64,000 bases of DNA. Origin: Sulfurimonas sediminis (lineage in GTDB: Bacteria > Campylobacterota > Campylobacteria > Campylobacterales > Sulfurimonadaceae). Made by a program: the position numbers and the translations under genes. How positions within the stretch are numbered: the stretch's first letter is position 1; each line of letters starts with the position of its first letter. The notes under the pieces are model-generated. The model was not told where the DNA came from. It worked only from the letters and a program-made list of their open reading frames with translations, and made no database searches. Positions 1-64,000 of this stretch are shown in pieces. Where the stretch lies: positions 744,001 through 808,000 of the forward strand of contig NZ_CP041235.1 of assembly GCF_014905115.1 (NCBI RefSeq), given 5' to 3'.

Positions 1-647
1 TCCTTTAAAATTTTAGCAGGATTGCCGGCAATAATACTTTTTTTTGTACTGAAAGGTTTAGTAATTGTTGTATTTGCACCGACAATACAGCCATCCGGAA
101 TTACAGACCCCTTGAGTATCAAACTTCTTGCCCCTATCCAGACATTATTGCCTATAGTGATTTTTTTATCTTGATTGATAACAGTATGCTGCGCATTGTA
201 AATAGCATGTTGGTCAGTATCCATAAGGATGCTTTGCCACGCTATCATAGTATTGTTTCCGATTTCAATCTCTTTAGCACAGATTATCATGGCGTCACCG
301 GTGATATCAAATCTGTTTCCTAAAGTAAGGTTTCCGCTGACCATTATTTTTGCACCTACGCCAATTTTTGTTTTGCCCTGAAAATGAATCTTTCCTGTAA
401 TTTTTAAAATAGTTCGTTCATAGGAATAATCCATCATATCTGACCCACCAAAACCTATACGAACAATGCCAGTTTTTACTGTGGAGAGTTGCACTTTTCC
501 AGATAAAGAACGCAGTTTTGTTTTACGGGAAACTATTATAGGCAGAAAAACTGCCTGTGAAAGTGGCAGAAGTCTCAGATTGACATAAATACTTTTTGGA
601 AGTCCTGCAGTATATCGTATGAGTTTTACTATTTTGTCAATGTTCAT
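1..647 (-). CDS. Hexapeptide-repeat acyltransferase, 3' end beyond window
   Basis: The minus-strand reading frame starts at ATG 647-645 and is open to the window edge, giving about 215 residues without a stop. The C-terminal half shows the left-handed beta-helix pattern of hexapeptide (LbetaH) acyltransferases: many V/I-G-x-x repeats, the segment IGNNVWIG, then GCIVGANT and AGNPAKILK, which is the usual end of WbbJ/Maa-like O-acetyltransferases. Such enzymes move acetyl groups from acetyl-CoA to sugars. The start overlaps the end of the neighbouring O-antigen ligase gene by 11 bases, so the two are probably one operon and this enzyme probably decorates surface polysaccharide. The acceptor sugar cannot be read from the sequence. 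Confidence 0.85.
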   Translation of the reverse strand, partial: MNIDKIVKLIRYTAGLPKSIYVNLRLLPLSQAVFLPIIVSRKTKLRSLSGKVQLSTVKTGIVRIGFGGSDMMDYSYERTILKITGKIHFQGKTKIGVGAKIMVSGNLTLGNRFDITGDAMIICAKEIEIGNNTMIAWQSILMDTDQHAIYNAQHTVINQDKKITIGNNVWIGARSLILKGSVIPDGCIVGANTTITKPFSTKKSIIAGNPAKILK

Positions 648-1857
648 ATTGTGTCTCTAATCTTTGAATTGTATTAAAAAGTCCTGCAAAAAGAGCAAAA
701 AAGATCATAGGATTCATGGTATGGAAAGTGTTATGTGTAAATGAAAATATTATAAATGACAGCCCGAATAAAAAGCTCATTAGTTTGTATTCTATATTTT
801 TAATTTTAAAGGTCAGTAAAACATAAATAATTAGTAAAGAAATAAGTAGACCGACAATACCAAGCTGGGTAGATAATGTAAGAAAAGTGCTATGATAGTC
901 AGCAAATCTTGACATTTGTTGAACATTGAAATTATGTGCTTTTGCGTAGAGTGTTATATTGTGCATGTTATAAGCGAGCCCTGTGCCAAGTAATGGATGG
1001 TTAAGAAAGGTATCAACTCCTATAATAGTCAAGGCTACTCTTGAGCCTCCACTTCCTGTATAATTGTTATACGCAACTACATTGTTGAAATCAGTATAAA
1101 GTTGATGTGTTCTATTGCCAAAATTTTTACTAAAACTATAAGCTAAACTAAAAGTAATCAGGAGTATTATGAAAGAACTTATAAAGGCTTTTATTTTGTT
1201 TTTCATGGAACTAAAAATTGTGAAAAATATCAAACTTATAAATATAATTTGTCCTGTCCGACCTCCATTTATAAAAAGGTTAGTTGTTGCCGTAAGAAAA
1301 AAGAGAATATAAAAAGATTTGTACTTTAAATTTTTTTCATAAAAGAGTTTGATTAATAAAATACTTATTGTAAAAGCTAAAATCGTACTGTATGTCATAT
1401 GACTCATAAAAGGGGAAGGGTCTGTAGGTGAAATGTTTTTATAGTGAATCACCTCAAAAAAGATAGCATAAGACATAATCTCACTGATAAACATAGATAA
1501 AAGAAATGCTGATAGTATATGTGAAGTATATTTTTTATCAAATGAAGAATAAAATACAAATATAATAAGTAAATGTCGATATTTTGCTACATATTTTAGG
1601 GTAATTTCTGCATTTCCATGCCAAAGAATGGAGAGAAGGCTAAATCCTATTAAAAGTGCTATTGCAATACTAAGAAGATTATGTTTGTAAAGTTCAAATT
1701 TTTCTTTCCAGTTTCCCTCTATTATCCATAAAAGAATAGCTAGCATTTCAAAAAGATTTGTAGCGGCTTTTGATATTGGAAAACTAAAGGCATAAGCGAT
1801 TAAAATAAGGCTTATGTATTTTTTAAAATCAATTCTTGTGTCAATAGTTGCTGTCAA
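637..1857 (-). CDS. O-antigen ligase / Wzy-type membrane protein
   Basis: 406 residues with about ten hydrophobic membrane segments and one long external loop at roughly residues 240-330, the topology of the O-antigen ligase and Wzy_C polymerase family. Within the loop are NGGRTGQ and GTGLAYNMHN, the latter resembling the conserved G-x-G-x-x-x-x-H region that precedes the catalytic His in WaaL proteins. Such proteins join undecaprenyl-linked glycan to lipid A-core or polymerise it in the periplasm. The downstream gene is an acyltransferase overlapping by 11 bases. Ligase and polymerase are hard to tell apart by eye, so the precise role is an inference. Confidence 0.75.
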   Translation of the reverse strand: MTATIDTRIDFKKYISLILIAYAFSFPISKAATNLFEMLAILLWIIEGNWKEKFELYKHNLLSIAIALLIGFSLLSILWHGNAEITLKYVAKYRHLLIIFVFYSSFDKKYTSHILSAFLLSMFISEIMSYAIFFEVIHYKNISPTDPSPFMSHMTYSTILAFTISILLIKLFYEKNLKYKSFYILFFLTATTNLFINGGRTGQIIFISLIFFTIFSSMKNKIKAFISSFIILLITFSLAYSFSKNFGNRTHQLYTDFNNVVAYNNYTGSGGSRVALTIIGVDTFLNHPLLGTGLAYNMHNITLYAKAHNFNVQQMSRFADYHSTFLTLSTQLGIVGLLISLLIIYVLLTFKIKNIEYKLMSFLFGLSFIIFSFTHNTFHTMNPMIFFALFAGLFNTIQRLETQYEH

Positions 1858-1913
1858 TATTGATCCATATTTTTAATTTTTTTGTAAGTGTACACAAATA
1901 AAATTAAAAAAGG

Positions 1914-1919
1914 TATAAT
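1914..1919 (+). promoter_or_regulatory. TATAAT -10 box very close to the gtrB-like start
   Basis: A perfect TATAAT ends only six bases before the ATG at 1926. If this is the -10 element, transcription would begin at or next to the A of the start codon, giving a leaderless message. The only purine-rich stretch (AAGG, 1910-1913) is 12 bases from the ATG, which is too far for a normal Shine-Dalgarno. Confidence 0.5.
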
Positions 1920-1925
1920 TCGTGT

Positions 1926-2858
1926 ATGAAAAATAGTAATCCTTTTTTATCCATAGTTGTTCCCTGTTACAATGAAGAAGATGTTATAGATATATTTCTG
2001 AACAAAATTTTCTCTGTTTTAGCATATATTGATGAAGATTTTGAAATCGTTTTTGTCAATGACGGGAGTCGTGACAGTACTTTGTCTGTGCTTAAAGAAA
2101 AATCCAAAGAGTATGGCAATGTCCGTGTTATCAACCTCTCAAGAAACTTTGGCAAAGAGGCAGCGCTTACGGCAGGGCTTGATGCATCCAAAGGGGAAGT
2201 TGTCGTTCCTATAGATGTTGATTTGCAAGATCCGCCTGAACTGATACTTGATTTTATCAAAAAATACAAAGAAGGCTATGACGTAGTCGTCGGTAAGCGT
2301 GTCGATCGTACAACCGACAGTACTGCCAAACGTATCAGTGCCGAGTTTTTTTATAAAATCCATAATAAAATTTCAGATATTGAGATTCCGCATAATGTCG
2401 GTGATTACAGGTTAATGTCGCGACGTGTTGTCAATGAGCTGAAAAAACTGCCTGAGAGTCAGCGTTTTATGAAAGGGCTTTTTGCCTGGCTCGGTTTTAA
2501 AACAGCGGTGGTTGAGTACAAAAGAGACGCGCGTATCGCCGGAGACAGCAGTTTTAACGGTTGGAAGCTTTGGAACTTTGCGCTTGACGGTATCACAAGT
2601 TTTTCAACGGCACCGCTTCGTGTGTGGCTCTACATCGGTTTGGGTCTTGCTTTTATCTCTTTTGTCTATGGTTCATGGATTATCTTAAAAACGCTTTTGT
2701 TTGGCGCAGACACTCCAGGGTATGCTTCTATGATCACTGTAGTACTCTTTTTAGGAGGTATTCAGTTGATGGGCATAGGCATACTCGGCGAGTATATCGG
2801 CAGAATATATGTAGAGTCAAAAAACAGACCGATTTATATAGTAGAAGATGAATATTAA
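1926..2858 (+). CDS. GtrB/DPM1-like polyprenyl-phosphate glycosyltransferase
   Basis: 310 residues. The N-terminal GT-A domain (about 1-220) is family GT2: SIVVPCYNEE at the start, VFVNDGS for nucleotide binding, and DVDLQDPPE as the metal-binding acidic motif. Two membrane helices follow (about 235-255 and 270-295), ending in the GILGEYIGRIYVE signature of bactoprenol glucosyl/mannosyl transferases. The enzyme loads a sugar from a nucleotide donor onto undecaprenyl phosphate at the inner face of the membrane. It overlaps the GtrA-like gene by 11 bases, and a GT-C-like membrane protein follows, so the three resemble a gtrABC serotype-modification set. Confidence 0.88.
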   Translation: MKNSNPFLSIVVPCYNEEDVIDIFLNKIFSVLAYIDEDFEIVFVNDGSRDSTLSVLKEKSKEYGNVRVINLSRNFGKEAALTAGLDASKGEVVVPIDVDLQDPPELILDFIKKYKEGYDVVVGKRVDRTTDSTAKRISAEFFYKIHNKISDIEIPHNVGDYRLMSRRVVNELKKLPESQRFMKGLFAWLGFKTAVVEYKRDARIAGDSSFNGWKLWNFALDGITSFSTAPLRVWLYIGLGLAFISFVYGSWIILKTLLFGADTPGYASMITVVLFLGGIQLMGIGILGEYIGRIYVESKNRPIYIVEDEY

Positions 2859-3219
2859 AAGTCATATGCTTCAGCTGGCAAAATACGGTTTTTTTGGAGT
2901 GCTCGCAACACTTGTGCATCTTCTGAGTGCATGGGCGATTATTTATTTTTTTTCGGCTTCAGTATTTGTTGCCAATACTTTTGCGTTTTTTACAGCCTTC
3001 GTTTTTTCTTATGTTTTTCAGACCTTATATGTCTTTCACAGCACTTTTCATTTTAAAAAATTTATGAAATTTTTTTTGGTGCAGTATGGAACTTTTTTAG
3101 CTTCGTATTTTCTTTCCGATGCTTTTCCTGTGCAAAACAGCTATTTGCACACACTCCTGATAGTTGCTATAATGCCGTTTATAACATTCGTTATTCATAA
3201 GTTTTGGACATTTAAATAA
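2848..3219 (+). CDS. GtrA-family membrane protein (putative sugar-lipid flippase)
   Basis: 123 residues with four hydrophobic segments and the GtrA-family opening (KYGFFGVLATLVH) and ending (FVIHKFWTFK). GtrA proteins are thought to flip undecaprenyl-phosphate-linked sugar to the periplasm. The start ATG lies inside the end of the gtrB-like gene, an 11-base overlap that implies translational coupling. The pair GT2-GtrA is the standard core of gtr modules. Family assignment is firm; flipping is inferred from the family. Confidence 0.85.
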   Translation: MNIKSHMLQLAKYGFFGVLATLVHLLSAWAIIYFFSASVFVANTFAFFTAFVFSYVFQTLYVFHSTFHFKKFMKFFLVQYGTFLASYFLSDAFPVQNSYLHTLLIVAIMPFITFVIHKFWTFK

Positions 3220-3232
3220 TTTTTTTGTCAAT

Positions 3233-3277
3233 GCCATTTCTCAGTCGGCACTAAAGTACCGATTCCGATTAAATGGC
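3233..3277. repeat. REP palindrome inside a short outer inverted repeat
   Basis: A minus-orientation REP unit (3244-3266) identical in type to those around the RAYT gene at 47 kb. It is flanked by GCCATTT (3233-3239) and AAATGGC (3271-3277), which can pair and lengthen the hairpin. It lies in the 114-base gap between the gtrA-like gene and the GT-C-like gene and could work as a processing or attenuation hairpin within the operon. Confidence 0.8.
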
Positions 3278-3333
3278 TTTGTGCTTTTCAAGTTTAGAGC
3301 TTAGATTCCAAGTATTTAAAAAAGGAAGTTGAT

Positions 3334-4620
3334 TTGTTTTTAGAACAAAGATTTAAAATTATTCAGATAAGTTTGCTTATTTTGGGCTTGTTTTTAGCGT
3401 GGTTTTACGCACAGCATCAAATCCTCACCGGTGATCAGACACAAATGCTTTATAAAGGGTATATGGGCGCATATAAGCATGTCTGGATAAATTACGGTAA
3501 TGCAGCAAGTGCGGTCGGAAATGTCCCCGGAAGTATGATTTCATATGTGGTGGCTCTGCCTGTAATGCTCTATGATTCGCCGATGTCACCGATGTTTTTT
3601 TTGATATTTTTGCATCTTGCTTCCTATTTTCTCTTAGACAGTGTTTTAAAAGATATTTACAAAACAGATGTTCGTCTGATTTTTTTGGTACTTTACTGGC
3701 TCAATCCATGGTTTTTGTTTGAAAACATTTTATACAATCCTTCTTATCTTTTTTTCTTTTCTGCCCTGCATATTTGGACTGCCTACAAACAGCGTGAAAA
3801 AAGTTCTTTTGTTTATTCTCTTTTACATGTAACAGCCATAGGATTGGCTTTGCAGTTTCATTATTCGTGGATTATACTTGCGCTTATTTCGCTCTATCTG
3901 CTTTACAAAAACATGGTAAAGGTAAATTGGTACGGGGTGTTTTTTGGAACGCTTGTCATTGGTATCTCTTTAGTCCCATATTTGCAAACTGTGATGCAAA
4001 ACAATGCAATAATCCATCATGCTGATGACACAGGACGGTATATAGGGTGGGGCGGAGTACATGTCTATCCGGTCCTGAAATCATTTCTTTACTGGCTGCG
4101 CTACGGCTCTTTTTTCTTTCCAAACAAGCTCATTGCCAGTGCACATTTTGACTGGCTGGGGGCTTCGAATTTTGTGCAGATGATTTTTGTGTACGGGTAT
4201 AAAGCACTTGTTTTTTCAGTGGGTGCTTTTACAATTTACATATCCTACAAAGCAAACAGATATTTTTACACACTTGTCAAAGGAAAATTATTTACAAGGC
4301 ACCAGCCTATAGAAACAAAACAGGAATGGCTGCTTTTGTATGTGTTTGGCGCACTTGTCGGGGTATTTGTCAGTTCTGTTTTATCGCCGATAATTTTTAG
4401 CTACTGGCATCTTATCATCGTTTTTCCCTTTGCTATTCTTCCTGTTGTGATTTATCTTAAAGAGTATGGGCAAAAGTATATGCCAAAATTATTGATTTTT
4501 ATTGTGTTGTATTTTACTTTTATCAATATAATGGGTGCGTTAGACAGTCGAAAATACTCTATCAATACAGATTATGTGCAAGATACTAAAGCGTATATCA
4601 AAAAGAGTGTCACGCAATAG
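3334..4620 (+). CDS. GT-C-like multi-pass membrane glycosyltransferase (GtrC role)
   Basis: 428 residues, about ten hydrophobic segments, starting at TTG 3334 with AAGGAAG six bases upstream. No earlier ATG fits. The protein has no motif I can name with certainty, but the first extracytoplasmic loop after TM1 carries charged residues (LTGDQTQ) as in polyprenyl-phosphate-sugar-using GT-C enzymes. Position directly after gtrB- and gtrA-like genes suggests it is the enzyme that transfers the flipped sugar to surface polysaccharide. That function rests on context and topology only. Confidence 0.6.
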   Translation: MFLEQRFKIIQISLLILGLFLAWFYAQHQILTGDQTQMLYKGYMGAYKHVWINYGNAASAVGNVPGSMISYVVALPVMLYDSPMSPMFFLIFLHLASYFLLDSVLKDIYKTDVRLIFLVLYWLNPWFLFENILYNPSYLFFFSALHIWTAYKQREKSSFVYSLLHVTAIGLALQFHYSWIILALISLYLLYKNMVKVNWYGVFFGTLVIGISLVPYLQTVMQNNAIIHHADDTGRYIGWGGVHVYPVLKSFLYWLRYGSFFFPNKLIASAHFDWLGASNFVQMIFVYGYKALVFSVGAFTIYISYKANRYFYTLVKGKLFTRHQPIETKQEWLLLYVFGALVGVFVSSVLSPIIFSYWHLIIVFPFAILPVVIYLKEYGQKYMPKLLIFIVLYFTFINIMGALDSRKYSINTDYVQDTKAYIKKSVTQ

Positions 4621-4663
4621 GTGTTGGCTTTAAATATAAAATGAAAATTAGATTTCATTCGAA

Positions 4664-4683
4664 ACTCATATGCTTTTATGAGT
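4664..4683 (+). terminator. Hairpin after the gtr-like set
   Basis: ACTCATA (4664-4670) pairs with TATGAGT (4677-4683) around a 6-base loop, and an outer GTGTTG / CAACAC pair lies at 4621-4626 and 4687-4692, followed by TTTTT. It lies between the GT-C-like gene and hemN and could end the upstream transcript; the stem is A/T-rich and weak. Confidence 0.4.
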
Positions 4684-4738
4684 TCTTCAACACTTTTTGG
4701 AGATAATCCAATGAATTATTGACAGAGGGAAGCAACAG

Positions 4739-6109
4739 ATGGAATTAGACTTCGCAAAATTTACAAAATACTCCAAGCCGGGACCAAGATATACCTCCTA
4801 CCCTACAGCGTTGGAATTTAATGATGCCTTTGGTTATGACGAATATATAAAAAAACTGCAAACACAGGACCCTTCTCGTCCTTTGAGCCTTTATTTTCAT
4901 TTACCGTTTTGTAAAAATGCCTGTTATTTTTGTGGATGTAATGTTGTTTTTACCTCAAAAGAAGATAAAATGATTCGGTATATGGAGTATCTCAAGCGTG
5001 AACTGAAAATTCTCTCAGAGCATTTGGACTGTAAACGAGATGTGATTCAAATGCATTTTGGTGGAGGCACGCCTACTTTTTTTTCTGCCGCACAGCTAGA
5101 TGAAATCATAAGTGAAATCAAGTCCTATTTCCCGAATTTTGTCGCAGATGCAGAGATTTCCTGTGAAATAGACCCGCGCCATATCAATGAAGAGCAAATG
5201 CGTGTGATGAGTGAACACGGATTTAACCGTGTAAGTTTTGGTATTCAGGACTTCAATGAAAAAGTGCAAGTTGCTGTGCATCGTGTCCAGCCCTACAATA
5301 TTACAAAAGATGCAATGGATTTGGCACGCAAATACAATATGCACTCAGTTAATGTTGACTTGATTTACGGGCTGCCTTTTCAAACGCTCGAGACTTTTAA
5401 AGAGACGCTTTCCTTGGCACTGACTTTAAATCCTGACAGATTTGCGGTATTTAACTATGCGCATGTGCCATGGCTGAAAAAAACAATGCGAAAAATTGAT
5501 GAAACGACTTTGCCGCGTCCTGAAGAAAAACTGCAGATTATGCAGTACACGATTGATTTTTTAACAAACAACGGCTATAAAATGATAGGTATGGATCATT
5601 TTGCAAAACCTGAAGATGAACTTTTTAAAGCCATAGACAAGGGTGAGTTGCATAGAAATTTTCAAGGCTATACCACCAAAGGCGGAGCAGATTTGATTGG
5701 AGTAGGGCTGACTTCCATCGGCGAAGGGGTTGATTACTATGCTCAGAATTTTAAAGATATGCCTTCGTATGAAGCAGCAATTGATGCGGGCAAACTGCCG
5801 TTTGAACGGGGGGTGGCATTGAGTGAAGATGATATGATTCGCCAGCATGTCATTATGGAACTCATGAGTAATTTCAAGCTTGATATTAAAAGATTTGAAG
5901 CACTGTTTGGGTTGGAATTTAAAAAGTATTTTGAAGATGCACTTTTGGATTTAAAACCTTTTATGGAAGAAGAATTAATAACAATGAATAATGAGTATAT
6001 AGAATGTTCCCCAACAGGTACCCTGCTTATTCGAAATATTGCCATGCCTTTTGATGCCTATATGAAGCGTCATGCGGGCAGTGATAAAACATTTTCAAAA
6101 ACGGTGTAA
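4739..6109 (+). CDS. hemN: Oxygen-independent coproporphyrinogen III oxidase HemN
   Basis: 456 residues. The radical-SAM cluster motif is at C58, C62 and C65 with the extra C67 typical of HemN (FCKNACYFCGC). Also visible are GGGTPTF (SAM binding), EIDPRH, and FGIQDF with its conserved Gln. The enzyme decarboxylates two propionate chains of coproporphyrinogen III to form protoporphyrinogen IX without oxygen, using SAM, which fits a microaerobic or anaerobic lifestyle. Length matches HemN rather than the shorter HemW. The next gene starts two bases after the stop, so they are cotranscribed. Confidence 0.95.
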   Translation: MELDFAKFTKYSKPGPRYTSYPTALEFNDAFGYDEYIKKLQTQDPSRPLSLYFHLPFCKNACYFCGCNVVFTSKEDKMIRYMEYLKRELKILSEHLDCKRDVIQMHFGGGTPTFFSAAQLDEIISEIKSYFPNFVADAEISCEIDPRHINEEQMRVMSEHGFNRVSFGIQDFNEKVQVAVHRVQPYNITKDAMDLARKYNMHSVNVDLIYGLPFQTLETFKETLSLALTLNPDRFAVFNYAHVPWLKKTMRKIDETTLPRPEEKLQIMQYTIDFLTNNGYKMIGMDHFAKPEDELFKAIDKGELHRNFQGYTTKGGADLIGVGLTSIGEGVDYYAQNFKDMPSYEAAIDAGKLPFERGVALSEDDMIRQHVIMELMSNFKLDIKRFEALFGLEFKKYFEDALLDLKPFMEEELITMNNEYIECSPTGTLLIRNIAMPFDAYMKRHAGSDKTFSKTV

Positions 6110-6111
6110 AT

Positions 6112-7395
6112 ATGAGTAAAAAACCAGAAGAAATTTTTAATTTTACAGAGATTGCTGATGATTGTGTCAAATGCGGGAAGTGTATTCCTGTGTGCACCAT
6201 TCATAATGTCAATGCGGATGAGGTAACTTCTCCGCGTGGGTTTATAGACCTTTTAGGCGCATACAAACGAGGCAATCTGGAGCTTGACAAGACGGCAAAA
6301 GATATTTTTGAGAGCTGTTTTTTATGTACGGCCTGTGTTGAAGTGTGTCCAAAATCACTGCCGACAGATATGATAATAGAACAGGTGCGCAGTGACATCG
6401 CCCAGAAATTTGGTATAGCCTGGTACAAAAAAGCCTTCTTCTTGCTTTTGCGTCACAGATGGCTTAATGACATTGCCTTTAAGCTTGGGTATACCTTTCA
6501 AACCTGCGGATTTAAAATCAAAGATGATATTAACTCTATGACATCACGTTTCAATCTGCCGATTATAAAATCTGACAGATTGATGCCGAGTTTGACAAAA
6601 ACATCTTTTTTAAATGCTCATCCTGAAAATATAAACAACGGCGGAAAGCGAAAAGTAGCTGTTTTTATAGGCTGTCTGGCAAATTACAATTACAAAAACA
6701 TAGGGGACTCTCTTTTAGAAATTTTAGAAGTGCTTGAAATTGATGCATTTTTGGCAAAAAGTCAAAAATGCTGTTCTGCACCTGCCTATTTTACAGGTGA
6801 TTTTGATACAGTTGATGCAAATGCGAAGTTTAACATAGAATACTTTGAGAGTTTTGCCAAAGATGTTGAGGCTATTATCGTTCCCGAGGCTACATGTAGT
6901 GCAATGCTCAAGATAGACTATGAACACTACTTTCATGACCAACCGGAATGGAAAGCCCGTGCAAAAGCTGTAATGAGTAAGGTTTTTATGGCGACGGAGT
7001 GGCTGCAACACCATACCCATTTGGAACACCTTTTGGCATCCAAGAAAAAAGCAAGTCCGATTGTAACCTACCATGACCCCTGTCATGCGAAAAAGATGCA
7101 GGGGATTCACGAAGAACCGAGAAATCTGATTCGCCAAAACTATACAATAGTGGAGATGAGTGATCCGAATCTATGCTGTGGATTTGGCGGTGTGACCATG
7201 CAGACAGAAAAGTATCATTTTGCAAAAGCGGCAGGTGTGCCAAAAGCAGCCATGATTCGAGAAACAAAAGCAGAGATTGTCAGTGCAGAATGCAGTGCCT
7301 GTCGTATGCAGATAAACAACTCTATGCACAATGCAGGGGTTGAGACGGTCTTTAAAAATCCTATTGAACTTATAGCCGAGGCATTGAAAAACTAA
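6112..7395 (+). CDS. (Fe-S) oxidoreductase with two 4Fe-4S and CCG domains (GlcF/HdrD-like)
   Basis: 427 residues. Two 4Fe-4S motifs: C18-C21-C24-C28 and C69-C72-C75-C79. Two CCG cysteine-rich domains follow, with CCSAPAY near residue 220 and CCGFGG near 355. This layout is that of the glycolate oxidase iron-sulfur subunit GlcF and related heterodisulfide-reductase-like proteins, which pass electrons between a flavoprotein and the quinone pool. No flavoprotein partner is adjacent; the gene is coupled to hemN instead, so a role in taking electrons from the HemN reaction or a generic redox role is possible. The true partner is unknown. Confidence 0.8.
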   Translation: MSKKPEEIFNFTEIADDCVKCGKCIPVCTIHNVNADEVTSPRGFIDLLGAYKRGNLELDKTAKDIFESCFLCTACVEVCPKSLPTDMIIEQVRSDIAQKFGIAWYKKAFFLLLRHRWLNDIAFKLGYTFQTCGFKIKDDINSMTSRFNLPIIKSDRLMPSLTKTSFLNAHPENINNGGKRKVAVFIGCLANYNYKNIGDSLLEILEVLEIDAFLAKSQKCCSAPAYFTGDFDTVDANAKFNIEYFESFAKDVEAIIVPEATCSAMLKIDYEHYFHDQPEWKARAKAVMSKVFMATEWLQHHTHLEHLLASKKKASPIVTYHDPCHAKKMQGIHEEPRNLIRQNYTIVEMSDPNLCCGFGGVTMQTEKYHFAKAAGVPKAAMIRETKAEIVSAECSACRMQINNSMHNAGVETVFKNPIELIAEALKN

Positions 7396-7396
7396 G

Positions 7397-8182
7397 ATGG
7401 AGCATTTTGTCTGGAACGCTGACCCGATATTATTTTCATTCGGTCCTTTGCAGGTACACTGGTACGGACTTTTGTTTGCTGCCGCGATACTTTCGGGTTT
7501 GGAGTTTATGAAATGGGTCTATCGTTTGGAAAACAAAGATGAAAACACGATTGAACCGCTTTTTTTGTATGCGGTTGTCGGAATAGTTATAGGAGCAAGA
7601 CTCGGTCATGTTCTGTTTTATGATCCGGGCTATTATTTTGCACATCCGATGAAGATTTTTGCGGTATGGGAAGGCGGACTGGCTTCTCACGGTGGAGGTC
7701 TTGGTGTTTTGATGGCTCTGTATTACGGATGTAAAAAGTATAAAACAGACTTTTTATGGCTGATTGACCGGCTTGTGATTCCAACGGCGCTTTTTGGTTT
7801 TTTTGTCCGTATGGGCAATTTTATGAATTCTGAAATCCTCGGAAAACCGAGTGAGCTGCCTTGGGCGATAGTATTTCAAAGAGTCGATATGATTCCAAGA
7901 CATCCTGTGCAACTTTATGAGGCCTTTTCGTATCTTTTTATCTTTTTTGTGTTGGTGTTTATCTATAAAAGAAACTACAAGAAACTGCAAAAGGGCTTTT
8001 TGTTTGGACTTTTTCTTGTTTTGGTTTTCAGTGCAAGATTTTTGATAGAGTTTGTCAAAGTTCGACAGGCTGACTATTCTTTAGGCATTGATTTGACAAC
8101 CGGGCAGCTGCTCAGCATTCCTTTTTTCATTGCAGGATTAGGTTTTATAGTGTGGAGTTATAAAAAGAGTCAAAAGGTTTAA
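7397..8182 (+). CDS. lgt: Prolipoprotein diacylglyceryl transferase Lgt
   Basis: 261 residues with about seven membrane segments. The family signature is present: HGGGLG at 98-103, and R138-M-G-N-F-M-N-S-E146 with the essential Arg and Asn/Glu. Lgt moves the diacylglyceryl group from phosphatidylglycerol to the lipobox Cys of prelipoproteins, the first step in lipoprotein maturation in the inner membrane. The ATG is one base after the stop of the Fe-S protein gene, so hemN, the Fe-S gene and lgt form one operon. Confidence 0.95.
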   Translation: MEHFVWNADPILFSFGPLQVHWYGLLFAAAILSGLEFMKWVYRLENKDENTIEPLFLYAVVGIVIGARLGHVLFYDPGYYFAHPMKIFAVWEGGLASHGGGLGVLMALYYGCKKYKTDFLWLIDRLVIPTALFGFFVRMGNFMNSEILGKPSELPWAIVFQRVDMIPRHPVQLYEAFSYLFIFFVLVFIYKRNYKKLQKGFLFGLFLVLVFSARFLIEFVKVRQADYSLGIDLTTGQLLSIPFFIAGLGFIVWSYKKSQKV

Positions 8183-8203
8183 GCCTTGCAAAAGCAAAGC
8201 AGT

Positions 8204-8692
8204 TTACCTGTCTGAATAATGTTTCTTTTTGTCTCTTTCAACAGATTGTTTCCAAAGAAAGTTTACTAAAAAATATCCTGCAAGTGAACCAAAAACAGAA
8301 TATATTGCAGTGCCAAAATAAAGAGGTATAAAAATATTGTCCAAATTGTTTGAAAACCACTCCAGTGTCATTTGTACAGGTTCCGGTTGTATGCCGAGCA
8401 AAAAAGAACCGGTCAGGTATTCCATATAGTACATTGGGGGCATTGTCAAAGGATTGCTCAGCCAGCACATTGCAAGGGCTACAGGCACGTTGAATCTTAC
8501 AAAGGGAACAAAAAGCAAAACAGCCGCCATCTGCATGGGCATAGGGATAAATGCTATAAAGAGACCTATAAGTACACCGCGTGAAATCATTTTACGGTTT
8601 GTTGCAAGATACTCTGGGGGTATTTTATATTTTTTTATCAGATCTTTGAGTTTTTTATGTTTGGAGGTTTTTTTTAAAGTTTTTCTTATCAT
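8204..8692 (-). CDS. DUF2062 family membrane protein
   Basis: 162 residues, convergent with lgt at 21 bases. The DUF2062 pattern is clear: an N-terminal basic stretch, then RGVLIGLFIAFIPMPMQM, a second hydrophobic segment with WLSNPLTMPPMYY, and a C-terminal membrane helix. Proteins with this domain are small inner-membrane proteins found beside envelope genes; no biochemical function is established that I can state. Confidence 0.85.
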   Translation of the reverse strand: MIRKTLKKTSKHKKLKDLIKKYKIPPEYLATNRKMISRGVLIGLFIAFIPMPMQMAAVLLFVPFVRFNVPVALAMCWLSNPLTMPPMYYMEYLTGSFLLGIQPEPVQMTLEWFSNNLDNIFIPLYFGTAIYSVFGSLAGYFLVNFLWKQSVERDKKKHYSDR

Positions 8693-8766
8693 CTCTGTAC
8701 TTGTTTTCGATAAATTTGTTCCGGATTATAGCAGGAGAGAACTTATAAACAGCAGTGAAAAATGTT

Positions 8767-10617
8767 TTAGTGCAGGTCTGCACTCGGTTTGTCTATATAA
8801 TAACCCTGCGATTTGTTTACACCCATTTCTATGAGTTTTTCATGTATCTCTTTTGTTTCAACATATTCTGCTATTGTTTTTATATTCATCTCTTTGGCAA
8901 AGGAAATGATGACGGAGGTCAAAACTTCCGAACTTTTGTTGTTCAGAATAGACTTGATAATGCTGCCGTCTATTTTGATAAAATCTGCCTGCAGTTTCAT
9001 CAGGTATTCAAAGTTTGAGTACCCTGTGCCAAAATCATCTATGGCAATACGGCATCCGTAGGATTTCACTTTCTTGATAAAGCGTTCAACGGTGTCAAAG
9101 TTTTTTATACTTTCACTCTCGACAATTTCAAAAATAACTCTCTCTCCTATGCCATAGTTTTGCAGCATTTGAAAAATATATTCATTCATATTGTGATCCA
9201 GAATGTCTTCGATGGTTAAATTAATGGAAAAATCATAGGTATTGTCTTTAAACGCTTCAAAACTCTTTCTGATGACAATTTTTGTCAGTTTTTTATAAAG
9301 TTTGGCTTTTTTTGCAATTTCCAGAAAGTGCCATGGTGTTACAATGTTTCCTTTCTTGTCTACAAGCCGTATCAGTGATTCGTATTTGGTGACTGTACGC
9401 GTTTTGTTGTCCATAATAGGTTGAAAAAACATAATGATTCTGTTCTCCAAAATGGCATCTTTTATCTCCTGAATCCATTTTAGATTATTTTCATATTCTT
9501 CGTTGAGTGAGGCTTCATCATTGTAAAAAACGATGTTTTTTGACTCTTTTTTTGCAAGTTTGAGTGCCATATTTGCTGTAGGCAGGAGAAGTTCTGTCTC
9601 TTCAAAAGAGATACCGACTGTTATGTTTAAATAGATGTCATGGTCTTCAATGGTAAGAGGATGTTTGTGTATTTCGTCTATAAGTTTTGTGAGATTGTTT
9701 TTGAGAGTGTCGCGGTTTTTCTCTTTGGAGAGTAAAACAAACTCGTCACCACTGAGTCTGAAGAGTTTACATTCCGGATTTTTTTTAAGATTTTCCTGCA
9801 AAAATTCAGAAAATTTTATAAGAACCTTGTCTCCGAATTTTTCACCATAAAGATCATTTATCTGACTGAAAGTATCTATATTTATCAAAAGAAGCGAGAA
9901 ATTGTTTATCTCCTTTTTTGCTTCTATCAATGCCCTTCTGTTTGGCAAACCTGTCAGAGAATCTGTGTAAAACATTTTGGTTAACTCATCCTGGGTATAT
10001 TCCATGAGTTCATTGTGTTTTTCTTTGAGTTTTTCTTTTGTGTTGATATCTGTTTTACGAATAAAATATTTGAGTAAAAGATATATACCGCACAAAGCGG
10101 CAGTAACATTCAAAAAGAAAAAAACTTCCTGTGCAAGGGGTGGTATGGTGTGATTGTAATGTGTGATAAGAATAGGGTCTATGACGACTGACAACACAAC
10201 CAGAGCTACAAATGAGTAGAGCCAGTACTGAGACTTTTGCTCCTTTTCATGAATAAGCGAGGCTATAGGGGCAAAAAATGCCCAAATCATGACATAGCTT
10301 CCCTGCGCGAAGCCTCCTAGGGTCCACATGAGCAGAAACGGTAAAATAAGAACCAGTAACATTTGGACTCTCTGAACGATTAACAAATTTTTATTTCGCT
10401 TGTAACACCAAAGGTTTACAAATGAGACACAAGAGTAAAAAAGAGGAATAAGTGCCGGAATATACTGTTCAAAAGCGATATAAATAAGAGCCCAGACAAG
10501 ACTTACGGGCCCTATAATCATCGGCACTATAATAATAGACGCTTCTTTGAGTTCATCTTCACTGACCTGTTCAGTGTTAAGTAGTATATGTAAATAATGT
10601 TTATAGGCTTGAATCAT
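8767..10617 (-). CDS. Membrane GGDEF-EAL protein, probable c-di-GMP phosphodiesterase
   Basis: 616 residues. About six membrane segments occupy residues 25-200 with no large periplasmic domain. A GGDEF domain follows (about 215-370) with LTGLPNRR and an SGDEF version of the active loop; no RxxD inhibitory site is visible upstream of it. The EAL domain (about 380-616) has ESL in place of EAL but keeps the catalytic acidic and metal residues: DDFGTGYSN, KIDGS and AEYVET. Substitution in GGDEF and retention in EAL suggest hydrolysis of c-di-GMP, perhaps with the GGDEF half as a GTP sensor. A second such gene lies beyond rhlE. Confidence 0.88.
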   Translation of the reverse strand: MIQAYKHYLHILLNTEQVSEDELKEASIIIVPMIIGPVSLVWALIYIAFEQYIPALIPLFYSCVSFVNLWCYKRNKNLLIVQRVQMLLVLILPFLLMWTLGGFAQGSYVMIWAFFAPIASLIHEKEQKSQYWLYSFVALVVLSVVIDPILITHYNHTIPPLAQEVFFFLNVTAALCGIYLLLKYFIRKTDINTKEKLKEKHNELMEYTQDELTKMFYTDSLTGLPNRRALIEAKKEINNFSLLLINIDTFSQINDLYGEKFGDKVLIKFSEFLQENLKKNPECKLFRLSGDEFVLLSKEKNRDTLKNNLTKLIDEIHKHPLTIEDHDIYLNITVGISFEETELLLPTANMALKLAKKESKNIVFYNDEASLNEEYENNLKWIQEIKDAILENRIIMFFQPIMDNKTRTVTKYESLIRLVDKKGNIVTPWHFLEIAKKAKLYKKLTKIVIRKSFEAFKDNTYDFSINLTIEDILDHNMNEYIFQMLQNYGIGERVIFEIVESESIKNFDTVERFIKKVKSYGCRIAIDDFGTGYSNFEYLMKLQADFIKIDGSIIKSILNNKSSEVLTSVIISFAKEMNIKTIAEYVETKEIHEKLIEMGVNKSQGYYIDKPSADLH

Positions 10618-10770
10618 TCGTTAACTTTTAATTTTTCAGTAATTATATCACAAATTTATCACAAGTATTGCTGAAACAGCTATTAAATTTTATTATCTGA
10701 TTTATAAACAAAATGTGATAGAAAGGGGAGAAAATATGGTAAAATTAGATATATTAATTGAGGGAAGAAA

Positions 10771-12045
10771 ATGTCATTTGAAAAGCTGGGAGTTTTTAAG
10801 CCGTTACTGGATGCTATAAAGGATTTGGGCTATACAGAGCCTACTCTGGTGCAAACAAGGGCTATCCCCTTGGTACTGGCAAAAAAAGATGTTTTTGCCA
10901 CAGCACAGACAGGAACAGGCAAGACAGCTGCTTTTGTTTTGCCGATACTGCAAAAACTGAGAAAACCTGTGCAGGGCAAAGGAGTCCGTGCTGTTATACT
11001 TTCTCCTACACGAGAGTTGAGTATACAGATACATGATGATATTTCGGATTTATCAAAATATATGGAGATTCGGACAACAATTCTGGTTGGCGGCAAAGAT
11101 TTGCAAAAGCAGCGTGAAGCCTTGAAAAAGGGAACGGAGATTGTTATTGCAACACCCGGACGCTTGCTTGAACATATAGAAAACGGTTTGAGTCTCAAAG
11201 ATGTGGAGATTTTTGTGCTTGATGAAGCAGACAGAATGTTGGATATGGGTTTTACCAAAGATATCCGAAAAATTCATCCGCTTATGCCAAAGAGACACCA
11301 GACACTTCTTTTTTCGGCAACATTCAGTGACAAGGTACGCAGGCTCTCCAAACTTATTTTGACCAAACCGGCGTTTATCGAAACGGCGAAAAAGAACACA
11401 ACCGTAGATACAATCAATCAGGTGGCTTATCTTGTGGATACTGAGAGAAAAGCTGAACTGTTGGCGTATTTGATAGGGTCTAGAAACTTTCCTCAGGTTT
11501 TGGTTTTTACAAGAACAAAAGCAAGTGCCGACAGACTTTTTGAAGAACTGCAAAAAGACGGACTAAAATGCGGGATTCTTCACGGAGACAGAACAAAAGC
11601 AAACCGCTTAAAAACACTCAAACAGTTTAAAGAGGGCAAAACAAGAGTATTGGTGGCAACCGATATTGCTTCACGCGGTTTGGACATAGAAGAGTTGCCC
11701 TATGTCATTAACTACGAATTGCCTTCAATCCCGGAGGATTATGTTCATAGAGTAGGGCGTACAGGGCGTGCCGGACGCGAAGGTGAGGCAATCTCTCTCA
11801 TTGATATTTATGAAAAATATGACATAAAAGACATCGAAAAGCTCATAGGACAAAAAATTCCCCAGGAAGTGGTCGAGGGTTTTGAACCGGATCCTACGAT
11901 ACGAAGAAAAGATGTGGACGAAGTCAAACTCAAGGCGGAACATAAAAAACCTGAAAGTAAACGAGTTCGTCACTACAGTAAAAATACCACAGGCATACAG
12001 ACGAAACGAAATCCAAAAAAGCGTAAGACAACCAAGAGGGACTAG
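10771..12045 (+). CDS. rhlE: DEAD-box RNA helicase (RhlE type)
   Basis: 424 residues with all helicase motifs: Q motif near residue 28, AQTGTGKT (46-53, motif I), PTREL (Ia), TPGR (Ib), DEAD (151-154, II), SATF (III), and HRVGRTGRAG (VI). A basic lysine/arginine-rich tail of about 60 residues follows, as in RhlE/DeaD proteins, and would bind RNA. The enzyme unwinds short RNA duplexes in ribosome assembly and mRNA decay. RBS GAGGGAAG lies just upstream. The last four bases overlap the convergent EAL gene. Confidence 0.92.
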   Translation: MSFEKLGVFKPLLDAIKDLGYTEPTLVQTRAIPLVLAKKDVFATAQTGTGKTAAFVLPILQKLRKPVQGKGVRAVILSPTRELSIQIHDDISDLSKYMEIRTTILVGGKDLQKQREALKKGTEIVIATPGRLLEHIENGLSLKDVEIFVLDEADRMLDMGFTKDIRKIHPLMPKRHQTLLFSATFSDKVRRLSKLILTKPAFIETAKKNTTVDTINQVAYLVDTERKAELLAYLIGSRNFPQVLVFTRTKASADRLFEELQKDGLKCGILHGDRTKANRLKTLKQFKEGKTRVLVATDIASRGLDIEELPYVINYELPSIPEDYVHRVGRTGRAGREGEAISLIDIYEKYDIKDIEKLIGQKIPQEVVEGFEPDPTIRRKDVDEVKLKAEHKKPESKRVRHYSKNTTGIQTKRNPKKRKTTKRD

Positions 12046-13961
12046 TCTAGAATATTTGGCAGAGGCTTTCCTATATGATAGCCCTGGAGCATATCAATCC
12101 CAAGTTCTATAGCCTTGTTTTGTATTGTCTCGTCTTCTATATACTCGGCAATGGTTATAAGGTCAAGCTCTTTTGCCAAATTGATAATATTTTTAAAGAG
12201 TTTTTCATAATGTATGTCTGATGCAATATATTTGACTATGGAACCGTCAATTTTAAGATAATTGAGATTCAGTTTGATAACATTTGAAAGATTGGAATAT
12301 CCGCTTCCAAAATCATCCATGGCAATTGTGATTCGGGCATCTTTTGCTTTTTGTATAAATTCACAGAGTGCATCAAAATTGTCAAACTCCTCACTTTCTA
12401 AAATCTCCAAGGTTAACTGTCCGGCAATATCTTCTTGGACTGCCTGTGTGAAAATGGCTTCGCAGAATTCTGAATTTTGAATATCCAAAGCGGAAATATT
12501 AAAAGAAAAGCTTAAAGAAGGGTTCTTTTTGGCTATTTGAATAACCTGTGTAAACATTTGCAGAGAGAGTTTATGATAAAGAGGTGTCTTTTTGGCTACA
12601 TCCAGAAAATACCAGGGCGCAACAATCTCTCCGTTTTGCCTCTCGATACGCATAAGTGTTTCATATTTGATGATTTTGTGCTGCTTGACATCATATATGG
12701 GTTGCAGGTAGCTGTAGACTTTGTTATATTGCAGGGCATAATCTATATCATCCAAAATACGTTTGTTTTTTTTGTTGTGATTCATATTTTCATGATACAG
12801 GGCTAAGAGCATATTGTGCTGTTTTGCAAATTTCAAGGCTATTTCGGCATGAATAAACGGATTGGAACTCTCTACAACTTCTCCTATACCGGCTTTCATG
12901 CTGAGTGTAGTTTTGTATCCCTCACAGGTAAATTTTTGTTGATGCAGAGCAGAGAGTATATCTTCTGTTTTTTGCATAAATGTTTTTACCGCCATTGTCT
13001 GTGTGTTGACTATGCAAAACAAGTCTGCATGGAGTTTATACAGTTTCAGGTCTACAGGGATGTTTTTTTGCAGCAGTTTTGCAACATATCTCAGATATTC
13101 ATTTCCGTAGGCATAACCGTAAATATCATTCAGCATACCAAAATGTTCAATATCCAAAATGGCAATAAAAAAGGGAGTGCCATTGTGGTTTTTAGTTAAG
13201 TCATAAACAAGTTTTTTGGCATTTTCAAGCTGGGTAAGTGCATCAACATTGTAAGCCTTTTTAATTTCGTCTGTTTTTTGTTTCACAATACTGTTTAAGC
13301 GTTTGACAACGATGAAGTTGAAAAACATATAAAACAGAATGATAAAAAATACAGGGACAATCAGATACAGAATTTTACTTAAAAGTATATGTTTGAGTGT
13401 GATGATGTCTTGAATATTGTAATCGGCACCGACAACATATTTTTTACCGTTTTTTGTCTGTTTAAGTATGTAGACACTGTAAAAGTCTCCCCACTTGTCT
13501 TTTGAATGATTAAAAAGAGGTTGGTTGAAGTTTGTCGTGTTAAAAAGCTCTTGCAGTTGCGGGTCTGTATATGTATCAAAAGAGTAGATGTCACTGCTGT
13601 TTTGTTCCAAATCTTTTTCTTTGGCACTTGAACTTGAAAATCTGATGATATTGTTTTTATCCCGGATGAAGGAGTATACATAGGCAAGACGGGTATTGCG
13701 GATAAACTGAGTAAGATTTTTAATATTTTCAAAATCTTGTGCATACGTAGGCTTGTTTGCAAGCAAATTATCATCATGATAGGTACTTTTCAGAATCAAA
13801 GGGACACTGTTTGCACCATGGAGCAGCTCTTGTCTAATATTTGCATGCAAGGCTTTTTCAGCCGTACTGTAAGAGTATAACCTGTAAAGAAAGAAAAAGA
13901 GTGTATATATGAGGATAAAAATAAGTAAGTTTTTGAAATTTATTAATTTTGAATTGAACAT
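12042..13961 (-). CDS. Membrane sensor with degenerate GGDEF and EAL domains
   Basis: 639 residues. TM1 at about 12-32, a periplasmic sensor of about 155 residues, TM2 at about 190-215, then a GGDEF-like domain whose active loop reads HADLF, so it cannot make c-di-GMP. The EAL domain (about 395-639) has ETL for EAL but keeps DDFGSGYSN, KIDGS and AEYIED, so phosphodiesterase activity is plausible. The periplasmic part has the look of a Cache-type domain, which I infer from size and position. Its stop overlaps the stop of rhlE by four bases, tail to tail. Confidence 0.87.
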   Translation of the reverse strand: MFNSKLINFKNLLIFILIYTLFFFLYRLYSYSTAEKALHANIRQELLHGANSVPLILKSTYHDDNLLANKPTYAQDFENIKNLTQFIRNTRLAYVYSFIRDKNNIIRFSSSSAKEKDLEQNSSDIYSFDTYTDPQLQELFNTTNFNQPLFNHSKDKWGDFYSVYILKQTKNGKKYVVGADYNIQDIITLKHILLSKILYLIVPVFFIILFYMFFNFIVVKRLNSIVKQKTDEIKKAYNVDALTQLENAKKLVYDLTKNHNGTPFFIAILDIEHFGMLNDIYGYAYGNEYLRYVAKLLQKNIPVDLKLYKLHADLFCIVNTQTMAVKTFMQKTEDILSALHQQKFTCEGYKTTLSMKAGIGEVVESSNPFIHAEIALKFAKQHNMLLALYHENMNHNKKNKRILDDIDYALQYNKVYSYLQPIYDVKQHKIIKYETLMRIERQNGEIVAPWYFLDVAKKTPLYHKLSLQMFTQVIQIAKKNPSLSFSFNISALDIQNSEFCEAIFTQAVQEDIAGQLTLEILESEEFDNFDALCEFIQKAKDARITIAMDDFGSGYSNLSNVIKLNLNYLKIDGSIVKYIASDIHYEKLFKNIINLAKELDLITIAEYIEDETIQNKAIELGIDMLQGYHIGKPLPNILD

Positions 13962-14060
13962 GTGGAATTATATTGTATAAAACTTTCTTATACTTTAAAA
14001 TTAATGAATTTTCATGGAAAATTTAAGTAAAATATCAGTATTAAAAATAAAAGAGTAATA

Positions 14061-16622
14061 ATGAATACAGAAGTAAAAGCAAAATATTTAAAAGATTATA
14101 AAAAGCCCGCCTATGCAATTGAGAGTGTTGATTTGCTGTTTGAATTATTTGAAGAAGAGACATTTGTTACAAACACTATGCAGATAAAAAAAACAGATGC
14201 AAGTGTGAATGATTTAACACTTGATGCTGTGAATCTGGAACTTTTAGAGCTTTCTTTAAATGATTTAAAGTTGCAGGAGAGCCGCTATATTATCGAAGAG
14301 GAAAAACTCACTGTTCTCAATGTTCCTGATGCGTTTGAGATAAAAATAAAAAACAAAATATATCCGCAAGACAATACAGAACTTGAAGGGCTGTATAAAT
14401 CAGGCGATATTTTTTGTACCCAAAATGAGCCTGAGGGGTTTAGAAGTATTACACCTTTCCTTGACCGTCCTGATATTATGAGTCTGTTTACAACGACGAT
14501 TCTTGCAGACAAAAAGAAGTATCCTGTTTTACTCAGTAACGGCAATAAAATTAAATGTCATGAAGATTTCAAAGAACGCCATGGGGTAACCTGGCATGAC
14601 CCGCATCCAAAACCTTCGTATCTTTTTGCGCTTGTGGCAGGGAATCTTGGCAGTATAAGTGATGAATTTACAACAATACAAGGCAATAAAGTCGCGTTAA
14701 ATATTTACTGTGATTTGGGAAACGAGCAGAAGTGTCATCATGCCATGCACTCGCTTAAAGCCTCTATGAAATGGGATGAAGAGAAATACGGGCGTGCCTA
14801 TGATTTGGATATTTACAATATTGTAGCAGTTGACAGTTTTAACATGGGTGCAATGGAAAACAAGGGACTCAACATTTTTAACTCCGCCTATGTACTGGCA
14901 GATACCGATACAGCCACTGATGCCAATTTTATGGGAATAGAGAGTGTGATAGCGCATGAGTATTTCCACAACTGGACAGGCAACCGCATTACATGTAGAG
15001 ACTGGTTTCAACTCACACTTAAAGAGGGACTGACAGTTTTTCGCGACCAGTGCTTTTCGGCAGATATGAATTCAGCACAGGTACAACGCATTGAAGATGT
15101 AAAAGCACTCAGAGAAAGACAGTTTGTCGAAGATGCTTCACCGACACGCCATCCTATTCAGCCGGAGTCTTATATATCTATGAACAATTTTTACACGGCT
15201 ACGGTCTATGAAAAGGGTGCAGAAGTGATACGCATGGTTTATACACTTTTGGGTGAGAAAAACTACAGACAGGCGATGGATTTGTATTTTGAAACCTTTG
15301 ACGGACAGGCGGTTACAACTGATGACTTTTTATGGGCGATGCATGAATGCGGTGATTTTGACTTGGAACTTTTTAAAAGATGGTACAAACAAAGCGGTAC
15401 ACCGCGTTTACATGTAAAGGAGTCTTTTGAAAATGGGACATATAGCATATTATTAACACAAAAAATTCCGGATGATGTTGACGGAAAAAAACAAAAGCCC
15501 TGTTATTACCCTTTAAAGATGGGGCTTTTAGATAGAGATGGCAGTGAGATTTTGGCAAAAACTTTGATAATATCGAAAGAAAGTGAAACTTTTGTATTTG
15601 AGAATTTAAAAGAAAAACCTGTACTTTCCATAAATCGGGATTTTTCCGTACCAATAATTGTTGAGTATGGTGAGGCTCAATTTGCTTTTTTAATGAAGTA
15701 TGACACAAACAGTTTTACGCAGTATGAGGCAACACAGAATTTTGCACTCCGGACAATCAGTGAAATTATAGAGTCCAGTGCCATCAATGATGATTTTGTA
15801 GATGCATATGGACATTTGCTTGATTTGGATGTTGATTTGTCTTACAAAGCACTGCTTTTGGAACTGCCGTCTGTTTCAGCAGTTATGCAACTACAAAAAG
15901 AGATAGATTTTGACGCGATATATGATGCACAGGATAAACTGTTGTTGCATATAGCACAAAAATACAAAGAGAAGTTGTTAGATATTTATAAGCAAAATCA
16001 TCTGCCTGCATCAGCAAGCTTAGAGGCAAAATATATTGCAAAACGAGCCATAAAAAACAGAGCATTGAAAATTCTTTCCATACTGAAAAATGATGAGGTC
16101 GCAGAGTTGGCACAAAAACAGTATGAAGAATCACTCACTATGACTGACCGTATTGTTGCTTTGGATGTTTTGGAAAACTTACATGTATCGTATGCTGAAG
16201 TTGCACTGCAGGATTTTTATAACAGATATAAAGATGAAACACTCGTCATGAACAAATATTTTGCAATTTTGGCATCTTCGAGCCGTTATGATGTGCTTGA
16301 ACGTGTTGAGAAACTTCAAAGAGACAAAGTGTATGATGAAAAAGTACCTAATCTTGTCCGCTCTTTAGTCGGTTCTTTCGCGCGAAACCATAAACATTTT
16401 CATGCTAAAGACGGAAGTGGGTATAAATTTCTGGCTGACAAAATCATAGAAATAGATAAAATCAATCCGCAAATAGCTTCAGGGCTCTGCGGTGCTTTTA
16501 AAGTCTGTGATAAAATGAACAAACATAATCAAGATTTGATAAAAAAAGAACTCTCGCGTGTAATTTCTACACAGGGGCTTTCAAAAAACAGTTTTGAAAT
16601 TATTGACAAAATATTAAAATAA
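14061..16622 (+). CDS. pepN: Aminopeptidase N (M1 family)
   Basis: 853 residues, the usual length of bacterial PepN. The exopeptidase signature GAMEN is at about 263-267 and the zinc motif HEYFH at 299-303 with the third ligand Glu in KEGLTVFRD about 19 residues later. No signal peptide is present, so it is cytoplasmic. It removes N-terminal residues from peptides in protein turnover. The gene stands alone between a divergent EAL gene and the sqr-like gene; TAAAAT at about 14031 is a possible -10. Confidence 0.95.
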   Translation: MNTEVKAKYLKDYKKPAYAIESVDLLFELFEEETFVTNTMQIKKTDASVNDLTLDAVNLELLELSLNDLKLQESRYIIEEEKLTVLNVPDAFEIKIKNKIYPQDNTELEGLYKSGDIFCTQNEPEGFRSITPFLDRPDIMSLFTTTILADKKKYPVLLSNGNKIKCHEDFKERHGVTWHDPHPKPSYLFALVAGNLGSISDEFTTIQGNKVALNIYCDLGNEQKCHHAMHSLKASMKWDEEKYGRAYDLDIYNIVAVDSFNMGAMENKGLNIFNSAYVLADTDTATDANFMGIESVIAHEYFHNWTGNRITCRDWFQLTLKEGLTVFRDQCFSADMNSAQVQRIEDVKALRERQFVEDASPTRHPIQPESYISMNNFYTATVYEKGAEVIRMVYTLLGEKNYRQAMDLYFETFDGQAVTTDDFLWAMHECGDFDLELFKRWYKQSGTPRLHVKESFENGTYSILLTQKIPDDVDGKKQKPCYYPLKMGLLDRDGSEILAKTLIISKESETFVFENLKEKPVLSINRDFSVPIIVEYGEAQFAFLMKYDTNSFTQYEATQNFALRTISEIIESSAINDDFVDAYGHLLDLDVDLSYKALLLELPSVSAVMQLQKEIDFDAIYDAQDKLLLHIAQKYKEKLLDIYKQNHLPASASLEAKYIAKRAIKNRALKILSILKNDEVAELAQKQYEESLTMTDRIVALDVLENLHVSYAEVALQDFYNRYKDETLVMNKYFAILASSSRYDVLERVEKLQRDKVYDEKVPNLVRSLVGSFARNHKHFHAKDGSGYKFLADKIIEIDKINPQIASGLCGAFKVCDKMNKHNQDLIKKELSRVISTQGLSKNSFEIIDKILK

Positions 16623-16649
16623 ACTTAATTTACAGAGTTACTGTTTTTA

Positions 16650-16673
16650 CAAATGCCCTGTTTTAGGCATTTG
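16650..16673 (+). terminator. Hairpin downstream of pepN
   Basis: CAAATGCC (16650-16657) pairs perfectly with GGCATTTG (16666-16673) around an 8-base loop. The following bases are only loosely T-rich (TGTCTCTTTTG), so it may be a weak intrinsic terminator between pepN and the sqr-like gene. Confidence 0.5.
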
Positions 16674-16791
16674 CAGGCTGTTGTCTCTTTTGCTTTTAAA
16701 ATTTATGCAAAAAAGAAAGAAAATCATGTGATAACATTGTGATATTATTTTGATAAAGTTACCAAGAACTTAAATTATAGAGGAAAATTAT

Positions 16792-18261
16792 ATGGCAAGA
16801 TTAGTTGTATTAGGTGGTGGTGTTGCTGGGCATACAACAGCTACATTCGCTGCAAAATGGTTAGGCTCAGATCATGAAGTTGTTGTTGTCACTCCAAATG
16901 CCAAGTGGAACTGGATTCCGTCAAACATCTGGGTGGGTGTCGGCCAAATGAAAAAAGAGGATGTGACATTTGATTTAGCACCTGTTTACGCAAAAGCGGG
17001 TATTGATTATCGTCAGGCAAAAGCAGTCTCTTTAAACCCGGAAGGTTCGCAGTCAAGTGATAAACCTTTTGTTACTATTGAGTATACAAGTGCGGATAAA
17101 GCAGGACAGACTGAAAATATAGAGTATGATTATATTGTCAATGCGACAGGACCAAAGCTGAATTTCGGAGCTACTCCAGGTTTAGGCGAAGGCAGTCAAC
17201 TGGGCGAGCATACTGTTTCTGTCTGTACGGCTGACCATGCGGTACATGCTGCAGAAAAATTAAATGAAGCCATTGAAAAAATGAAAGGCGGAACCCGTCA
17301 AAAATTCCTGATAGGAACTGGACACGGCATGTGTACATGTCAGGGGGCTGCATTTGAGTATATTTTCAATATTGAGCATGAACTTAGAAAAGCCGGTGTT
17401 CGTGACATGGCCGATATGAAATGGATCTCTAACGAATCTTTTCTTGGTGACTTCGGGATGGGCGGACTGCATATGAAAGTTGGGGGATATGTTGTTTCTT
17501 CCAAACTGTTTGCAGAATCTCTTTTTGCCGAAAGAGATGTTGACTGGCTCATCGGTGCGCATACAAGCAAAGTAGAAGCAGGAAAAGTTGAGTATGAACT
17601 GCTTGACGGTTCAACCGGTGAAGAAGAGTTTGATTTTGCAATGCTTATTCCTCCTTTTGCGGGTGTTGGTTTAAAAGCCTATAACAAAGCCGGTGAAGAT
17701 ATTACTGATACGGTATTTGCTCCAAACGGTTTCATGAAAGTGGATGCGGACTATACGCCAAAACCATACGAAGAGTGGAAAGCAAGTGACTGGCCAAGAA
17801 CATACCAAAATCCTACATATAAAAATATGTTTGCTGCAGGTATTGCTTTTGCTCCGCCGCATATTATTTCTAAACCGATGAAATCTCCAAACGGAACACC
17901 GATTAATCCTACACCGCCTAGAACTGGTATGCCTTCTGGTATCATCGGTAAAGCGGTTGCACATTCAGTTTGTGATTTGATGACAAAAGGTGAAAATGCT
18001 CATTTACATGAAGCTTCTATGGCTGAAATGGGTGCTGCCTGTGTTGCAAGTGCCGGTAAAGGTGTCTTTGACGGTACTGCTGCTGCGATGACAGTTTACC
18101 CTGTTGTTCCTGACTTTGAAAAATATCCGGGAACAGGGCGTGATACAGATTATACATTTGGTGAAATAGGGCTTGCGGGACACTGGATAAAACATATATT
18201 GCACTATCTGTTTATCTATAAAGCAAAACTAAATCCAGGTTGGACATTAATTCCAGAATAA
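16792..18261 (+). CDS. sqr: Sulfide:quinone oxidoreductase family flavoprotein
   Basis: 489 residues. The FAD Rossmann motif GGGVAGHTTA is at the very N-terminus, with the second dinucleotide-binding stretch NATGPKL near 120. Candidate redox cysteines are C145 (VSVCTAD), C181 and C183 (HGMCTCQG), C394 and C417. The family oxidises sulfide and passes electrons to the quinone pool at the membrane; the hydrophobic C-terminal end (HYLFIYKAKLNPGW) could anchor it. The sequence is longer than classical type I SQR and the subtype (IV or VI, or an FCC-like relative) cannot be fixed by eye. A 58-codon gene follows 16 bases later. Confidence 0.82.
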   Translation: MARLVVLGGGVAGHTTATFAAKWLGSDHEVVVVTPNAKWNWIPSNIWVGVGQMKKEDVTFDLAPVYAKAGIDYRQAKAVSLNPEGSQSSDKPFVTIEYTSADKAGQTENIEYDYIVNATGPKLNFGATPGLGEGSQLGEHTVSVCTADHAVHAAEKLNEAIEKMKGGTRQKFLIGTGHGMCTCQGAAFEYIFNIEHELRKAGVRDMADMKWISNESFLGDFGMGGLHMKVGGYVVSSKLFAESLFAERDVDWLIGAHTSKVEAGKVEYELLDGSTGEEEFDFAMLIPPFAGVGLKAYNKAGEDITDTVFAPNGFMKVDADYTPKPYEEWKASDWPRTYQNPTYKNMFAAGIAFAPPHIISKPMKSPNGTPINPTPPRTGMPSGIIGKAVAHSVCDLMTKGENAHLHEASMAEMGAACVASAGKGVFDGTAAAMTVYPVVPDFEKYPGTGRDTDYTFGEIGLAGHWIKHILHYLFIYKAKLNPGWTLIPE

Positions 18262-18277
18262 AAAAAGAGGAGAGATT

Positions 18278-18454
18278 ATGAGTGAAATAAAACAAGTTGA
18301 AGAGGAAGTAAATTTTCAAAAAAATGATAAGTTTACTTTAACAATGATACCGGGAGCATTTGCTAGAAAAATGCGTACTTGTGTAATCTGGCAGTTTATC
18401 AGATTTATAATAATCAATATAAAAATGATTATAGTTGTAGGTAAGAGTCACTAA
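18278..18454 (+). CDS. Small protein of 58 residues, cotranscribed with the sqr-like gene
   Basis: ATG 18278 follows GAGGAGAG at good spacing, 16 bases after the sqr-like stop, and the frame runs 58 codons to TAA. The N-terminus is acidic and soluble (MSEIKQVEEEVN), the C-terminal third is hydrophobic and basic (WQFIRFIIINIKMIIVVGK), so it may be membrane-associated. A strong terminator follows directly. I do not recognise the family. It may be a real small partner of the flavoprotein or the remnant of a longer gene. Confidence 0.6.
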   Translation: MSEIKQVEEEVNFQKNDKFTLTMIPGAFARKMRTCVIWQFIRFIIINIKMIIVVGKSH

Positions 18455-18459
18455 CAAGA

Positions 18460-18487
18460 AGAGTCTTGAAATTTTATTCAAGACTCT
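18460..18487 (+). terminator. Intrinsic terminator of the sqr-like operon
   Basis: An 11-bp perfect stem AGAGTCTTGAA / TTCAAGACTCT with a 6-base loop, followed by TTTC. It starts six bases after the stop of the 58-codon gene. Confidence 0.85.
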
Positions 18488-18511
18488 TTCTAGTATAAGG
18501 TACAAAAAACA

Positions 18512-19330
18512 ATGGTAAGAGAGATTATAAAACATCCAACACCTCTTAGTGTAGAGTATGCCGTTGATGTAAGAAAATTTGATGATGAATTGTTTGCCTT
18601 GATAGAAGATCTCAAAGATACTATCAATGAAAATAATTTGGATGCTTTGAGTGCTTATCAAATCGGGAGTTACTATAACCTGATTATTGTAAAAGATGAT
18701 GAAGGAAAGCTGATAGAGATGATAAACCCCCGGTTGATAAACCATAGGGGGAGTGTTACTACTACAGAATCAACACTGTATTATCCTGGAAAAACAGCAC
18801 AGATACAACGCTTTGAAACTATCAGTGTTGTCTATCAAGACAGAAACGGAAATGATAAGTCACTGCAGGCAAGCGGAGATTTTTCTGTAAGAATTCAGCG
18901 AAAAATAGACTATACTTTTGGCGCTACTTTTGTGCAAAAAATGTCCAAAGAAGAAAAAGAGAAGTTTGAAAAAAGTTTAGAAAACGGTATAAATACTACA
19001 AATGCCGATTACTGTCCTACGGTCTTTTTCAGAGACAAAATTTTGAAACTGATAAATATTGTTATGTTCTTTATGCTTCTTCCGCTTGTAGCATCTTTTT
19101 TTATTGAGAAGGAGCAGACGTTACAGACTTTATGGACATATCAAATGTATACGATATACGGAGTCCTTGGTTTAAATATAGTTTACTTTTTTTATGCCCA
19201 GTATGAAGGAAAACTTTATGTCGCATGCAGTAGCTGCCAGTTAGGCAATATTGTCGGAACAACTGCAATATCTTTGGTAAAACTGTCTGTTATTACAGTT
19301 GCGTCATACTTTTTGTTACATGTAAGATAA
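18512..19330 (+). CDS. Peptide-deformylase-like pseudoenzyme with C-terminal membrane segments
   Basis: 272 residues. Residues 1-150 follow the peptide deformylase fold in order (VREIIKHPTPL opening, INPRLI, YPGK, QRFETISVVYQD), but every catalytic motif is lost: GxGLAAxQ reads LDALSAYQ, EGCLS reads ESTLY (metal Cys gone), and QHExDH reads QRKIDY (both His and the Glu gone). Residues about 175-270 hold three hydrophobic segments, with VACSSCQLG between the last two. It cannot act as a metal-dependent deformylase. It sits 10 bases before a hybrid histidine kinase, so a signalling or scaffold role is possible. The function is unknown. Confidence 0.75.
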   Translation: MVREIIKHPTPLSVEYAVDVRKFDDELFALIEDLKDTINENNLDALSAYQIGSYYNLIIVKDDEGKLIEMINPRLINHRGSVTTTESTLYYPGKTAQIQRFETISVVYQDRNGNDKSLQASGDFSVRIQRKIDYTFGATFVQKMSKEEKEKFEKSLENGINTTNADYCPTVFFRDKILKLINIVMFFMLLPLVASFFIEKEQTLQTLWTYQMYTIYGVLGLNIVYFFYAQYEGKLYVACSSCQLGNIVGTTAISLVKLSVITVASYFLLHVR

Positions 19331-19340
19331 TGGTATAACA

Positions 19341-21428
19341 ATGAAAGAAGGCAGCATCCATTTAAGAGCAGTAAAAGGGGTATTTGTATCTTCAAAGTCA
19401 GATATACTGCAGCAATGGATATCGTATGCTTCTGTAAAAGAGATACTTCATTTACATAAGATAGATGAAAAAGAATTTGTAGAAAAATATGCCAGCGGTG
19501 TATTTGACTACTTTATGGGCGTAATCGCGGGTGAGAGAGATATCGGTGACTGTCCTGTTATGCAGGAGTTTTTGGCCTATTTGAAACATCGTGAAATCAG
19601 TGCAGACGAGTTGTTTGAGATATGCAGCAATTTTCGCCGTTCTATGGTAGAGTTCACTTATGATGCGAAGATAAATTCAAAAGAGATCTTTGAAGAAATT
19701 TCTTATATTTTTGATAAAAATTTTAAAGGTATTTTAAAATATTATACAGACAGTATTTTTCAAAAGCTTATTGACGCAAGACAGGAAGCGCTGCGTGCTT
19801 CTCAGGCAAAAGAGTACTTTCTTTCCAATATGTCTCATGAAATTCGCACGCCTTTAAATGCTATTTTAGGGTTTGTAAATCTTTTGATGGATGAAGATAT
19901 TAGCAATAAACATAGAAATTATTTGGATATTATATTAAGCAGCGGCGAAAACTTACTGAGTATTATCAATGATATTTTGGATTTTTCAAAACTGAGAAGC
20001 GGTGAGTTTACGATTGAACCAAAGATTTTTTCTCTGCATGAAGAGCTAAGCCATACGATGGAGCTTTTTGTAGCCAGTGCAAATTCAAAAAATATCACCA
20101 TTACTTCTTTTATAGATCCTCGTATTCCAAAAGAGTTGTTTGGGGATGTCCTTCGAATTCAACAGATAGTCTCAAATTTTTTAAGTAATGCCATAAAATT
20201 TACACCTGAAGGTGGTGTGATAAAGGTTGAAGCAAGCTGTCATAACAATCAACTCAAAATCAGTGTGACAGACAACGGAGTCGGCATAAACGAAAAAGAT
20301 ATGGAAAGTATATTTGTTGCATTTACACAGGCACAGTTTAGCCAAAACAACAACAAAGAGGGAACGGGTCTAGGCCTGTGTATATCACACCAGCTTGCAG
20401 AGTTGATGAATGGAAGTGTTCATGTAGAATCACAAGTGAGAGAGGGCAGTACCTTTTGGCTCGATATCCCTGTTGCAGTGCAAAATAATGAGTGTCAGGC
20501 ATTTAAAGATATCAGCGATTTTCAGAAACTAAAAATGGTACTGTATGTAAAAGACAAAGTTTTAGATTTTCGACATGAATCTTTTTTGAAGTATGCTGAA
20601 ATTTTTGCGATGAACATCAGTGTTGTAGAGACACTTGAGTGCGAATTTGACATATGTATATTTGTACATGAAACATGCGATATAAACATACAAAAAGAGA
20701 TTATATACTCTTCAAAAAAATATATAGCACTTATGAGCAAAGAGTATGATACTTATGAACACTATGCGCATATCAAAGCGATGAGTTTTCCTCTGTATTG
20801 TTCAAAAATTCATAAACATTTCAATGAGTTGCTCAATCCTGAATTGTCATTAATCCATAATAAAAAAATATCCAACAGATTTAAGGGACATATTTTGGTT
20901 GCTGAGGACAATGAGGCAAACCAGGAGTTAATGAAGATTGTTCTCAACAGATATGGCTTGACATTTGATTTGGCTCACAATGGAAAAGAAGCGGTTGCAC
21001 TGTATCAAAAAAACAAATATGATTTGATTCTTATGGATGAACAGATGCCTGTTATGAACGGAACCGATGCTGTCATTAAAATTATCGAATATGAGGAAAA
21101 AAACGGTTTAAGTCATACGCCAATCTCTGCCCTGACAGCTAATGTGTTAAAGGGGAGGAGTAAAGAGAGAGATTTACTGAACGGATTTGACACATTTTTA
21201 GGGAAGCCTCTGGTTTTAAAAGAGTTGGAACGTGTTTTTATGGCATATCTGAAACTGGATTCCTACAGTGTTATACAGGAGGATAAAACAGATATATCTT
21301 CCACAGACAACCAAAAGATTACAGGGTTGGATGCCAAGAAACTGATGAAAGAGTTGATGTTGAATGAAGATGAACTTATTATGCTTTTGACACTTTTTAT
21401 CAAAAAAAATGAAAACGACTCTGAGTGA
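19341..21428 (+). CDS. Soluble hybrid sensor histidine kinase
   Basis: 695 residues, no membrane helix. An N-terminal domain of about 150 residues that I do not recognise is followed by HisKA with H166 in SHEIRTP, HATPase with DNGVG and GTGLGL, and a receiver domain with D566 in LMDEQMP and the acidic pair EDN. The frame ends soon after the receiver, at an A8 tract, while a histidine phosphotransfer (Hpt) domain continues in another frame. The intact ancestor was therefore a HisKA-HATPase-REC-Hpt phosphorelay protein. Neighbours are the deformylase-like membrane protein upstream and a response regulator on the opposite strand downstream. Confidence 0.9.
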   Translation: MKEGSIHLRAVKGVFVSSKSDILQQWISYASVKEILHLHKIDEKEFVEKYASGVFDYFMGVIAGERDIGDCPVMQEFLAYLKHREISADELFEICSNFRRSMVEFTYDAKINSKEIFEEISYIFDKNFKGILKYYTDSIFQKLIDARQEALRASQAKEYFLSNMSHEIRTPLNAILGFVNLLMDEDISNKHRNYLDIILSSGENLLSIINDILDFSKLRSGEFTIEPKIFSLHEELSHTMELFVASANSKNITITSFIDPRIPKELFGDVLRIQQIVSNFLSNAIKFTPEGGVIKVEASCHNNQLKISVTDNGVGINEKDMESIFVAFTQAQFSQNNNKEGTGLGLCISHQLAELMNGSVHVESQVREGSTFWLDIPVAVQNNECQAFKDISDFQKLKMVLYVKDKVLDFRHESFLKYAEIFAMNISVVETLECEFDICIFVHETCDINIQKEIIYSSKKYIALMSKEYDTYEHYAHIKAMSFPLYCSKIHKHFNELLNPELSLIHNKKISNRFKGHILVAEDNEANQELMKIVLNRYGLTFDLAHNGKEAVALYQKNKYDLILMDEQMPVMNGTDAVIKIIEYEEKNGLSHTPISALTANVLKGRSKERDLLNGFDTFLGKPLVLKELERVFMAYLKLDSYSVIQEDKTDISSTDNQKITGLDAKKLMKELMLNEDELIMLLTLFIKKNENDSE

Positions 21429-21639
21429 CTTGGCAAAGGCGGTTGCTGCAAGAGATTATAAAAAAACAGCACTTCTGGCCCACAGTATTAAAGGGTCAAG
21501 CGGAAATTTCAGAATTGAAATTTTACAAAAAAATGCAACTGAAATGGAAAGAATGGCAAAACTTGAAAATGCAGACTATAATTATGAACAAACCCTGAAA
21601 GAAATAAAAGAAAAGATTGCATCCATTAAAATAAACTAA
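21409..21639 (+). CDS. Hpt domain in a shifted frame after the hybrid kinase
   Basis: 76 residues from ATG 21409, overlapping the end of the kinase frame by 20 bases. AHSIKGSSGNF is the Hpt phosphate-accepting motif, with the His codon at 21481-21483. Removing one A from the A8 tract at 21402-21409 would join kinase and Hpt in a single frame. The Hpt could be made separately from the ATG, by slippage on the A8 tract, or the kinase may be a recent frameshift mutant. No Shine-Dalgarno is evident for the internal ATG. Confidence 0.65.
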   Translation: MKTTLSDLAKAVAARDYKKTALLAHSIKGSSGNFRIEILQKNATEMERMAKLENADYNYEQTLKEIKEKIASIKIN

Positions 21640-22388
21640 TCTTCTATATAATAGCCAATTCCTGAGGCATTTTTTATAATGTCTGTTTCAAGTTTGTTTC
21701 GCAGTCTCCACACCAGTGTTCTTACACTGTTTTCTGTAGCACCGTGCTCATCCCAGACATAGTTCATTGCCTGCTCAAACGACACAACTAAACCAAGTTG
21801 GGCAACAAGAAGGCGCAAAAAAGCATTTTCTTTTTTGGTAAGCTTGATCTTTTTCCCTTTGTAAAAGGTTTCGCATATACTGATGTCAAGATGGTAATCA
21901 CCACCACCGAACGGAACAATTGGCTTGTCTTGTGAACGCTTGGAATAGAGTAGTTTTTCCAGGTTCAGTTTATCTACTTTGAGTGAATTGATATTCTCTT
22001 TTCTTTCATTTTCCTGTTGGTATTTGAACAAAGCCATTTGAATAGTTGCATGCAAAGACCCGGGGTCAAAAGGTTTTACAATATATCCGTAGGGTTCAGT
22101 AAGTTTTGCCTGGGCAATAATGTCATCATCACTGTATGAAGTGAGATAAATAAAAGGAATATCATATTTTTCTTTTATAGTTTTTGCAAGTTCGATTCCG
22201 TCATTGCTTTCTTGTAAAGAGATATCAATAATGATGACATCCGGATTGTGTGTAGCTATTTTACTTTTTGCCATAGGAGCGTTATCACACATCGCCACTA
22301 CACTGTATCCGTGCTTTTGTAAAGACATATTTAAGTTAAGTGATGTGATTTCATCATCTTCGACTATTATTACTTTTTGTTTTTCCAT
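21636..22388 (-). CDS. Two-component response regulator with winged-helix output
   Basis: 250 residues. The receiver domain (about 1-120) has EDDE, D in IIIDISL, T in YLTSYS and K in VKPFDP. After a linker, a C-terminal OmpR/PhoB-type winged helix carries TKKENAFLRLL and ENSVRTLVWRLRNKL, which is the recognition helix pattern. It is a DNA-binding regulator and the likely partner of the convergent hybrid kinase, whose Hpt frame it overlaps by four bases. Confidence 0.9.
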   Translation of the reverse strand: MEKQKVIIVEDDEITSLNLNMSLQKHGYSVVAMCDNAPMAKSKIATHNPDVIIIDISLQESNDGIELAKTIKEKYDIPFIYLTSYSDDDIIAQAKLTEPYGYIVKPFDPGSLHATIQMALFKYQQENERKENINSLKVDKLNLEKLLYSKRSQDKPIVPFGGGDYHLDISICETFYKGKKIKLTKKENAFLRLLVAQLGLVVSFEQAMNYVWDEHGATENSVRTLVWRLRNKLETDIIKNASGIGYYIED

Positions 22389-22547
22389 GTTCTTTTCCTG
22401 TATTAAAAAAAAGTGACCAATTTGTGATAAATTAAGTCTTTATTATATTATAACTTTTTGTTATTTACAACTAAATTCATATATTTTTAAGAAATTGTTA
22501 CAAAATGATACTGTAGTTATGATATAGTTTGATGAAAGGATGTATAA

Positions 22548-22808
22548 ATGGTATATTATGTATATATTTTACAATGTAGTGATAATAGCCTCTATACAGG
22601 AATAACAACAGATTTAAAACGACGAATTTCTGAACATAACCATTCAGAAAAAGGTGCAAAATATACTAAAATCAGAAGACCGGTAAGATTGGTATATAAT
22701 GAAGAACATACAGACAGAAGCAGTGCTTCAAAGCGTGAATATGAAATAAAAAAATTGTCACGGTCAGAAAAACTGAAAATTATAAAGAGGAGAGTAGATG
22801 AAATTTGA
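22548..22808 (+). CDS. GIY-YIG domain protein (UPF0213 type)
   Basis: 86 residues. YYVYILQC opens the domain, with YTGITTDLKRRISEHN (GIY-YIG core, catalytic Arg) and a Glu in KREYEIKKL. Small single-domain GIY-YIG proteins are putative nucleases acting on DNA ends or in repair, without an established role. The gene overlaps the start of the S4-domain gene by 11 bases. Confidence 0.9.
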   Translation: MVYYVYILQCSDNSLYTGITTDLKRRISEHNHSEKGAKYTKIRRPVRLVYNEEHTDRSSASKREYEIKKLSRSEKLKIIKRRVDEI

Positions 22809-23019
22809 GTTAAAAGATGAGTATATAGAGCTGTATAAATTATTAAAAGTGTTAGACCTTGTAGACAGCGGCGCACAGGCAAAAATGATTGTTGCAGATG
22901 GATATGTAGTGCGTAACGGTGAAGTTGAGCTGCGCAAACGTGCCAAAATAAGAGCAGGCGATGTGTTGAGTGTAGGCGATGATGTAGCTATAGAAGTTGT
23001 TGCAACTTCTATAGTATAA
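22798..23019 (+). CDS. Small S4-domain RNA-binding protein (YbcJ-like)
   Basis: 73 residues made up almost wholly of an S4 domain: LYKLLKVLDLVDSGAQAK, then VADGYVVRNGEVELRKRAKI, and the GDVL ending. Members such as YbcJ bind RNA and are linked to ribosome function. Its ATG lies inside the GIY-YIG gene, so the two are translationally coupled. Confidence 0.88.
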   Translation: MKFELKDEYIELYKLLKVLDLVDSGAQAKMIVADGYVVRNGEVELRKRAKIRAGDVLSVGDDVAIEVVATSIV

Positions 23020-23716
23020 AAGAACTTAGTAGTCCAATAAATCCTCCAAATACACCACCCCAGACAACCAGCCAGTCAAGGTGTTCGTGTATCATTTTTT
23101 GTACGATATCTTTAACCATTTGAGGTGTCAGTTCACTCAGTCTTGCATCAACAACCCGTTCGATTGATTGTATCATATCGTCATTTAAGGATGAATGGCT
23201 AAGGTGGTGCTGCAGGGTGTCATTAAATGCTTTAGATGTGACTATTTTTACGACTGCTGATTTGAGTTTGTTTGTAAAGGGTTCTTTTAAAGTGCTCAAG
23301 GCATTTTCTCCGCCGAACATTCCTAACATGCCACCAAAAGAGGACTCCATTACTGTTTTGCTTAAAGCATCAAAAGCGGGTGTAAAATCTGTCTCTTCTA
23401 TGATAGGTACAAGGTTTATCTTTTTTTCTTCATTGGCAAAAAACTTTTCCAGCTGTTCTTTTGTGAAAAATTCATTCATGATAAGATTTTTTATAGCACT
23501 TTTAAATGCTTCAAATCTCTCAACGATAACACCGGAACCATACAAAAAAGGCACTTTTTCAAAGAGCATATGAATTGCCAACTGATTTGTCAAGGCACCG
23601 GAGAGTGCAAACAGACCCGCATATAATAAAGCTTCTTTGTATAAAGGCACTATAAAAGATATTCCAACAAGAGAGAGTGCAGTGAGGTTTGTGATAAGAC
23701 TTTTATGTAATTTCAT
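23009..23716 (-). CDS. DUF445 family membrane protein
   Basis: 235 residues with two N-terminal membrane helices and one at the C-terminus. The DUF445 hallmark is visible: GALTNQLAIHMLFEK (the N-x-x-A-x-x-M-L-F motif), followed by VIVERFEAFKSAI and a long amphipathic middle part, ending in HLDWLVVWGGVFGGFIGLL. Members are inner-membrane proteins of unknown role. It overlaps the S4 gene by 11 bases, tail to tail. Confidence 0.85.
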   Translation of the reverse strand: MKLHKSLITNLTALSLVGISFIVPLYKEALLYAGLFALSGALTNQLAIHMLFEKVPFLYGSGVIVERFEAFKSAIKNLIMNEFFTKEQLEKFFANEEKKINLVPIIEETDFTPAFDALSKTVMESSFGGMLGMFGGENALSTLKEPFTNKLKSAVVKIVTSKAFNDTLQHHLSHSSLNDDMIQSIERVVDARLSELTPQMVKDIVQKMIHEHLDWLVVWGGVFGGFIGLLSSFIL

Positions 23717-23755
23717 ACTATTGCTCCTTTTTAAATGTGAAATTATATACTAAAA

Positions 23756-24265
23756 GTGTATGATTATAAAAAATATTACATGGATGAGGGTATGAAACAA
23801 AAAACATATGAACTTTTTAAAAATGAAAGTGTAGATACGATAGTAAATGAAATCGAAAAAGAGCTCAAAACAAGAAATGAGTCACCGTTTTGGACTGATA
23901 AAGTAGCTCCTTTTTCCCGTGCGATTTTATCGGTACTGGTTCCTTTGCGGGACAAGGATCTGTTGTTTACACCGGAGGGGGAGTATATAGAGACGCTGAC
24001 TCCCGAGATTTTCCTTCGATGGAGCGATTTTTTGAGTTTGAAAACACTGGCTTTTACCCTTGCACACTCTAATGAGGCAAATAAATTAGTACGGACAAAA
24101 CTTGAGGAAGAGAAATGTGAGCAGTACACACCGATAGACTTGAGTGAGTTAGGGACATATTTAAGCAGGTATACGGTGAATTTGGAAAATGAAAGTCTGG
24201 ACTTTCCAATAGCCAATTATAATCTGCATCAGGGGGTCAGTAATGTTATAAAATCATTACTCTGA
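23756..24265 (+). CDS. Conserved-looking protein of unknown function
   Basis: 169 residues from GTG 23756; ATG 23780 and ATG 23792 are alternative in-frame starts and none has a convincing ribosome site. The protein is soluble, acidic, largely helical, with no motif I can name. It is divergent from the DUF445 gene and convergent with the small membrane-protein gene at 24273. Codon use matches the neighbours, so it is probably a genuine core gene. Confidence 0.6.
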   Translation: MYDYKKYYMDEGMKQKTYELFKNESVDTIVNEIEKELKTRNESPFWTDKVAPFSRAILSVLVPLRDKDLLFTPEGEYIETLTPEIFLRWSDFLSLKTLAFTLAHSNEANKLVRTKLEEEKCEQYTPIDLSELGTYLSRYTVNLENESLDFPIANYNLHQGVSNVIKSLL

Positions 24266-24272
24266 TTCGGAT

Positions 24273-24398
24273 TTAGTAAAAAATAAGATAAAGAACACCC
24301 CACAGAAGAAAAATCAGCAATCCAAGCACTCCGAATGTTATCACAATTCGGAGTGTCAGAAAAAGAAGAAATTTTAAAACTGTCTTTAATCGGCTCAT
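24273..24398 (-). CDS. 41-residue membrane protein coupled to the rhodanese gene
   Basis: ATG 24398-24396 overlaps the TGA of the rhodanese gene in the pattern ATGA, a classic sign of coupled translation. The frame runs 41 codons: a short basic N-terminus (MSRLKTVLKF), then an almost unbroken hydrophobic stretch with TLR in the middle, ending LLWGVLYLIFY. It would form one or two membrane helices. No family recognised. The product may help place the periplasmic rhodanese or act separately. Confidence 0.65.
   Translation of the reverse strand: MSRLKTVLKFLLFLTLRIVITFGVLGLLIFLLWGVLYLIFY
24327..24355. repeat. Perfect 10-bp inverted repeat within the 41-codon gene
   Basis: CACTCCGAAT (24327-24336) and ATTCGGAGTG (24346-24355) around a 9-base loop, in the space between convergent genes. 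It could form a hairpin in both transcripts and end the plus-strand one (GAAAAAG follows on the plus strand; the minus side has no T tract), while also being part of the small gene. Confidence 0.6.
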
Positions 24399-24793
24399 TG
24401 CCTGTAGGGTACTGTTTTAATATGCAACCCTTTGGTTGCATACTCCATTCCACCCTTGAGATTGATTACTTTGTACCCAAACTCTTTTGCAAGCCACGGC
24501 GCAACTATGGAAGTTCTGCTACCTGTATGGCAGATAAGGGCAAAAGGTTTTGTCGTATCAACTTTTTTATGTAATTCATTTAAAAATTTTCTTGCATCAT
24601 AGTTTCCTCCTGCATCCCAAAACATGATAGGAATTGCACCTTTTAAAAGACCTGTCTCTTTCCACTCTCCCGGTGTTCTGATATCTACGATAGGAATATT
24701 TTGCTTGAGCAGTTCTTGTGAAATATATTCATTTTTTACCTCTGCCATTAAGGACAGTGTAAAGAGCATCAGCAGTAAAATTGTTTTTTTCAT
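24395..24793 (-). CDS. Secreted rhodanese-domain protein
   Basis: 132 residues. A signal peptide (MKKTILLLMLFTLSLMA) precedes a single rhodanese domain with VDIRTPGEW and the active-site loop CHTGSRT containing the catalytic Cys. Single-domain periplasmic rhodaneses carry or transfer sulfane sulfur; in a sulfide-oxidising organism that would fit periplasmic sulfur handling, though no substrate can be read. It is followed by the coupled 41-residue membrane protein. Confidence 0.88.
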   Translation of the reverse strand: MKKTILLLMLFTLSLMAEVKNEYISQELLKQNIPIVDIRTPGEWKETGLLKGAIPIMFWDAGGNYDARKFLNELHKKVDTTKPFALICHTGSRTSIVAPWLAKEFGYKVINLKGGMEYATKGLHIKTVPYRQ

Positions 24794-24836
24794 GGTATTT
24801 TCTCCAAATATTGTTCGAGTTCTTAGAAATCTCTTG

Positions 24837-24842
24837 TATAAT
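24837..24842 (+). promoter_or_regulatory. -10 box for the coiled-coil gene at 24872
   Basis: TATAAT preceded by TTG, 29 bases before the ATG at 24872. No good -35, as is usual in this phylum. Confidence 0.55.
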
Positions 24843-24871
24843 TATACTCATAAATAAATAATAGGCTTACA

Positions 24872-25243
24872 ATGGCAGCATCTAAAAAAGCAATCGAGAA
24901 TGCAAACAGGCTTCGGTATATCCGAGCACTGGAAAGATTTAAAAAAAGTATTTTGTCCTACTTGCTAAACAGTGATGCCCTGGACAATGAAAAGTACAAT
25001 AAAAAGATTGACAATGCACTGAAACTGCTCAATCGGGTAGAAGAGGTGCAACTGTATAAGGGAGAACTGCAGGATCTGCAACAGCTTGTAAAAAAAATGA
25101 TAGGCTATAAAGATTCTGATGAAGATATTGACAATATTAAAGAAGAACTGCTTTACAGTATAAACCAGTTGGAGAAAAGCAAGAATGCCAAACGGTATAA
25201 AAAAGACAAGCACTCTCACTCCAAATATGAGGAGTGGGAGTAA
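24872..25243 (+). CDS. Small charged helical protein, unknown function
   Basis: 123 residues, rich in Lys, Glu, Leu and Asn, predicted almost wholly helical with heptad-like leucines and a lysine/histidine-rich tail (KKDKHSHSKYEEWE). No family recognised. Its own promoter-like TATAAT is 30 bases upstream. It is convergent with the chemoreceptor gene at a gap of nine bases. Confidence 0.6.
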   Translation: MAASKKAIENANRLRYIRALERFKKSILSYLLNSDALDNEKYNKKIDNALKLLNRVEEVQLYKGELQDLQQLVKKMIGYKDSDEDIDNIKEELLYSINQLEKSKNAKRYKKDKHSHSKYEEWE

Positions 25244-25252
25244 ACAAAGAGC

Positions 25253-27166
25253 TTATTCTTCTTTTTGTGTTTGACTCAGCATTGTGTCAAGAAGTCTAAA
25301 GAGTTCTTCTGATGCTTTTTCCATCTCTTCGAAGTTGTGTAAAATATCCTGAGCATGTTCCAATACTTCTTCTTGCGCGTTTGGTTTATCAAGGAATGCA
25401 AGGTTTTTGTTTGCATTTGTATGGACAATATTATGCGGTTGTGCTATTTGCGGATAAGCCGGAGTATTGCTGAATCGTTCTTTTCCTTCATGGTCGTACC
25501 ATTTTCCAAGATTACATTCATGAGAAGAGACTGCTTTGAGTACTTTTTTCAAAGATATCAAGGAGTTATATGCTCTTGATTTATATAAAATGTGGTCTAT
25601 TTTTGCCAGTACAATAAATATACTGTTCTCCATATAGTATGACTGGTCTACAATTTTTGTTGAAGAATCACTCAGTTCAATGAGCGTCGTTTCAAACTCT
25701 TCTATTTTAGCAGTAGAGGCATCTACTGTCTCTTTCATCAGTTCGGAACTTGTCTGAATTTCACTCATTCCCTGCTGCAGTGATTTTATGGATATCGAAA
25801 TTTCACTTGTCGCTTTATGTGTGCGTTCTGCCAGTTTTCTGACTTCATCTGCTACAACTGCGAATCCTCTGCCATGTTCACCCGCACGGGCTGCTTCTAT
25901 GGCAGCATTAAGCGCTAAAAGATTTGTCTGATCTGCGATATCAGTAATAAGTTCGATGACTGATGTGATATTGTTTGTTTGTGAAGCCAGTTCATCTATG
26001 TTTGCATGGTTTGTGCCTACCTGTTCATTGAGTTCATGCAGTCCACTGACAACAGTGTTAATATTTGACCGAGAGTCATTTGCAAGTTTTGCAGCAGAAT
26101 CTGTAGCATGTGTCACTTCTTTGATTTTTTCTATATTTGTTTTTAAATCAGCTTGAATAACGGTAAGAGATTCGGACACATTGACGCTTTTGACACTCAG
26201 TTTTGAGTTAAAAGAGTCTCTTTGTGCTTTTTGATACTGTTCACGCATAAAATCTATACTTTTACTGACATTTCTGATAGCAACCAGGAACTCTCCGTGC
26301 ATTCCTTCAGTAGAGATAGGTTTGGAAAAGTCACCCTGGGAGGCATTTGTTATAGCAGTATTTACTTCATGAATCATATTTTCAGTGTGCTCTATAAGAA
26401 TTTTAAGAGCTTTGCCCATCGCATCAAGTTCGGTGTCTCCCTGTGTTCTGATTTCATTCTTTTTGCTGAAATCACCATTGGAAGCAGTCTCTATCAGGCA
26501 TTTGAATCTATTAATACCTGAAACTATGGAGGTTCTGATTTTTGTAGTGAGTAAAAATAAGATAACGATAATAAGGAGACTAGAGCCAAGTACAAACAGT
26601 TTGTAAAATGTTATAGCACTTTTCATGGCTTTCATGTCTCTATTAAACTGTTCTTTTTTATTTTTTACAAATGTTTTAAAATATTTTCGTGACTCTACAG
26701 CCAAAGGTGAGAGCTTCTGATGATATACGTGGTAAATGTCTTCTTTGTTGTTTTTAATATCATGGGTGCTTAAAGAGTCTATATATTTGTATGCTTCATT
26801 GATAAATTTCAGCGTTGAATATTTTGCTTTTTTCAGAAGTGCTTCGTTGGAACCGTTTTTGGAAACTTTTTCAAGTTTTTTGAAGTTTTCTGCAATTGCA
26901 CTGATATTTTCTCTGAGTTCTCTTTTGTCTTTTTCAATATCACCGCCAAGCATGACATCTCTGTCATTTCTGCTGATGTAGTTCATTCTTTTTTCTATAT
27001 CATAGATAGTCAGAGATGTATCAATGGAACTCTCTTTGATTTCATTGAACTCTTTTTCTATGCTGTTGAGCGCATAATATGTAAATCCGGCCGCACCGAC
27101 GAGAGATATTACAATTACTATTGTTAAGAACCACATGAGCTCTTTTATACTTTTGTTTCTAAACAT
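25253..27166 (-). CDS. Methyl-accepting chemotaxis protein with C-terminal CZB domain
   Basis: 637 residues. TM1 at about 10-32, a four-helix-bundle-type periplasmic sensor to about 185, TM2 at about 187-207, HAMP-like linker, then the signalling domain with the conserved tip [20 protein letters not shown]. After it comes a chemoreceptor zinc-binding (CZB) domain: [13 protein letters not shown] with later QPHNIVH supplying the His/Cys zinc ligands. CZB domains sense zinc or oxidants such as hypochlorite in Helicobacter TlpD and relatives. The tip sequence implies coupling to CheA/CheW, encoded elsewhere. Confidence 0.92.
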
Positions 27167-27297
27167 GAATATGTTCCTTATAAGTAAATCACAAGATTTT
27201 CACATAATAATATGTTATATATTATGACTGACTTAAAGCAGGGGCTTTTATGATAAATTTGTGACTTTTTTCAATAGTTTTTACTTTTTTTCCTGCT

Positions 27298-27308
27298 TGT
27301 GCTACAAT
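27298..27308 (+). promoter_or_regulatory. Extended -10 promoter of gdhA
   Basis: TGTGCTACAAT (TACAAT at 27303-27308, with an upstream TG) lies 33 bases before the TTG start codon proposed for gdhA. Confidence 0.5.
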
Positions 27309-27341
27309 TCCTTCACAATAGTAGTTTATAAAGGATTCTTT

Positions 27342-28697
27342 TTGTCAATAGCAGAGAAGGAAATTAAAAAATTTGAGCATGGTAACTGTGCTGAAAACAA
27401 TGTGTTTTACCAGGCGATGGAAGAGGTAATTTACTCGATTGCCCCGTTGCTCGAGTCTGACGAGAGATACAGCAGATTTGGAATTTTAGACAGGTTGGTC
27501 GTTCCTGACAGAATTATAAAGTTTAAAGTGACCTGGCTGGATGACAATAATCAAATACAGGTCAATACAGGATACAGAGTACAGTTTAACAACGCACTCG
27601 GACCCTATAAAGGAGGACTTCGTTTTCATCCGAGTGTAAATGAAGGGATTTTGAAGTTTTTGGGTTTTGAACAGATTTTAAAAAACTCACTGACGGGTTT
27701 ACCTATAGGTGGTGCCAAAGGCGGCAGTGATTTTGATCCAAAAGGAAAAAGTGACTTTGAAGTTATGAAGTTTTGTACAGCTTTTATGACAGAGTTGCAT
27801 AAATATATCGGACCGCGCATAGATGTTCCTGCCGGTGACATCGGAGTCGGTGCACGAGAAATCGGCTATCTCTTTGGAGAGTATAAAAAGATTACATCTT
27901 CATACGAAGGTGCTTTGACGGGAAAACCCTATTTTTTAGGAGGCTCTTTAATGCGCCCCGAAGCAACAGGCTACGGGGTGGTCTATTTTACACAGAGTAT
28001 GCTTGAAATTGAAAACAAAGAGCCGCTTGAGGGTAAAATATGTACAGTCAGCGGTGCGGGAAATGTTGCTTTACATGTAATCGAAAAGCTGCAGGAAATC
28101 GGTGCTGTTGTAGTGACATGTTCGGATTCTCACGGGACAGTGTATGATCCAAGAGGGATTGATCTGGCTCTGGTAAAAGAGTTAAAACTGAATCGAAGCA
28201 ATTCTTTGGAAATGTATGTACAGACACATACAGAAGCAAAGTATACGCCTGTATCAGAGTACCCTGAAGGAGAGCATGCTGTTTGGAATATTCCATGTTA
28301 TGCGGCATTTCCGTGCGCTACACAAAACGAACTCTTTGAAGCGGATGCGCGGAATCTTATAGAAAACGGCTGTGTGAGTGTTTCTGAGGGTGCGAATATG
28401 CCATCGACTCCAAATGCTATTGCCTTGCTGCAATCGCATAAAGTATGTTTTGCACCAGCTAAAGCTGCCAATGCAGGCGGTGTGGCTGTGAGTGAATTTG
28501 AGATGAGCCAAAATGCTTCTATGAGTAAATGGAGTTATGAAAAGGTGAACTACAAACTTGAGGAGACGATGCAGATGATCTGTAAACGGGTGGCACTTAC
28601 GGCAAAAGACTATGGAGTAGAGGGGAATTATGTTGACGGTGCAAATATTGCAGGGTTTAAAAAAGTAGCTGATGCTATGATAGCGGAAGGTATATAA
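27342..28697 (+). CDS. gdhA: Glutamate dehydrogenase
   Basis: 451 residues from TTG 27342, which has AAGGA at 27331-27335; an in-frame ATG at 27261 would add a hydrophobic tail lying across the promoter and is not credible. Motifs: GPYKGGLRFHPSV with the catalytic region, GGAKGGSDFDPKG (Lys of the active site), and NAD(P)-binding SGAGNVA. The enzyme makes glutamate from 2-oxoglutarate and ammonia, usually with NADPH in 450-residue hexameric members. An MscS-type channel gene follows. Confidence 0.95.
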   Translation: MSIAEKEIKKFEHGNCAENNVFYQAMEEVIYSIAPLLESDERYSRFGILDRLVVPDRIIKFKVTWLDDNNQIQVNTGYRVQFNNALGPYKGGLRFHPSVNEGILKFLGFEQILKNSLTGLPIGGAKGGSDFDPKGKSDFEVMKFCTAFMTELHKYIGPRIDVPAGDIGVGAREIGYLFGEYKKITSSYEGALTGKPYFLGGSLMRPEATGYGVVYFTQSMLEIENKEPLEGKICTVSGAGNVALHVIEKLQEIGAVVVTCSDSHGTVYDPRGIDLALVKELKLNRSNSLEMYVQTHTEAKYTPVSEYPEGEHAVWNIPCYAAFPCATQNELFEADARNLIENGCVSVSEGANMPSTPNAIALLQSHKVCFAPAKAANAGGVAVSEFEMSQNASMSKWSYEKVNYKLEETMQMICKRVALTAKDYGVEGNYVDGANIAGFKKVADAMIAEGI

Positions 28698-28707
28698 AGG
28701 ATGTCCC

Positions 28708-30546
28708 ATTAAAAAAGTTCAAATAATTTTACTGGCTTTTGTTTTTATATTTGCCGGCACATTAAGTGCAAAGGTAAAATATTCAGAGTTTATAGATGCA
28801 CAGTTACAGCTGGTGTATCAAATGAATGATGCAAATCTCTCTCAGGAGCAGATAGAAAATTTACTGCAAAAACAGGAATACATGTATGATCAGGAACTCA
28901 ATACTATCATCTCAAACAAACAGCAGTATATTGAGAATGTGCAGGATTTCAACAAGGAAATATTTTCACTGAAAAAAATCATCGCGATTAACAAACGGCT
29001 TGGCAACGGATATGCTGTTATCAGAGATGAGGCACAGCTGAAGTCGTATGAAATTGTAAAAAATCAGAACATATTGATTAAAAACGTACTTTTGTCGTTG
29101 GATGTGCCGAGTATTGGGGATTTTGAAGAAAAATTAAATATTTATACGGCACAAAATCAAGAAGCCCTGAGTAAAATTACAGCAAAAGACTATAAACATA
29201 TTTTGGCACTCAAAGATCCTTCTCCCATCTTAAAAGCGGCAAAAAAAAATATAGAGGAATACTATGCGCTGCAGGAGATAAACAGTGATTTTATAGCCTT
29301 TTTATACAAAGCGGAGAATAAACTCTACCGACTGAACAAGTATGTCAAATACCATATAATCAAGCCTGTTGTTTTTATAAATTCTTTTACTCCGGTGAAA
29401 GCTGTCGATGGCTTTTTAGAGTCGTACGGACTGAGTGTTGTGAAGCTTATTATTATCTTTTTGCTGATTTTGGTGATTTACGTTTTAAGAAAAGTTTTTT
29501 ATATTGCATTGCAAAAACTGTTTCTTCAAATAGACTTTTTAAGCAGATATTCTGAACAGATTCTTGAAAAACTGCGTAAAAGCATAGAGGTCCTCATCTT
29601 GATCATTAATGTAAACATGGTCATATATGTTTACAATAATTTCAGCTCCATAGAAGAAGTGAGCCGTATATTTAACATGATATACGGCTTTTATTTTACA
29701 TATATTATCTATATTATTGTCAATACGGCAGCTGTTATCAAGCTCAATACTTTTGAGAAAGAAAAATCAAATATAAAAAGTGAACTGATAAATGTCGGAT
29801 TGAAAATCATCAATTTCTTTATTGTTATTGTCGGTTTGCTGATTGTTCTGTATTTTGCCGGTGTTGACTTGACCGCTGTACTTTCTGGTCTTGGAATTGG
29901 TGGTTTTGCGGTTGCTTTTGCAGCAAAAGATACAATTTCAAACTTTTTTGGAACACTCTCTGTCCTTTTCAGCGATGTATTTTCACAAGGCGACTGGATA
30001 GAAGTTGACGGCAAAGAGGGTGTGGTTGTAGAAATCGGTCTGCGTGTGACAACACTGAGAACCTTTGACAATGCGCTCATTGCCATTCCAAACGGTACTT
30101 TTGCATCCAAAGATATAAAAAACTGGAATAAAAGAAAACTTGGACGCAGAATAAAGATGAAACTGGGTGTAAAATATGACTCCAAACAAGAAGATATTAA
30201 AAATGCCATCAAAGAAATTAGAGAGATGCTGCAAAATCATCCGCAAATTGCAACAAAAAATACAAAATATGAGCATAAAATAGAGTATGGGCATATGGCA
30301 AAACTTGTTTCAAAAGATGACCTTGAAGGTGTCAAAAAGACACTGCTTGTATATCTTGATGAATTTGGAGATTCTAGTATTAATATTCTTGTTTATTGTT
30401 TTTCAAAATCAGTGCAATGGGAAGAGTGGCTGAAGACGAAGCAGGATGTTATGGAAAAAATAATGATAATTTTTGAGAGAAACTCTTTAGAGTTTGCCTT
30501 TCCGTCTCTCTCAATTTATAATGAAACAAAGGATGAACATGAATAA
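28708..30546 (+). CDS. MscS-family mechanosensitive channel, probable ATT start
   Basis: 612 residues if started at ATT 28708, which has AAGGA at 28697-28701 and begins a clean signal peptide (IKKVQIILLAFVFIFAGTLSA). The first standard start codon, GTG 28813, would lose the signal and has no ribosome site. A long periplasmic helical domain (about 25-210) is followed by several membrane helices and the MscS core with the pore helix GLGIGGFAVAFAAKDT and the beta domain entry GDWIEVDG. It would release solutes on osmotic downshock. An ATG at 28701 is out of frame (ATG TCC CAT TAA), so a one-base insertion near the start is the alternative explanation. Confidence 0.85.
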   Translation: MKKVQIILLAFVFIFAGTLSAKVKYSEFIDAQLQLVYQMNDANLSQEQIENLLQKQEYMYDQELNTIISNKQQYIENVQDFNKEIFSLKKIIAINKRLGNGYAVIRDEAQLKSYEIVKNQNILIKNVLLSLDVPSIGDFEEKLNIYTAQNQEALSKITAKDYKHILALKDPSPILKAAKKNIEEYYALQEINSDFIAFLYKAENKLYRLNKYVKYHIIKPVVFINSFTPVKAVDGFLESYGLSVVKLIIIFLLILVIYVLRKVFYIALQKLFLQIDFLSRYSEQILEKLRKSIEVLILIINVNMVIYVYNNFSSIEEVSRIFNMIYGFYFTYIIYIIVNTAAVIKLNTFEKEKSNIKSELINVGLKIINFFIVIVGLLIVLYFAGVDLTAVLSGLGIGGFAVAFAAKDTISNFFGTLSVLFSDVFSQGDWIEVDGKEGVVVEIGLRVTTLRTFDNALIAIPNGTFASKDIKNWNKRKLGRRIKMKLGVKYDSKQEDIKNAIKEIREMLQNHPQIATKNTKYEHKIEYGHMAKLVSKDDLEGVKKTLLVYLDEFGDSSINILVYCFSKSVQWEEWLKTKQDVMEKIMIIFERNSLEFAFPSLSIYNETKDEHE

Positions 30547-30733
30547 GGGTACAAAAAGAGCAGATATCAAACAGGGCGCTTCTGTCGCAATAGTTTTGAA
30601 ACAGGACCAGGCAAGCGGCTGTTTAACAGACGGGATTGTCAGAGACATTCTTACAAAGTCTCCAACCCATCCTCATGGTATCAAAGTCCGGCTGATGAGT
30701 GGTGAAGTAGGACGGGTAAAAGAGATATATTAG
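30539..30733 (+). CDS. YwbE family protein (DUF2196)
   Basis: 64 residues from ATG 30539; an in-frame ATG six bases earlier (30533) is too close to AAAGG. The family core is evident: VAIVLKQDQASG, GIVRDILTKSPTHPHGIKV and GEVGRVKEI. It is a small single-domain protein of unknown role, widespread in bacteria. The start overlaps the end of the channel gene by eight bases, so they are coupled. Confidence 0.88.
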   Translation: MNKGTKRADIKQGASVAIVLKQDQASGCLTDGIVRDILTKSPTHPHGIKVRLMSGEVGRVKEIY

Positions 30734-30752
30734 TTAATGGCATGGGGGCTTT

Positions 30753-31259
30753 TTATATCATTTTACTGATAGAGAGCCATCCCTGCCAGAGCGCAGCTGA
30801 GGAGATTCCGGCTGCAAAACCTGCAATAATATCATCTCCCATCACGCCGACTCCACCTTTTGCTTCACGGTCTATTCTCCCTATAATGGAGGGTTTTGTT
30901 ATATCAAAATATCGAAAAAGAACAAAAGAGAGAAGTGACTGCACCAAAAATCCGTTTTGAAGATCCATTATCTCAGTGCTGGCAACACCGACAGCCGGTG
31001 CAACGCTGAGTGCAAACCACATCCCGGCAAGTTCATCTATCACTATTCTTTGGTCGTCATGGTTTCCTGATTCTTCTTCATATCTGTTTATAACCTTAAT
31101 GGCAATAATAGAAATGAGCAGTGCAGCCAAAAAAAGTGTGGTTGCATCAAAGTAGACAAGTATTGCCATACCAAGCGGCAGTGAAACCAGTGTTCCCATA
31201 GTTCCTGGAGCTTTGGGAGAGAGTCCGCTGTAGCCTAAAGTGAGAAAAAACCAGTTCAT
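30753..31259 (-). CDS. pgpA: Phosphatidylglycerophosphatase A
   Basis: 168 residues. Membrane protein with the PgpA motifs YSGLSPKAPGTMGTL near the N-terminus, IVIDELAGMW in the middle, and GVMGDDIIAGFAA near the C-terminus. It dephosphorylates phosphatidylglycerol phosphate to phosphatidylglycerol in the inner membrane. It is the last gene of an ispDF-regulator-sat-pgpA run, eight bases after the sat-like gene. Confidence 0.93.
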   Translation of the reverse strand: MNWFFLTLGYSGLSPKAPGTMGTLVSLPLGMAILVYFDATTLFLAALLISIIAIKVINRYEEESGNHDDQRIVIDELAGMWFALSVAPAVGVASTEIMDLQNGFLVQSLLSFVLFRYFDITKPSIIGRIDREAKGGVGVMGDDIIAGFAAGISSAALWQGWLSISKMI

Positions 31260-31267
31260 TGTTTTCC

Positions 31268-32458
31268 TTATGTCAGTGATGTTGTTTGGTAGAGTTTCAT
31301 CAGTTCAAGATAAAAATCTTTTTCTGTATGTTCTTCAAGTAAACCTTTTACCGGGAAAGTGTCATAATAGAGTTTTTCAAGATTTTTAAACCTGTTTGGA
31401 AAGAGCTTGGAAAGCAAAAATGATGAAATTTCTTTCCGTATAAGAACAGCAGGGGGTAAAAGTCCTGCCTCCAAAAGTGCCAAAATAGAGTCTGCATGGT
31501 AAGAGATCTGATGATGCTGTCCGTGAGGACAGGTGTTTTTGCTCACAAGCGTTTTACACTCATCACAGTATACATACTCACTTGCAACGGTAATCTCGAT
31601 ATCTATGCCTGTAACTTTGTCTATAATTGATTTGTTTGAATTACAATCATAAAACATGCCCAGACCGGCATGATTACGGCCAATAGTCAGTCTGTCACAG
31701 CCATAGTTTTTTGCGACAATTGCATCAACAATAATTTCATTGTACCCTGCAAAGATATAGCTGTTTTCAAGAGGAATAATGATTACTCGGTTTTTAGGAA
31801 GAAAATTATTTATAAAATACTCCAATGCCTCTTTTCGTATTTCATATTTTAAGTTTGCATTGTCATAAGGTTTGAGTAAAAATATAACAAGCAGATCGGT
31901 ATTTTCGAGTGTTTGACGAATCAGTCTTTCATGGGCACGGTGAAGCGGATTTACTCCCATCATCAAAGAAGAGGTGTGTTTTGCTCCTATGAGTTCTTTT
32001 GCTTTTTGAATTTTTATTTTGTTCTTGTGTTTTGTTTTGTTGATAATGGTATAGTTACCACTAAGCGCCCAGGTGCCTATTCTTTTGATGGTGGCCATGA
32101 CACCCGGGTGGGTGAGGTCATCAGTGCCGTAGATATGCTTCACCCGTTCTTTGGGATCAATTTGAAAAGTTTCTTCGACACGGAGCACAGCAAACTCTTT
32201 ACCGTTGCAGATAATAGTGACTTCCTCGTCCGGCTCTAAGGTAGGAATGATTTTTTCATTCTTTTTGCCCGAAGGAGCCAATATAAAAGGAAAGGGGAAA
32301 GACTGTCCGTTCACAAGACCGGTTTGTAGGACTTCCTTGGATTCCTGTTCATTCATAAGTTTTGTTACAGGGGACAAAAGCCCTTCTGACACGAGCTCAA
32401 GGACAGAGGCAGCCTCTTTGTCTATATAAATTGTTTTATTTTTTCTTGATGATGTCAT
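31268..32458 (-). CDS. ATP-sulfurylase-like protein with altered catalytic motif
   Basis: 396 residues in the Sat/MET3 fold, as judged from the PUA-like N-terminus and the nucleotidyltransferase part. The key QxRNPxHxxH motif reads MGVNPLHRAH (167-176), so the Gln and Arg that bind sulfate/ATP are replaced, and GRDHAG reads GRNHAG (260-265). The HxxH pair remains. A zinc-like set C298, C301, C310, H312 follows. Activity as a sulfate adenylyltransferase is doubtful. Its place between the HP1021-type regulator and pgpA matches Cj1609 in C. jejuni. It overlaps the regulator gene by 23 bases. Confidence 0.75.
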   Translation of the reverse strand: MTSSRKNKTIYIDKEAASVLELVSEGLLSPVTKLMNEQESKEVLQTGLVNGQSFPFPFILAPSGKKNEKIIPTLEPDEEVTIICNGKEFAVLRVEETFQIDPKERVKHIYGTDDLTHPGVMATIKRIGTWALSGNYTIINKTKHKNKIKIQKAKELIGAKHTSSLMMGVNPLHRAHERLIRQTLENTDLLVIFLLKPYDNANLKYEIRKEALEYFINNFLPKNRVIIIPLENSYIFAGYNEIIVDAIVAKNYGCDRLTIGRNHAGLGMFYDCNSNKSIIDKVTGIDIEITVASEYVYCDECKTLVSKNTCPHGQHHQISYHADSILALLEAGLLPPAVLIRKEISSFLLSKLFPNRFKNLEKLYYDTFPVKGLLEEHTEKDFYLELMKLYQTTSLT

Positions 32459-33323
32459 ATTTCTTTCTTTTTTCCCATAAACTCTTGCGGCTTATTCCAA
32501 GTTTTTTTGAGAGTTCTGTATCCGGATATTTGTCTTGATAGTTTAAAACAATGAATTTGACATAATCTTCTATAGGTAGGATTTCTCCTTTGTCAAAAAC
32601 ATTGCTTTCGCTTTTTATCTCTATAACAGGGTAGGCGACTTCCTCAATTTTATCACTGCTGGCAATAATGGCTTTTTTCCCTTGTATAAGGTCACAAAAG
32701 CGTTTTTTATCACTTTTTTTGAGTGCCTGATAATCAATGATATATATAATGGAATTTTGCGGCAGGGAAGCTATCTCATTTAATGCTTTTGAATCACTTA
32801 ATGATAAAAAATGTATGGGAAGATTTTTCTTTTGGGCATATTCAAAGGCGAATGCATCTGCATATTTCTGAAAATTGGATGATACAAAAAGCGGCAACTC
32901 GATTTCATCCAAATTTTGTTCATGTTTTGTATTGGAAAATGTATGTGCAAGATATTTTTCATAGGCTTCATTGCGTTTTTTAAGTTTTTCATAATCCTGA
33001 TAATGGTCGATTTTTCGTACCAGTTCTTCAATCATAAAAGGTTTGAGGATATAGTCCTTTGCCCCGGCACTCAGTGGTTTTGAAACCGTGTCATTACTGA
33101 TGTAGGAAACCATTAAAATGACGATAGAATTCTTAAATGTTTCTATAAGCGGATTAAAATCCTGTCCGTTAATGTTTGTTGAGAGTAAAACAACATCATA
33201 GTTGTTACTTCCGATAGCATCTCTTGTTGATGTACACATTTCACAGGTATGGCCAAGTTCGCCTAGTTTTGTTGCAATACTCTGGGCTAAATACACTTCA
33301 TTTTCTATAATTAATATCTTCAT
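32436..33323 (-). CDS. Atypical orphan response regulator, HP1021/Cj1608 (CemR) type
   Basis: 295 residues. The receiver-like domain (about 1-110) lacks the phosphate-accepting Asp: the strand reads DVVLLST where LLD is usual, while LKPFM keeps the Lys. The C-terminus has a Fis/NtrC-like helix-turn-helix (ELSKKLGISRKSLWEKRKKY). There is no AAA domain. Length and place next to ispDF and the sat-like gene match HP1021 of Helicobacter and Cj1608/CemR of Campylobacter, essential-type regulators tied to redox and energy metabolism and to oriC. One base separates it from ispDF. Confidence 0.8.
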   Translation of the reverse strand: MKILIIENEVYLAQSIATKLGELGHTCEMCTSTRDAIGSNNYDVVLLSTNINGQDFNPLIETFKNSIVILMVSYISNDTVSKPLSAGAKDYILKPFMIEELVRKIDHYQDYEKLKKRNEAYEKYLAHTFSNTKHEQNLDEIELPLFVSSNFQKYADAFAFEYAQKKNLPIHFLSLSDSKALNEIASLPQNSIIYIIDYQALKKSDKKRFCDLIQGKKAIIASSDKIEEVAYPVIEIKSESNVFDKGEILPIEDYVKFIVLNYQDKYPDTELSKKLGISRKSLWEKRKKYDIIKKK

Positions 33324-33324
33324 G

Positions 33325-34449
33325 TTATCCTATTATCTTCCAGTTAAAATATTTTAAATTTGCATTGGCAATGACTCCAACACCTTCACTTCTGCCAATA
33401 AAACCAAGTTTTTCTGTGGTTGTTGCTTTGACATTGACTCTTGCTTTGTCGATTTTGAGTATCTTTGCAATAGTTTTTCTCATTGCATCTTTATAGTTTG
33501 CAATTCTTGGTTTTTGCGCGGCTATTGTAATGTCTGCATTGACAATTTCAAAACCGTAGCTATAGATTTTTGTCACGACTGTTTGTAACAGTTCTTTTGA
33601 ATCTATACCTTTGTAGGTACTGTCGTTGTCCGGAAACAGCATGCCTATATCACCCATACCGGCAGCCCCTAAAAGGGCGTCTATAAGTGCGTGCAGGGCA
33701 ACGTCTCCGTCACTGTGGGCTTTAAATCCGTAATCAGCGTCAATCTCTACACCGCCAAGAAACATTTTTCTTTTTTCGTCAAAAGCATGGACATCAAAAC
33801 CGTTGCCGCTTAAAATGTCACTTGAGGGTGCTTCGAGGCATGGAAGCCTGTTTAAATCATGGGTAAAAGTGATTTTACAGGCATCTTCATCTCCCGCAAC
33901 AAAGGTACGGGTGCCTCCGTAGGCAACAATGGCACTGCTCTCATCTGTAAATTCCGTGGATGTCTGCAGGGCTTTTTGCAGTATTTTAGTGCGGGAGAGT
34001 TGGGGTGTTTGGATTTTTTTGACTTTGTCTCTGTCTATTGTCGTATTTTCATATACTATGGTGTCTGTTACCGGTAAAAAAGGAACGATACAGTCAGCTT
34101 CTTCTTTTTGTGCAAGTATTCTTTGAAGCAAATCTTCGCTGATACAGGCTCTTGCTATATCACTGACTAGAACATATTCACTCTTTACATGTAGTAAGGC
34201 ATTTTGCAAAGAGTCTTGCCTGGAACTGCCCCCTTTTACAAAAGAGTAATCGGCATAATTTTGCATAAAGGCAATATCTTCTTCGGATGAGACAACAATA
34301 ATTTCTGAAAAAAGTCCGCTGTGAGCAAACCTGTCTGCTACAAACTGCCATAAAGGTTTGTGCTGTATGCGTAACCACTGTTTTTTTACAGAGGTGTCAA
34401 AGCGACTAGAACTACCGGCTGACAATAGTACAAGCGTTAAATCAGACAA
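33325..34449 (-). CDS. ispDF: Bifunctional IspD/IspF enzyme of the MEP isoprenoid pathway
   Basis: 374 residues. The N-terminal IspD half (about 1-210) has LLSAGSSSRF for CTP binding and KKIQTPQL; the C-terminal IspF half (about 215-374) has GFDVHAF, LGGV, the metal-binding SDGDVALHALIDALLGA and TTEKLGFIGR. IspD makes CDP-methylerythritol and IspF cyclises the phosphorylated product. The fusion is typical of Campylobacterota. It heads the minus-strand run to pgpA. Confidence 0.95.
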   Translation of the reverse strand: MSDLTLVLLSAGSSSRFDTSVKKQWLRIQHKPLWQFVADRFAHSGLFSEIIVVSSEEDIAFMQNYADYSFVKGGSSRQDSLQNALLHVKSEYVLVSDIARACISEDLLQRILAQKEEADCIVPFLPVTDTIVYENTTIDRDKVKKIQTPQLSRTKILQKALQTSTEFTDESSAIVAYGGTRTFVAGDEDACKITFTHDLNRLPCLEAPSSDILSGNGFDVHAFDEKRKMFLGGVEIDADYGFKAHSDGDVALHALIDALLGAAGMGDIGMLFPDNDSTYKGIDSKELLQTVVTKIYSYGFEIVNADITIAAQKPRIANYKDAMRKTIAKILKIDKARVNVKATTTEKLGFIGRSEGVGVIANANLKYFNWKIIG

Positions 34450-34664
34450 ATAGTCTCCTACATATATAAAAGTGTTACGAAATTATACACATAGAAAGCT
34501 TTTTTTTATCTTGAATGTGTAAATTTGTCATTTTTATGTTCACATTTTTTGACTAAGCACTTACATAAATAATCTCATCAATTCATTCACTTTATGTTAG
34601 ATTAACTTTATTTGATTATATTTCCATCATATATAAAGAATGAAAATATAATATTGAGGAGTAG

Positions 34665-36065
<1,401 letters not shown>

Positions 36066-36150
36066 AATAAAGCTAAAAAGTTATTGATTTAAAACAAGAC
36101 AATATTTATCTTATTTAGATATAGTACACTTTACAAAATAAAAATTGTTC

Positions 36151-36203
36151 ACTGTTTAAACAGCCGAAGTGTTTCGGAACCTGTCCTGATGGATGGACTG
36201 AAA
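36151..36203. repeat. Degenerate REP-like palindromes between thiC and mrp
   Basis: The 173-base gap holds CTGTTTAAACAG (36152-36163), a perfect CCGAA/TTCGG hairpin (36164-36177), and a sequence beginning GGAACC at 36176 with TGTCC-TGAT-GGAT and an ACTGA tail that resembles a decayed plus-orientation REP. No gene is present. Confidence 0.45.
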
Positions 36204-36238
36204 ACAGTATAAAAATTAAATAAATTAAAGGAAAACGA

Positions 36239-37399
36239 ATGACTGAAGAAATTGTAAAATCGGCACTCTCAAAAGTTATGTATCCAGGATTTACCAAAGA
36301 TATCGTAACATTTGGTTTTGTAAAAGATATAGCAATCAACGGAAATGATGTAAGTTTCACTGTTGAAATTACATCATCAGCACCGGAAGTGGCTGCACAG
36401 ATAGTTGACGAAGCAGAAAAAGAGTTGAAAAATGCAGGTGCAGGTAAAGTTACTGTAAATATTAAAGCACCGCAAATGCCAAAAGAGAGTTCGTCTCAAG
36501 GTAAAAATATCGCACCGCAAATTAAAAACTTTTTGATGGTGAGTTCAGGTAAAGGTGGTGTTGGAAAATCAACTACTGCTGTAAATATTGCAATTGCACT
36601 TGCGCAACAAGGCAAAAAAGTAGGTCTTTTGGATGCTGACATTTATGGTCCGAATATTCCTCGTATGTTAGGTATTTCTGATCAAAAACCGGAAGTAACA
36701 GGAAACAAAGTGCTTCCGATGAAAGCATACGGCATAGAAGTTATGTCTATGGGCTCACTCATGGAAGAAGGGCAGTCGTTAATCTGGCGTGGTGCTATGA
36801 TTATGAAAGCGATAGAGCAATTCTTGCGTGATATTTTATGGTCAGAATTGGATGTTTTGGTAATCGATATGCCACCAGGAACAGGTGATGCGCAGCTTTC
36901 ACTTGCACAGTCTGTTCCTGTAACTGCAGGTCTGACCGTAACAACACCACAGTCTGTTTCTCTTGATGATTCGCGCCGTTCACTCGACATGTTTAAAAAA
37001 TTAAATATTCCTATTGCTGGAATTGTTGAAAATATGAGCGGATTTATTGCACCTGACACCGGTGTTGAGTATGATATTTTTGGAAAGGGAACATCTCAGC
37101 CAATGGCGGATGAATTTGATACGAAAATAATCGCCGAAATTCCAATTGAACCGGCTATCCGTACCGGTGGAGACGAAGGAAAACCAATTATTTTTGCAGA
37201 CCCGTCATCAGAAACAGCAAAACGTTATATGAAAGCTGCCGAGTCTATCTGGAGTACAATTGAAGAGATCAATGCAAACGGCGGAGTGGACAACCAGTCT
37301 GTTCAGCCGACAACACCACCAGGTGTAAGTGCATGTTCAACAGGTTCTTCATCATCACAACAGCAACAAAGCAGTGGCGGCGGATGCGGCTGTAGTTAA
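36239..37399 (+). CDS. mrp: Mrp/ApbC family Fe-S cluster carrier ATPase
   Basis: 386 residues. An N-terminal MIP18/DUF59 domain (about 1-90) is followed by a deviant Walker A, SSGKGGVGKSTT (about 101-112), and DMPPGTGD. A Gln/Ser-rich tail ends in CGCS, offering cysteines beyond the usual ones. Mrp proteins bind and pass on 4Fe-4S clusters. A terminator hairpin follows. The gene is convergent with the heme-motif diguanylate cyclase. Confidence 0.92.
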   Translation: MTEEIVKSALSKVMYPGFTKDIVTFGFVKDIAINGNDVSFTVEITSSAPEVAAQIVDEAEKELKNAGAGKVTVNIKAPQMPKESSSQGKNIAPQIKNFLMVSSGKGGVGKSTTAVNIAIALAQQGKKVGLLDADIYGPNIPRMLGISDQKPEVTGNKVLPMKAYGIEVMSMGSLMEEGQSLIWRGAMIMKAIEQFLRDILWSELDVLVIDMPPGTGDAQLSLAQSVPVTAGLTVTTPQSVSLDDSRRSLDMFKKLNIPIAGIVENMSGFIAPDTGVEYDIFGKGTSQPMADEFDTKIIAEIPIEPAIRTGGDEGKPIIFADPSSETAKRYMKAAESIWSTIEEINANGGVDNQSVQPTTPPGVSACSTGSSSSQQQQSSGGGCGCS

Positions 37400-37410
37400 A
37401 AAGTTATAAA

Positions 37411-37434
37411 TAAGCAGCGCTTTTGCGTTGCTTA
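37411..37434. terminator. Terminator between mrp and the diguanylate cyclase gene
   Basis: TAAGCAGCGC pairs with GCGTTGCTTA around TTTT (one G.T pair), followed by T-rich sequence on the plus strand. Placed between convergent genes, it can serve both. Confidence 0.7.
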
Positions 37435-37452
37435 GTCTCTTTCTAACCTTTT

Positions 37453-39309
37453 CTATCGTAAATTTTCATCCTCTGACATCTCCGGTTTATACTCAACAAT
37501 TTTATTTCTTCCTGTCGTTTTTGCCACATACAAAGCAGTATCTGCATATTTAATACATTTCCAAATCGTATCCCCGTCTTTAGGAAACTTGGATATACCT
37601 ATACTCATGGTTTTTTGTATGGTTTTTCCGTTGCCGACATCAAAAATAAGTTTTGAAAATTCAGAGTGAATTTTTGAAGCAATCATTTTTGTTCCTTCAT
37701 CTGTGGCATTGTGCAGCAGGACAACAAACTCTTCTCCGCCGTATCGAATAGCCAGGTCTGATTCTCTGATACTGCTGCGAAGTACTTCTCCTATTTTGGC
37801 AATGACTATGTCTCCTACATCATGCCCGTAGGTGTCATTGACTTTTTTAAAGAAATCAACATCAAGCATTAAAACACTGTATGTTGTATTGTCCCGTTTT
37901 GCCTGATTTGCAAAAGTGTCTATAAACTCTTCGAGAAATCTTCTGTTATAAAGTCCTGTCATTGCGTCTCTGAGAGAGGTGTCACGGAGTTTTGACATTA
38001 AAATTTTACTCTCTATAACCGGTTTAGCCGCTTCAAGATAGTTTTCAATACTTTTAATAAAACTATTGACTCTGTTTAATTCATTTTTCTCTTTGGTTGT
38101 AATGGAAATGACAAGAGAGTTTTCATCATTAATTGTAAAAGGAATACATATATACTCCAATCCTTCACAACTGCATTCTCGGCATAAATTGACAAATTCA
38201 CTTGAGATTACTGCTGTATTTGTTCTGTGTGCTCTGCATAATGACGCTTCTTCGTCCACTTTGTCATTACAGACACTTTTGCCGTTGGAGATATAAATAA
38301 GCTTTCTTGTGGCCTTGAGTGTATCTATTTCATAAAATGCAAAATGGGAAAGCTTATATTTATTACTCAGTACATCTATAATTCTTTGATAGACTATCTC
38401 TTTAGTAAGATCATGTTCTATCGTCTTTTTGAATTTATATATATCTGAGAGTTCCCCGATGATTGTTTTTGCTTCATGAAGAGGGTCACTTGAAGAGACA
38501 CATCCCTGGGGAATAAATGTTGCAAGGTTGTATTTTATATCGCCAAAGGTCTCCTGCATCTTTCGAAAGAGCGTATTGAGCTGGTCGACAATATTTTTTG
38601 CATCACCTTTGACTTTTGTGGTAAATTCATAGGAAAAGTCTCCCTTATAAGCTTTTCTTATTCCTTTTTGCATATTGGAGAAAAGCTCCATATAGGGTGT
38701 CACATAATGGTTGATCAGCAGTAATACAATGACAATGAAAAGAAGATTTATCCCAAGTATTTTTAAAATAGTGAACATCCCTGCATTGCGCATATCGGTA
38801 ATATCAAATTCCATACTGATGGCTCCGAGTGTATCTCCGCGCTGAACATTATGACAGGAGAGGCAGTTTGGACCGTTTGCAACTGTGGCTTTATACGGGA
38901 TTGTAATTCTAAGCATGGAGTTTTCAGTCGATTCTGAAATTTTCTGAACCGTTTCCCCTGTTTTTAAAACTTCTTCATCAATCGCATCTCTTACTGTTTC
39001 ACTGTTAAAGCCTTTTCCGTATTGTTTGATGACTTTGTCAGAACGGACAATCCACAAGTTTTTGATTTTATCATTGTTGGAGCTGATCTGGTTGAGAAAA
39101 TAACTTCTTTTGTCCATAATACCGTTGACCATATGTGCTGTCAACCCATCTTTGACGATGGCTGCCGCCATTGTGGCTCTTTGTGTGGCATCTTTTATGC
39201 TGTATTCCCTAAAATTTAAAGAGACATTTACGATAGTGGCCAAACCAAGACCCAAAAGCATTAAAGCGACAAAGAGTAGGAGTTTTGATTTTGTTTGCAT
39301 AGTATTCAC
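37453..39309 (-). CDS. Diguanylate cyclase with periplasmic c-type heme motif
   Basis: 618 residues. TM1 at about 8-28; a periplasmic domain of the DUF3365 type with a heme-c site C149-L-S-C152-H153; TM2 at about 177-200; a HAMP-like linker; a middle region resembling a GAF sensor with several Cys (CRECSCEG); then GGDEF with an intact GGEEF loop and DAMTGLYNRR. It should make c-di-GMP in response to redox state or a heme ligand such as NO or oxygen. The heme attachment is read from CxxCH and periplasmic location, not shown. Confidence 0.85.
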   Translation of the reverse strand: MNTMQTKSKLLLFVALMLLGLGLATIVNVSLNFREYSIKDATQRATMAAAIVKDGLTAHMVNGIMDKRSYFLNQISSNNDKIKNLWIVRSDKVIKQYGKGFNSETVRDAIDEEVLKTGETVQKISESTENSMLRITIPYKATVANGPNCLSCHNVQRGDTLGAISMEFDITDMRNAGMFTILKILGINLLFIVIVLLLINHYVTPYMELFSNMQKGIRKAYKGDFSYEFTTKVKGDAKNIVDQLNTLFRKMQETFGDIKYNLATFIPQGCVSSSDPLHEAKTIIGELSDIYKFKKTIEHDLTKEIVYQRIIDVLSNKYKLSHFAFYEIDTLKATRKLIYISNGKSVCNDKVDEEASLCRAHRTNTAVISSEFVNLCRECSCEGLEYICIPFTINDENSLVISITTKEKNELNRVNSFIKSIENYLEAAKPVIESKILMSKLRDTSLRDAMTGLYNRRFLEEFIDTFANQAKRDNTTYSVLMLDVDFFKKVNDTYGHDVGDIVIAKIGEVLRSSIRESDLAIRYGGEEFVVLLHNATDEGTKMIASKIHSEFSKLIFDVGNGKTIQKTMSIGISKFPKDGDTIWKCIKYADTALYVAKTTGRNKIVEYKPEMSEDENLR

Positions 39310-39388
39310 TTATAATAGGATTGTTTTTATTATATTAGCCAGAAACAAATTAATTTAAAGTGAAAAATGTTATTTTTCTTTGAAGTAG

Positions 39389-40642
39389 CACCACAATCCT
39401 CTAAAAACTAAATTTTAATATTTGAGCGATAGAGTCATCCAAATCCCATCTATTGTTGATGAGTTGTTCTTGTATAGATTTTGCACCATTAAGGTGTAAA
39501 ATATTCAAAATCATACTTCTAAGAATAGTCATTAAAAATGGATTTAAATGACAATTATGAGCATCTTCTAAAAGTGAATTATCTTTGTATTGATGCATGG
39601 TTTCCACTTTCCAATGGTGTAAAATTTTATTGTGAAAGAATTCTGCACTTTCATGAAAATTTGCAATACAGAATTGAATTCTAGTGCTATTAGTAATCTC
39701 GCCAGTTTTATGATTTGTTGACTCTACTTTTTTTATAACTTTTATTATTAAGCGAATATGAGTTATGCCATTGATGAAAAAGTAGTTGGTTGATATACAA
39801 ACACCTTCCTATTAATCCATTCATTAGATTGTTGGACAGGTTTAGCCTTGTAAATATTTGTCGGTTTTATATCTCTTGAAATTTCATCTATTTTATCAAG
39901 TAAGGTTTTTTGATTATCTTTTACCTTGGCAATATATTTTGAACCACTATTTTCGATAGCATCAAGAGTTTTTTTGGGTATTCATTGCATCAAAAGTAAA
40001 GATAAATTCATCTCCCAATTCCCCTATCATAGCCTGAAGGGCAGGTATTTCATTCGACTTCTCTGCTATTTGTTGATGAGCAATTATTACCCCTATCTCA
40101 GATAAAACAGCACCAACTACTTCTATTGATCTCTTATCTTTGTATTTGCTGCCATTCATAACCTTGCCATCTACGCTCAGGTGCTTTCCTCTTGTATCGA
40201 CATAGGTTCTTATCCATTTCCTAAAAACAACTTCAACTTCTTGGCTATCAACTTTCGCTAACACATCAGAAACCAAACTTTTCTTTGGTGTTAATATAAA
40301 CTCTACACCTAATAATCTTTTAACTTGTTCTTTTTGAATATGCTTCTCTATCCAAATAGATATTTGCTTATAGTCAGTTGCTCCCATCAATCCAGCCAAT
40401 ACTGAAAGATATAAAATATGTTCTAGTCGGTGTCTTTTACCTTGAGGTTTCCGATAGTCTGTCACCTCTGAAAACAATTTTAAAAGTTGATTTGATTGGG
40501 CTTGATCTGCATACCCTCTTATAGAACGCTTTTTCGCTAATTTTTCTCTTGTTTTTGTTGCCATATGTAATCACTTTAGTTTTTTAGAGTTTAAGCAATT
40601 ATTGTTCTTCTTTTAAATTCCTGTTTTTTTAGGATTGGGGTG
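39389..40642 (-). mobile_element. ISAs1-family insertion sequence, copy 1
   Basis: 1254 bp. The ends are inverted repeats, CACCACAATCCT at 39389 and the complement of CACCCCAATCCT at 40642. Flanks are TTGAAGTAG (39380-39388) and TTGAAGTAC (40643-40651), an 8-9-bp target duplication with one mismatch, as expected for ISAs1. The right flank continues as the second half of a REP, so the element landed in or beside a REP. It is one base shorter than copy 2 because of an extra frameshift in the transposase. Confidence 0.9.
39401..40564 (-). pseudogene. ISAs1 transposase, two frameshifts
   Basis: The first 200 codons (40564 to 39962) are identical in protein to copies 2 and 3. They include LSVDGK and FTFDAMNTQK, holding two of the DDE acids. 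The frame then breaks at an A7 tract (T7 on this strand, about 39969-39975), as in the other copies. The rest continues in another frame to a stop at 39401, and a further one-base deletion near 39777 breaks it again, so this copy cannot make a full protein even with one frameshift. Confidence 0.9.
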
Positions 40643-40792
40643 TTGAAGTACGGCTGAAAGTGGTAAAAAAGCTAAAAACAGTCGGCACTAAAGTACCGAT
40701 TCCAAGGAGTCACTACATTTTGGAACCCTTTCTTTAGGGTCAATACCATGTAAGTTACGCAGTTTTTTCGGAACCCATCCTTTAGGGTGGGC
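40643..40792. repeat. REP cluster between ISAs1 copy 1 and glmS
   Basis: Units: a 3' half of a plus-orientation REP cut by the IS (about 40647-40663), a full minus unit (40681-40703), a decayed plus unit (40722-40740, GGAACCC with TTTA-GGGT) and a full plus unit of the CCCATCC-TTTA-GGGTGGG type (40770-40792). All lie downstream of the glmS stop codon. Confidence 0.88.
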
Positions 40793-40828
40793 GTTGCAGG
40801 CATAGAAAATACAGCTTTCAGGAAATAC

Positions 40829-42643
40829 CTATTCTACCGTAACACTTTTTGCAAGGTTTCTTGGCATGTCTACATCATTTCCGAGACGAATCGAAATTTC
40901 TAAGGATAAGAGTTGTAAAACAACCATCATTTCAAAAAACTCCAGCATATAGTGTTCATGTTTTTTTGTCTGGATGAAATCATCCGCCTTGTCAAATTCC
41001 AAAGGACTGATGGCACAGATAGTAGAATCTCTCGCACTCAGCTCCTCAACATTGCTTTTTGATTTTTCATAAAGCATGTGCTGCGGAAGCAGGGCAATGG
41101 TAAAAAGTTCCGGATCGGCCAAGGCGATAGGTCCGTGTTTCATCTCTCCGCTGGGATAGCCTTCGGCATGGAGATAAGAGATCTCTTTGAGTTTCAAGGC
41201 ACCCTCAAGAGCCAACGGAAAGAAAACATCCCTGCCGATAAAGAAAAAACCGTGTCCGTGCAGATAGCGTTTGGACAATCTTTTAATACGCTCATGCATT
41301 GCATCCTCTATATGTACGCTTGTCGGAATTGCGCGCAGATAGTGTATATGTTGTGTGAGTTCATCTTTGGTGAGTGTTTTTTTGCTTTGTGCTACATGTA
41401 AAGCAAGCATCCAGAAAACCGTGACCTGCGTTGCAAAGGCTTTTGTCGAAGCCACCCCTTTTTCAATACCTGCCCGCGTGAGTATCGTTTTGTCGGCAAT
41501 GCGGACCATGGAAGAGTTGTCAACATTACAGATAACAAGCGTTTTTAAGCCTGCTTTTTTGGCCATTTTGAGTGTCTCAAGTGTATCTGCAGTCTCACCG
41601 CTTTGGGAGATGACAACAAAAAGTGTCTCTTTACTCATGATGGGTGAACGGTAGCGAAACTCTGAAGCAACTTCAACAGAAGTTTTTATTTTTGCATAGC
41701 GTTCAAACAGGTAAGAGGCTGTCAGGGCGGAGTGATAGGAAGTACCGCAGGCACATAGTTTTATCTCGTTGATAGCTTCAAAAAAATCCTTTCCCAGTTC
41801 ATCAAAAATGACTGCATCATCACTTAAACGCCCTAAAAGTGTATCGGTAATGACAGAGCTCTGTTCATATATCTCTTTTTCCATAAAAAAACGGTACCCC
41901 TCTTTTTGTGCGGAGAGTTTGTTGTTTGTAAGCTGTATAAAGTGAGGCTCTTTTTTTTCATGGGTTTTGTCATAAATAACAAGTTCAGCAGGTGTGGCAT
42001 AGCCGTAATCACCGTCTTCAAAATAATTGACTTCATTACACTGTCCGATAAGCGGTGTGTCTGAGGATGCAAAATATTTTTCATTTTCTTCGTTGATGCC
42101 TACAAGCATGGGAGAGCCATTTTTTGCAAAAAATATTTTATTTTTTTCCTCTTTTGTGACTAAAAGAATTGCATAGGCCCCTTTGAGCTCAGAAATTGTT
42201 TGCTCAAAAGCTTCAAAAGCATTTTTGGTGTTTTTCAGGTTTCTTTCAAATTGATGGACAATCACTTCGGTATCTGTCTGGCTTAAAAAAATGCTGCCTT
42301 CTTTAATGAGTTCTTTTTTTAACTCTGCATAGTTTTCTATAATGCCGTTATGCACGACATAGGAGTGTACTCCGGTATGGGGGTGAGCATTGAGCTCTGT
42401 CGGCTTGCCGTGTGTTGCCCATCTGGTATGACCGATACCGACAGCAAAGCCTCTTGTTTCAAAATTTTTTGTTTTTTCTTCAAGATTGACAAGTTTGCCT
42501 ACTGCTTTGAAACTAAAAAAGTCATCATTGTTAAGAAGAGCAATCCCAGCAGAGTCATAGCCTCTGTATTCAAGCTCTTTCAGACCGTTTAGTAAAATTT
42601 CTTTTGTATTTTTGTTTCCTATATATCCGACAATTCCGCACAT
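40829..42643 (-). CDS. glmS: Glutamine--fructose-6-phosphate aminotransferase GlmS
   Basis: 604 residues. The N-terminal nucleophile is Cys2 (MCGIVGYIG) of a class II glutaminase domain (about 1-215), with GHTRWATHG. Two SIS sugar-isomerase domains follow (ISQSGETADT near 345 and a second near 490), and the protein ends NLAKSVTVE, the conserved C-terminal tail that closes the active site. It makes glucosamine-6-phosphate for peptidoglycan and LPS. No glmS ribozyme is expected or seen. Confidence 0.96.
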   Translation of the reverse strand: MCGIVGYIGNKNTKEILLNGLKELEYRGYDSAGIALLNNDDFFSFKAVGKLVNLEEKTKNFETRGFAVGIGHTRWATHGKPTELNAHPHTGVHSYVVHNGIIENYAELKKELIKEGSIFLSQTDTEVIVHQFERNLKNTKNAFEAFEQTISELKGAYAILLVTKEEKNKIFFAKNGSPMLVGINEENEKYFASSDTPLIGQCNEVNYFEDGDYGYATPAELVIYDKTHEKKEPHFIQLTNNKLSAQKEGYRFFMEKEIYEQSSVITDTLLGRLSDDAVIFDELGKDFFEAINEIKLCACGTSYHSALTASYLFERYAKIKTSVEVASEFRYRSPIMSKETLFVVISQSGETADTLETLKMAKKAGLKTLVICNVDNSSMVRIADKTILTRAGIEKGVASTKAFATQVTVFWMLALHVAQSKKTLTKDELTQHIHYLRAIPTSVHIEDAMHERIKRLSKRYLHGHGFFFIGRDVFFPLALEGALKLKEISYLHAEGYPSGEMKHGPIALADPELFTIALLPQHMLYEKSKSNVEELSARDSTICAISPLEFDKADDFIQTKKHEHYMLEFFEMMVVLQLLSLEISIRLGNDVDMPRNLAKSVTVE

Positions 42644-42670
42644 GCAGTACCTTTATTTTGTATTTTTAGA

Positions 42671-42821
42671 GGTGCCCTTCACTGCCATTAAGTTAAGCAT
42701 TTATTTGGAACCGGTACTTTAGTGCCGGCTGAGAGTGGCAAGACTATTGCAACAGCCGGCACTAAAGTACCGGTTCCGAGAAAGCATTAATTTTCTTAAC
42801 TTAATGGCATTGAAGGTACCC
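42671..42821. repeat. 150-bp near-perfect inverted repeat built on a head-to-tail REP pair
   Basis: Between glnD and glmS. Outer arms (from GGTGCCCTTCA at 42671 and up to TGAAGGTACCC at 42821) match over about 26 bases including TGCCATTAAGTTAA. Inside are a plus REP of the CCGGTAC-TTTA-GTGCCGG type (42707-42732) and its mirror image (42753-42777). The repeat ends at the base before the glnD stop codon and covers nearly the whole gap, so a transcript across it would fold into a long stem. Confidence 0.9.
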
Positions 42822-45323
42822 TTATGATAATAAATCATAAATTTTTTCAACATTATTACATATATTGTTTTGTTTTTCCATTAAAAAACTGTCTCGGACC
42901 TTGTATTTGCTTGAGTGGATTTTTGCTGTGATAATATTGATATGCAGCTCCTCAAATTTGTGCATGACATAGGCCAAAAGCCCTATCTGGTTTGCCGTAT
43001 GAATTGTCAGTTCGGCATGCGTCATTGAGTGTTCACAGTCAATTGCAATCTCTTCTCTTTTGATGTGAATTTTTTTGAGTTTGACCTCTTTGTCCATATC
43101 AAAAGCATTGTCAATGGTGTCCTGAATTTCAACGAGTACATTAGAGTCTACATTCTGTATAAACTCGATTTTAAAATATTTAATGCCGTCAAAGAGGGTG
43201 AATATCTCCATCGAAGCGACATTGAGATGTGCCAGGGTAGCGAGAAGATAACCGATATTTAAAGGAATACGCCGATAAATTTCTATACTCAAAGAGTTGA
43301 TGTTTTTGACTCGGAAACTGTACTCTTTTGTCTCTTTTGCGATTTTTGCAATATTGATAATATCAACAGGCGAGTGTTTAAAGAAAAAGAGATTTGATTC
43401 TATTGTTAAAACTTTTTTCTGCAACAGACTCGGGAGTTCTTTAAACTCGTCAAGATTTCTGACTCTAGCTTCTATAAGCAGTCTTTTTTTTGCATCGGTA
43501 ATTCTTCCTGTGTTCTGGGCAACCTCAAGAGCGCTTAAATACAAATCATACAAAAGTTTTGCATTAAAAGCATTGTAGATATCTCCGCCTACACCGCTGA
43601 TATCGGCATAGGTGAGAATGTAAAGCAGTTGAAGGTTTTTGGCATCACCCACTTTTGACATAAATTTATAGAGTGTTTTTTCATTGTGTATGTTTTCTTT
43701 GAAGGCTACACTGCTCATAAGAATATGGTGCCGAACAAGAGTGACCGCTCTTTTTGTCTGCTCTTCATTTAAATGGATATGTTTTGCAAACTGGACAACA
43801 AGCTTTGCGCCGACTTCACTGTGGTCCTGTCTTCTTCCTTTACCGCTGTCATGAAAAAATACGACAATTTTGAGAATCAGTTTTTCTTCTTCGCTCAGTG
43901 TATCAAAAAGGTTTTGCAAAAAAGGCTCTGTAATGTTTTCCAGGGCCTGAACACATTTGATGGAATGAATATCAACAGGATAGTGATGGTAGCCGTCAAA
44001 CTGTGGCAGATGCATAACTTTTCGAAAATTCGGAAAAATTTTGGGGAGGATTCCCGCATCATAAAAAAGTTTTAAAAAGGAAGCTATATGGGCTTTTTTA
44101 AAGAGTTCTTTTATGAGAAAATAGGTTTTTTCTGCCAGTGGATGGGAAACTTTTGCAACACTAAACTGATGTAAAAAGCCGGCATCAAAACGATAGTCTT
44201 TGTCTTCCAGGTCAAGCAGGAGTTGCAGTAAATCGGAAATTTTTTGCTGAGGCAGTTTAAAAGAAGCATAGAGTCTTGCATTGTACTGATAAAAACCTTT
44301 TTTGAGCCTGTTTCGCTTGAAAGCTGCTATATGTTTGGCATCATAGATATACGGACGTACCATTTTTTTTACAAAAATCTGTGTGAAGTTATTGATACGC
44401 CATCCGGCTTCCAAAACTTTACCGGCAAGTTTTCTCTGTTCTTTAAACCCTAAAAGTTTACTGACTTGGGGAATATATTCCAAAAGCAGTCTGTCTTCTT
44501 GTTTGTTTGCTATGAGGTGCAGGGCGCTTCTGACTCTGTAGAGGAGTTCAAGGGCTATACGGAATTCTTTGTACTCTTCATCGCCAAAAACAGTGCCACT
44601 GAGTTCTTTGATACTGTTGATGCCATAAATTGTTTTTGCTACCCAGTAGATGAGATGGGCATCCCGTAAGCCTCCAACACTTTCTTTTATGTTTGGTTGC
44701 ATAGAGGTCGGGTATTTTTTTCTTCTTTTTTGTGCCTCTTCTATTTTGGCAAGGAGAAACTCTTTTTGTTCATGCAGACGAATTCTGCCAAGTTCTCTTT
44801 GTGTTGCATGCCAGGTAAAGGGAGAGCCTGTGATAAACCTGGATTCCATTAAAGAGGTTTTTATGGTAACATCTTCTGTACTTGCTTTAAAAAGATCATC
44901 AACCTCGTGGACTCTGTGCCCGAGCTTCATTCCTGCATCAAGGGCAAGATAAAACAGTTTTTCTATAATAAGTTCACAGTTATACCCCTCGACATCCTGG
45001 TAAACGATGAGCAGGTCAATATCACTGTGCACGCAAAGCTGTTCCCGACCGTAACTGCCAAGGGCTATAATGGCTATGGGAATGGAACTGCGCATAGGCA
45101 GATAGTTGCCAAAGGCACGGCGCAAAACGGTTTTGTACATTAACTCTATAATAGAATCAAGTTTTTTTGTATGGCGGACCAAAAAATCTTTTCCCTGATT
45201 TTTTGTAAAGAGTTCCGGCAGTGATTCTTTATACTCTTTTATATACTGTTTAAAAAGTTTTGAAAGCTCAAAATCAGAGCCTTTTTTTTCTAATACATTT
45301 TCTATTTCTAAAAGTAAATTCAT
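42822..45323 (-). CDS. glnD: PII uridylyltransferase/uridylyl-removing enzyme GlnD
   Basis: 833 residues. The nucleotidyltransferase domain has GSYGREQLCVHSDIDLL (about 90-106); a GlnD PII-UTase linker region follows; the HD hydrolase motif is FFHDSGKG (near 490), and two ACT domains form the C-terminal 150 residues. It uridylylates and deuridylylates PII in response to glutamine. No glnB is in the window. Codon use is like the neighbours. Confidence 0.94.
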   Translation of the reverse strand: MNLLLEIENVLEKKGSDFELSKLFKQYIKEYKESLPELFTKNQGKDFLVRHTKKLDSIIELMYKTVLRRAFGNYLPMRSSIPIAIIALGSYGREQLCVHSDIDLLIVYQDVEGYNCELIIEKLFYLALDAGMKLGHRVHEVDDLFKASTEDVTIKTSLMESRFITGSPFTWHATQRELGRIRLHEQKEFLLAKIEEAQKRRKKYPTSMQPNIKESVGGLRDAHLIYWVAKTIYGINSIKELSGTVFGDEEYKEFRIALELLYRVRSALHLIANKQEDRLLLEYIPQVSKLLGFKEQRKLAGKVLEAGWRINNFTQIFVKKMVRPYIYDAKHIAAFKRNRLKKGFYQYNARLYASFKLPQQKISDLLQLLLDLEDKDYRFDAGFLHQFSVAKVSHPLAEKTYFLIKELFKKAHIASFLKLFYDAGILPKIFPNFRKVMHLPQFDGYHHYPVDIHSIKCVQALENITEPFLQNLFDTLSEEEKLILKIVVFFHDSGKGRRQDHSEVGAKLVVQFAKHIHLNEEQTKRAVTLVRHHILMSSVAFKENIHNEKTLYKFMSKVGDAKNLQLLYILTYADISGVGGDIYNAFNAKLLYDLYLSALEVAQNTGRITDAKKRLLIEARVRNLDEFKELPSLLQKKVLTIESNLFFFKHSPVDIINIAKIAKETKEYSFRVKNINSLSIEIYRRIPLNIGYLLATLAHLNVASMEIFTLFDGIKYFKIEFIQNVDSNVLVEIQDTIDNAFDMDKEVKLKKIHIKREEIAIDCEHSMTHAELTIHTANQIGLLAYVMHKFEELHINIITAKIHSSKYKVRDSFLMEKQNNICNNVEKIYDLLS

Positions 45324-45346
45324 AATTGATTATATTGAATTTTTGC

Positions 45347-45352
45347 TATAAT
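45347..45352 (+). promoter_or_regulatory. -10 box upstream of the ABM-aldolase genes
   Basis: TTTTTGCTATAAT, a strong -10 with T-rich upstream sequence, on the plus strand 245 bases before the ABM gene. Transcripts from here would carry three REP units in the 5' leader. Confidence 0.5.
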
Positions 45353-45392
45353 TTGTCTTTAAAATTTAAAAAAGCCAAACAGTGCACAAAGA

Positions 45393-45567
45393 GTCGGCAC
45401 TAAAGTACCGATTCCAAGGAGCCAGTATATTTCGGAACCCGTACTTCAGTGCGGGCTGAACACGGCAGAAAAGCCAAACCGTCTATACCCGGAACCCGTA
45501 CTTTCTATGCTAAAGCATGACTTGTGAGAAAAACTAAATTTTTTTCTGTAGTGCGGGCTGAAAGTGG
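45393..45567. repeat. Three REP units, one composite
   Basis: A minus unit (45393-45415), a plus unit with loop TTCA (45434-45460) facing it across an 18-base spacer, and a plus composite unit (45491-45560) in which a 45-base insertion sits in the loop. The REP tail GAAAGTGGC runs on to 45567. The region is the leader of the ABM gene; nothing else is seen in this 273-base gap. Confidence 0.9.
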
Positions 45568-45596
45568 CAAAAAAGTTAAAAAAAGGGAAAACAAAA

Positions 45597-45884
45597 ATGA
45601 CAATTACAAAAAGCGTAACATTCATAGCAAAAGAGGGCTGTGAAGAAAAAATGAAAGAACTACTGTCTGCAATGGTAGCACCGAGCAAGGCAGAAAAAGG
45701 CTGTATTTTCTATGAAATATTTCAATATAAAAACGATAAAAAAAGATTTATGGCAGTAGAAACCTGGGAAAATGAGGCTGCACTGGACGGGCATAAAGCT
45801 TCCGCACATTATAAAGTATATAAATCTTCATACGAGCCATACTGTGAAGATAAATATACAGATGAATTAGAAGTGCTGGGGTAA
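45597..45884 (+). CDS. Antibiotic biosynthesis monooxygenase (ABM) domain protein, possibly LsrG-like
   Basis: 95 residues from ATG 45597, which has AAAGGG upstream; a GTG at 45564 in the same frame lies within a REP tail and is unlikely. The ABM fold pattern is clear: KSVTFIAKEGCEEKMKELL, EKGCIFYEIF, and ETWENEAALDGHKAS with the usual His. Small ABM proteins include quinol monooxygenases and LsrG, which processes phospho-AI-2. A gene resembling AI-2 kinase lies 2 kb downstream on the same strand, so an LsrG-like role is possible but not shown. The class II aldolase gene starts three bases after the stop. Confidence 0.82.
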   Translation: MTITKSVTFIAKEGCEEKMKELLSAMVAPSKAEKGCIFYEIFQYKNDKKRFMAVETWENEAALDGHKASAHYKVYKSSYEPYCEDKYTDELEVLG

Positions 45885-45887
45885 AGC

Positions 45888-47063
45888 ATGGACAATTTAT
45901 GGAATGAAAAAAAAGCGGCTACATGTAAAAGTGATTTGGATTTGCGAGTCTACAGTTCGAATCTCTTAGGGCAAAATGATGAACTTGTGCTTCACGGAGG
46001 CGGTAATACCTCACTAAAAAGTAAGATAAACGGCGAAGATATATTACATGTAAAGGGCAGCGGCTGGGACTTGGCTAGCATAGAGGCAGAAGGTTTTGCC
46101 CCTGTGAAGCTGGATGCACTTTTGGAAATGGCAAAACGCGAGCATTTGAGTGACAGTGAAATGGTACGTCTGCAACGTGAAGCTATGACAGACGAATCGG
46201 CACCGAATCCTTCTGTCGAGGCGATTTTGCATGCGCTGATTCCCTACAAATTTGTAGACCATACGCATGCGGATGCCATTGTAACAATTTCAAACTCCGT
46301 AAATGGTGACGAGCATATCGTCAGTCTTTTTCCAAACTTTTTAATCGTTGATTATGTTATGCCGGGCTTTGAACTGGCACATACAATTTATAAAATGACA
46401 AAAGATTTGGACTGGGAGAGTATTGACGGCATTATTTTACATCATCACGGAATTTTTACTTTTGATAATGATGCCAAAAAGTCGTATGACAAAATGATAG
46501 AAGCTGTCACAAAAGCAGAGAAATTTTTGGATGAACAGGCCGTTGTGCATATTGAGCATAATTACGTGCACAGTGACTGCGACATTGGTAAAATTACAAA
46601 GGTACTTTCTGCGGCAAAAGGGTATGAAGTCTCTATCAATATCAACCAGTCACCATTAGCCGCATTTTATGCCTCACAGCCGAATTTAAAAGAATTTGCA
46701 TCCCGCGGTGTTTTGACTCCCGAGCATATCATACGCACAAAAAGAGTACCGCTTGTGATGGAAGATACCAATTTAGAAGCAGCAGTAGAACAATACATGC
46801 AAGAGTATAAAGCATATTTTGAAAAATATGCCACTGATGAGGTGATGCTCAATCCTGCACCAAATTATATGATTATTAAAAATCTCGCAGTCATCTCTTT
46901 TGGTAAAGACAGAAAAGAGGCGGCCATTATCAATGACATTGTCAACCATACCATGCTGGCAGTCTTACGTGCAGATAAACTCGGCGGCTATCAAAGCATC
47001 AGTGAAAAAGAGAGCTTCGCCATGGAATACTGGGAACTGGAACAGGCGAAACTGAAAAAGTAA
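45888..47063 (+). CDS. Class II aldolase/adducin family protein
   Basis: 391 residues. HGGGNTSLKS near residue 37, the zinc-binding HTHADAI near 126, and LHHHGIF near 188 are the class II aldolase motifs; the protein resembles the aldolase half of the RhaD/short-chain-dehydrogenase fusions but ends without the dehydrogenase. The reaction would be aldol cleavage of a sugar phosphate or phosphonooxy compound. It is three bases from the ABM gene and near the AI-2 kinase-like gene. Confidence 0.85.
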   Translation: MDNLWNEKKAATCKSDLDLRVYSSNLLGQNDELVLHGGGNTSLKSKINGEDILHVKGSGWDLASIEAEGFAPVKLDALLEMAKREHLSDSEMVRLQREAMTDESAPNPSVEAILHALIPYKFVDHTHADAIVTISNSVNGDEHIVSLFPNFLIVDYVMPGFELAHTIYKMTKDLDWESIDGIILHHHGIFTFDNDAKKSYDKMIEAVTKAEKFLDEQAVVHIEHNYVHSDCDIGKITKVLSAAKGYEVSININQSPLAAFYASQPNLKEFASRGVLTPEHIIRTKRVPLVMEDTNLEAAVEQYMQEYKAYFEKYATDEVMLNPAPNYMIIKNLAVISFGKDRKEAAIINDIVNHTMLAVLRADKLGGYQSISEKESFAMEYWELEQAKLKK

Positions 47064-47082
47064 TCTAGTTTTTTATATCTCG

Positions 47083-47197
47083 GAACCCATCCTTTAGGGT
47101 GGGCGAGAGTGGCCAAGAAAGTAACAACAGTCGGCACTGCAGAAAAAAATTTAGTTTTTTTCTAAGTCATGCTTTAGCATAGAAAGTACCGATTCCG
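47083..47197. repeat. REP pair upstream of the RAYT gene
   Basis: A plus unit of the CCCATCC-TTTA-GGGTGGG type (47083-47113) and a minus composite unit (47131-47197) with the 44-base loop insertion. A further decayed plus half follows (GCAACTG, from about 47215). These directly precede the RAYT start at 47253. Confidence 0.92.
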
Positions 47198-47252
47198 GGG
47201 TGTCACTTCATTTTGCAACTGAGAAAAAATTTCAAAAAGGCATAAATATAGA

Positions 47253-47762
47253 ATGAACCACACAAAACTGCATCATATCAGCCTTCAAGAGCATTACCAG
47301 TTTGTTACCTTTCGTACAGAGGAGAGTGTTGATGCCTATGTACGAAAACTTCTGGAAAATGATGAAAAAGAGTCTGTCAAGCAGTTTCAGATAGACAATT
47401 ATTTAGACAGTTCAAAAAACGGTGCCTGTTTGTTTGATGAAGCGATTGATGTTTTTATGGATGTTATTTTGGAAGAAGATGAAAAACTTTATGATGTGGA
47501 AATTATGGCAATTATGCCAAATCATATTCATTTATTATTCAAGCAAAATGATGATTTAGGTAAAATTATGCAATACATCAAAGGTAAAAGTGCAGTTGAA
47601 CTCAATAAATTTTTGCAAAAATCAGGAAAATTTTGGGCAGATGGGTATTATGACAAACTCATAAGAGATGAAGAACACTATATAAAAGTTTACAATTACA
47701 TAAAAAACAACCCTCTCAAAGCCGGACTGAAGGATGAAAGAGTTTTTAGCAAATATGAGTAA
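47253..47762 (+). CDS. RAYT: REP-associated tyrosine (HUH, Y1) transposase
   Basis: 169 residues, a single Y1 domain of the IS200/REP transposase family. It shows FVTFRT near the start, QIDNYLDS at about 46-53, the HUH pair H91-I-H93 in IMPNHIHLLF, FWADGYYDKLIRDEEHY and the YIKNNPLKAGL ending, with the catalytic Tyr among Y143, Y147 and Y149. Such proteins nick single-stranded DNA at REP hairpins beside a GTAG-like foot tetranucleotide; in this genome the foot would be GGAA. There are no IS ends; REPs bracket the gene within 60 bases on one side and six on the other, the standard layout of a domesticated RAYT. Confidence 0.93.
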   Translation: MNHTKLHHISLQEHYQFVTFRTEESVDAYVRKLLENDEKESVKQFQIDNYLDSSKNGACLFDEAIDVFMDVILEEDEKLYDVEIMAIMPNHIHLLFKQNDDLGKIMQYIKGKSAVELNKFLQKSGKFWADGYYDKLIRDEEHYIKVYNYIKNNPLKAGLKDERVFSKYE

Positions 47763-47767
47763 CAACA

Positions 47768-47928
47768 GTCGGCACTAAAGTACCGATTCCGGGGAATTGA
47801 TACATTTTGGAACCCGTACTTCAGTGCGGGCTGAGAGTGGCAGAAAAGTAACAACAGTCGGCACTAAAGTACCGATGCCGGGGAGTCTCTATATTTCGGA
47901 ACCCATCCTTTAGGGTGGGCGAGAGTGG
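47768..47928. repeat. Two REP pairs downstream of the RAYT gene
   Basis: Minus 47768-47790, plus 47809-47840, minus 47857-47879 (with GATGCC for GATTCC), plus 47898-47928. Each minus-plus pair has its GGAA feet facing each other over an 18-base spacer, and the two pairs are separated by CAGAAAAGTAACAACA. This is a BIME-like array of two periods. Confidence 0.93.
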
Positions 47929-47955
47929 ATTGCAAACTAAAATAAAAGGAAAAAC

Positions 47956-49518
47956 ATGGCATATCTTTTAGCAATAGATGCAGGTACTGGGAGCATTCGT
48001 GCTGTACTTTTTGATACACAGGGGAAGCAAATTGCCGCAGAACAAAAAGAGTGGACACATTTAGAAGAAGAGGGTGTGGCTGATTCCATGGCTTTTGACT
48101 TTGAAAAGAACTGGCTGCTTACATGTAACTGTATTAAAAATGTCATACAAAAAACAAACATTGATGCTGCAGATATTTTGGCACTCAGTGCTACGAGTAT
48201 GCGTGAGGGAATTGTCCTGTACGACAAAAATGGCAAGGAACTCTGGGGCGTTGCCAATGTCGATGCCCGTGCCTCAAAAGAAGTAAAATATTTAAAAGAA
48301 AGATTTCCGGAAATTGAAGAAGAGTTTTACCAAAAAAGCGGACAAACCTTTGCACTTGGCGCCTTGCCTCGTTTGTTGTGGCTTAAAAACAACAGACCAG
48401 AACTTTATGAAAAAGTGGTAAATATTTCTATGATAGGCGACTGGATTTTGGCACGATTGAGCGGAGTGATAGCCGTTGATCCGAGTAATGGCGGAACTAC
48501 AGGGATTTTTTCGCTTGCTTCGCGTACTTGGGAAAAAGAGATGGCACAAAAAGTCGGCATAAAAGAGGAAATATTTCCTCCTGTGTTGGAAACGGGAACG
48601 ATTCTTGGCAATGTAAGCGAAAAAGTTACAGATGAGACAGGACTGAGCCCCTTGACGAAAGTTGTTATGGGCGGAGGTGATGTACAGCTTGGCTCTGCCG
48701 GACTCGGGGTTGTCAAGGAGGGTGATGTGGCAGTTCTTGGCGGAAGTTTTTGGCAACAGGTGGTCAATATTTCAAGCAGCATACAGCCTCCAAAAGATAT
48801 GAGTATACGCGTAAATCCGCATGTCATAGAGGGGCTTTCTCAGGCGGAGGGCATAACATTTTTCTCAGGGCTGGTGATGCGCTGGTTTCGTGACGCTTTT
48901 TGTCAGATGGAAAAAGAAGAAGCCGCTTTGGTGAACAAAGATGTATATGAGATTTTGGAAGAAAAAGCACAGAAAGTTCCCGCAGGCTCTTATAATATTT
49001 TACCGATATTTTCCGATGTAATGAAATACGGCAAGTGGTACCATGCCTCACCGAGTTTTTTAAATCTCGGACTTGATGCTGAGAAATACAATCATATTTC
49101 GATGTTTCGAAGTTTGGAGGAAAATGCTGCTATTGTTTCAAGCATAAATTTGGAAAAAATAGCCGCATTTGGCGGGGTAAATATAGAAGAGATTGTCTTT
49201 GCAGGCGGGGCAAGCAAAGGAAAATTATGGGCGCAGATTCTAGCGGATGTAACAGGCTGTGTGGTAAAAATTCCTAAGGTAACAGAAGCCACGGCACTTG
49301 GCGCGGCAATGGCTGCCGGTGTCGGCGTGGGAGTGTATAAAAACCTGCAAGAAGCGGCAAACAGCTTGGTAGTCTGGGATAAAAAATACTTGCCAAATGA
49401 GAAGAATAAAGAAGTTTATGACAACTTAAAAAGAAAGTGGCAAAAAGCGTATGAAGTGCAATTAAAGCTAGTTGATGATAATATCACGACTTCAATGTGG
49501 AAAGCCCCCGGACTCTGA
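47956..49518 (+). CDS. lsrK: Autoinducer-2 kinase-like FGGY carbohydrate kinase (LsrK)
   Basis: 520 residues, FGGY family: LLAIDAGTGSIRAVLFD at the start (first phosphate loop), DPSNGGTTG, GGGDVQLGSAG with the catalytic Asp, and a second ATP motif FAGGASKGKLW. It resembles remembered E. coli LsrK along its length, including SMREGIVLY, VDARA, GQTFALGALPRLLWL, RVNPH and the ending TTSMWKAPGL, more than it does xylulose or glycerol kinases. LsrK phosphorylates AI-2 in the cytoplasm. No lsr transporter or lsrR is in the window; only ABM and class II aldolase genes lie nearby. Confidence 0.85.
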   Translation: MAYLLAIDAGTGSIRAVLFDTQGKQIAAEQKEWTHLEEEGVADSMAFDFEKNWLLTCNCIKNVIQKTNIDAADILALSATSMREGIVLYDKNGKELWGVANVDARASKEVKYLKERFPEIEEEFYQKSGQTFALGALPRLLWLKNNRPELYEKVVNISMIGDWILARLSGVIAVDPSNGGTTGIFSLASRTWEKEMAQKVGIKEEIFPPVLETGTILGNVSEKVTDETGLSPLTKVVMGGGDVQLGSAGLGVVKEGDVAVLGGSFWQQVVNISSSIQPPKDMSIRVNPHVIEGLSQAEGITFFSGLVMRWFRDAFCQMEKEEAALVNKDVYEILEEKAQKVPAGSYNILPIFSDVMKYGKWYHASPSFLNLGLDAEKYNHISMFRSLEENAAIVSSINLEKIAAFGGVNIEEIVFAGGASKGKLWAQILADVTGCVVKIPKVTEATALGAAMAAGVGVGVYKNLQEAANSLVVWDKKYLPNEKNKEVYDNLKRKWQKAYEVQLKLVDDNITTSMWKAPGL

Positions 49519-49527
49519 AAAAGTAAA

Positions 49528-49775
49528 GTCGGCACTACAGAAAAAAATTTAGTTTTTTTCTAAGTTATGCTTTAACATAGAAAGTACCGATTCCGAGGGA
49601 TGTCACTGCATTTCGGAACCCGTACTTTAGTGCGGGCTGAGAGTGGTAGGAGAGTAGCAACAGTCGGCACTGCAGAAAAAAATTTAGTTTTTTTCTAAGT
49701 CATGCTTTAGCATAGAAAGTACCGATTCCGTGGAGTTTTACTATTTGGAACCCATCCTTTAGGGTGGGCTGAGAG
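49528..49775. repeat. REP array of two pairs, both with composite minus units
   Basis: Composite minus 49528-49594, plus 49615-49646, composite minus 49663-49729, plus 49747-49775. The 279-base gap between the kinase gene and mqnE is otherwise empty. The first composite differs from the second at several inner-stem bases, so the copies are not a fresh duplication. Confidence 0.92.
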
Positions 49776-49797
49776 CGCTAAAAAAACAGGTAAAAGA

Positions 49798-50835
49798 ATG
49801 AATAACAGAATAAATTTTAAAGATGCAGTAAAACTTTATGAAAGAGACCTTTTTGAACTCGGTGAACTTGCCGATGAAAAGCGTCAGGAGTTACACGGGA
49901 AAAAGACATATTTTAATATTAATCGGCATATAAACCCTACAAATGTCTGTGCAGATGTTTGTAAATTTTGTGCCTATTCGGCAACACGTAAAAATCCCAA
50001 CCAGTACACAATGAGCCATGAAGAGATTATGAAAATTGTTGACAATATAGTGGCACATGACGCAAAAGAGGTACATATAGTTTCTGCCCACAATCCTAAT
50101 GTGACGCTCGATTGGTATTTGGGTGTTTTTAAAAAAATAAAAGAGAAGTATCCAGCCTTACATGTAAAGGCATTGACTGCTGCAGAAGTGGACTTTTTGT
50201 CGCGTCATCATGGGCTTACATATGATGAAGTGCTTGACTTGATGATAGAAAACGGGGTAGATTCTATGCCCGGTGGCGGAGCGGAGATCTTTGATGAAAA
50301 GGTTAGAGATTACATCTGTAAAGGGAAAGTGACATCAGACCAGTGGTTTAAAATTCACAGAAAATGGCACGAACGCGGGAAAAAATCAAATGTCACAATG
50401 CTCTTTGGGCATGTAGAATCTCGTGAAAATCGCATAGACCATATGATGCGTATACGTGAACTGCAGGATATAACAGGCGGATTTAATGCATTTATACCGC
50501 TTGTCTATCAGACCCAAAACAATTACCTTAATATCGACAAACCGATTACGGCAAATGAAATACTTAAAACCTATGCTGTCGCAAGGCTGGTTCTTGACAA
50601 TGTGCCGAATTTAAAAGCCTACTGGGTGACATCAACAGTCAATTTGGCACTTGTCGCGCAGGAATTCGGGGCAAATGATTTGGACGGTACGATAGAAAAA
50701 GAGTCCATCAACTCTGCAGCAGGAGCTGCGAGTGCCAACGGGGTGGATGTGAAAGAGTTTACAGGTTTGATAAAAAACAGTGGCTTTACACCTGTTGAGC
50801 GTGACAGTGTTTATAATGAGATCAAGGTCTGGTAG
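49798..50835 (+). CDS. mqnE: Aminofutalosine synthase MqnE
   Basis: 345 residues. Radical-SAM cluster CADVCKFC (CxxxCxxC) preceded by NINRHINPTNVC, with HIVSAHNP and MPGGGAEIFDE, the MqnE/MqnC/CofH pattern; the latter two and the length favour MqnE. It joins the chorismate-derived enolpyruvylbenzoate to SAM-derived adenosyl to give aminofutalosine in the futalosine menaquinone route used by Campylobacterota. It stands between two REP groups. Confidence 0.92.
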   Translation: MNNRINFKDAVKLYERDLFELGELADEKRQELHGKKTYFNINRHINPTNVCADVCKFCAYSATRKNPNQYTMSHEEIMKIVDNIVAHDAKEVHIVSAHNPNVTLDWYLGVFKKIKEKYPALHVKALTAAEVDFLSRHHGLTYDEVLDLMIENGVDSMPGGGAEIFDEKVRDYICKGKVTSDQWFKIHRKWHERGKKSNVTMLFGHVESRENRIDHMMRIRELQDITGGFNAFIPLVYQTQNNYLNIDKPITANEILKTYAVARLVLDNVPNLKAYWVTSTVNLALVAQEFGANDLDGTIEKESINSAAGAASANGVDVKEFTGLIKNSGFTPVERDSVYNEIKVW

Positions 50836-50846
50836 TTGGTGTTTTT

Positions 50847-50878
50847 GGAACCCATCCTTTAGGGTGGGCTGAGCGTGG
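50847..50878 (+). repeat. Single plus REP between mqnE and the glycosyltransferase gene
   Basis: CCCATCC-TTTA-GGGTGGG type with tail GCTGAGCGTGG. It starts 11 bases after the mqnE stop and ends 14 bases before the next ATG. Confidence 0.9.
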
Positions 50879-50892
50879 AAGGGAAGTTAAAC

Positions 50893-51651
50893 ATGAACAT
50901 ATCAGTAATTATTCCAACATACAACCGATACAAACTTTTAAAAAGAGCCATACAATCAATACTTCTGCAAACTTATCTGCCAAAAGAAATTATAGTAATA
51001 GATGACGGTTCTACTGATGCTACATGTAACATACAAAAAGATTTCCCAAACATTATTTATCTGTATCAAAAAAACAGGGGTGTTTCTGCTGCTCGTAACC
51101 GAGGTATAGAAATTGCACAAAGTGACTGGATAGCTTTTTTAGACTCAGATGATGAATTTTACCCCCAAAAACTACAAAAACAGGTAGATTTTCATAAAGA
51201 AAATCCGGATATTTTGATGAGTTATACGCAGGAGCAATGGGTAAGGAACGGTGTTGTGGTAAAAATACCTAAAAAATACAGAAAAATAGGAAAAGATGCT
51301 TTTATCGAAAATCTGTCATATTGCAATATTGCTCCATCCTCTGTCATGCTTCATAAAAGTTTGCTTGAAACAGTAGGACTTTTTGATGAGCATTTGGAAG
51401 TCTGTGAAGATTATGACCTGTGGCTTCGCATTACATGTAAGCATAAAATAGGGCTTATCAATGAAAAACTCATTAGAAAATATGCAGGGCATGATGCTCA
51501 ACTCGGGTTTCGAAAAAATATGGATGTATACAGAATAAAAGCGCTTAAAAAACTGCTGCTTACATGTAAGAGTGAAGAAAAAAGGCTTTTAATTCAAAAT
51601 GAGTTGGCTGGGAAAATTGTAGAGCAACAAAAAAAAGGGATGAAAACATGA
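50893..51651 (+). CDS. Family 2 glycosyltransferase
   Basis: 252 residues from ATG 50893; the in-frame GTG at 50875 lies in a REP tail. GT-A fold with SVIIPTYNR, VIDDGSTD, and the metal-binding LDSDDEF. YDLWLRI further on is typical of GT2 enzymes of LPS or EPS synthesis. Its end overlaps the DNA-ligase gene by four bases. Three TACATGTA palindromes lie within it. Confidence 0.9.
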   Translation: MNISVIIPTYNRYKLLKRAIQSILLQTYLPKEIIVIDDGSTDATCNIQKDFPNIIYLYQKNRGVSAARNRGIEIAQSDWIAFLDSDDEFYPQKLQKQVDFHKENPDILMSYTQEQWVRNGVVVKIPKKYRKIGKDAFIENLSYCNIAPSSVMLHKSLLETVGLFDEHLEVCEDYDLWLRITCKHKIGLINEKLIRKYAGHDAQLGFRKNMDVYRIKALKKLLLTCKSEEKRLLIQNELAGKIVEQQKKGMKT

Positions 51652-52463
51652 AATTTTTACTATTGCTATTACCATTGTTGCTTTTTGGAGCAAAGCCAAA
51701 GCTGTTACTCTTGCAAACCTATAAAGACCAAAATATCAGTGGTTGGCTTGTGAGTGAAAAGCTTGATGGCATACGGGCTTACTGGGATGGGAAGCATCTC
51801 ATCAGTCGTGGTGGTAAAATAATTCATGCACCGAAATGGTTTTTGCAAGAGTATCCGCCGTTTGCCATTGATGGCGAGTTATGGACGAAAAGGGGTGAGT
51901 TTGAAAATATTTCGAGTATTGTGCGAGACAGAGTACCGAGTGCGCAATGGAAGAGAATAAAACACTGTATTTTTGAAGTGCCAAATACCAAAGGTGGGTT
52001 GTTGCAGCGACTGGAGAAGGTGAAACCCTATGAGGGAAAATATATCAGTATCATTCCTCAGCATACCGTAAAAAACAAAGCAGATTTGATAAAGTTTTTA
52101 AAAACAGTAGAAGCAAAAGGCGGAGAAGGTGTGGTTGTTCGTGACCCGCTTGCCCCATATATCAACAAAAGAACAGGCAAAGCATTAAAGGTAAAAACTT
52201 TTCATGACAGCGAATGTGAGGTAGTCGCCATCATAAAGGGCAAAGGAAAATACAGCACTGTTTTGGGTGCTTTGCAATGCAGGTTGCCAAACGGCACACT
52301 TTTTAAAATCGGTTCTGGATTTAGTGATAAAGAGAGAAGAAACCCGCCAAAAACAGGGGATATTGTCACTTTCAAATATAAAGAGTTTACAAAATACGGT
52401 AAACCGAGATTTCCTGTTTTTATGCGGGTACGGTATGAAAAAAAGCTATCTGCGAAAAAGTAA
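51648..52463 (+). CDS. Exported minimal ATP-dependent DNA ligase (Lig E type)
   Basis: 271 residues. The N-terminus is a signal peptide (MKFLLLLLPLLLFGA), followed at once by the nucleotidyltransferase domain: SEKLDGIRA with the adenylated Lys, SRGGK, FAIDGELW, KGGEGVVVRD and LKVKTF (motifs I, III, IV, V), and an OB domain to the end. No DNA-binding domain precedes it. Periplasmic Lig E enzymes are found in naturally competent proteobacteria and may mend incoming DNA. A comEA-like gene is 2.4 kb away. Confidence 0.88.
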   Translation: MKFLLLLLPLLLFGAKPKLLLLQTYKDQNISGWLVSEKLDGIRAYWDGKHLISRGGKIIHAPKWFLQEYPPFAIDGELWTKRGEFENISSIVRDRVPSAQWKRIKHCIFEVPNTKGGLLQRLEKVKPYEGKYISIIPQHTVKNKADLIKFLKTVEAKGGEGVVVRDPLAPYINKRTGKALKVKTFHDSECEVVAIIKGKGKYSTVLGALQCRLPNGTLFKIGSGFSDKERRNPPKTGDIVTFKYKEFTKYGKPRFPVFMRVRYEKKLSAKK

Positions 52464-52471
52464 AAATTTGC

Positions 52472-52477
52472 TATAAT
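52472..52477 (+). promoter_or_regulatory. -10 box of the Uma2-family gene
   Basis: TTTGCTATAAT, 27 bases before the ATG at 52505; AAAAGGATG supplies the ribosome site. Confidence 0.6.
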
Positions 52478-52504
52478 GAACAATAAATTTTAAAAGGATG
52501 CATT

Positions 52505-53053
52505 ATGGGCGCTTTACATGTAGAGGAAATACCACGCTATACTTATGAAGATTATAAATTATGGGATGGAAAGTGGGAGCTTATTGACGGGTATCCTTAC
52601 GCTATGTCTCCCGCTCCTATGATAAAACATCAAAAAATTAGTAATAATATCGGATGGGAGTTGAAAAGTATTTTTCAAGATTGCAAAAAATGTCAGGTTT
52701 TACTCCCTGTGGACTGGAAAATAGCAGAAGATACTATTGTGCAACCGGATAACAGTGTAATATGCCATGAACCAAAAAATGAAGCCTACATAACACAGGC
52801 TCCAAAAATTATTTTTGAAGTGTTGTCCAAAGCAACCGCCAAAAAAGACAGAGGCATAAAATATGATTTGTATGAAAAAGAGGGTGTAAACTACTACATC
52901 ATAGTTGACCCGCAAGAAGAAAATGCGAAAGTGTATCAGCTTCAAAACGGCGTATATGTAAAAATGTGTGACGTCAGTGACGGCGTTGTTGTGTTTAAAA
53001 TAGACGAATGCAACAAAGAGTTACCGTTTGATTTTAGCAAGATTTGGAAATAG
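52505..53053 (+). CDS. Uma2 family (DUF820) PD-(D/E)XK-like protein
   Basis: 182 residues. YTYEDYKLWDGKWELIDGYPYAMSPAP opens the family, with VVQPDNSVI (here IVQPDNSVIC, Asp of the nuclease core), IIFEVLSKATAKKDRGIKYDLYEKEGV (Glu...Lys core) and YYIIVDPQ. Such genes are often in multiple copies and mobile; the activity is uncertain. A plain REP begins at the last base of its stop codon, and a second, decayed copy of its 3' end lies at 54667. Confidence 0.88.
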   Translation: MGALHVEEIPRYTYEDYKLWDGKWELIDGYPYAMSPAPMIKHQKISNNIGWELKSIFQDCKKCQVLLPVDWKIAEDTIVQPDNSVICHEPKNEAYITQAPKIIFEVLSKATAKKDRGIKYDLYEKEGVNYYIIVDPQEENAKVYQLQNGVYVKMCDVSDGVVVFKIDECNKELPFDFSKIWK

Positions 53054-53121
53054 TCGGCACTGAAGTACCGATTCCGGATGTACAGTTTTTGGAACCCATC
53101 CTTTAGGGTGGGCGAGAGTGG
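53053..53121. repeat. REP pair after the Uma2-family gene
   Basis: Minus unit 53053-53075 (loop TGAA) and plus unit 53091-53121 facing it across a 15-base spacer. Confidence 0.92.
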
Positions 53122-53122
53122 C

Positions 53123-53222
53123 GATAAAGTTTGTAATAAACGGCGAATATGTAGGACATAATACCCAGTTTGGATTTACAAAAGATCTTGATAATTACAA
53201 AAATATTGTTTTAAAAAAACTG
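53123..53222 (+). other. Possible reading frame cut by ISAs1 copy 2
   Basis: From GTG 53118 or ATA 53124 the plus strand is open (IKFVINGEYVGHNTQFGF...) into the target duplication AAAAAACTG, and the same frame resumes after the IS at 54487 for about 20 codons to a stop inside the tRNA. It may be a small gene split by the IS or a chance open stretch. No family recognised. Confidence 0.3.
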
Positions 53223-54477
53223 CACCCCAATCCTAAAAAAACAGGAATTTAAAAGAAGAACAATAATTGCTTGAACTCTAAAAAACTAAAGTGATTACAT
53301 ATGGCAACAAAAACAAGAGAAAAATTAGCGAAAAAGCGTTCTATAAGAGGGTATGCAGATCAAGCCCAATCAAATCAACTTTTAAAATTGTTTTCAGAGG
53401 TGACAGACTATCGGAAACCTCAAGGTAAAAGACACCGACTAGAACATATTTTATATCTTTCAGTATTGGCTGGATTGATGGGAGCAACTGACTATAAGCA
53501 AATATCTATTTGGATAGAGAAGCATATTCAAAAAGAACAAGTTAAAAGATTATTAGGTGTAGAGTTTATATTAACACCAAAGAAAAGTTTGGTTTCTGAT
53601 GTGTTAGCGAAAGTTGATAGCCAAGAAGTTGAAGTTGTTTTTAGGAAATGGATAAGAACCTATGTCGATACAAGAGGAAAGCACCTGAGCGTAGATGGCA
53701 AGGTTATGAATGGCAGCAAATACAAAGATAAGAGATCAATAGAAGTAGTTGGTGCTGTTTTATCTGAGATAGGGGTAATAATTGCTCATCAACAAATAGC
53801 AGAGAAGTCGAATGAAATACCTGCCCTTCAGGCTATGATAGGGGAATTGGGAGATGAATTTATCTTTACTTTTGATGCAATGAATACCCAAAAAAACTCT
53901 TGATGCTATCGAAAATAGTGGTTCAAAATATATTGCCAAGGTAAAAGATAATCAAAAAACCTTACTTGATAAAATAGATGAAATTTCAAGAGATATAAAA
54001 CCGACAAATATTTACAAGGCTAAACCTGTCCAACAATCTAATGAATGGATTAATAGGAAGGTGTTTGTATATCAACCAACTACTTTTTATCATAATGGCA
54101 TAACTCATATTCGCTCAATAATAAAAGTTATAAAAAAAGTAGAGTCAACAAATCATAAAACTGGCGAGATTACTAATAGCACTAGAATTCAATTCTGTAT
54201 TGCAAATTTTCATGAAAGTGCAGAATTCTTTCACAATAAAATTTTACACCATTGGAAAGTGGAAACCATGCATCAATACAAAGATAATTCACTTTTAGAA
54301 GATGCTCATAATTGTCATTTAAATCCATTTTTAATGACTATTCTTAGAAGTATGATTTTGAATATTTTACACCTTAATGGTGCAAAATCTATACAAGAAC
54401 AACTCATCAACAATAGATGGGATTTGGATGACTCTATCGCTCAAATATTAAAATTTAGTTTTTAGAGGATTGTGGTG
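53223..54477 (+). mobile_element. ISAs1-family insertion sequence, copy 2 (complete)
   Basis: 1255 bp with ends CACCCCAATCCTAAAAAAAC and (inverted) CACCACAATCCTCTAAAAAC, matching at 17 of 20 positions. A perfect 9-bp target duplication AAAAAACTG flanks it (53214-53222 and 54478-54486), so the insertion is recent. It lies just upstream of tRNA-Phe. Confidence 0.95.
53301..54465 (+). pseudogene. ISAs1 transposase with one frameshift at A7
   Basis: Codons 1-200 (53301-53903) end in an early stop after the A7 tract at 53890-53896. Skipping one base there gives an unbroken second part of about 190 residues to the stop at 54465, with IAKVKDNQK, then HHWKVETMHQYKDN, which supplies the final Glu of the DDE triad. 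The joined protein fits the ISAs1/H-repeat length. The same A7 break is present in all three copies, so it may be used for slippage rather than being a defect. N-terminal part by itself would lack the catalytic Glu. Confidence 0.85.
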
Positions 54478-54551
54478 AAAAAACTGCCGAAGAGCTTCAC
54501 ACTAAGCAACTATTCAGTTAAGTATGACTATAATTCCAACTCTTTCATAAA

Positions 54552-54627
54552 GGCCTGTTAGCTCAGTCGGTAGAGCAAGTGACTGAAAATCACTGTGTCC
54601 TTGGTTCGATTCCGAGACAGGCCACCA
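54552..54627 (+). tRNA. tRNA-Phe (GAA)
   Basis: 76 bases folding as a full cloverleaf: acceptor GGCCTGT / ACAGGCC, D arm TAGCTCAGTCGGTAGAGCA, anticodon stem AGTGA / TCACT with loop CTGAAAA and anticodon GAA at 54585-54587, T loop TTCGATT, and an encoded ACCA end. The ISAs1 insertion is 74 bases upstream. No second tRNA is adjacent. Confidence 0.97.
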
Positions 54628-54666
54628 CCTTTAAGCTGCAATCAAAAAATCAATAATAAAACATAA

Positions 54667-54703
54667 GAGAACTGCCATTTACTTTTAGTAAGATTTGGAA
54701 AGA
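54667..54703 (+). pseudogene. 3'-end relic of a second Uma2-family gene
   Basis: About 11 codons reading LPFTFSKIWK, matching LPFDFSKIWK at the end of the gene at 52505, directly followed by a REP at the same place as in that gene (AAATAGTCGG there, AAAGAGTCGG here). The stop has changed to GAG. It points to a lost paralogue, with the REP carried along. Confidence 0.7.
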
Positions 54704-54770
54704 GTCGGCACTGCAGAAAAAAATTTAGTTTTTTTCTAAGTCATGCTTTAGCATAGAAAGTACCGATTCT
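54704..54770 (-). repeat. Composite minus REP
   Basis: A REP split by the 44-base nested insertion, ending GATTCT in place of GATTCC. It lies between the Uma2 relic and the comEA-like gene. Confidence 0.9.
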
Positions 54771-54813
54771 GGATGGGTTTAAAAAAAACTCTGACCTTAG
54801 TATGAAAAACAAC

Positions 54814-55062
54814 TTACTTTTTACACTTTCCTACCATTAGCTTGGCTCTGTTTTTTTCTACGGTTTTTGTACTTATGCCTTTGACTGCTGTTAAATCATC
54901 TACATTTTTAAAACAGTGCTTTGCTCTATAGGCTAAAACTGCTTCAGCTTTTTTCGCACCGATGCCGCTGAGTGTTGTCAACTCTGATTTGCTTGCATTG
55001 TTTATGTCTACTGCACTCAAGAGCAGTGTAGTACTTATGGCTAATATAGCTAAAAATTTCAT
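54814..55062 (-). CDS. ComEA-like helix-hairpin-helix protein
   Basis: 82 residues from ATG 55062-55060, which has AAAGGA upstream; an earlier in-frame ATG would add a tail of low quality. Signal peptide MKFLAILAISTTLLLSA, then VDINNASKSELTTLSGIGAKKAEAVLAYR and GISTKTVEKNRAKL, the paired HhH motifs of ComEA. It would bind double-stranded DNA in the periplasm during natural transformation. It is followed by a short lysine-rich end (GKCKK). Confidence 0.9.
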   Translation of the reverse strand: MKFLAILAISTTLLLSAVDINNASKSELTTLSGIGAKKAEAVLAYRAKHCFKNVDDLTAVKGISTKTVEKNRAKLMVGKCKK

Positions 55063-55128
55063 GGGAATCCTTTTTTTAATTTGGAACAGTATATATAAAA
55101 AAATATTATTTATCAAATTTTATTACTA

Positions 55129-55160
55129 ATTGTCAAAATATTGTATGGCGTTTTGACAAT
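55129..55160. promoter_or_regulatory. Perfect 10-bp inverted repeat upstream of the comEA-like gene
   Basis: ATTGTCAAAA (55129-55138) and TTTTGACAAT (55151-55160) around 12 bases. Each arm contains a TTGACA -35 box, one per strand. On the minus strand ATAAAT follows 17 bases after one of them, suiting a promoter for the comEA-like gene, so the repeat could be an operator. Confidence 0.45.
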
Positions 55161-55190
55161 AATGGGTATTTCTGGAACATTGAATTGTTA

Positions 55191-55213
55191 GTCGGCACTG
55201 AAGTACAGATTCC
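55191..55213 (-). repeat. Decayed minus REP
   Basis: Minus REP with loop TGAA and a C-to-A change in the second arm (GTACAGATTCC). It borders the block of broken insertion sequences. Confidence 0.8.
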
Positions 55214-55320
55214 GGGGAGATTGATAGGTAAATCCCACGAAAAATAAAATAAATCTTAATCATTAGACTCAAAAGAACTGGAAGAAATATTGCTTAGACT
55301 CCTAAAACAAGGAGTTTACC

Positions 55321-56160
55321 ATCAAATTAACACGCACAAAAGCCTTACTTGAATCGCTAAAAAGTATCCCAGACTATAGAGTAGATACAGGGAAGATAGA
55401 ATATCCATTGCACGAAGTTCTTTTCATGACACTTTTTGCACTTATCAAAGGAAATACAACTTTTAAGGATATATTTTCATGGATGATATATAACAAAGAC
55501 AATGCAATACTCAAAGAGATTTTTGATAAAGAAGAGATAACGATTCCTTCCAAATCAACATATCATCGTTTATTGATAAACACAGATAATAATGCTTTGG
55601 AAAAAGTATTTAGAGAGTTCTTTTTTCCATTCATTGCACAAGAAAATATTGCTATTGACGGGAAGTGGCTGAGAGGTAGCGACGTGAATGGTCAATACAC
55701 ACAGGAAAGACATAAAGCAATACTAAATATCTTGGATAAAGATATAAAAATAGTGTTTGCTCACAAGTTTTTAGATAAAAATAAGAGTAGCGAAATTACT
55801 GCACTCAAAGAGGTTTTAAACGATAATATTTTTAGTAATGAAGGACAGATATTTTCTTTTGATGCACTCCTTACTCAATCAGAGATTCTCAACACTATTG
55901 ATGAGCAAGGTAACAGATATATAGCAAAACTCAAAGATAACCAAAAACACCTCAAAGAGAAGGCTATAAAGACCATAGAAGAGTTTAATCAGCCTACAGA
56001 TAGAGTTGATGATGAAGATAGCTATTTAACTGAAAACAACAAAAGAGTCTCTCGAAAAGTAGAAGTTTTTCAAAATAAAAGTGCTGATTTAGTTATGTAT
56101 CATGAGAACTTTCAAAATATTCGAGAGCGTAAAAAATTCTGTGTCAGCTACCATTTGTAA
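55321..56160 (+). pseudogene. ISAs1-type transposase of a different lineage, start and end lost
   Basis: About 279 codons open from 55321, with no ATG: the expected start is ATC, preceded by AAGGAG. Motifs AIDGKWLRG, FSFDALLTQ and IAKLKDNQKHL show the ISAs1/H-repeat family, but the sequence is not the same as copies 1-3. The C-terminal catalytic Glu region is missing: the frame ends soon after RERKKFCVS. It is an old, truncated element, abutting the IS3-type element. Confidence 0.8.
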
Positions 56161-56276
56161 CACCTAACTACAACTCTAAATACTCATCCAGCCTCCCCTC
56201 GAAAAAGATAGCTAATTGATGTGGCTACACTTATTCATACTCAGAACATTTAGCGATTCTGAGATAAAATATCAGT

Positions 56277-56609
56277 ATGAGTAAGGATAAAAAGAAGATG
56301 AAAAACAGTAAATACACAAGAGAATTTCGAGATTCAAGCGTACAGTTGGTCATGAATTCAAACGAATCAACAGCAAAGATTGCAAAAGATTTAGATGTCA
56401 ATGAAAAGACGCTTTATAATTGGGTACGAGAGTATAAAAAAGCTAATAATATTCCCATAGCAGCACGAGGTGGCTTTGCAAATAGCAGTACTGTTAAAGA
56501 AACCGCCGAAGAAGAGAATAAACGCCTGCGTGCAGAGAACAAACTTCTTAAGCAAGAGCGCGATATATTAAAAAAGGCAACAGCGTATTTCGCCAAAGGA
56601 ACTCTGTGA
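56277..56609 (+). CDS. IS3 OrfA (helix-turn-helix)
   Basis: 110 residues. [41 protein letters not shown] is the HTH_Tnp_1 DNA-binding domain; the C-terminal half holds a leucine-zipper-like helix ([21 protein letters not shown]). It overlaps orfB by four bases (GTGA) and would be joined to it by frameshifting in an active element. Confidence 0.92.
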
Positions 56610-57525
56610 AATACGCATGGATACAAGAACACTCAAACGAGTTTCAAATAACAATTATGTGCAAAGTGCTAAAGGTTGATAAGGCAAGTTATTACCACTG
56701 GATAAAACAAGGTTGCCAACTTCAACAAGTAGATGAAAAACTTAATGAACTTATTGAGATTATCTTCATACAGGGTAGAGAAAATTACGGCACAAGGCGC
56801 ATCAAGGATAAGTTAGTACAAAGATATGGCTTTATCGTTTCTCGTCGCCGTATAGGGCGTATAATGCGTGAGTTGGGACTTGTTGCAAAGACGAAAAAAA
56901 GACACAGAATTAATACAACAAACTCAAATCACAACTTGCCTGTTGCACCAAATCTCTTAAACAGAGATTTCTATGCTTCGTATCCAGATGAGAAATATGT
57001 TGGAGAGGTCCTGCCCTTTGGGTATATAACCTATATTCCAACAAATGAAGGATGGTTGTATTTAGCAACTGTCATAGATTTATACTCCCGTCGTATCGTT
57101 GGCTGGTCGATGGATGACAGTATGAAAGTATCACTTGTGAATGATGCCCTTAATATGGCATTAATAAATCGAAACCCTTCAAAGGGTTTAATCTGGCATA
57201 CCGACAGAGGAAGCCAGTATGCTTCATATGCTCATAGGGATTTATTGCAGCAACACGGCATCGTTCAGAGTATGTCACGCAAGGGAAACTGTTGGGATAA
57301 CGCGGTAGCTGACTAGGTACCCCTTGAGGGTAAAGCTTTTTTCATACCCTAAAAACTGAACTCATTTATCATGAGACTTTTGAGACAAAAGCACAAGCTA
57401 ATCAGGCTATATTTGAGTATATTGAGGTTTATTATAACCGACAAAGAATGCACTCTGCAAATGGTAATTTATCACCTGTGGAGTTTGAAGAAAAAATGAT
57501 GTTACAACTTGAAACAGCAGCTTAG
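56606..57525 (+). pseudogene. IS3 OrfB transposase broken by a 20-bp palindromic insertion
   Basis: The rve integrase core is recognisable: [15 protein letters not shown] (first Asp), [11 protein letters not shown] (second Asp), then GNCWDNAVA at the point where the catalytic Glu (AVAESFF in relatives) should be. There 20 bases (57313-57332) have been inserted, giving a TAG stop. After them the normal sequence resumes (AGC TTT TTT CAT ACC) and continues to YYNRQRMHSANG and the stop at 57525. No active transposase can be made. Confidence 0.88.
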
Positions 57526-57564
57526 AATCTTTATGGATAAGTATGAAATAGGGTTGACACATCA

Positions 57565-57751
57565 CTTCTACCAGTTGTTTTACTAATGGAGCAAGTACTC
57601 CATCTTTACCGCTTATATTTTTACCGTTCATTATATCAGCAACTGCATCGTTAAAATCAAAATCTGTCTCTATTATTTTACTCATCTTTATCAACCTTTT
57701 ATATTCTTATTATATCAGGCTTGTATATTTCACAACATTTTGAACACTCCC
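57565..57751 (-). mobile_element. 5' fragment of an IS256-family element
   Basis: The minus strand from about 57751 begins with a terminal-repeat-like sequence (GGGAGTGTTCAAAATG) followed by a transposase start at ATG 57685 reading DFNDAVADIMNGKNISGKDG and VLAPLVKQLVE, the N-terminus typical of Mutator/IS256 transposases. It is cut at 57564 by the IS3 element; the remainder is not in the window. It itself cuts ISAs1 copy 3. Confidence 0.75.
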
Positions 57752-58452
57752 GTTTTATATCTCTTGAAATTTCATCTATTTTATCAAGTAAGGTTTTTTG
57801 ATTATCTTTTACCTTGGCAATATATTTTGAACCACTATTTTCAATAGCATCAAGAGTTTTTTTGGGTATTCATTGCATCAAAAGTAAAGATAAATTCATC
57901 TCCCAATTCCCCTATCATAGCCTGAAGGGCAGGTATTTCATTCGACTTCTCTGCTATTTGTTGATGAGCAATTATTACCCCTATCTCAGATAAAACAGCA
58001 CCAACTACTTCTATTGATCTCTTATCTTTGTATTTGCTGCCATTCATAACCTTGCCATCTACGCTCAGGTGCTTTCCTCTTGTATCGACATAGGTTCTTA
58101 TCCATTTCCTAAAAACAACTTCAACTTCTTGGCTATCAACTTTCGCTAACACATCAGAAACCAAACTTTTCTTTGGTGTTAATATAAACTCTACACCTAA
58201 TAATCTTTTAACTTGTTCTTTTTGAATATGCTTCTCTATCCAAATAGATATTTGCTTATAGTCAGTTGCTCCCATCAATCCAGCCAATACTGAAAGATAT
58301 AAAATATGTTCTAGTCGGTGTCTTTTACCTTGAGGTTTCCGATAGTCTGTCACCTCTGAAAACAATTTTAAAAGTTGATTTGATTGGGCTTGATCTGCAT
58401 ACCCTCTTATAGAACGCTTTTTCGCTAATTTTTCTCTTGTTTTTGTTGCCAT
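57752..58452 (-). pseudogene. ISAs1 transposase, N-terminal part only
   Basis: Codons 1-200 (58452 to 57850) are identical in protein to the other copies, including LSVDGK and FDAMNTQK, with the same A7 frameshift near 57857-57863. A short stretch of the second frame (SKYIAKVKDNQ) follows before the element is cut at 57752. Confidence 0.92.
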
Positions 58453-58530
58453 ATGTAATCACTTTAGTTTTTTAGAGTTTAAGCAATTATTGTTCTTCTT
58501 TTAAATTCCTGTTTTTTTAGGATTGGGGTG
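57752..58530 (-). mobile_element. ISAs1 copy 3, truncated
   Basis: The 5' 779 bases of the element, from the terminal repeat CACCCCAATCCT (inverted, ending 58530) to the point (57752) where the IS256 fragment begins. Sequence matches copies 1 and 2 almost base for base. No target duplication can be seen since the other end is lost. Confidence 0.92.
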
Positions 58531-58594
58531 GGAGATTGAAATGAAAGTCAACATTTTATAACTCTATAAGTAATAAAAGATTATAATTCAAAAA

Positions 58595-58915
58595 ATGAAT
58601 TTTAGGAACACCGTATTGCAAAATGATGAACTGATACTGAATGTACTTAGAAAAATAGAGAACTCAAAAAGTCAAAAAAGTTTGGCACATGAACTGAGTC
58701 TCAGTGTCGGAAAAGTAAACTATGTCCTCAAAGCCCTCATAGAAAAAGGCTTGGTAAAAGCCGAAAACTTTTTCGCAAACAAACATAAAAACCAGTACAA
58801 ATACCTCCTGACAGAAGAAGGCATAAAAGCCAAAATAGACCTCACAAAAAAATTCATCGCAAGAAAAAAATCGGAATATGAAGAGTTGCAAAGAGAGTTG
58901 GAAAATGAGTTGTAA
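58595..58915 (+). CDS. MarR-type EPS-associated transcriptional regulator
   Basis: 106 residues. A winged helix (LSVGKVNYVLKALIEKGLVKAENF) followed by TEEGIKAKIDLTKKFIARKKSEYEELQREL, the layout of the small MarR regulators found at the head of exopolysaccharide clusters. It starts the polysaccharide genes here, 64 bases after ISAs1 copy 3, and is followed immediately (ATG next to the TAA) by the fusion gene. Confidence 0.85.
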   Translation: MNFRNTVLQNDELILNVLRKIENSKSQKSLAHELSLSVGKVNYVLKALIEKGLVKAENFFANKHKNQYKYLLTEEGIKAKIDLTKKFIARKKSEYEELQRELENEL

Positions 58916-60865
58916 ATGAGATTATCAATTTTTGAAATACGATCAATTTTAAATACATTTCATGAAGTTTTTGGTAGCGGGAAAGTTTATCTTTTCGGTA
59001 GTCGTGTAGATGACACCAAAAAAGGTGGTGATATAGATTTGTATTTTGAAGTAGAAAACCAAGAGAATCTTTTTGATAAAAAAATTGATTTTCTTGTAAA
59101 GCTGCAAAGTAAAATTGGTGAACAAAAAATTGATATAGTGTTTGCTAAAGATAGATTGAGAAGTATTGAAAAAGAGATAGCAGGAAATAAAATGGAACTT
59201 AGCATAGAAAAAATAAGATTAGAAAAATATTTTCATGAATGTGACAAACATATTCAACGCTTAGAAGAGGCTTATGCAGATATAGCAAATAAAATACCTT
59301 TGACAGCTAAGGATTATATAGAGCTAGATAAAGCTAGTGTTCAGGCACTCGATCAATACATCTTTAGATTTTCAAAACTTCAAGATACAATGGGAGATAA
59401 AATATTTAGACTTATTTTTTCACTTTATAACGAAACAAATGAAGCCATCCCTTTTAGGGATTTGTTAAATAAACTAGAAAAACTAGGTTTTTTGTATAGT
59501 GCAAAAGAGTGGATAAATTTACGCAATATTCGAAATGAGATAGCACATCAGTATGATGACGAACTAGAAGAATCAAGTCGTGCAATCAACAATATAGTGA
59601 TGCAAAAAGCCATCATCATAAAAATATATCAAAATATCGTAGATAAATATCATTACAGGACCGGTACTTCAGTGCCGGCTGATGAAGCAAATGAAAGGGA
59701 TAGAAAAACAATGAAAATAGCAATAGCAGGTACAGGGTATGTTGGCTTGTCAAATGGTTTACTTTTAGCACAAAATAACGAAGTCGTAGCACTGGACATC
59801 ATTCCCGAAAAAGTTGCAATGCTACAGAAGAAAATAAGCCCCATAGAAGATAAAGAGATAGAAGAGTACTTAAAAAAAGATGACATAAACTTTAAAGCTA
59901 CTTTAGATAAAAAAGAGGCATATACGGCTGCAAACTTTATCATCATAGCCACACCAACTGACTATGACCCAGATACCAACTATTTTAATACTAAAACTAT
60001 AGAATATGTTGTAAAAGATGTACTGGAAATAAACCCAGATGCAACGATGGTCATAAAATCTACTGTACCGGTTGGCTACACAAAAAGTTTAAGAGAAAAA
60101 TTTAAGACTGACAACATCATCTTTTCTCCAGAATTTCTGAGAGAGGGAAAAGCACTGCATGATAACTTATACCCAAGTAGAATAATAGTAGGAGAAAAAA
60201 GTAAACGCGCAGAGACTTTTGCAAATTTACTAGCCGAGGGTGCTATAAAAGAAAATATTGACATCTTGTTTACTGACTCTACCGAGGCAGAGGCTATAAA
60301 ACTCTTTGCAAATACTTACCTGGCTATGAGAGTGGCATACTTCAATGAACTGGACTCTTATGCACAAACGCACAATCTGGATGCAAGACAGATCATAGAG
60401 GGTGTAGGGCTAGACCCTCGCATAGGAATGCATTACAATAACCCAAGTTTTGGATATGGCGGATACTGTTTACCAAAAGATACCAAACAACTCAGAGCAA
60501 ACTACGAAAATGTTCCATGTAACTTAATAAGTGCCATAGTAGAAGCAAATAGTACTAGAAAAGATTTTATAGCACAAAGCATAATTGACAGGCTCAGAAC
60601 CGGTACTTCAGTGCCGGCAAATAAAATAGTAGGCATCTACAGACTTACTATGAAAAGCGGAAGCGATAACTTTAGAAGCTCAGCCATTCAAGGCATCATG
60701 AAACGTATAAAAGCAAAAGGTGTTGAAGTAGTTATATATGAGCCTGTAATGCAAGAAGAGACTTTTTTTAACTCTAAAGTTATTAAAGATTTAGACGAGT
60801 TTAAACGAGTGAGTGATGTCAAAGAGAAAGTGTATACTCGTGATATTTTTCAAAGTGACAGCTAA
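58916..60865 (+). CDS. Nucleotidyltransferase-HEPN protein fused in frame to UDP-sugar dehydrogenase via REPs
   Basis: 649 codons. Residues 1-100: MNT-type nucleotidyltransferase ([20 protein letters not shown], the GSR...DID core). Residues 105-245: helical HEPN domain with RNEIAH (RX4H) near 212-217. Residues about 249-256 read RTGTSVPA, coded by a REP at 59658-59682. From M266 on: UDP-glucose/GDP-mannose dehydrogenase. MNT and HEPN are normally an antitoxin-toxin pair or a fused protein that ends here; the REP seems to have replaced the stop. Whether the long protein is made or the dehydrogenase starts at its own ATG (59711) is unknown. Confidence 0.75.
59658..59682 (+). repeat. Coding plus REP at the HEPN-dehydrogenase junction
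   Basis: GGACCGGTACTTCAGTGCCG and its GCTGA tail: the CCGGTAC-TTCA-GTGCCGG stem of the REP family with foot GGA(A). It is read as R-T-G-T-S-V-P-A-D with no stop in this frame. Confidence 0.88.
59711..60865 (+). CDS. UDP-glucose/GDP-mannose dehydrogenase family
   Basis: 384 residues if translated from ATG 59711 (AAAGGG is 12 bases upstream). NAD motif [10 protein letters not shown] at the start, then ATPTDY, STVPVG, EFLREG, and the catalytic Cys in [14 protein letters not shown]. It oxidises a nucleotide sugar twice to the uronic acid, for capsule or [11 protein letters not shown] appears a second time within it (60597-60618), in a loop before [18 protein letters not shown] where relatives have no such insertion. 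The whole frame is open from 58916. Confidence 0.88.
60597..60618 (+). repeat. Coding plus REP within the dehydrogenase gene
   Basis: The CCGGTAC-TTCA-GTGCCGG stem with foot GAA; translated RTGTSVPAN in the same frame as the element at 59658. It sits where homologues go directly from the helix ending in ...SIIDRL to KIVGIYRL. Confidence 0.87.
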
Positions 60866-60867
60866 AG

Positions 60868-62223
60868 ATGGATAACAATATTGTATCACTTATAAAGCAA
60901 GGTGAAAGTCAAACTGTTGAGTTTAAAACTTCATTTGGCAAAGAGGTTGTCGTTTCTGTGGTGGCTTTTGCTAATGCTCAAGGTGGTAAAATTTTTATAG
61001 GTGTTAATGACAATGGCAGTATAATTGGCATAGACATACATAATGAAACGCTTAAAGATTGGATAAACCAAATAAAAGTAAATACCCAACCTCAAATATT
61101 GGTCGATATTTATAAAATTGAGATAAATGCAAAGAGTATAGCAGTTGTAGATATAAAAGAATACCCTCTAAAACCTATAGCGTATAAAAATCGATACTAC
61201 AAAAGAGTCCAAAACTCAAATCATCTTATGAGCCTTGATGAGATAGCAAATATGCATCTGCAAACTATTAACTCCAGTTGGGATTATTATATAGACGAAA
61301 GACATGATTTTGATGATATATCACAAGAAAATATAGAGTATTTTATAGAAAAAGTAGAACAAAATCTTGGGAAAACATTTAGTGATGACCCGATGACTAT
61401 CCTCAAAAAGTATGAGCTTATAAAAGAAGGTAAACTTACTTGGGGAGCATACCTGCTTTTTACCTCTAACAACTCAGCCATAACAGCTTTTCAAATAGGA
61501 AGATTTAAAGACCCTATAACTATCATAGACAACATAGATATAAATACAAACCTTTTTAAGCAGATTGATACTGCCATAGAGTTCATAAAAAAACATCTTA
61601 TGACAGAGTTTATTATTACAGGAGAGCCTCAAAGGACGGTAAAGTATGATTATCCACTTGAAGCCATCAGAGAGATAGTGATAAATATGGTAGTACATAG
61701 AGACTACAGAGATAGTGGCAACTCTATCATAAAAATATTTGATGATAAAATAGAGTTTTTTAACCCTGGTAAACTCTATGGTAACTTAACAGTAGAAGAA
61801 CTTTTAAGTGGTAACTACTCATCACAAACTAGAAATAGAGCAGTAGCTAGAGCCTTTAAAGAAGCAGGTATCATAGAGAGATACGGTTCAGGTATCGCTA
61901 GAATACAAGATGAATGTAAAAAGCATGGCAAAGTTGAAGTAAAGTTTGAAGAGTTTCAGCATGGTTTTAAGATAATACTTGCAAAAATAGAAAAAAAATC
62001 TAATGTCGGAGTAAATGTCGGAGTAAATGTCGGAGTAAATGTCGGAGTAAATGATATCTATGAATTCATAGCTAAAAATCAACCTATCAAAGCAAATGTA
62101 ATATCTTCAAACTTTCCAAAAGTTACACAAAGAACTATAGAGAGATACATAAAACAACTCAAAGACGAGGATAAAATAGAGTTTATAGGTGCACCAAAAA
62201 CCGGAGGGTATATAGTAAAATGA
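60868..62223 (+). CDS. AlbA_2 (Schlafen-like/AAA_4) putative transcriptional regulator, RecG-like
   Basis: 451 residues. N-terminal AlbA_2/AAA_4 domain: [42 protein letters not shown]. Middle HATPase_c_4-like part with [16 protein letters not shown] and FNPGKL. After a 4-fold NVGV repeat (about 379-394), a winged-helix C-terminus ([14 protein letters not shown]). Such genes are accessory and common in mobile or variable regions. It starts three bases after the dehydrogenase stop and its stop overlaps the next ATG (ATGA). Confidence 0.85.
62002..62049 (+). repeat. Four perfect tandem copies of a 12-bp unit in frame
   Basis: AATGTCGGAGTA repeated four times without a mismatch, coding (NVGV)4 as a linker. 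Copy-number change would lengthen or shorten the linker by four residues without a frameshift. Confidence 0.95.
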
Positions 62224-62510
62224 TAGATAGTTCAACATTAGTAAAATCTAAAAAGATTTTGGTGACAGGAACAGCCGGCTTTACAGGCTTTCACTTAGCT
62301 AAAAAACTACTCGAGCGTGGTGATGAAGTAGTGGGAATTGACAATATAAATGACTACTACGATGTAAATCTTAAACATGCAAGACTAAAAGAACTTGGCA
62401 TGGAAGGAACCGATGCTCTGTCTTCGGCTGACAACGCAGAAGCAGGTAATGTAGAAGAAAAACTATGTATGATTGACATAGAAAATATAATGGAGCTACT
62501 CAATGAATGA
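62220..62510 (+). pseudogene. UDP-glucuronate epimerase, N-terminal fragment 1
   Basis: 96 codons. [19 protein letters not shown] (NAD-binding GxxGxxG, with FIG changed to FTG) and [17 protein letters not shown] mark an SDR epimerase of the UDP-glucuronate 4-epimerase type, normally about 330-350 residues. After ELGM comes a REP-like stretch ([13 protein letters not shown]) and then 25 residues to a stop where the ORF6N gene starts. The catalytic Tyr region is missing. Confidence 0.8.
62406..62431 (+). repeat. Coding REP-like palindrome in epimerase fragment 1
   Basis: GGAACCGATGC then CTGTCTTCGG and CTGA: the REP foot and tail with a diverged stem and a degenerate loop. Read as GTDALSSAD, the same reading frame relative to the REP as at 59658 and 60597. 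Confidence 0.55.
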
Positions 62511-63340
62511 ACTCATAATAGATAATCAAACCATACAAAATAAAATCTATACGATTAGAGATACTCAGGTGATGGTAGATAGTAATTTGGCAGAACTGTA
62601 TGGGGTTCAAACAAAAAGAATTAATGAAGCTGTTAAAAATAATCTTGATAAATTTCAGGAGGATTTCTTTTTTCAACTAAATGATGAAGAGTTTAGTATT
62701 TTGCGGTCGAAAGTTTCGACCACAAAATTTGCTAAAACAAGAATAAATCCTAAAGTTTTTACAGAGCAAGGTGTTTATATGCTAGCAACTATACTAAAAA
62801 GTAAAACTGCTTCACAAACAACTGTCTTTATTATCAGAACATTTGCGAATATGCGAAAGTTTTTACTATCAAACGCCAGTATATTTCAAAGACTAGATAC
62901 ACTAGAAACTAAGCAGATACAAACTAAGCTAGAATCAGATGAAAAGTTCAAAAAACTATTTGACGCCATAGAAGAAAAAGGAACACCTCAAAAACAGTAT
63001 ATCTTCTATGATGGTCAGATATTTGATGCCTATCTTTTCGTAAGCGATATTATAAAAAGTGCCAAAACTTCTATAAAACTGATAGATAACTTTATAGATG
63101 AGAGTACATTAGTATTGTTTACTAAAAGTGATGCAAATATAAAGACAACTATTTACACTAAAACCATCTCTAAACAGTTACAATTGGACTTAAAGAGGTA
63201 TAATTCTCAATACCAACCTATAGAGATAAAAAAATTTGACTTATCACTTTGGGGCTAGTTTAAAAGACTTAGGCAAAAAATGGTTTGCAGTTTCTAAGAT
63301 GGATATAAACTCATTTGAAATGATGGAGAGGTTAAAATAA
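62503..63340 (+). pseudogene. ORF6N/KilA-N domain protein with a C-terminal deletion
   Basis: The open part is 251 residues (62503-63258): QTIQNKIYTIRDTQVMVD, LAELYGVQTKRINEAVKNN and NPKVFTEQGVYMLATIL form the ORF6N DNA-binding domain, followed by a helical linker and KSAKTSIKLIDNFIDESTLVLF. The frame then breaks in FDLSLWG, but an alternate frame continues HFGASLKDLGKKWFAVSKM and ends at TAA 63340, as in complete relatives. A deletion of a few dozen bases between two TATCAC-like repeats explains this. It overlaps the epimerase fragment by eight bases. Confidence 0.82.
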
Positions 63341-63378
63341 TATGATAAGATCTAAAGCTCAATGCAGGGAGGCACTAA

Positions 63379-63702
63379 ATGCCGAGTCGTAAAATACTAG
63401 TAACAGGAACAGCAGGATTTATAGGCTACCACTTAGCAAAAAAATTACTTGAGCGTGGTGATGAGGTAGTAGGACTTGATAATATCAATGACTACTATGA
63501 TGCAAATCTTAAACATGTACGATTAAGTGAATTAGGCATAAACGGAACCGATGCTTTAGCTTCGGCCAACAACGCAGAAGCAAATATAAAAGAGAAATCA
63601 ATATATTCAACAAAATACAAAAATCATAAATACGTAAAACTTTTTGAATTAGAAAAGTTTAATGTTGTGATGTATAAAAATTCGTATGGAGAGAATAAGT
63701 GA
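63379..63702 (+). pseudogene. UDP-glucuronate epimerase, N-terminal fragment 2
   Basis: 107 codons. A second copy of the epimerase start: [36 protein letters not shown], then [13 protein letters not shown] from a REP-like stretch, YKNHKYVKL and ELEKFNVV, which is the normal third strand with residues missing before it. It ends at a TGA in the CapD-like gene overlap. The ATG lies in a small palindrome (GGCACTAAATGCC, 63368-63380), itself REP-like. Confidence 0.78.
63544..63568 (+). repeat. Coding REP-like palindrome in epimerase fragment 2
   Basis: GGAA foot, stem CCGATGC-TTTA-GCTTCGG (one T.T at the position where other copies have T.G), and the TTTA loop. Read as GTDALASAN in the same frame as the other three coding copies. 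Its fit to the REP pattern is better than fragment 1's. Confidence 0.65.
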
Positions 63703-64000
63703 GTATATTAAATTTAATAGGTAGAAAAAAAGAACTCTTCAAAGATGATATAAAAAAATATAATCATGAATTGAAAAATATTATTTCTACATCAACTTTT
63801 CTAGTTATTGGCGGAGCTGGTTCTATCGGTCAAGCAGTTACCAAAGAGATATTTAAAAGAAATCCTAGAAAACTTCATGTGGTTGATATATCTGAAAACA
63901 ATATGGTGGAATTGGTGCGAGATATTCGTAGCTCTTTTGGATATATTGATGGAGAGTTTGCTACTTTTGCATTAGATATTGGCTCTTTGGAGTATGATGC
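63699..64000 (+). CDS. CapD/FlaA1-like nucleotide-sugar dehydratase, 5' part
   Basis: 100 codons from GTG 63699 to the window edge, overlapping the epimerase fragment's stop by four bases. [28 protein letters not shown] is the NAD-binding start of the Polysacc_synt_2 family (UDP-GlcNAc 4,6-dehydratase and relatives), with DIRSSFG and FALDIGS following. It would make a deoxy-keto sugar for surface glycans. The soluble short form, without the N-terminal membrane helices of FlaA1-long proteins. Confidence 0.85.

Follow-up and report, generated by a model that had tools for sequence, protein, structure and literature searches.

A gene encoding a 169-residue TnpA-REP-like protein (RAYT) with a Y1/HUH endonuclease fold lies on the + strand at 47253–47762 of the window, the term used here for the whole 64-kb stretch of Sulfurimonas sediminis DNA that was analyzed. 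As expected of a RAYT gene, it is flanked by inverted palindromes that recur genome-wide, each unit (REP) consisting of a GGAA foot, a 7-bp stem, and a 4-nt loop, either TTTA or TTCA. Upstream of the gene, a unit GGAA-CCCATCC-TTTA-GGGTGGG (47082–47103, + strand) is followed by a unit on the − strand, GGAA-TCGGTAC...GTGCCGA, the loop of which is split by a 44-nt module to give a branched hairpin fold (47131–47196). Downstream, a − strand unit GGAA-TCGGTAC-TTTA-GTGCCGA (47769–47790) is located 6 nt past the RAYT stop codon, followed by a 71-bp doublet with REPIN spacing on the + strand (CCCGTAC/TCGGTAC, 47809–47879), whose distal unit (47858–47879, − strand) has a GGCA foot, and by a second GGAA-CCCATCC-TTTA-GGGTGGG unit (47898–47919, + strand). 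The preliminary description of this locus had placed seven units around the gene; the enclosure is borne out, with six units in 47082–47919, and the seventh may correspond to a small TTTA hairpin within the split unit at 47131–47196.

The open reading frame described earlier and its HIH and YIKNNPLKAGL motifs are present as stated: NHIH occupies residues 90–93, YIKNNPLKAGL, which includes Tyr149, lies near the C-terminus, and an FVTFRT motif is found in the N-terminal part. The protein thus displays the RAYT core, with H91/H93 in the HUH motif, a tyrosine (Y149) followed by NP(L/V)(R/K)xG, which includes N153, and a conserved N-terminal threonine, according to the motif set of PMC2817692. Pfam Y1_Tnp matches it with an E value of 2.7e-11, and the NCBIfam model NF047646 (REP_Tyr_transpos) with an E value of 1.3e-19 and a score of 70.6 bits, which is under the equivalog cut-off of 80 bits. 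The AlphaFold2 model (pLDDT 91) has as its top structural match 4er8, a TnpA-REP with its REP hairpin (Foldseek E 2e-7; VIA-align Z 12.9, rmsd 2.8, 127 residues aligned), tied or nearly tied in Z with the TnpA proteins of IS608 and ISDra2 (Z 11.4–12.2 over 102–109 residues; the maxima, 12.2 and 12.0, count as ties under the aligner's criterion). IS200/IS605 TnpA proteins share the Y1 HUH fold and the logic of hairpin and guide, and the fold alone is indecisive. An IS200/IS605 element is disfavored by the RAYT motifs, with Asn (NNP) where IS608 has Gln, by the lack of TnpB among six typed neighbors, and by the occurrence of one copy, typical of a RAYT, in the genome (G000, a single contig, C1, of 2,320,257 bp, of which the window covers 744001–808000). 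Two further Y1-like proteins (L002 and L003; G000:C1:233249-235817), 24–32% identical to the RAYT, are encoded by open frames of 355 and 366 codons, one with an internal TAG; they may be long, REP-less members of subclass 2.1, a group of that character that is prevalent in epsilonproteobacteria (PMC6006769).

Elsewhere in the window, units of the TCGGTAC class are found on the − strand at 40682–40703, 45394–45415, and 53054–53075 (the last with a TTCA loop), together with an isolated one at 3245–3266. The + strand carries CCCATCC-class units at 40770–40791, 49747–49768, 50847–50868, and 53091–53112, and CCCGTAC-class units at 45434–45455 (TTCA loop) and 49615–49636; a degenerate unit lies at 55192–55213 (− strand). 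A symmetric 71-bp REPIN of the CCGGTAC class (42707–42777, + strand), with near-identical copies elsewhere in the genome, forms the center of a palindromic element of ~155 bp to which no strand is assigned (42667–42821). Split REPs are marked by the A/T core of the loop-insert module in the glnD-ABM intergenic region (45527–45545, − strand), and by module cores on the + strand at 49541–49559, 49676–49694, and 54717–54735, the last within a unit with a degenerate foot, AGAA. A covariance model run over the window returned 21 units at E≤1, those at 59658 and 60596 being among the weakest, and five more are split by the module. The resulting total of 26 agrees with the approximately 26 palindromes counted in the preliminary description, as does their concentration, which had been put at 40.6–55.2 kb: 17 of the 21 model units and all five split units fall at 40.6–55.3 kb.

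The 44-nt module leaves the REP stem intact and adds two hairpins within the loop. With up to three mismatches, it has 18 matches in G000, compared to none in the control; among these, it was seen within REP loops for the five window copies and for L184, L194, and L197. The glnD-ABM gap of a related genome, G053, likewise holds a copy of the module in a REP loop, but the stem of that REP differs from the one in G000, as if stems had been replaced in place. At the edge of the array, ~1.27 kb of the window (39378–40651) is missing in G117 and G053. An insertion sequence that decayed or was interrupted probably accounts for this segment beside the REP array, since an open reading frame within it (39962–40564, − strand) matches DDE_Tnp_1_assoc (1.4e-16).

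Across the 2.32-Mb genome, the palindrome pattern has 169 matches, compared to seven for the reversed pattern, and hence is not a product of chance; eight matches judged by eye not to be hairpins were excluded, and the position statistics use the other 161 units. All 26 neighboring +/− pairs less than 150 nt apart have 52–54 nt between hit starts and correspond to 71-bp REPINs, that is, two inverted REPs at fixed spacing, whereas the other neighbors within that distance comprise 30 −/+ pairs with facing feet at 28–134 nt, 10 +/+ pairs, and two −/− pairs. Inspection of 20 stretches around +/− pairs confirmed the doublet and showed the CCGGTAC copies to be nearly identical; symmetric 71-bp REPINs make up approximately one-third of the copies. 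The repeats are short stem-loops at high copy number, as are canonical REPs, with GGAA in place of the canonical GT[AG]G 5' tetranucleotide. A single 22-nt hairpin is not unusually stable (z −0.76); the evidence for REPs is instead their repetition and covariation. Among 21 REPs of the source and related genomes, 99.3% of cells are paired and 61 are changed on both sides, values that none of 500 shuffles reached; the paired percentage is biased because rows were picked for forming hairpins, which leaves stem diversity unaffected. Units on the + strand outnumber those on the − strand in the first megabase (65 versus 43, P 0.04), compared to 25 versus 28 beyond it. A scan of window positions 38–58 kb with Rfam at gathering score gave no match apart from a tRNA, and a known RNA family was rejected as an explanation there.

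The 161 units divide into 110 of the TCGGTAC/CCCGTAC/CCCATCC type and 51 of the CCGGTAC class, and the two groups are distributed differently. Within 10 kb of the RAYT, eight loci of the former type are found versus 0.54 expected, in contrast to one CCGGTAC locus versus 0.31 expected, which represents no enrichment. Most of the 14 CCGGTAC REPINs seen are embedded in a larger palindrome with arms of ~30–40 nt, the outer arms of this ~155-bp element resembling GAGGTGCCCTTCAATGCCATTAAGTTAAG (42667–42821 in the window, and L178–L193). Given their lack of enrichment near the RAYT and their placement in the larger palindrome, the CCGGTAC REPINs may be amplified by another enzyme. An explanation that goes further along this line would make them the core of a MITE-like element moved in trans by a different transposase, with the RAYT serving the TCGGTAC/CCCGTAC/CCCATCC units only. 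The shared outer arms speak for it, as does the window copy (42707–42777), which, together with its arms, is missing from the orthologous position in G117 and in G053 and was thus either gained in this lineage or lost twice. However, foot, loop, and 71-bp spacing do not differ between the core and the RAYT-proximal units, and L180 and L187 lack the right arm. This explanation appears unlikely, albeit the least so of the alternatives considered. At L192 and L193, the ~155-bp element appears to interrupt older REPs.

The RAYT belongs to a well-supported lineage. A midpoint-rooted tree of 51 rows places 37 of them in a single clade (support 100/100), referred to here as the GG-foot clade, the members of which come from Sulfurimonadaceae, Sulfurovaceae, and Arcobacteraceae. 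Gammaproteobacterial rows are nested within it twice (L040, and L041 with L045–L048), which looks like transfer. Across the phylum, a RAYT of this clade occurs in 15 of 397 genomes drawn.

Repeat and RAYT co-occur at two levels of relatedness. The exact repeat family (GGAAYCSGTAYTTYAGTGCSGR) is present in three of 200 family genomes, with 129 copies in G000, 97 in G117, and 225 in G150 (control, 0), and these are precisely the three genomes with RAYTs that are 88–100% identical; the remaining 197, in which the RAYT, where present, has less than 88% identity, contain no copy. For the wider GGAA family, a structure model, R1, has at least five matches in 14 of 23 genomes with a clade RAYT, a set that includes a RAYT fragment, in G012, compared to 16 of 177 without (Fisher odds ratio 15.7, P 5e-8, for genomes that share ancestry, so that tests are not independent). 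The other nine RAYT-positive genomes have fewer than five R1 matches; R1, scored on up to 40 candidates per genome in this comparison and up to 150 in the position counts below, misses some loops and feet, and its counts are lower bounds. GGAA REPs are present in pieces of 11 of the 16 RAYT-negative, repeat-bearing genomes, and of G101; the stem of many is GTGAGGC or GTGGGAC. A profile search for a RAYT had no match at E≤0.001 in nine of these 16 genomes; in the other seven, the Y1 matches obtained were all weak or of a long, paralogue type. The weak Y1-like proteins were rejected as the missing RAYTs after inspection of 10 loci, which showed no flanking REP family and a single chance-like hairpin (L139). 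GGAA repeats therefore need no resident RAYT to persist, as has been described for E. coli REPINs (PMC8049555). The proposition that the repeat would be absent from relatives without the RAYT accordingly stands for the exact family and fails for the sister GGAA families, and a strict RAYT dependence of the wider family is rejected.

Five genomes (G075, G115, G198, G017, and G176), two of them incomplete (G198, 70%; G176, 79%), have at least 19–38 GGAA-model matches each and no clade RAYT that was found by the search, making them candidates for RAYT loss with persisting REPs. In two others, the RAYT gene contains one in-frame stop (L023 in G089, TAA; L014 in G164, TAG), possibly reflecting recent RAYT decay; G089 keeps 14 clustered REPs.

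A second line of evidence is provided by the position of the repeats. Within 10 kb of the RAYT in G000 are 17 of the 161 units (1.4 expected), or nine loci (0.8 expected), a value reached by 0.28% of random centers. The densest 15-kb window anywhere in this genome is the one at the RAYT, and 2000 random placements never exceeded seven; at 30 and 100 kb, random placements gave up to 10 and 15 loci, so that the observed maxima of nine and 14 do not stand out. In G117, 23 units lie within 10 kb of the RAYT versus 27 across the other 180 kb fetched, and in G053 the pattern finds 11 versus six in the rest of the stretch fetched. The loci of G000, G117, and G053 are syntenic and do not count as independent clusters, for which reason G103, G089, G177, and 18 other RAYT loci were added. 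A pattern search of the 80 kb with the RAYT in G103, G089, and G177 found 5, 14, and 6 units, respectively, all of them no farther than 5.4 kb from the gene, and eight distant 20-kb stretches contained none. Among the whole-genome R1 matches listed, 10 of 37 in G053, 12 of 21 in G089, 5 of 8 in G103, and 3 of 3 in G177 fall within 10 kb of the gene, where chance would place well under one per genome; nine of the 21 in G089 and three of the eight in G103 lie elsewhere, so the repeats are not confined to the vicinity of the RAYT. Over the 18 further loci, eight of which have no unit of this shape, density declines with distance from 1.76 to 0.27, 0.11, and 0.04 per kb. Thus, all six genomes examined show a concentration of REPs within 10 kb of the RAYT. 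Such a local preference is not new in itself, since in a Thauera genome more than one-third of REPs are near its rayt gene, for which local production was proposed (PMC2817692).

The gene order around the RAYT bears on how these clusters arose. Across relatives, the RAYT occupies different gaps of one neighborhood: it lies between an aldolase and a kinase gene in G000, G117, G150, and Sulfurovum L038, between a CofH/MqnC-type radical-SAM gene and a glycosyltransferase gene in G053, G089, and G169, after the radical-SAM gene in L050, where the contig ends, and beyond the glycosyltransferase gene in L044. Six neighbor proteins are 86–99% identical between G000 and G117 and 68–94% identical between G000 and G053; with identities of 88% and 71%, respectively, the RAYT does not evolve clearly faster than the kinase or the glycosyltransferase. 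The shifting gaps would fit a cluster that arose as the RAYT gene, with its flanking REPs, moved over short distances, rather than by local copying of REPs. Against such relocation, which is judged improbable, 21 of the 23 clade-positive genomes have one RAYT copy, and the 3.5-kb loci of G103 and G177 contain none of the six neighbor proteins, yet repeats cluster there. Host-kept elements acting at the RNA or structural level (terminators, mRNA stabilizers, or gyrase or protein sites), next to which the RAYT is coincidental or recruited, are a very unlikely explanation: E. coli REPs do have such roles (PMC6006769) and REPs persist here without a clade RAYT, but the exact family accompanies the RAYT, density falls with distance from it, repeat families differ between the syntenic G000 and G053 loci as the RAYT diverges, and the tRNA was the sole Rfam match at 38–58 kb.

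The layout of GGAA foot, 7-bp stem, and 4-nt loop recurs beside most clade RAYTs. GGAA is the foot in most assignable rows of the clade, with GGAT in L023 and L042, a GGAC-like foot in L017, and GGGG in L016 and in the group of L041 and L045–L048. Among more distant loci, GTAG feet occur in some Chloroflexota, Acidobacteriota, Bacteroidota, and others, and GGAG in several Verrucomicrobiota; the assignments leave out L010, L011, L012, L018, L021, L036, L038, L044, and many distant loci. Comparison of feet and protein residues in 48 rows showed that the type of foot follows the identity of residue 142, a position next to the guide-binding region: all 38 GG-foot rows have His there, and all 10 GTAG rows have Glu or Gln. 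This clean split could be flattered, as the 48 rows were chosen from ~100 RAYT loci, with feet assigned partly by eye, and are related to one another, kinship being ignored. At residue 131, all 10 GTAG rows have Glu, as do five of the 38 GG rows; at residue 132, every one of the 38 GG rows has Tyr or Phe, and eight of the 10 GTAG rows have Ser. The rule for residue 132 does not carry over to E. coli 4er8, a GTAG system of another subclass, which has Phe at that position; at the position of residue 142 it has Asp. An alignment through a related protein pairs E. coli W94, Q95, E100, H101, R104, D108, and N119 with W128, A129, D134, K135, R138, H142, and N153, leaving Ala, Lys, and His at the Q95, H101, and D108 positions, and pairs Y149 with the E. 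coli tyrosine Y115. The numbering of guide-contact residues in E. coli TnpA-REP follows PMC6006769 and PMC8266576.

The E. coli YafM-type RAYT (subclass 2.2, 4er8) shares with the present system the Y1/HUH fold, inverted REPs enclosing the gene, and genome-wide REPINs, and differs from it in the foot, GTAG instead of GGAA, and in the stem, which here is a perfect 7 bp with no bulge. Judged by motif, subclass 2.4 would be the closest of the published subclasses, the best fit resting on NHIH, YIxNNP, and a scatter over phyla (Quentin et al. 2018, PMC6006769). As described there, however, that subclass has NH[IFV]H, WQ, YIxNNP, and GT[AG]G REPs, in contrast to W-Ala and GGAA here. The automatic REP search of that study could not pick up GGAA feet because it required GTAG or GTGG; manual inspection was added to it. 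REPs of Haemophilus influenzae (GTAGGGTGGGCTTYAGCCCACC) have the same 4+7+4+7 layout and a like TTTA/TTCA loop, with a GTAG foot (PMC2817692). Sulfurovum sp. NBC37-1 likewise contains palindromic repeats in a campylobacterotal genome encoding tyrosine transposases, with the difference that their feet are GTAG or CGTC and that the CGTC repeats are not adjacent to transposase genes (PMC3733652). REP/RAYT pairs, which the preliminary description had treated as gammaproteobacterial, are not confined to that class, given these GTAG REPs and the RAYT-like genes reported from epsilonproteobacteria, among others (PMC6006769). Published feet, to the extent covered by the accessible parts of PMC6006769, PMC8266576, PMC3733652, PMC2817692, PMC3116915, PMC3686654, and PMC8049555, are GT[AG]G and CGTC, with atypical or CnGA feet in subclass 2.6 and class 3. 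A GGAA foot was not found in the literature searched; supplementary tables and most subscription journals, outside its scope, may record it. The same holds for accounts of TnpAREP in Sulfurimonas or of extragenic palindromes in Campylobacterota, none of which was found in a search with most subscription journals outside its scope. Groups of RAYTs are reportedly treated by Bertels et al. 2017.

The identification as a REP/RAYT system with a GGAA foot and a TTTA/TTCA loop, proposed from the start, is backed by fold and motifs, repeat layout, stem covariation, and exact co-occurrence, to which the foot that differs between sister lineages, the local clustering, and one presence/absence site are added. 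Taken as a whole, a REP/RAYT system of a distinct GG-foot lineage, including the proposed binding, cleavage, and local REPIN spread, is very probably the correct explanation; REP binding, the chemistry of cleavage, and the RAYT as the cause of spreading are what we infer. A simple model would suggest that the RAYT, a single-domain Y1 HUH nuclease, most likely binds the REP as a folded single strand, in which the GGAA foot would serve as the guide beside the 7-bp stem and the TTYA loop. Y149 would form the 5'-phosphotyrosine bond, with the metal held by H91/H93/N153. The enzyme would move or copy REP doublets (REPINs) while the DNA is single-stranded, and their spread would be biased to sites within ~10 kb of the RAYT gene. 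Under the guide model of PMC8266576, replacement of GTAG by GGAA should shift the preferred cleavage dinucleotide from CT to TT (or TC).

A more detailed scenario is put forward tentatively, as somewhat less than an even prospect: a Campylobacterota-centered RAYT lineage, passed to methanotrophic and other gammaproteobacteria, would combine a GG[AG]N guide and accompanying residue changes (Glu/Ser at 131/132 to x/Tyr, and acidic or Gln to His at 142) with a co-evolved cleavage dinucleotide, self-adjacent copying, and branched 44-nt loop modules riding in REPs.

The system is a genuine REP/RAYT system of ordinary logic, with a non-canonical guide common to a whole lineage; beside the strong local clustering, it has two embellishments, the loop-split REPs and the REPINs nested in a larger palindrome. 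In the literature covered, REP recognition was worked out on GTAG systems, those of E. coli, Stenotrophomonas, and Marinomonas (PMC8266576). The natural series of RAYTs with GTAG, GGAG, GGAA, GGAT, and GGGG feet, in which residue 142 splits GTAG from GG in 48 of 48 rows, offers a direct test of how the guide is read and of whether it sets the cleavage site. The spread of REPs is an open question of the field, for which G089 and G103, with 12 of 21 and 5 of 8 listed repeats near the RAYT, form a natural series with their relatives of 97–225 copies. More generally, a domesticated single-stranded DNA transposase with its own hairpins is well suited to testing how enzymes of this kind select their DNA.
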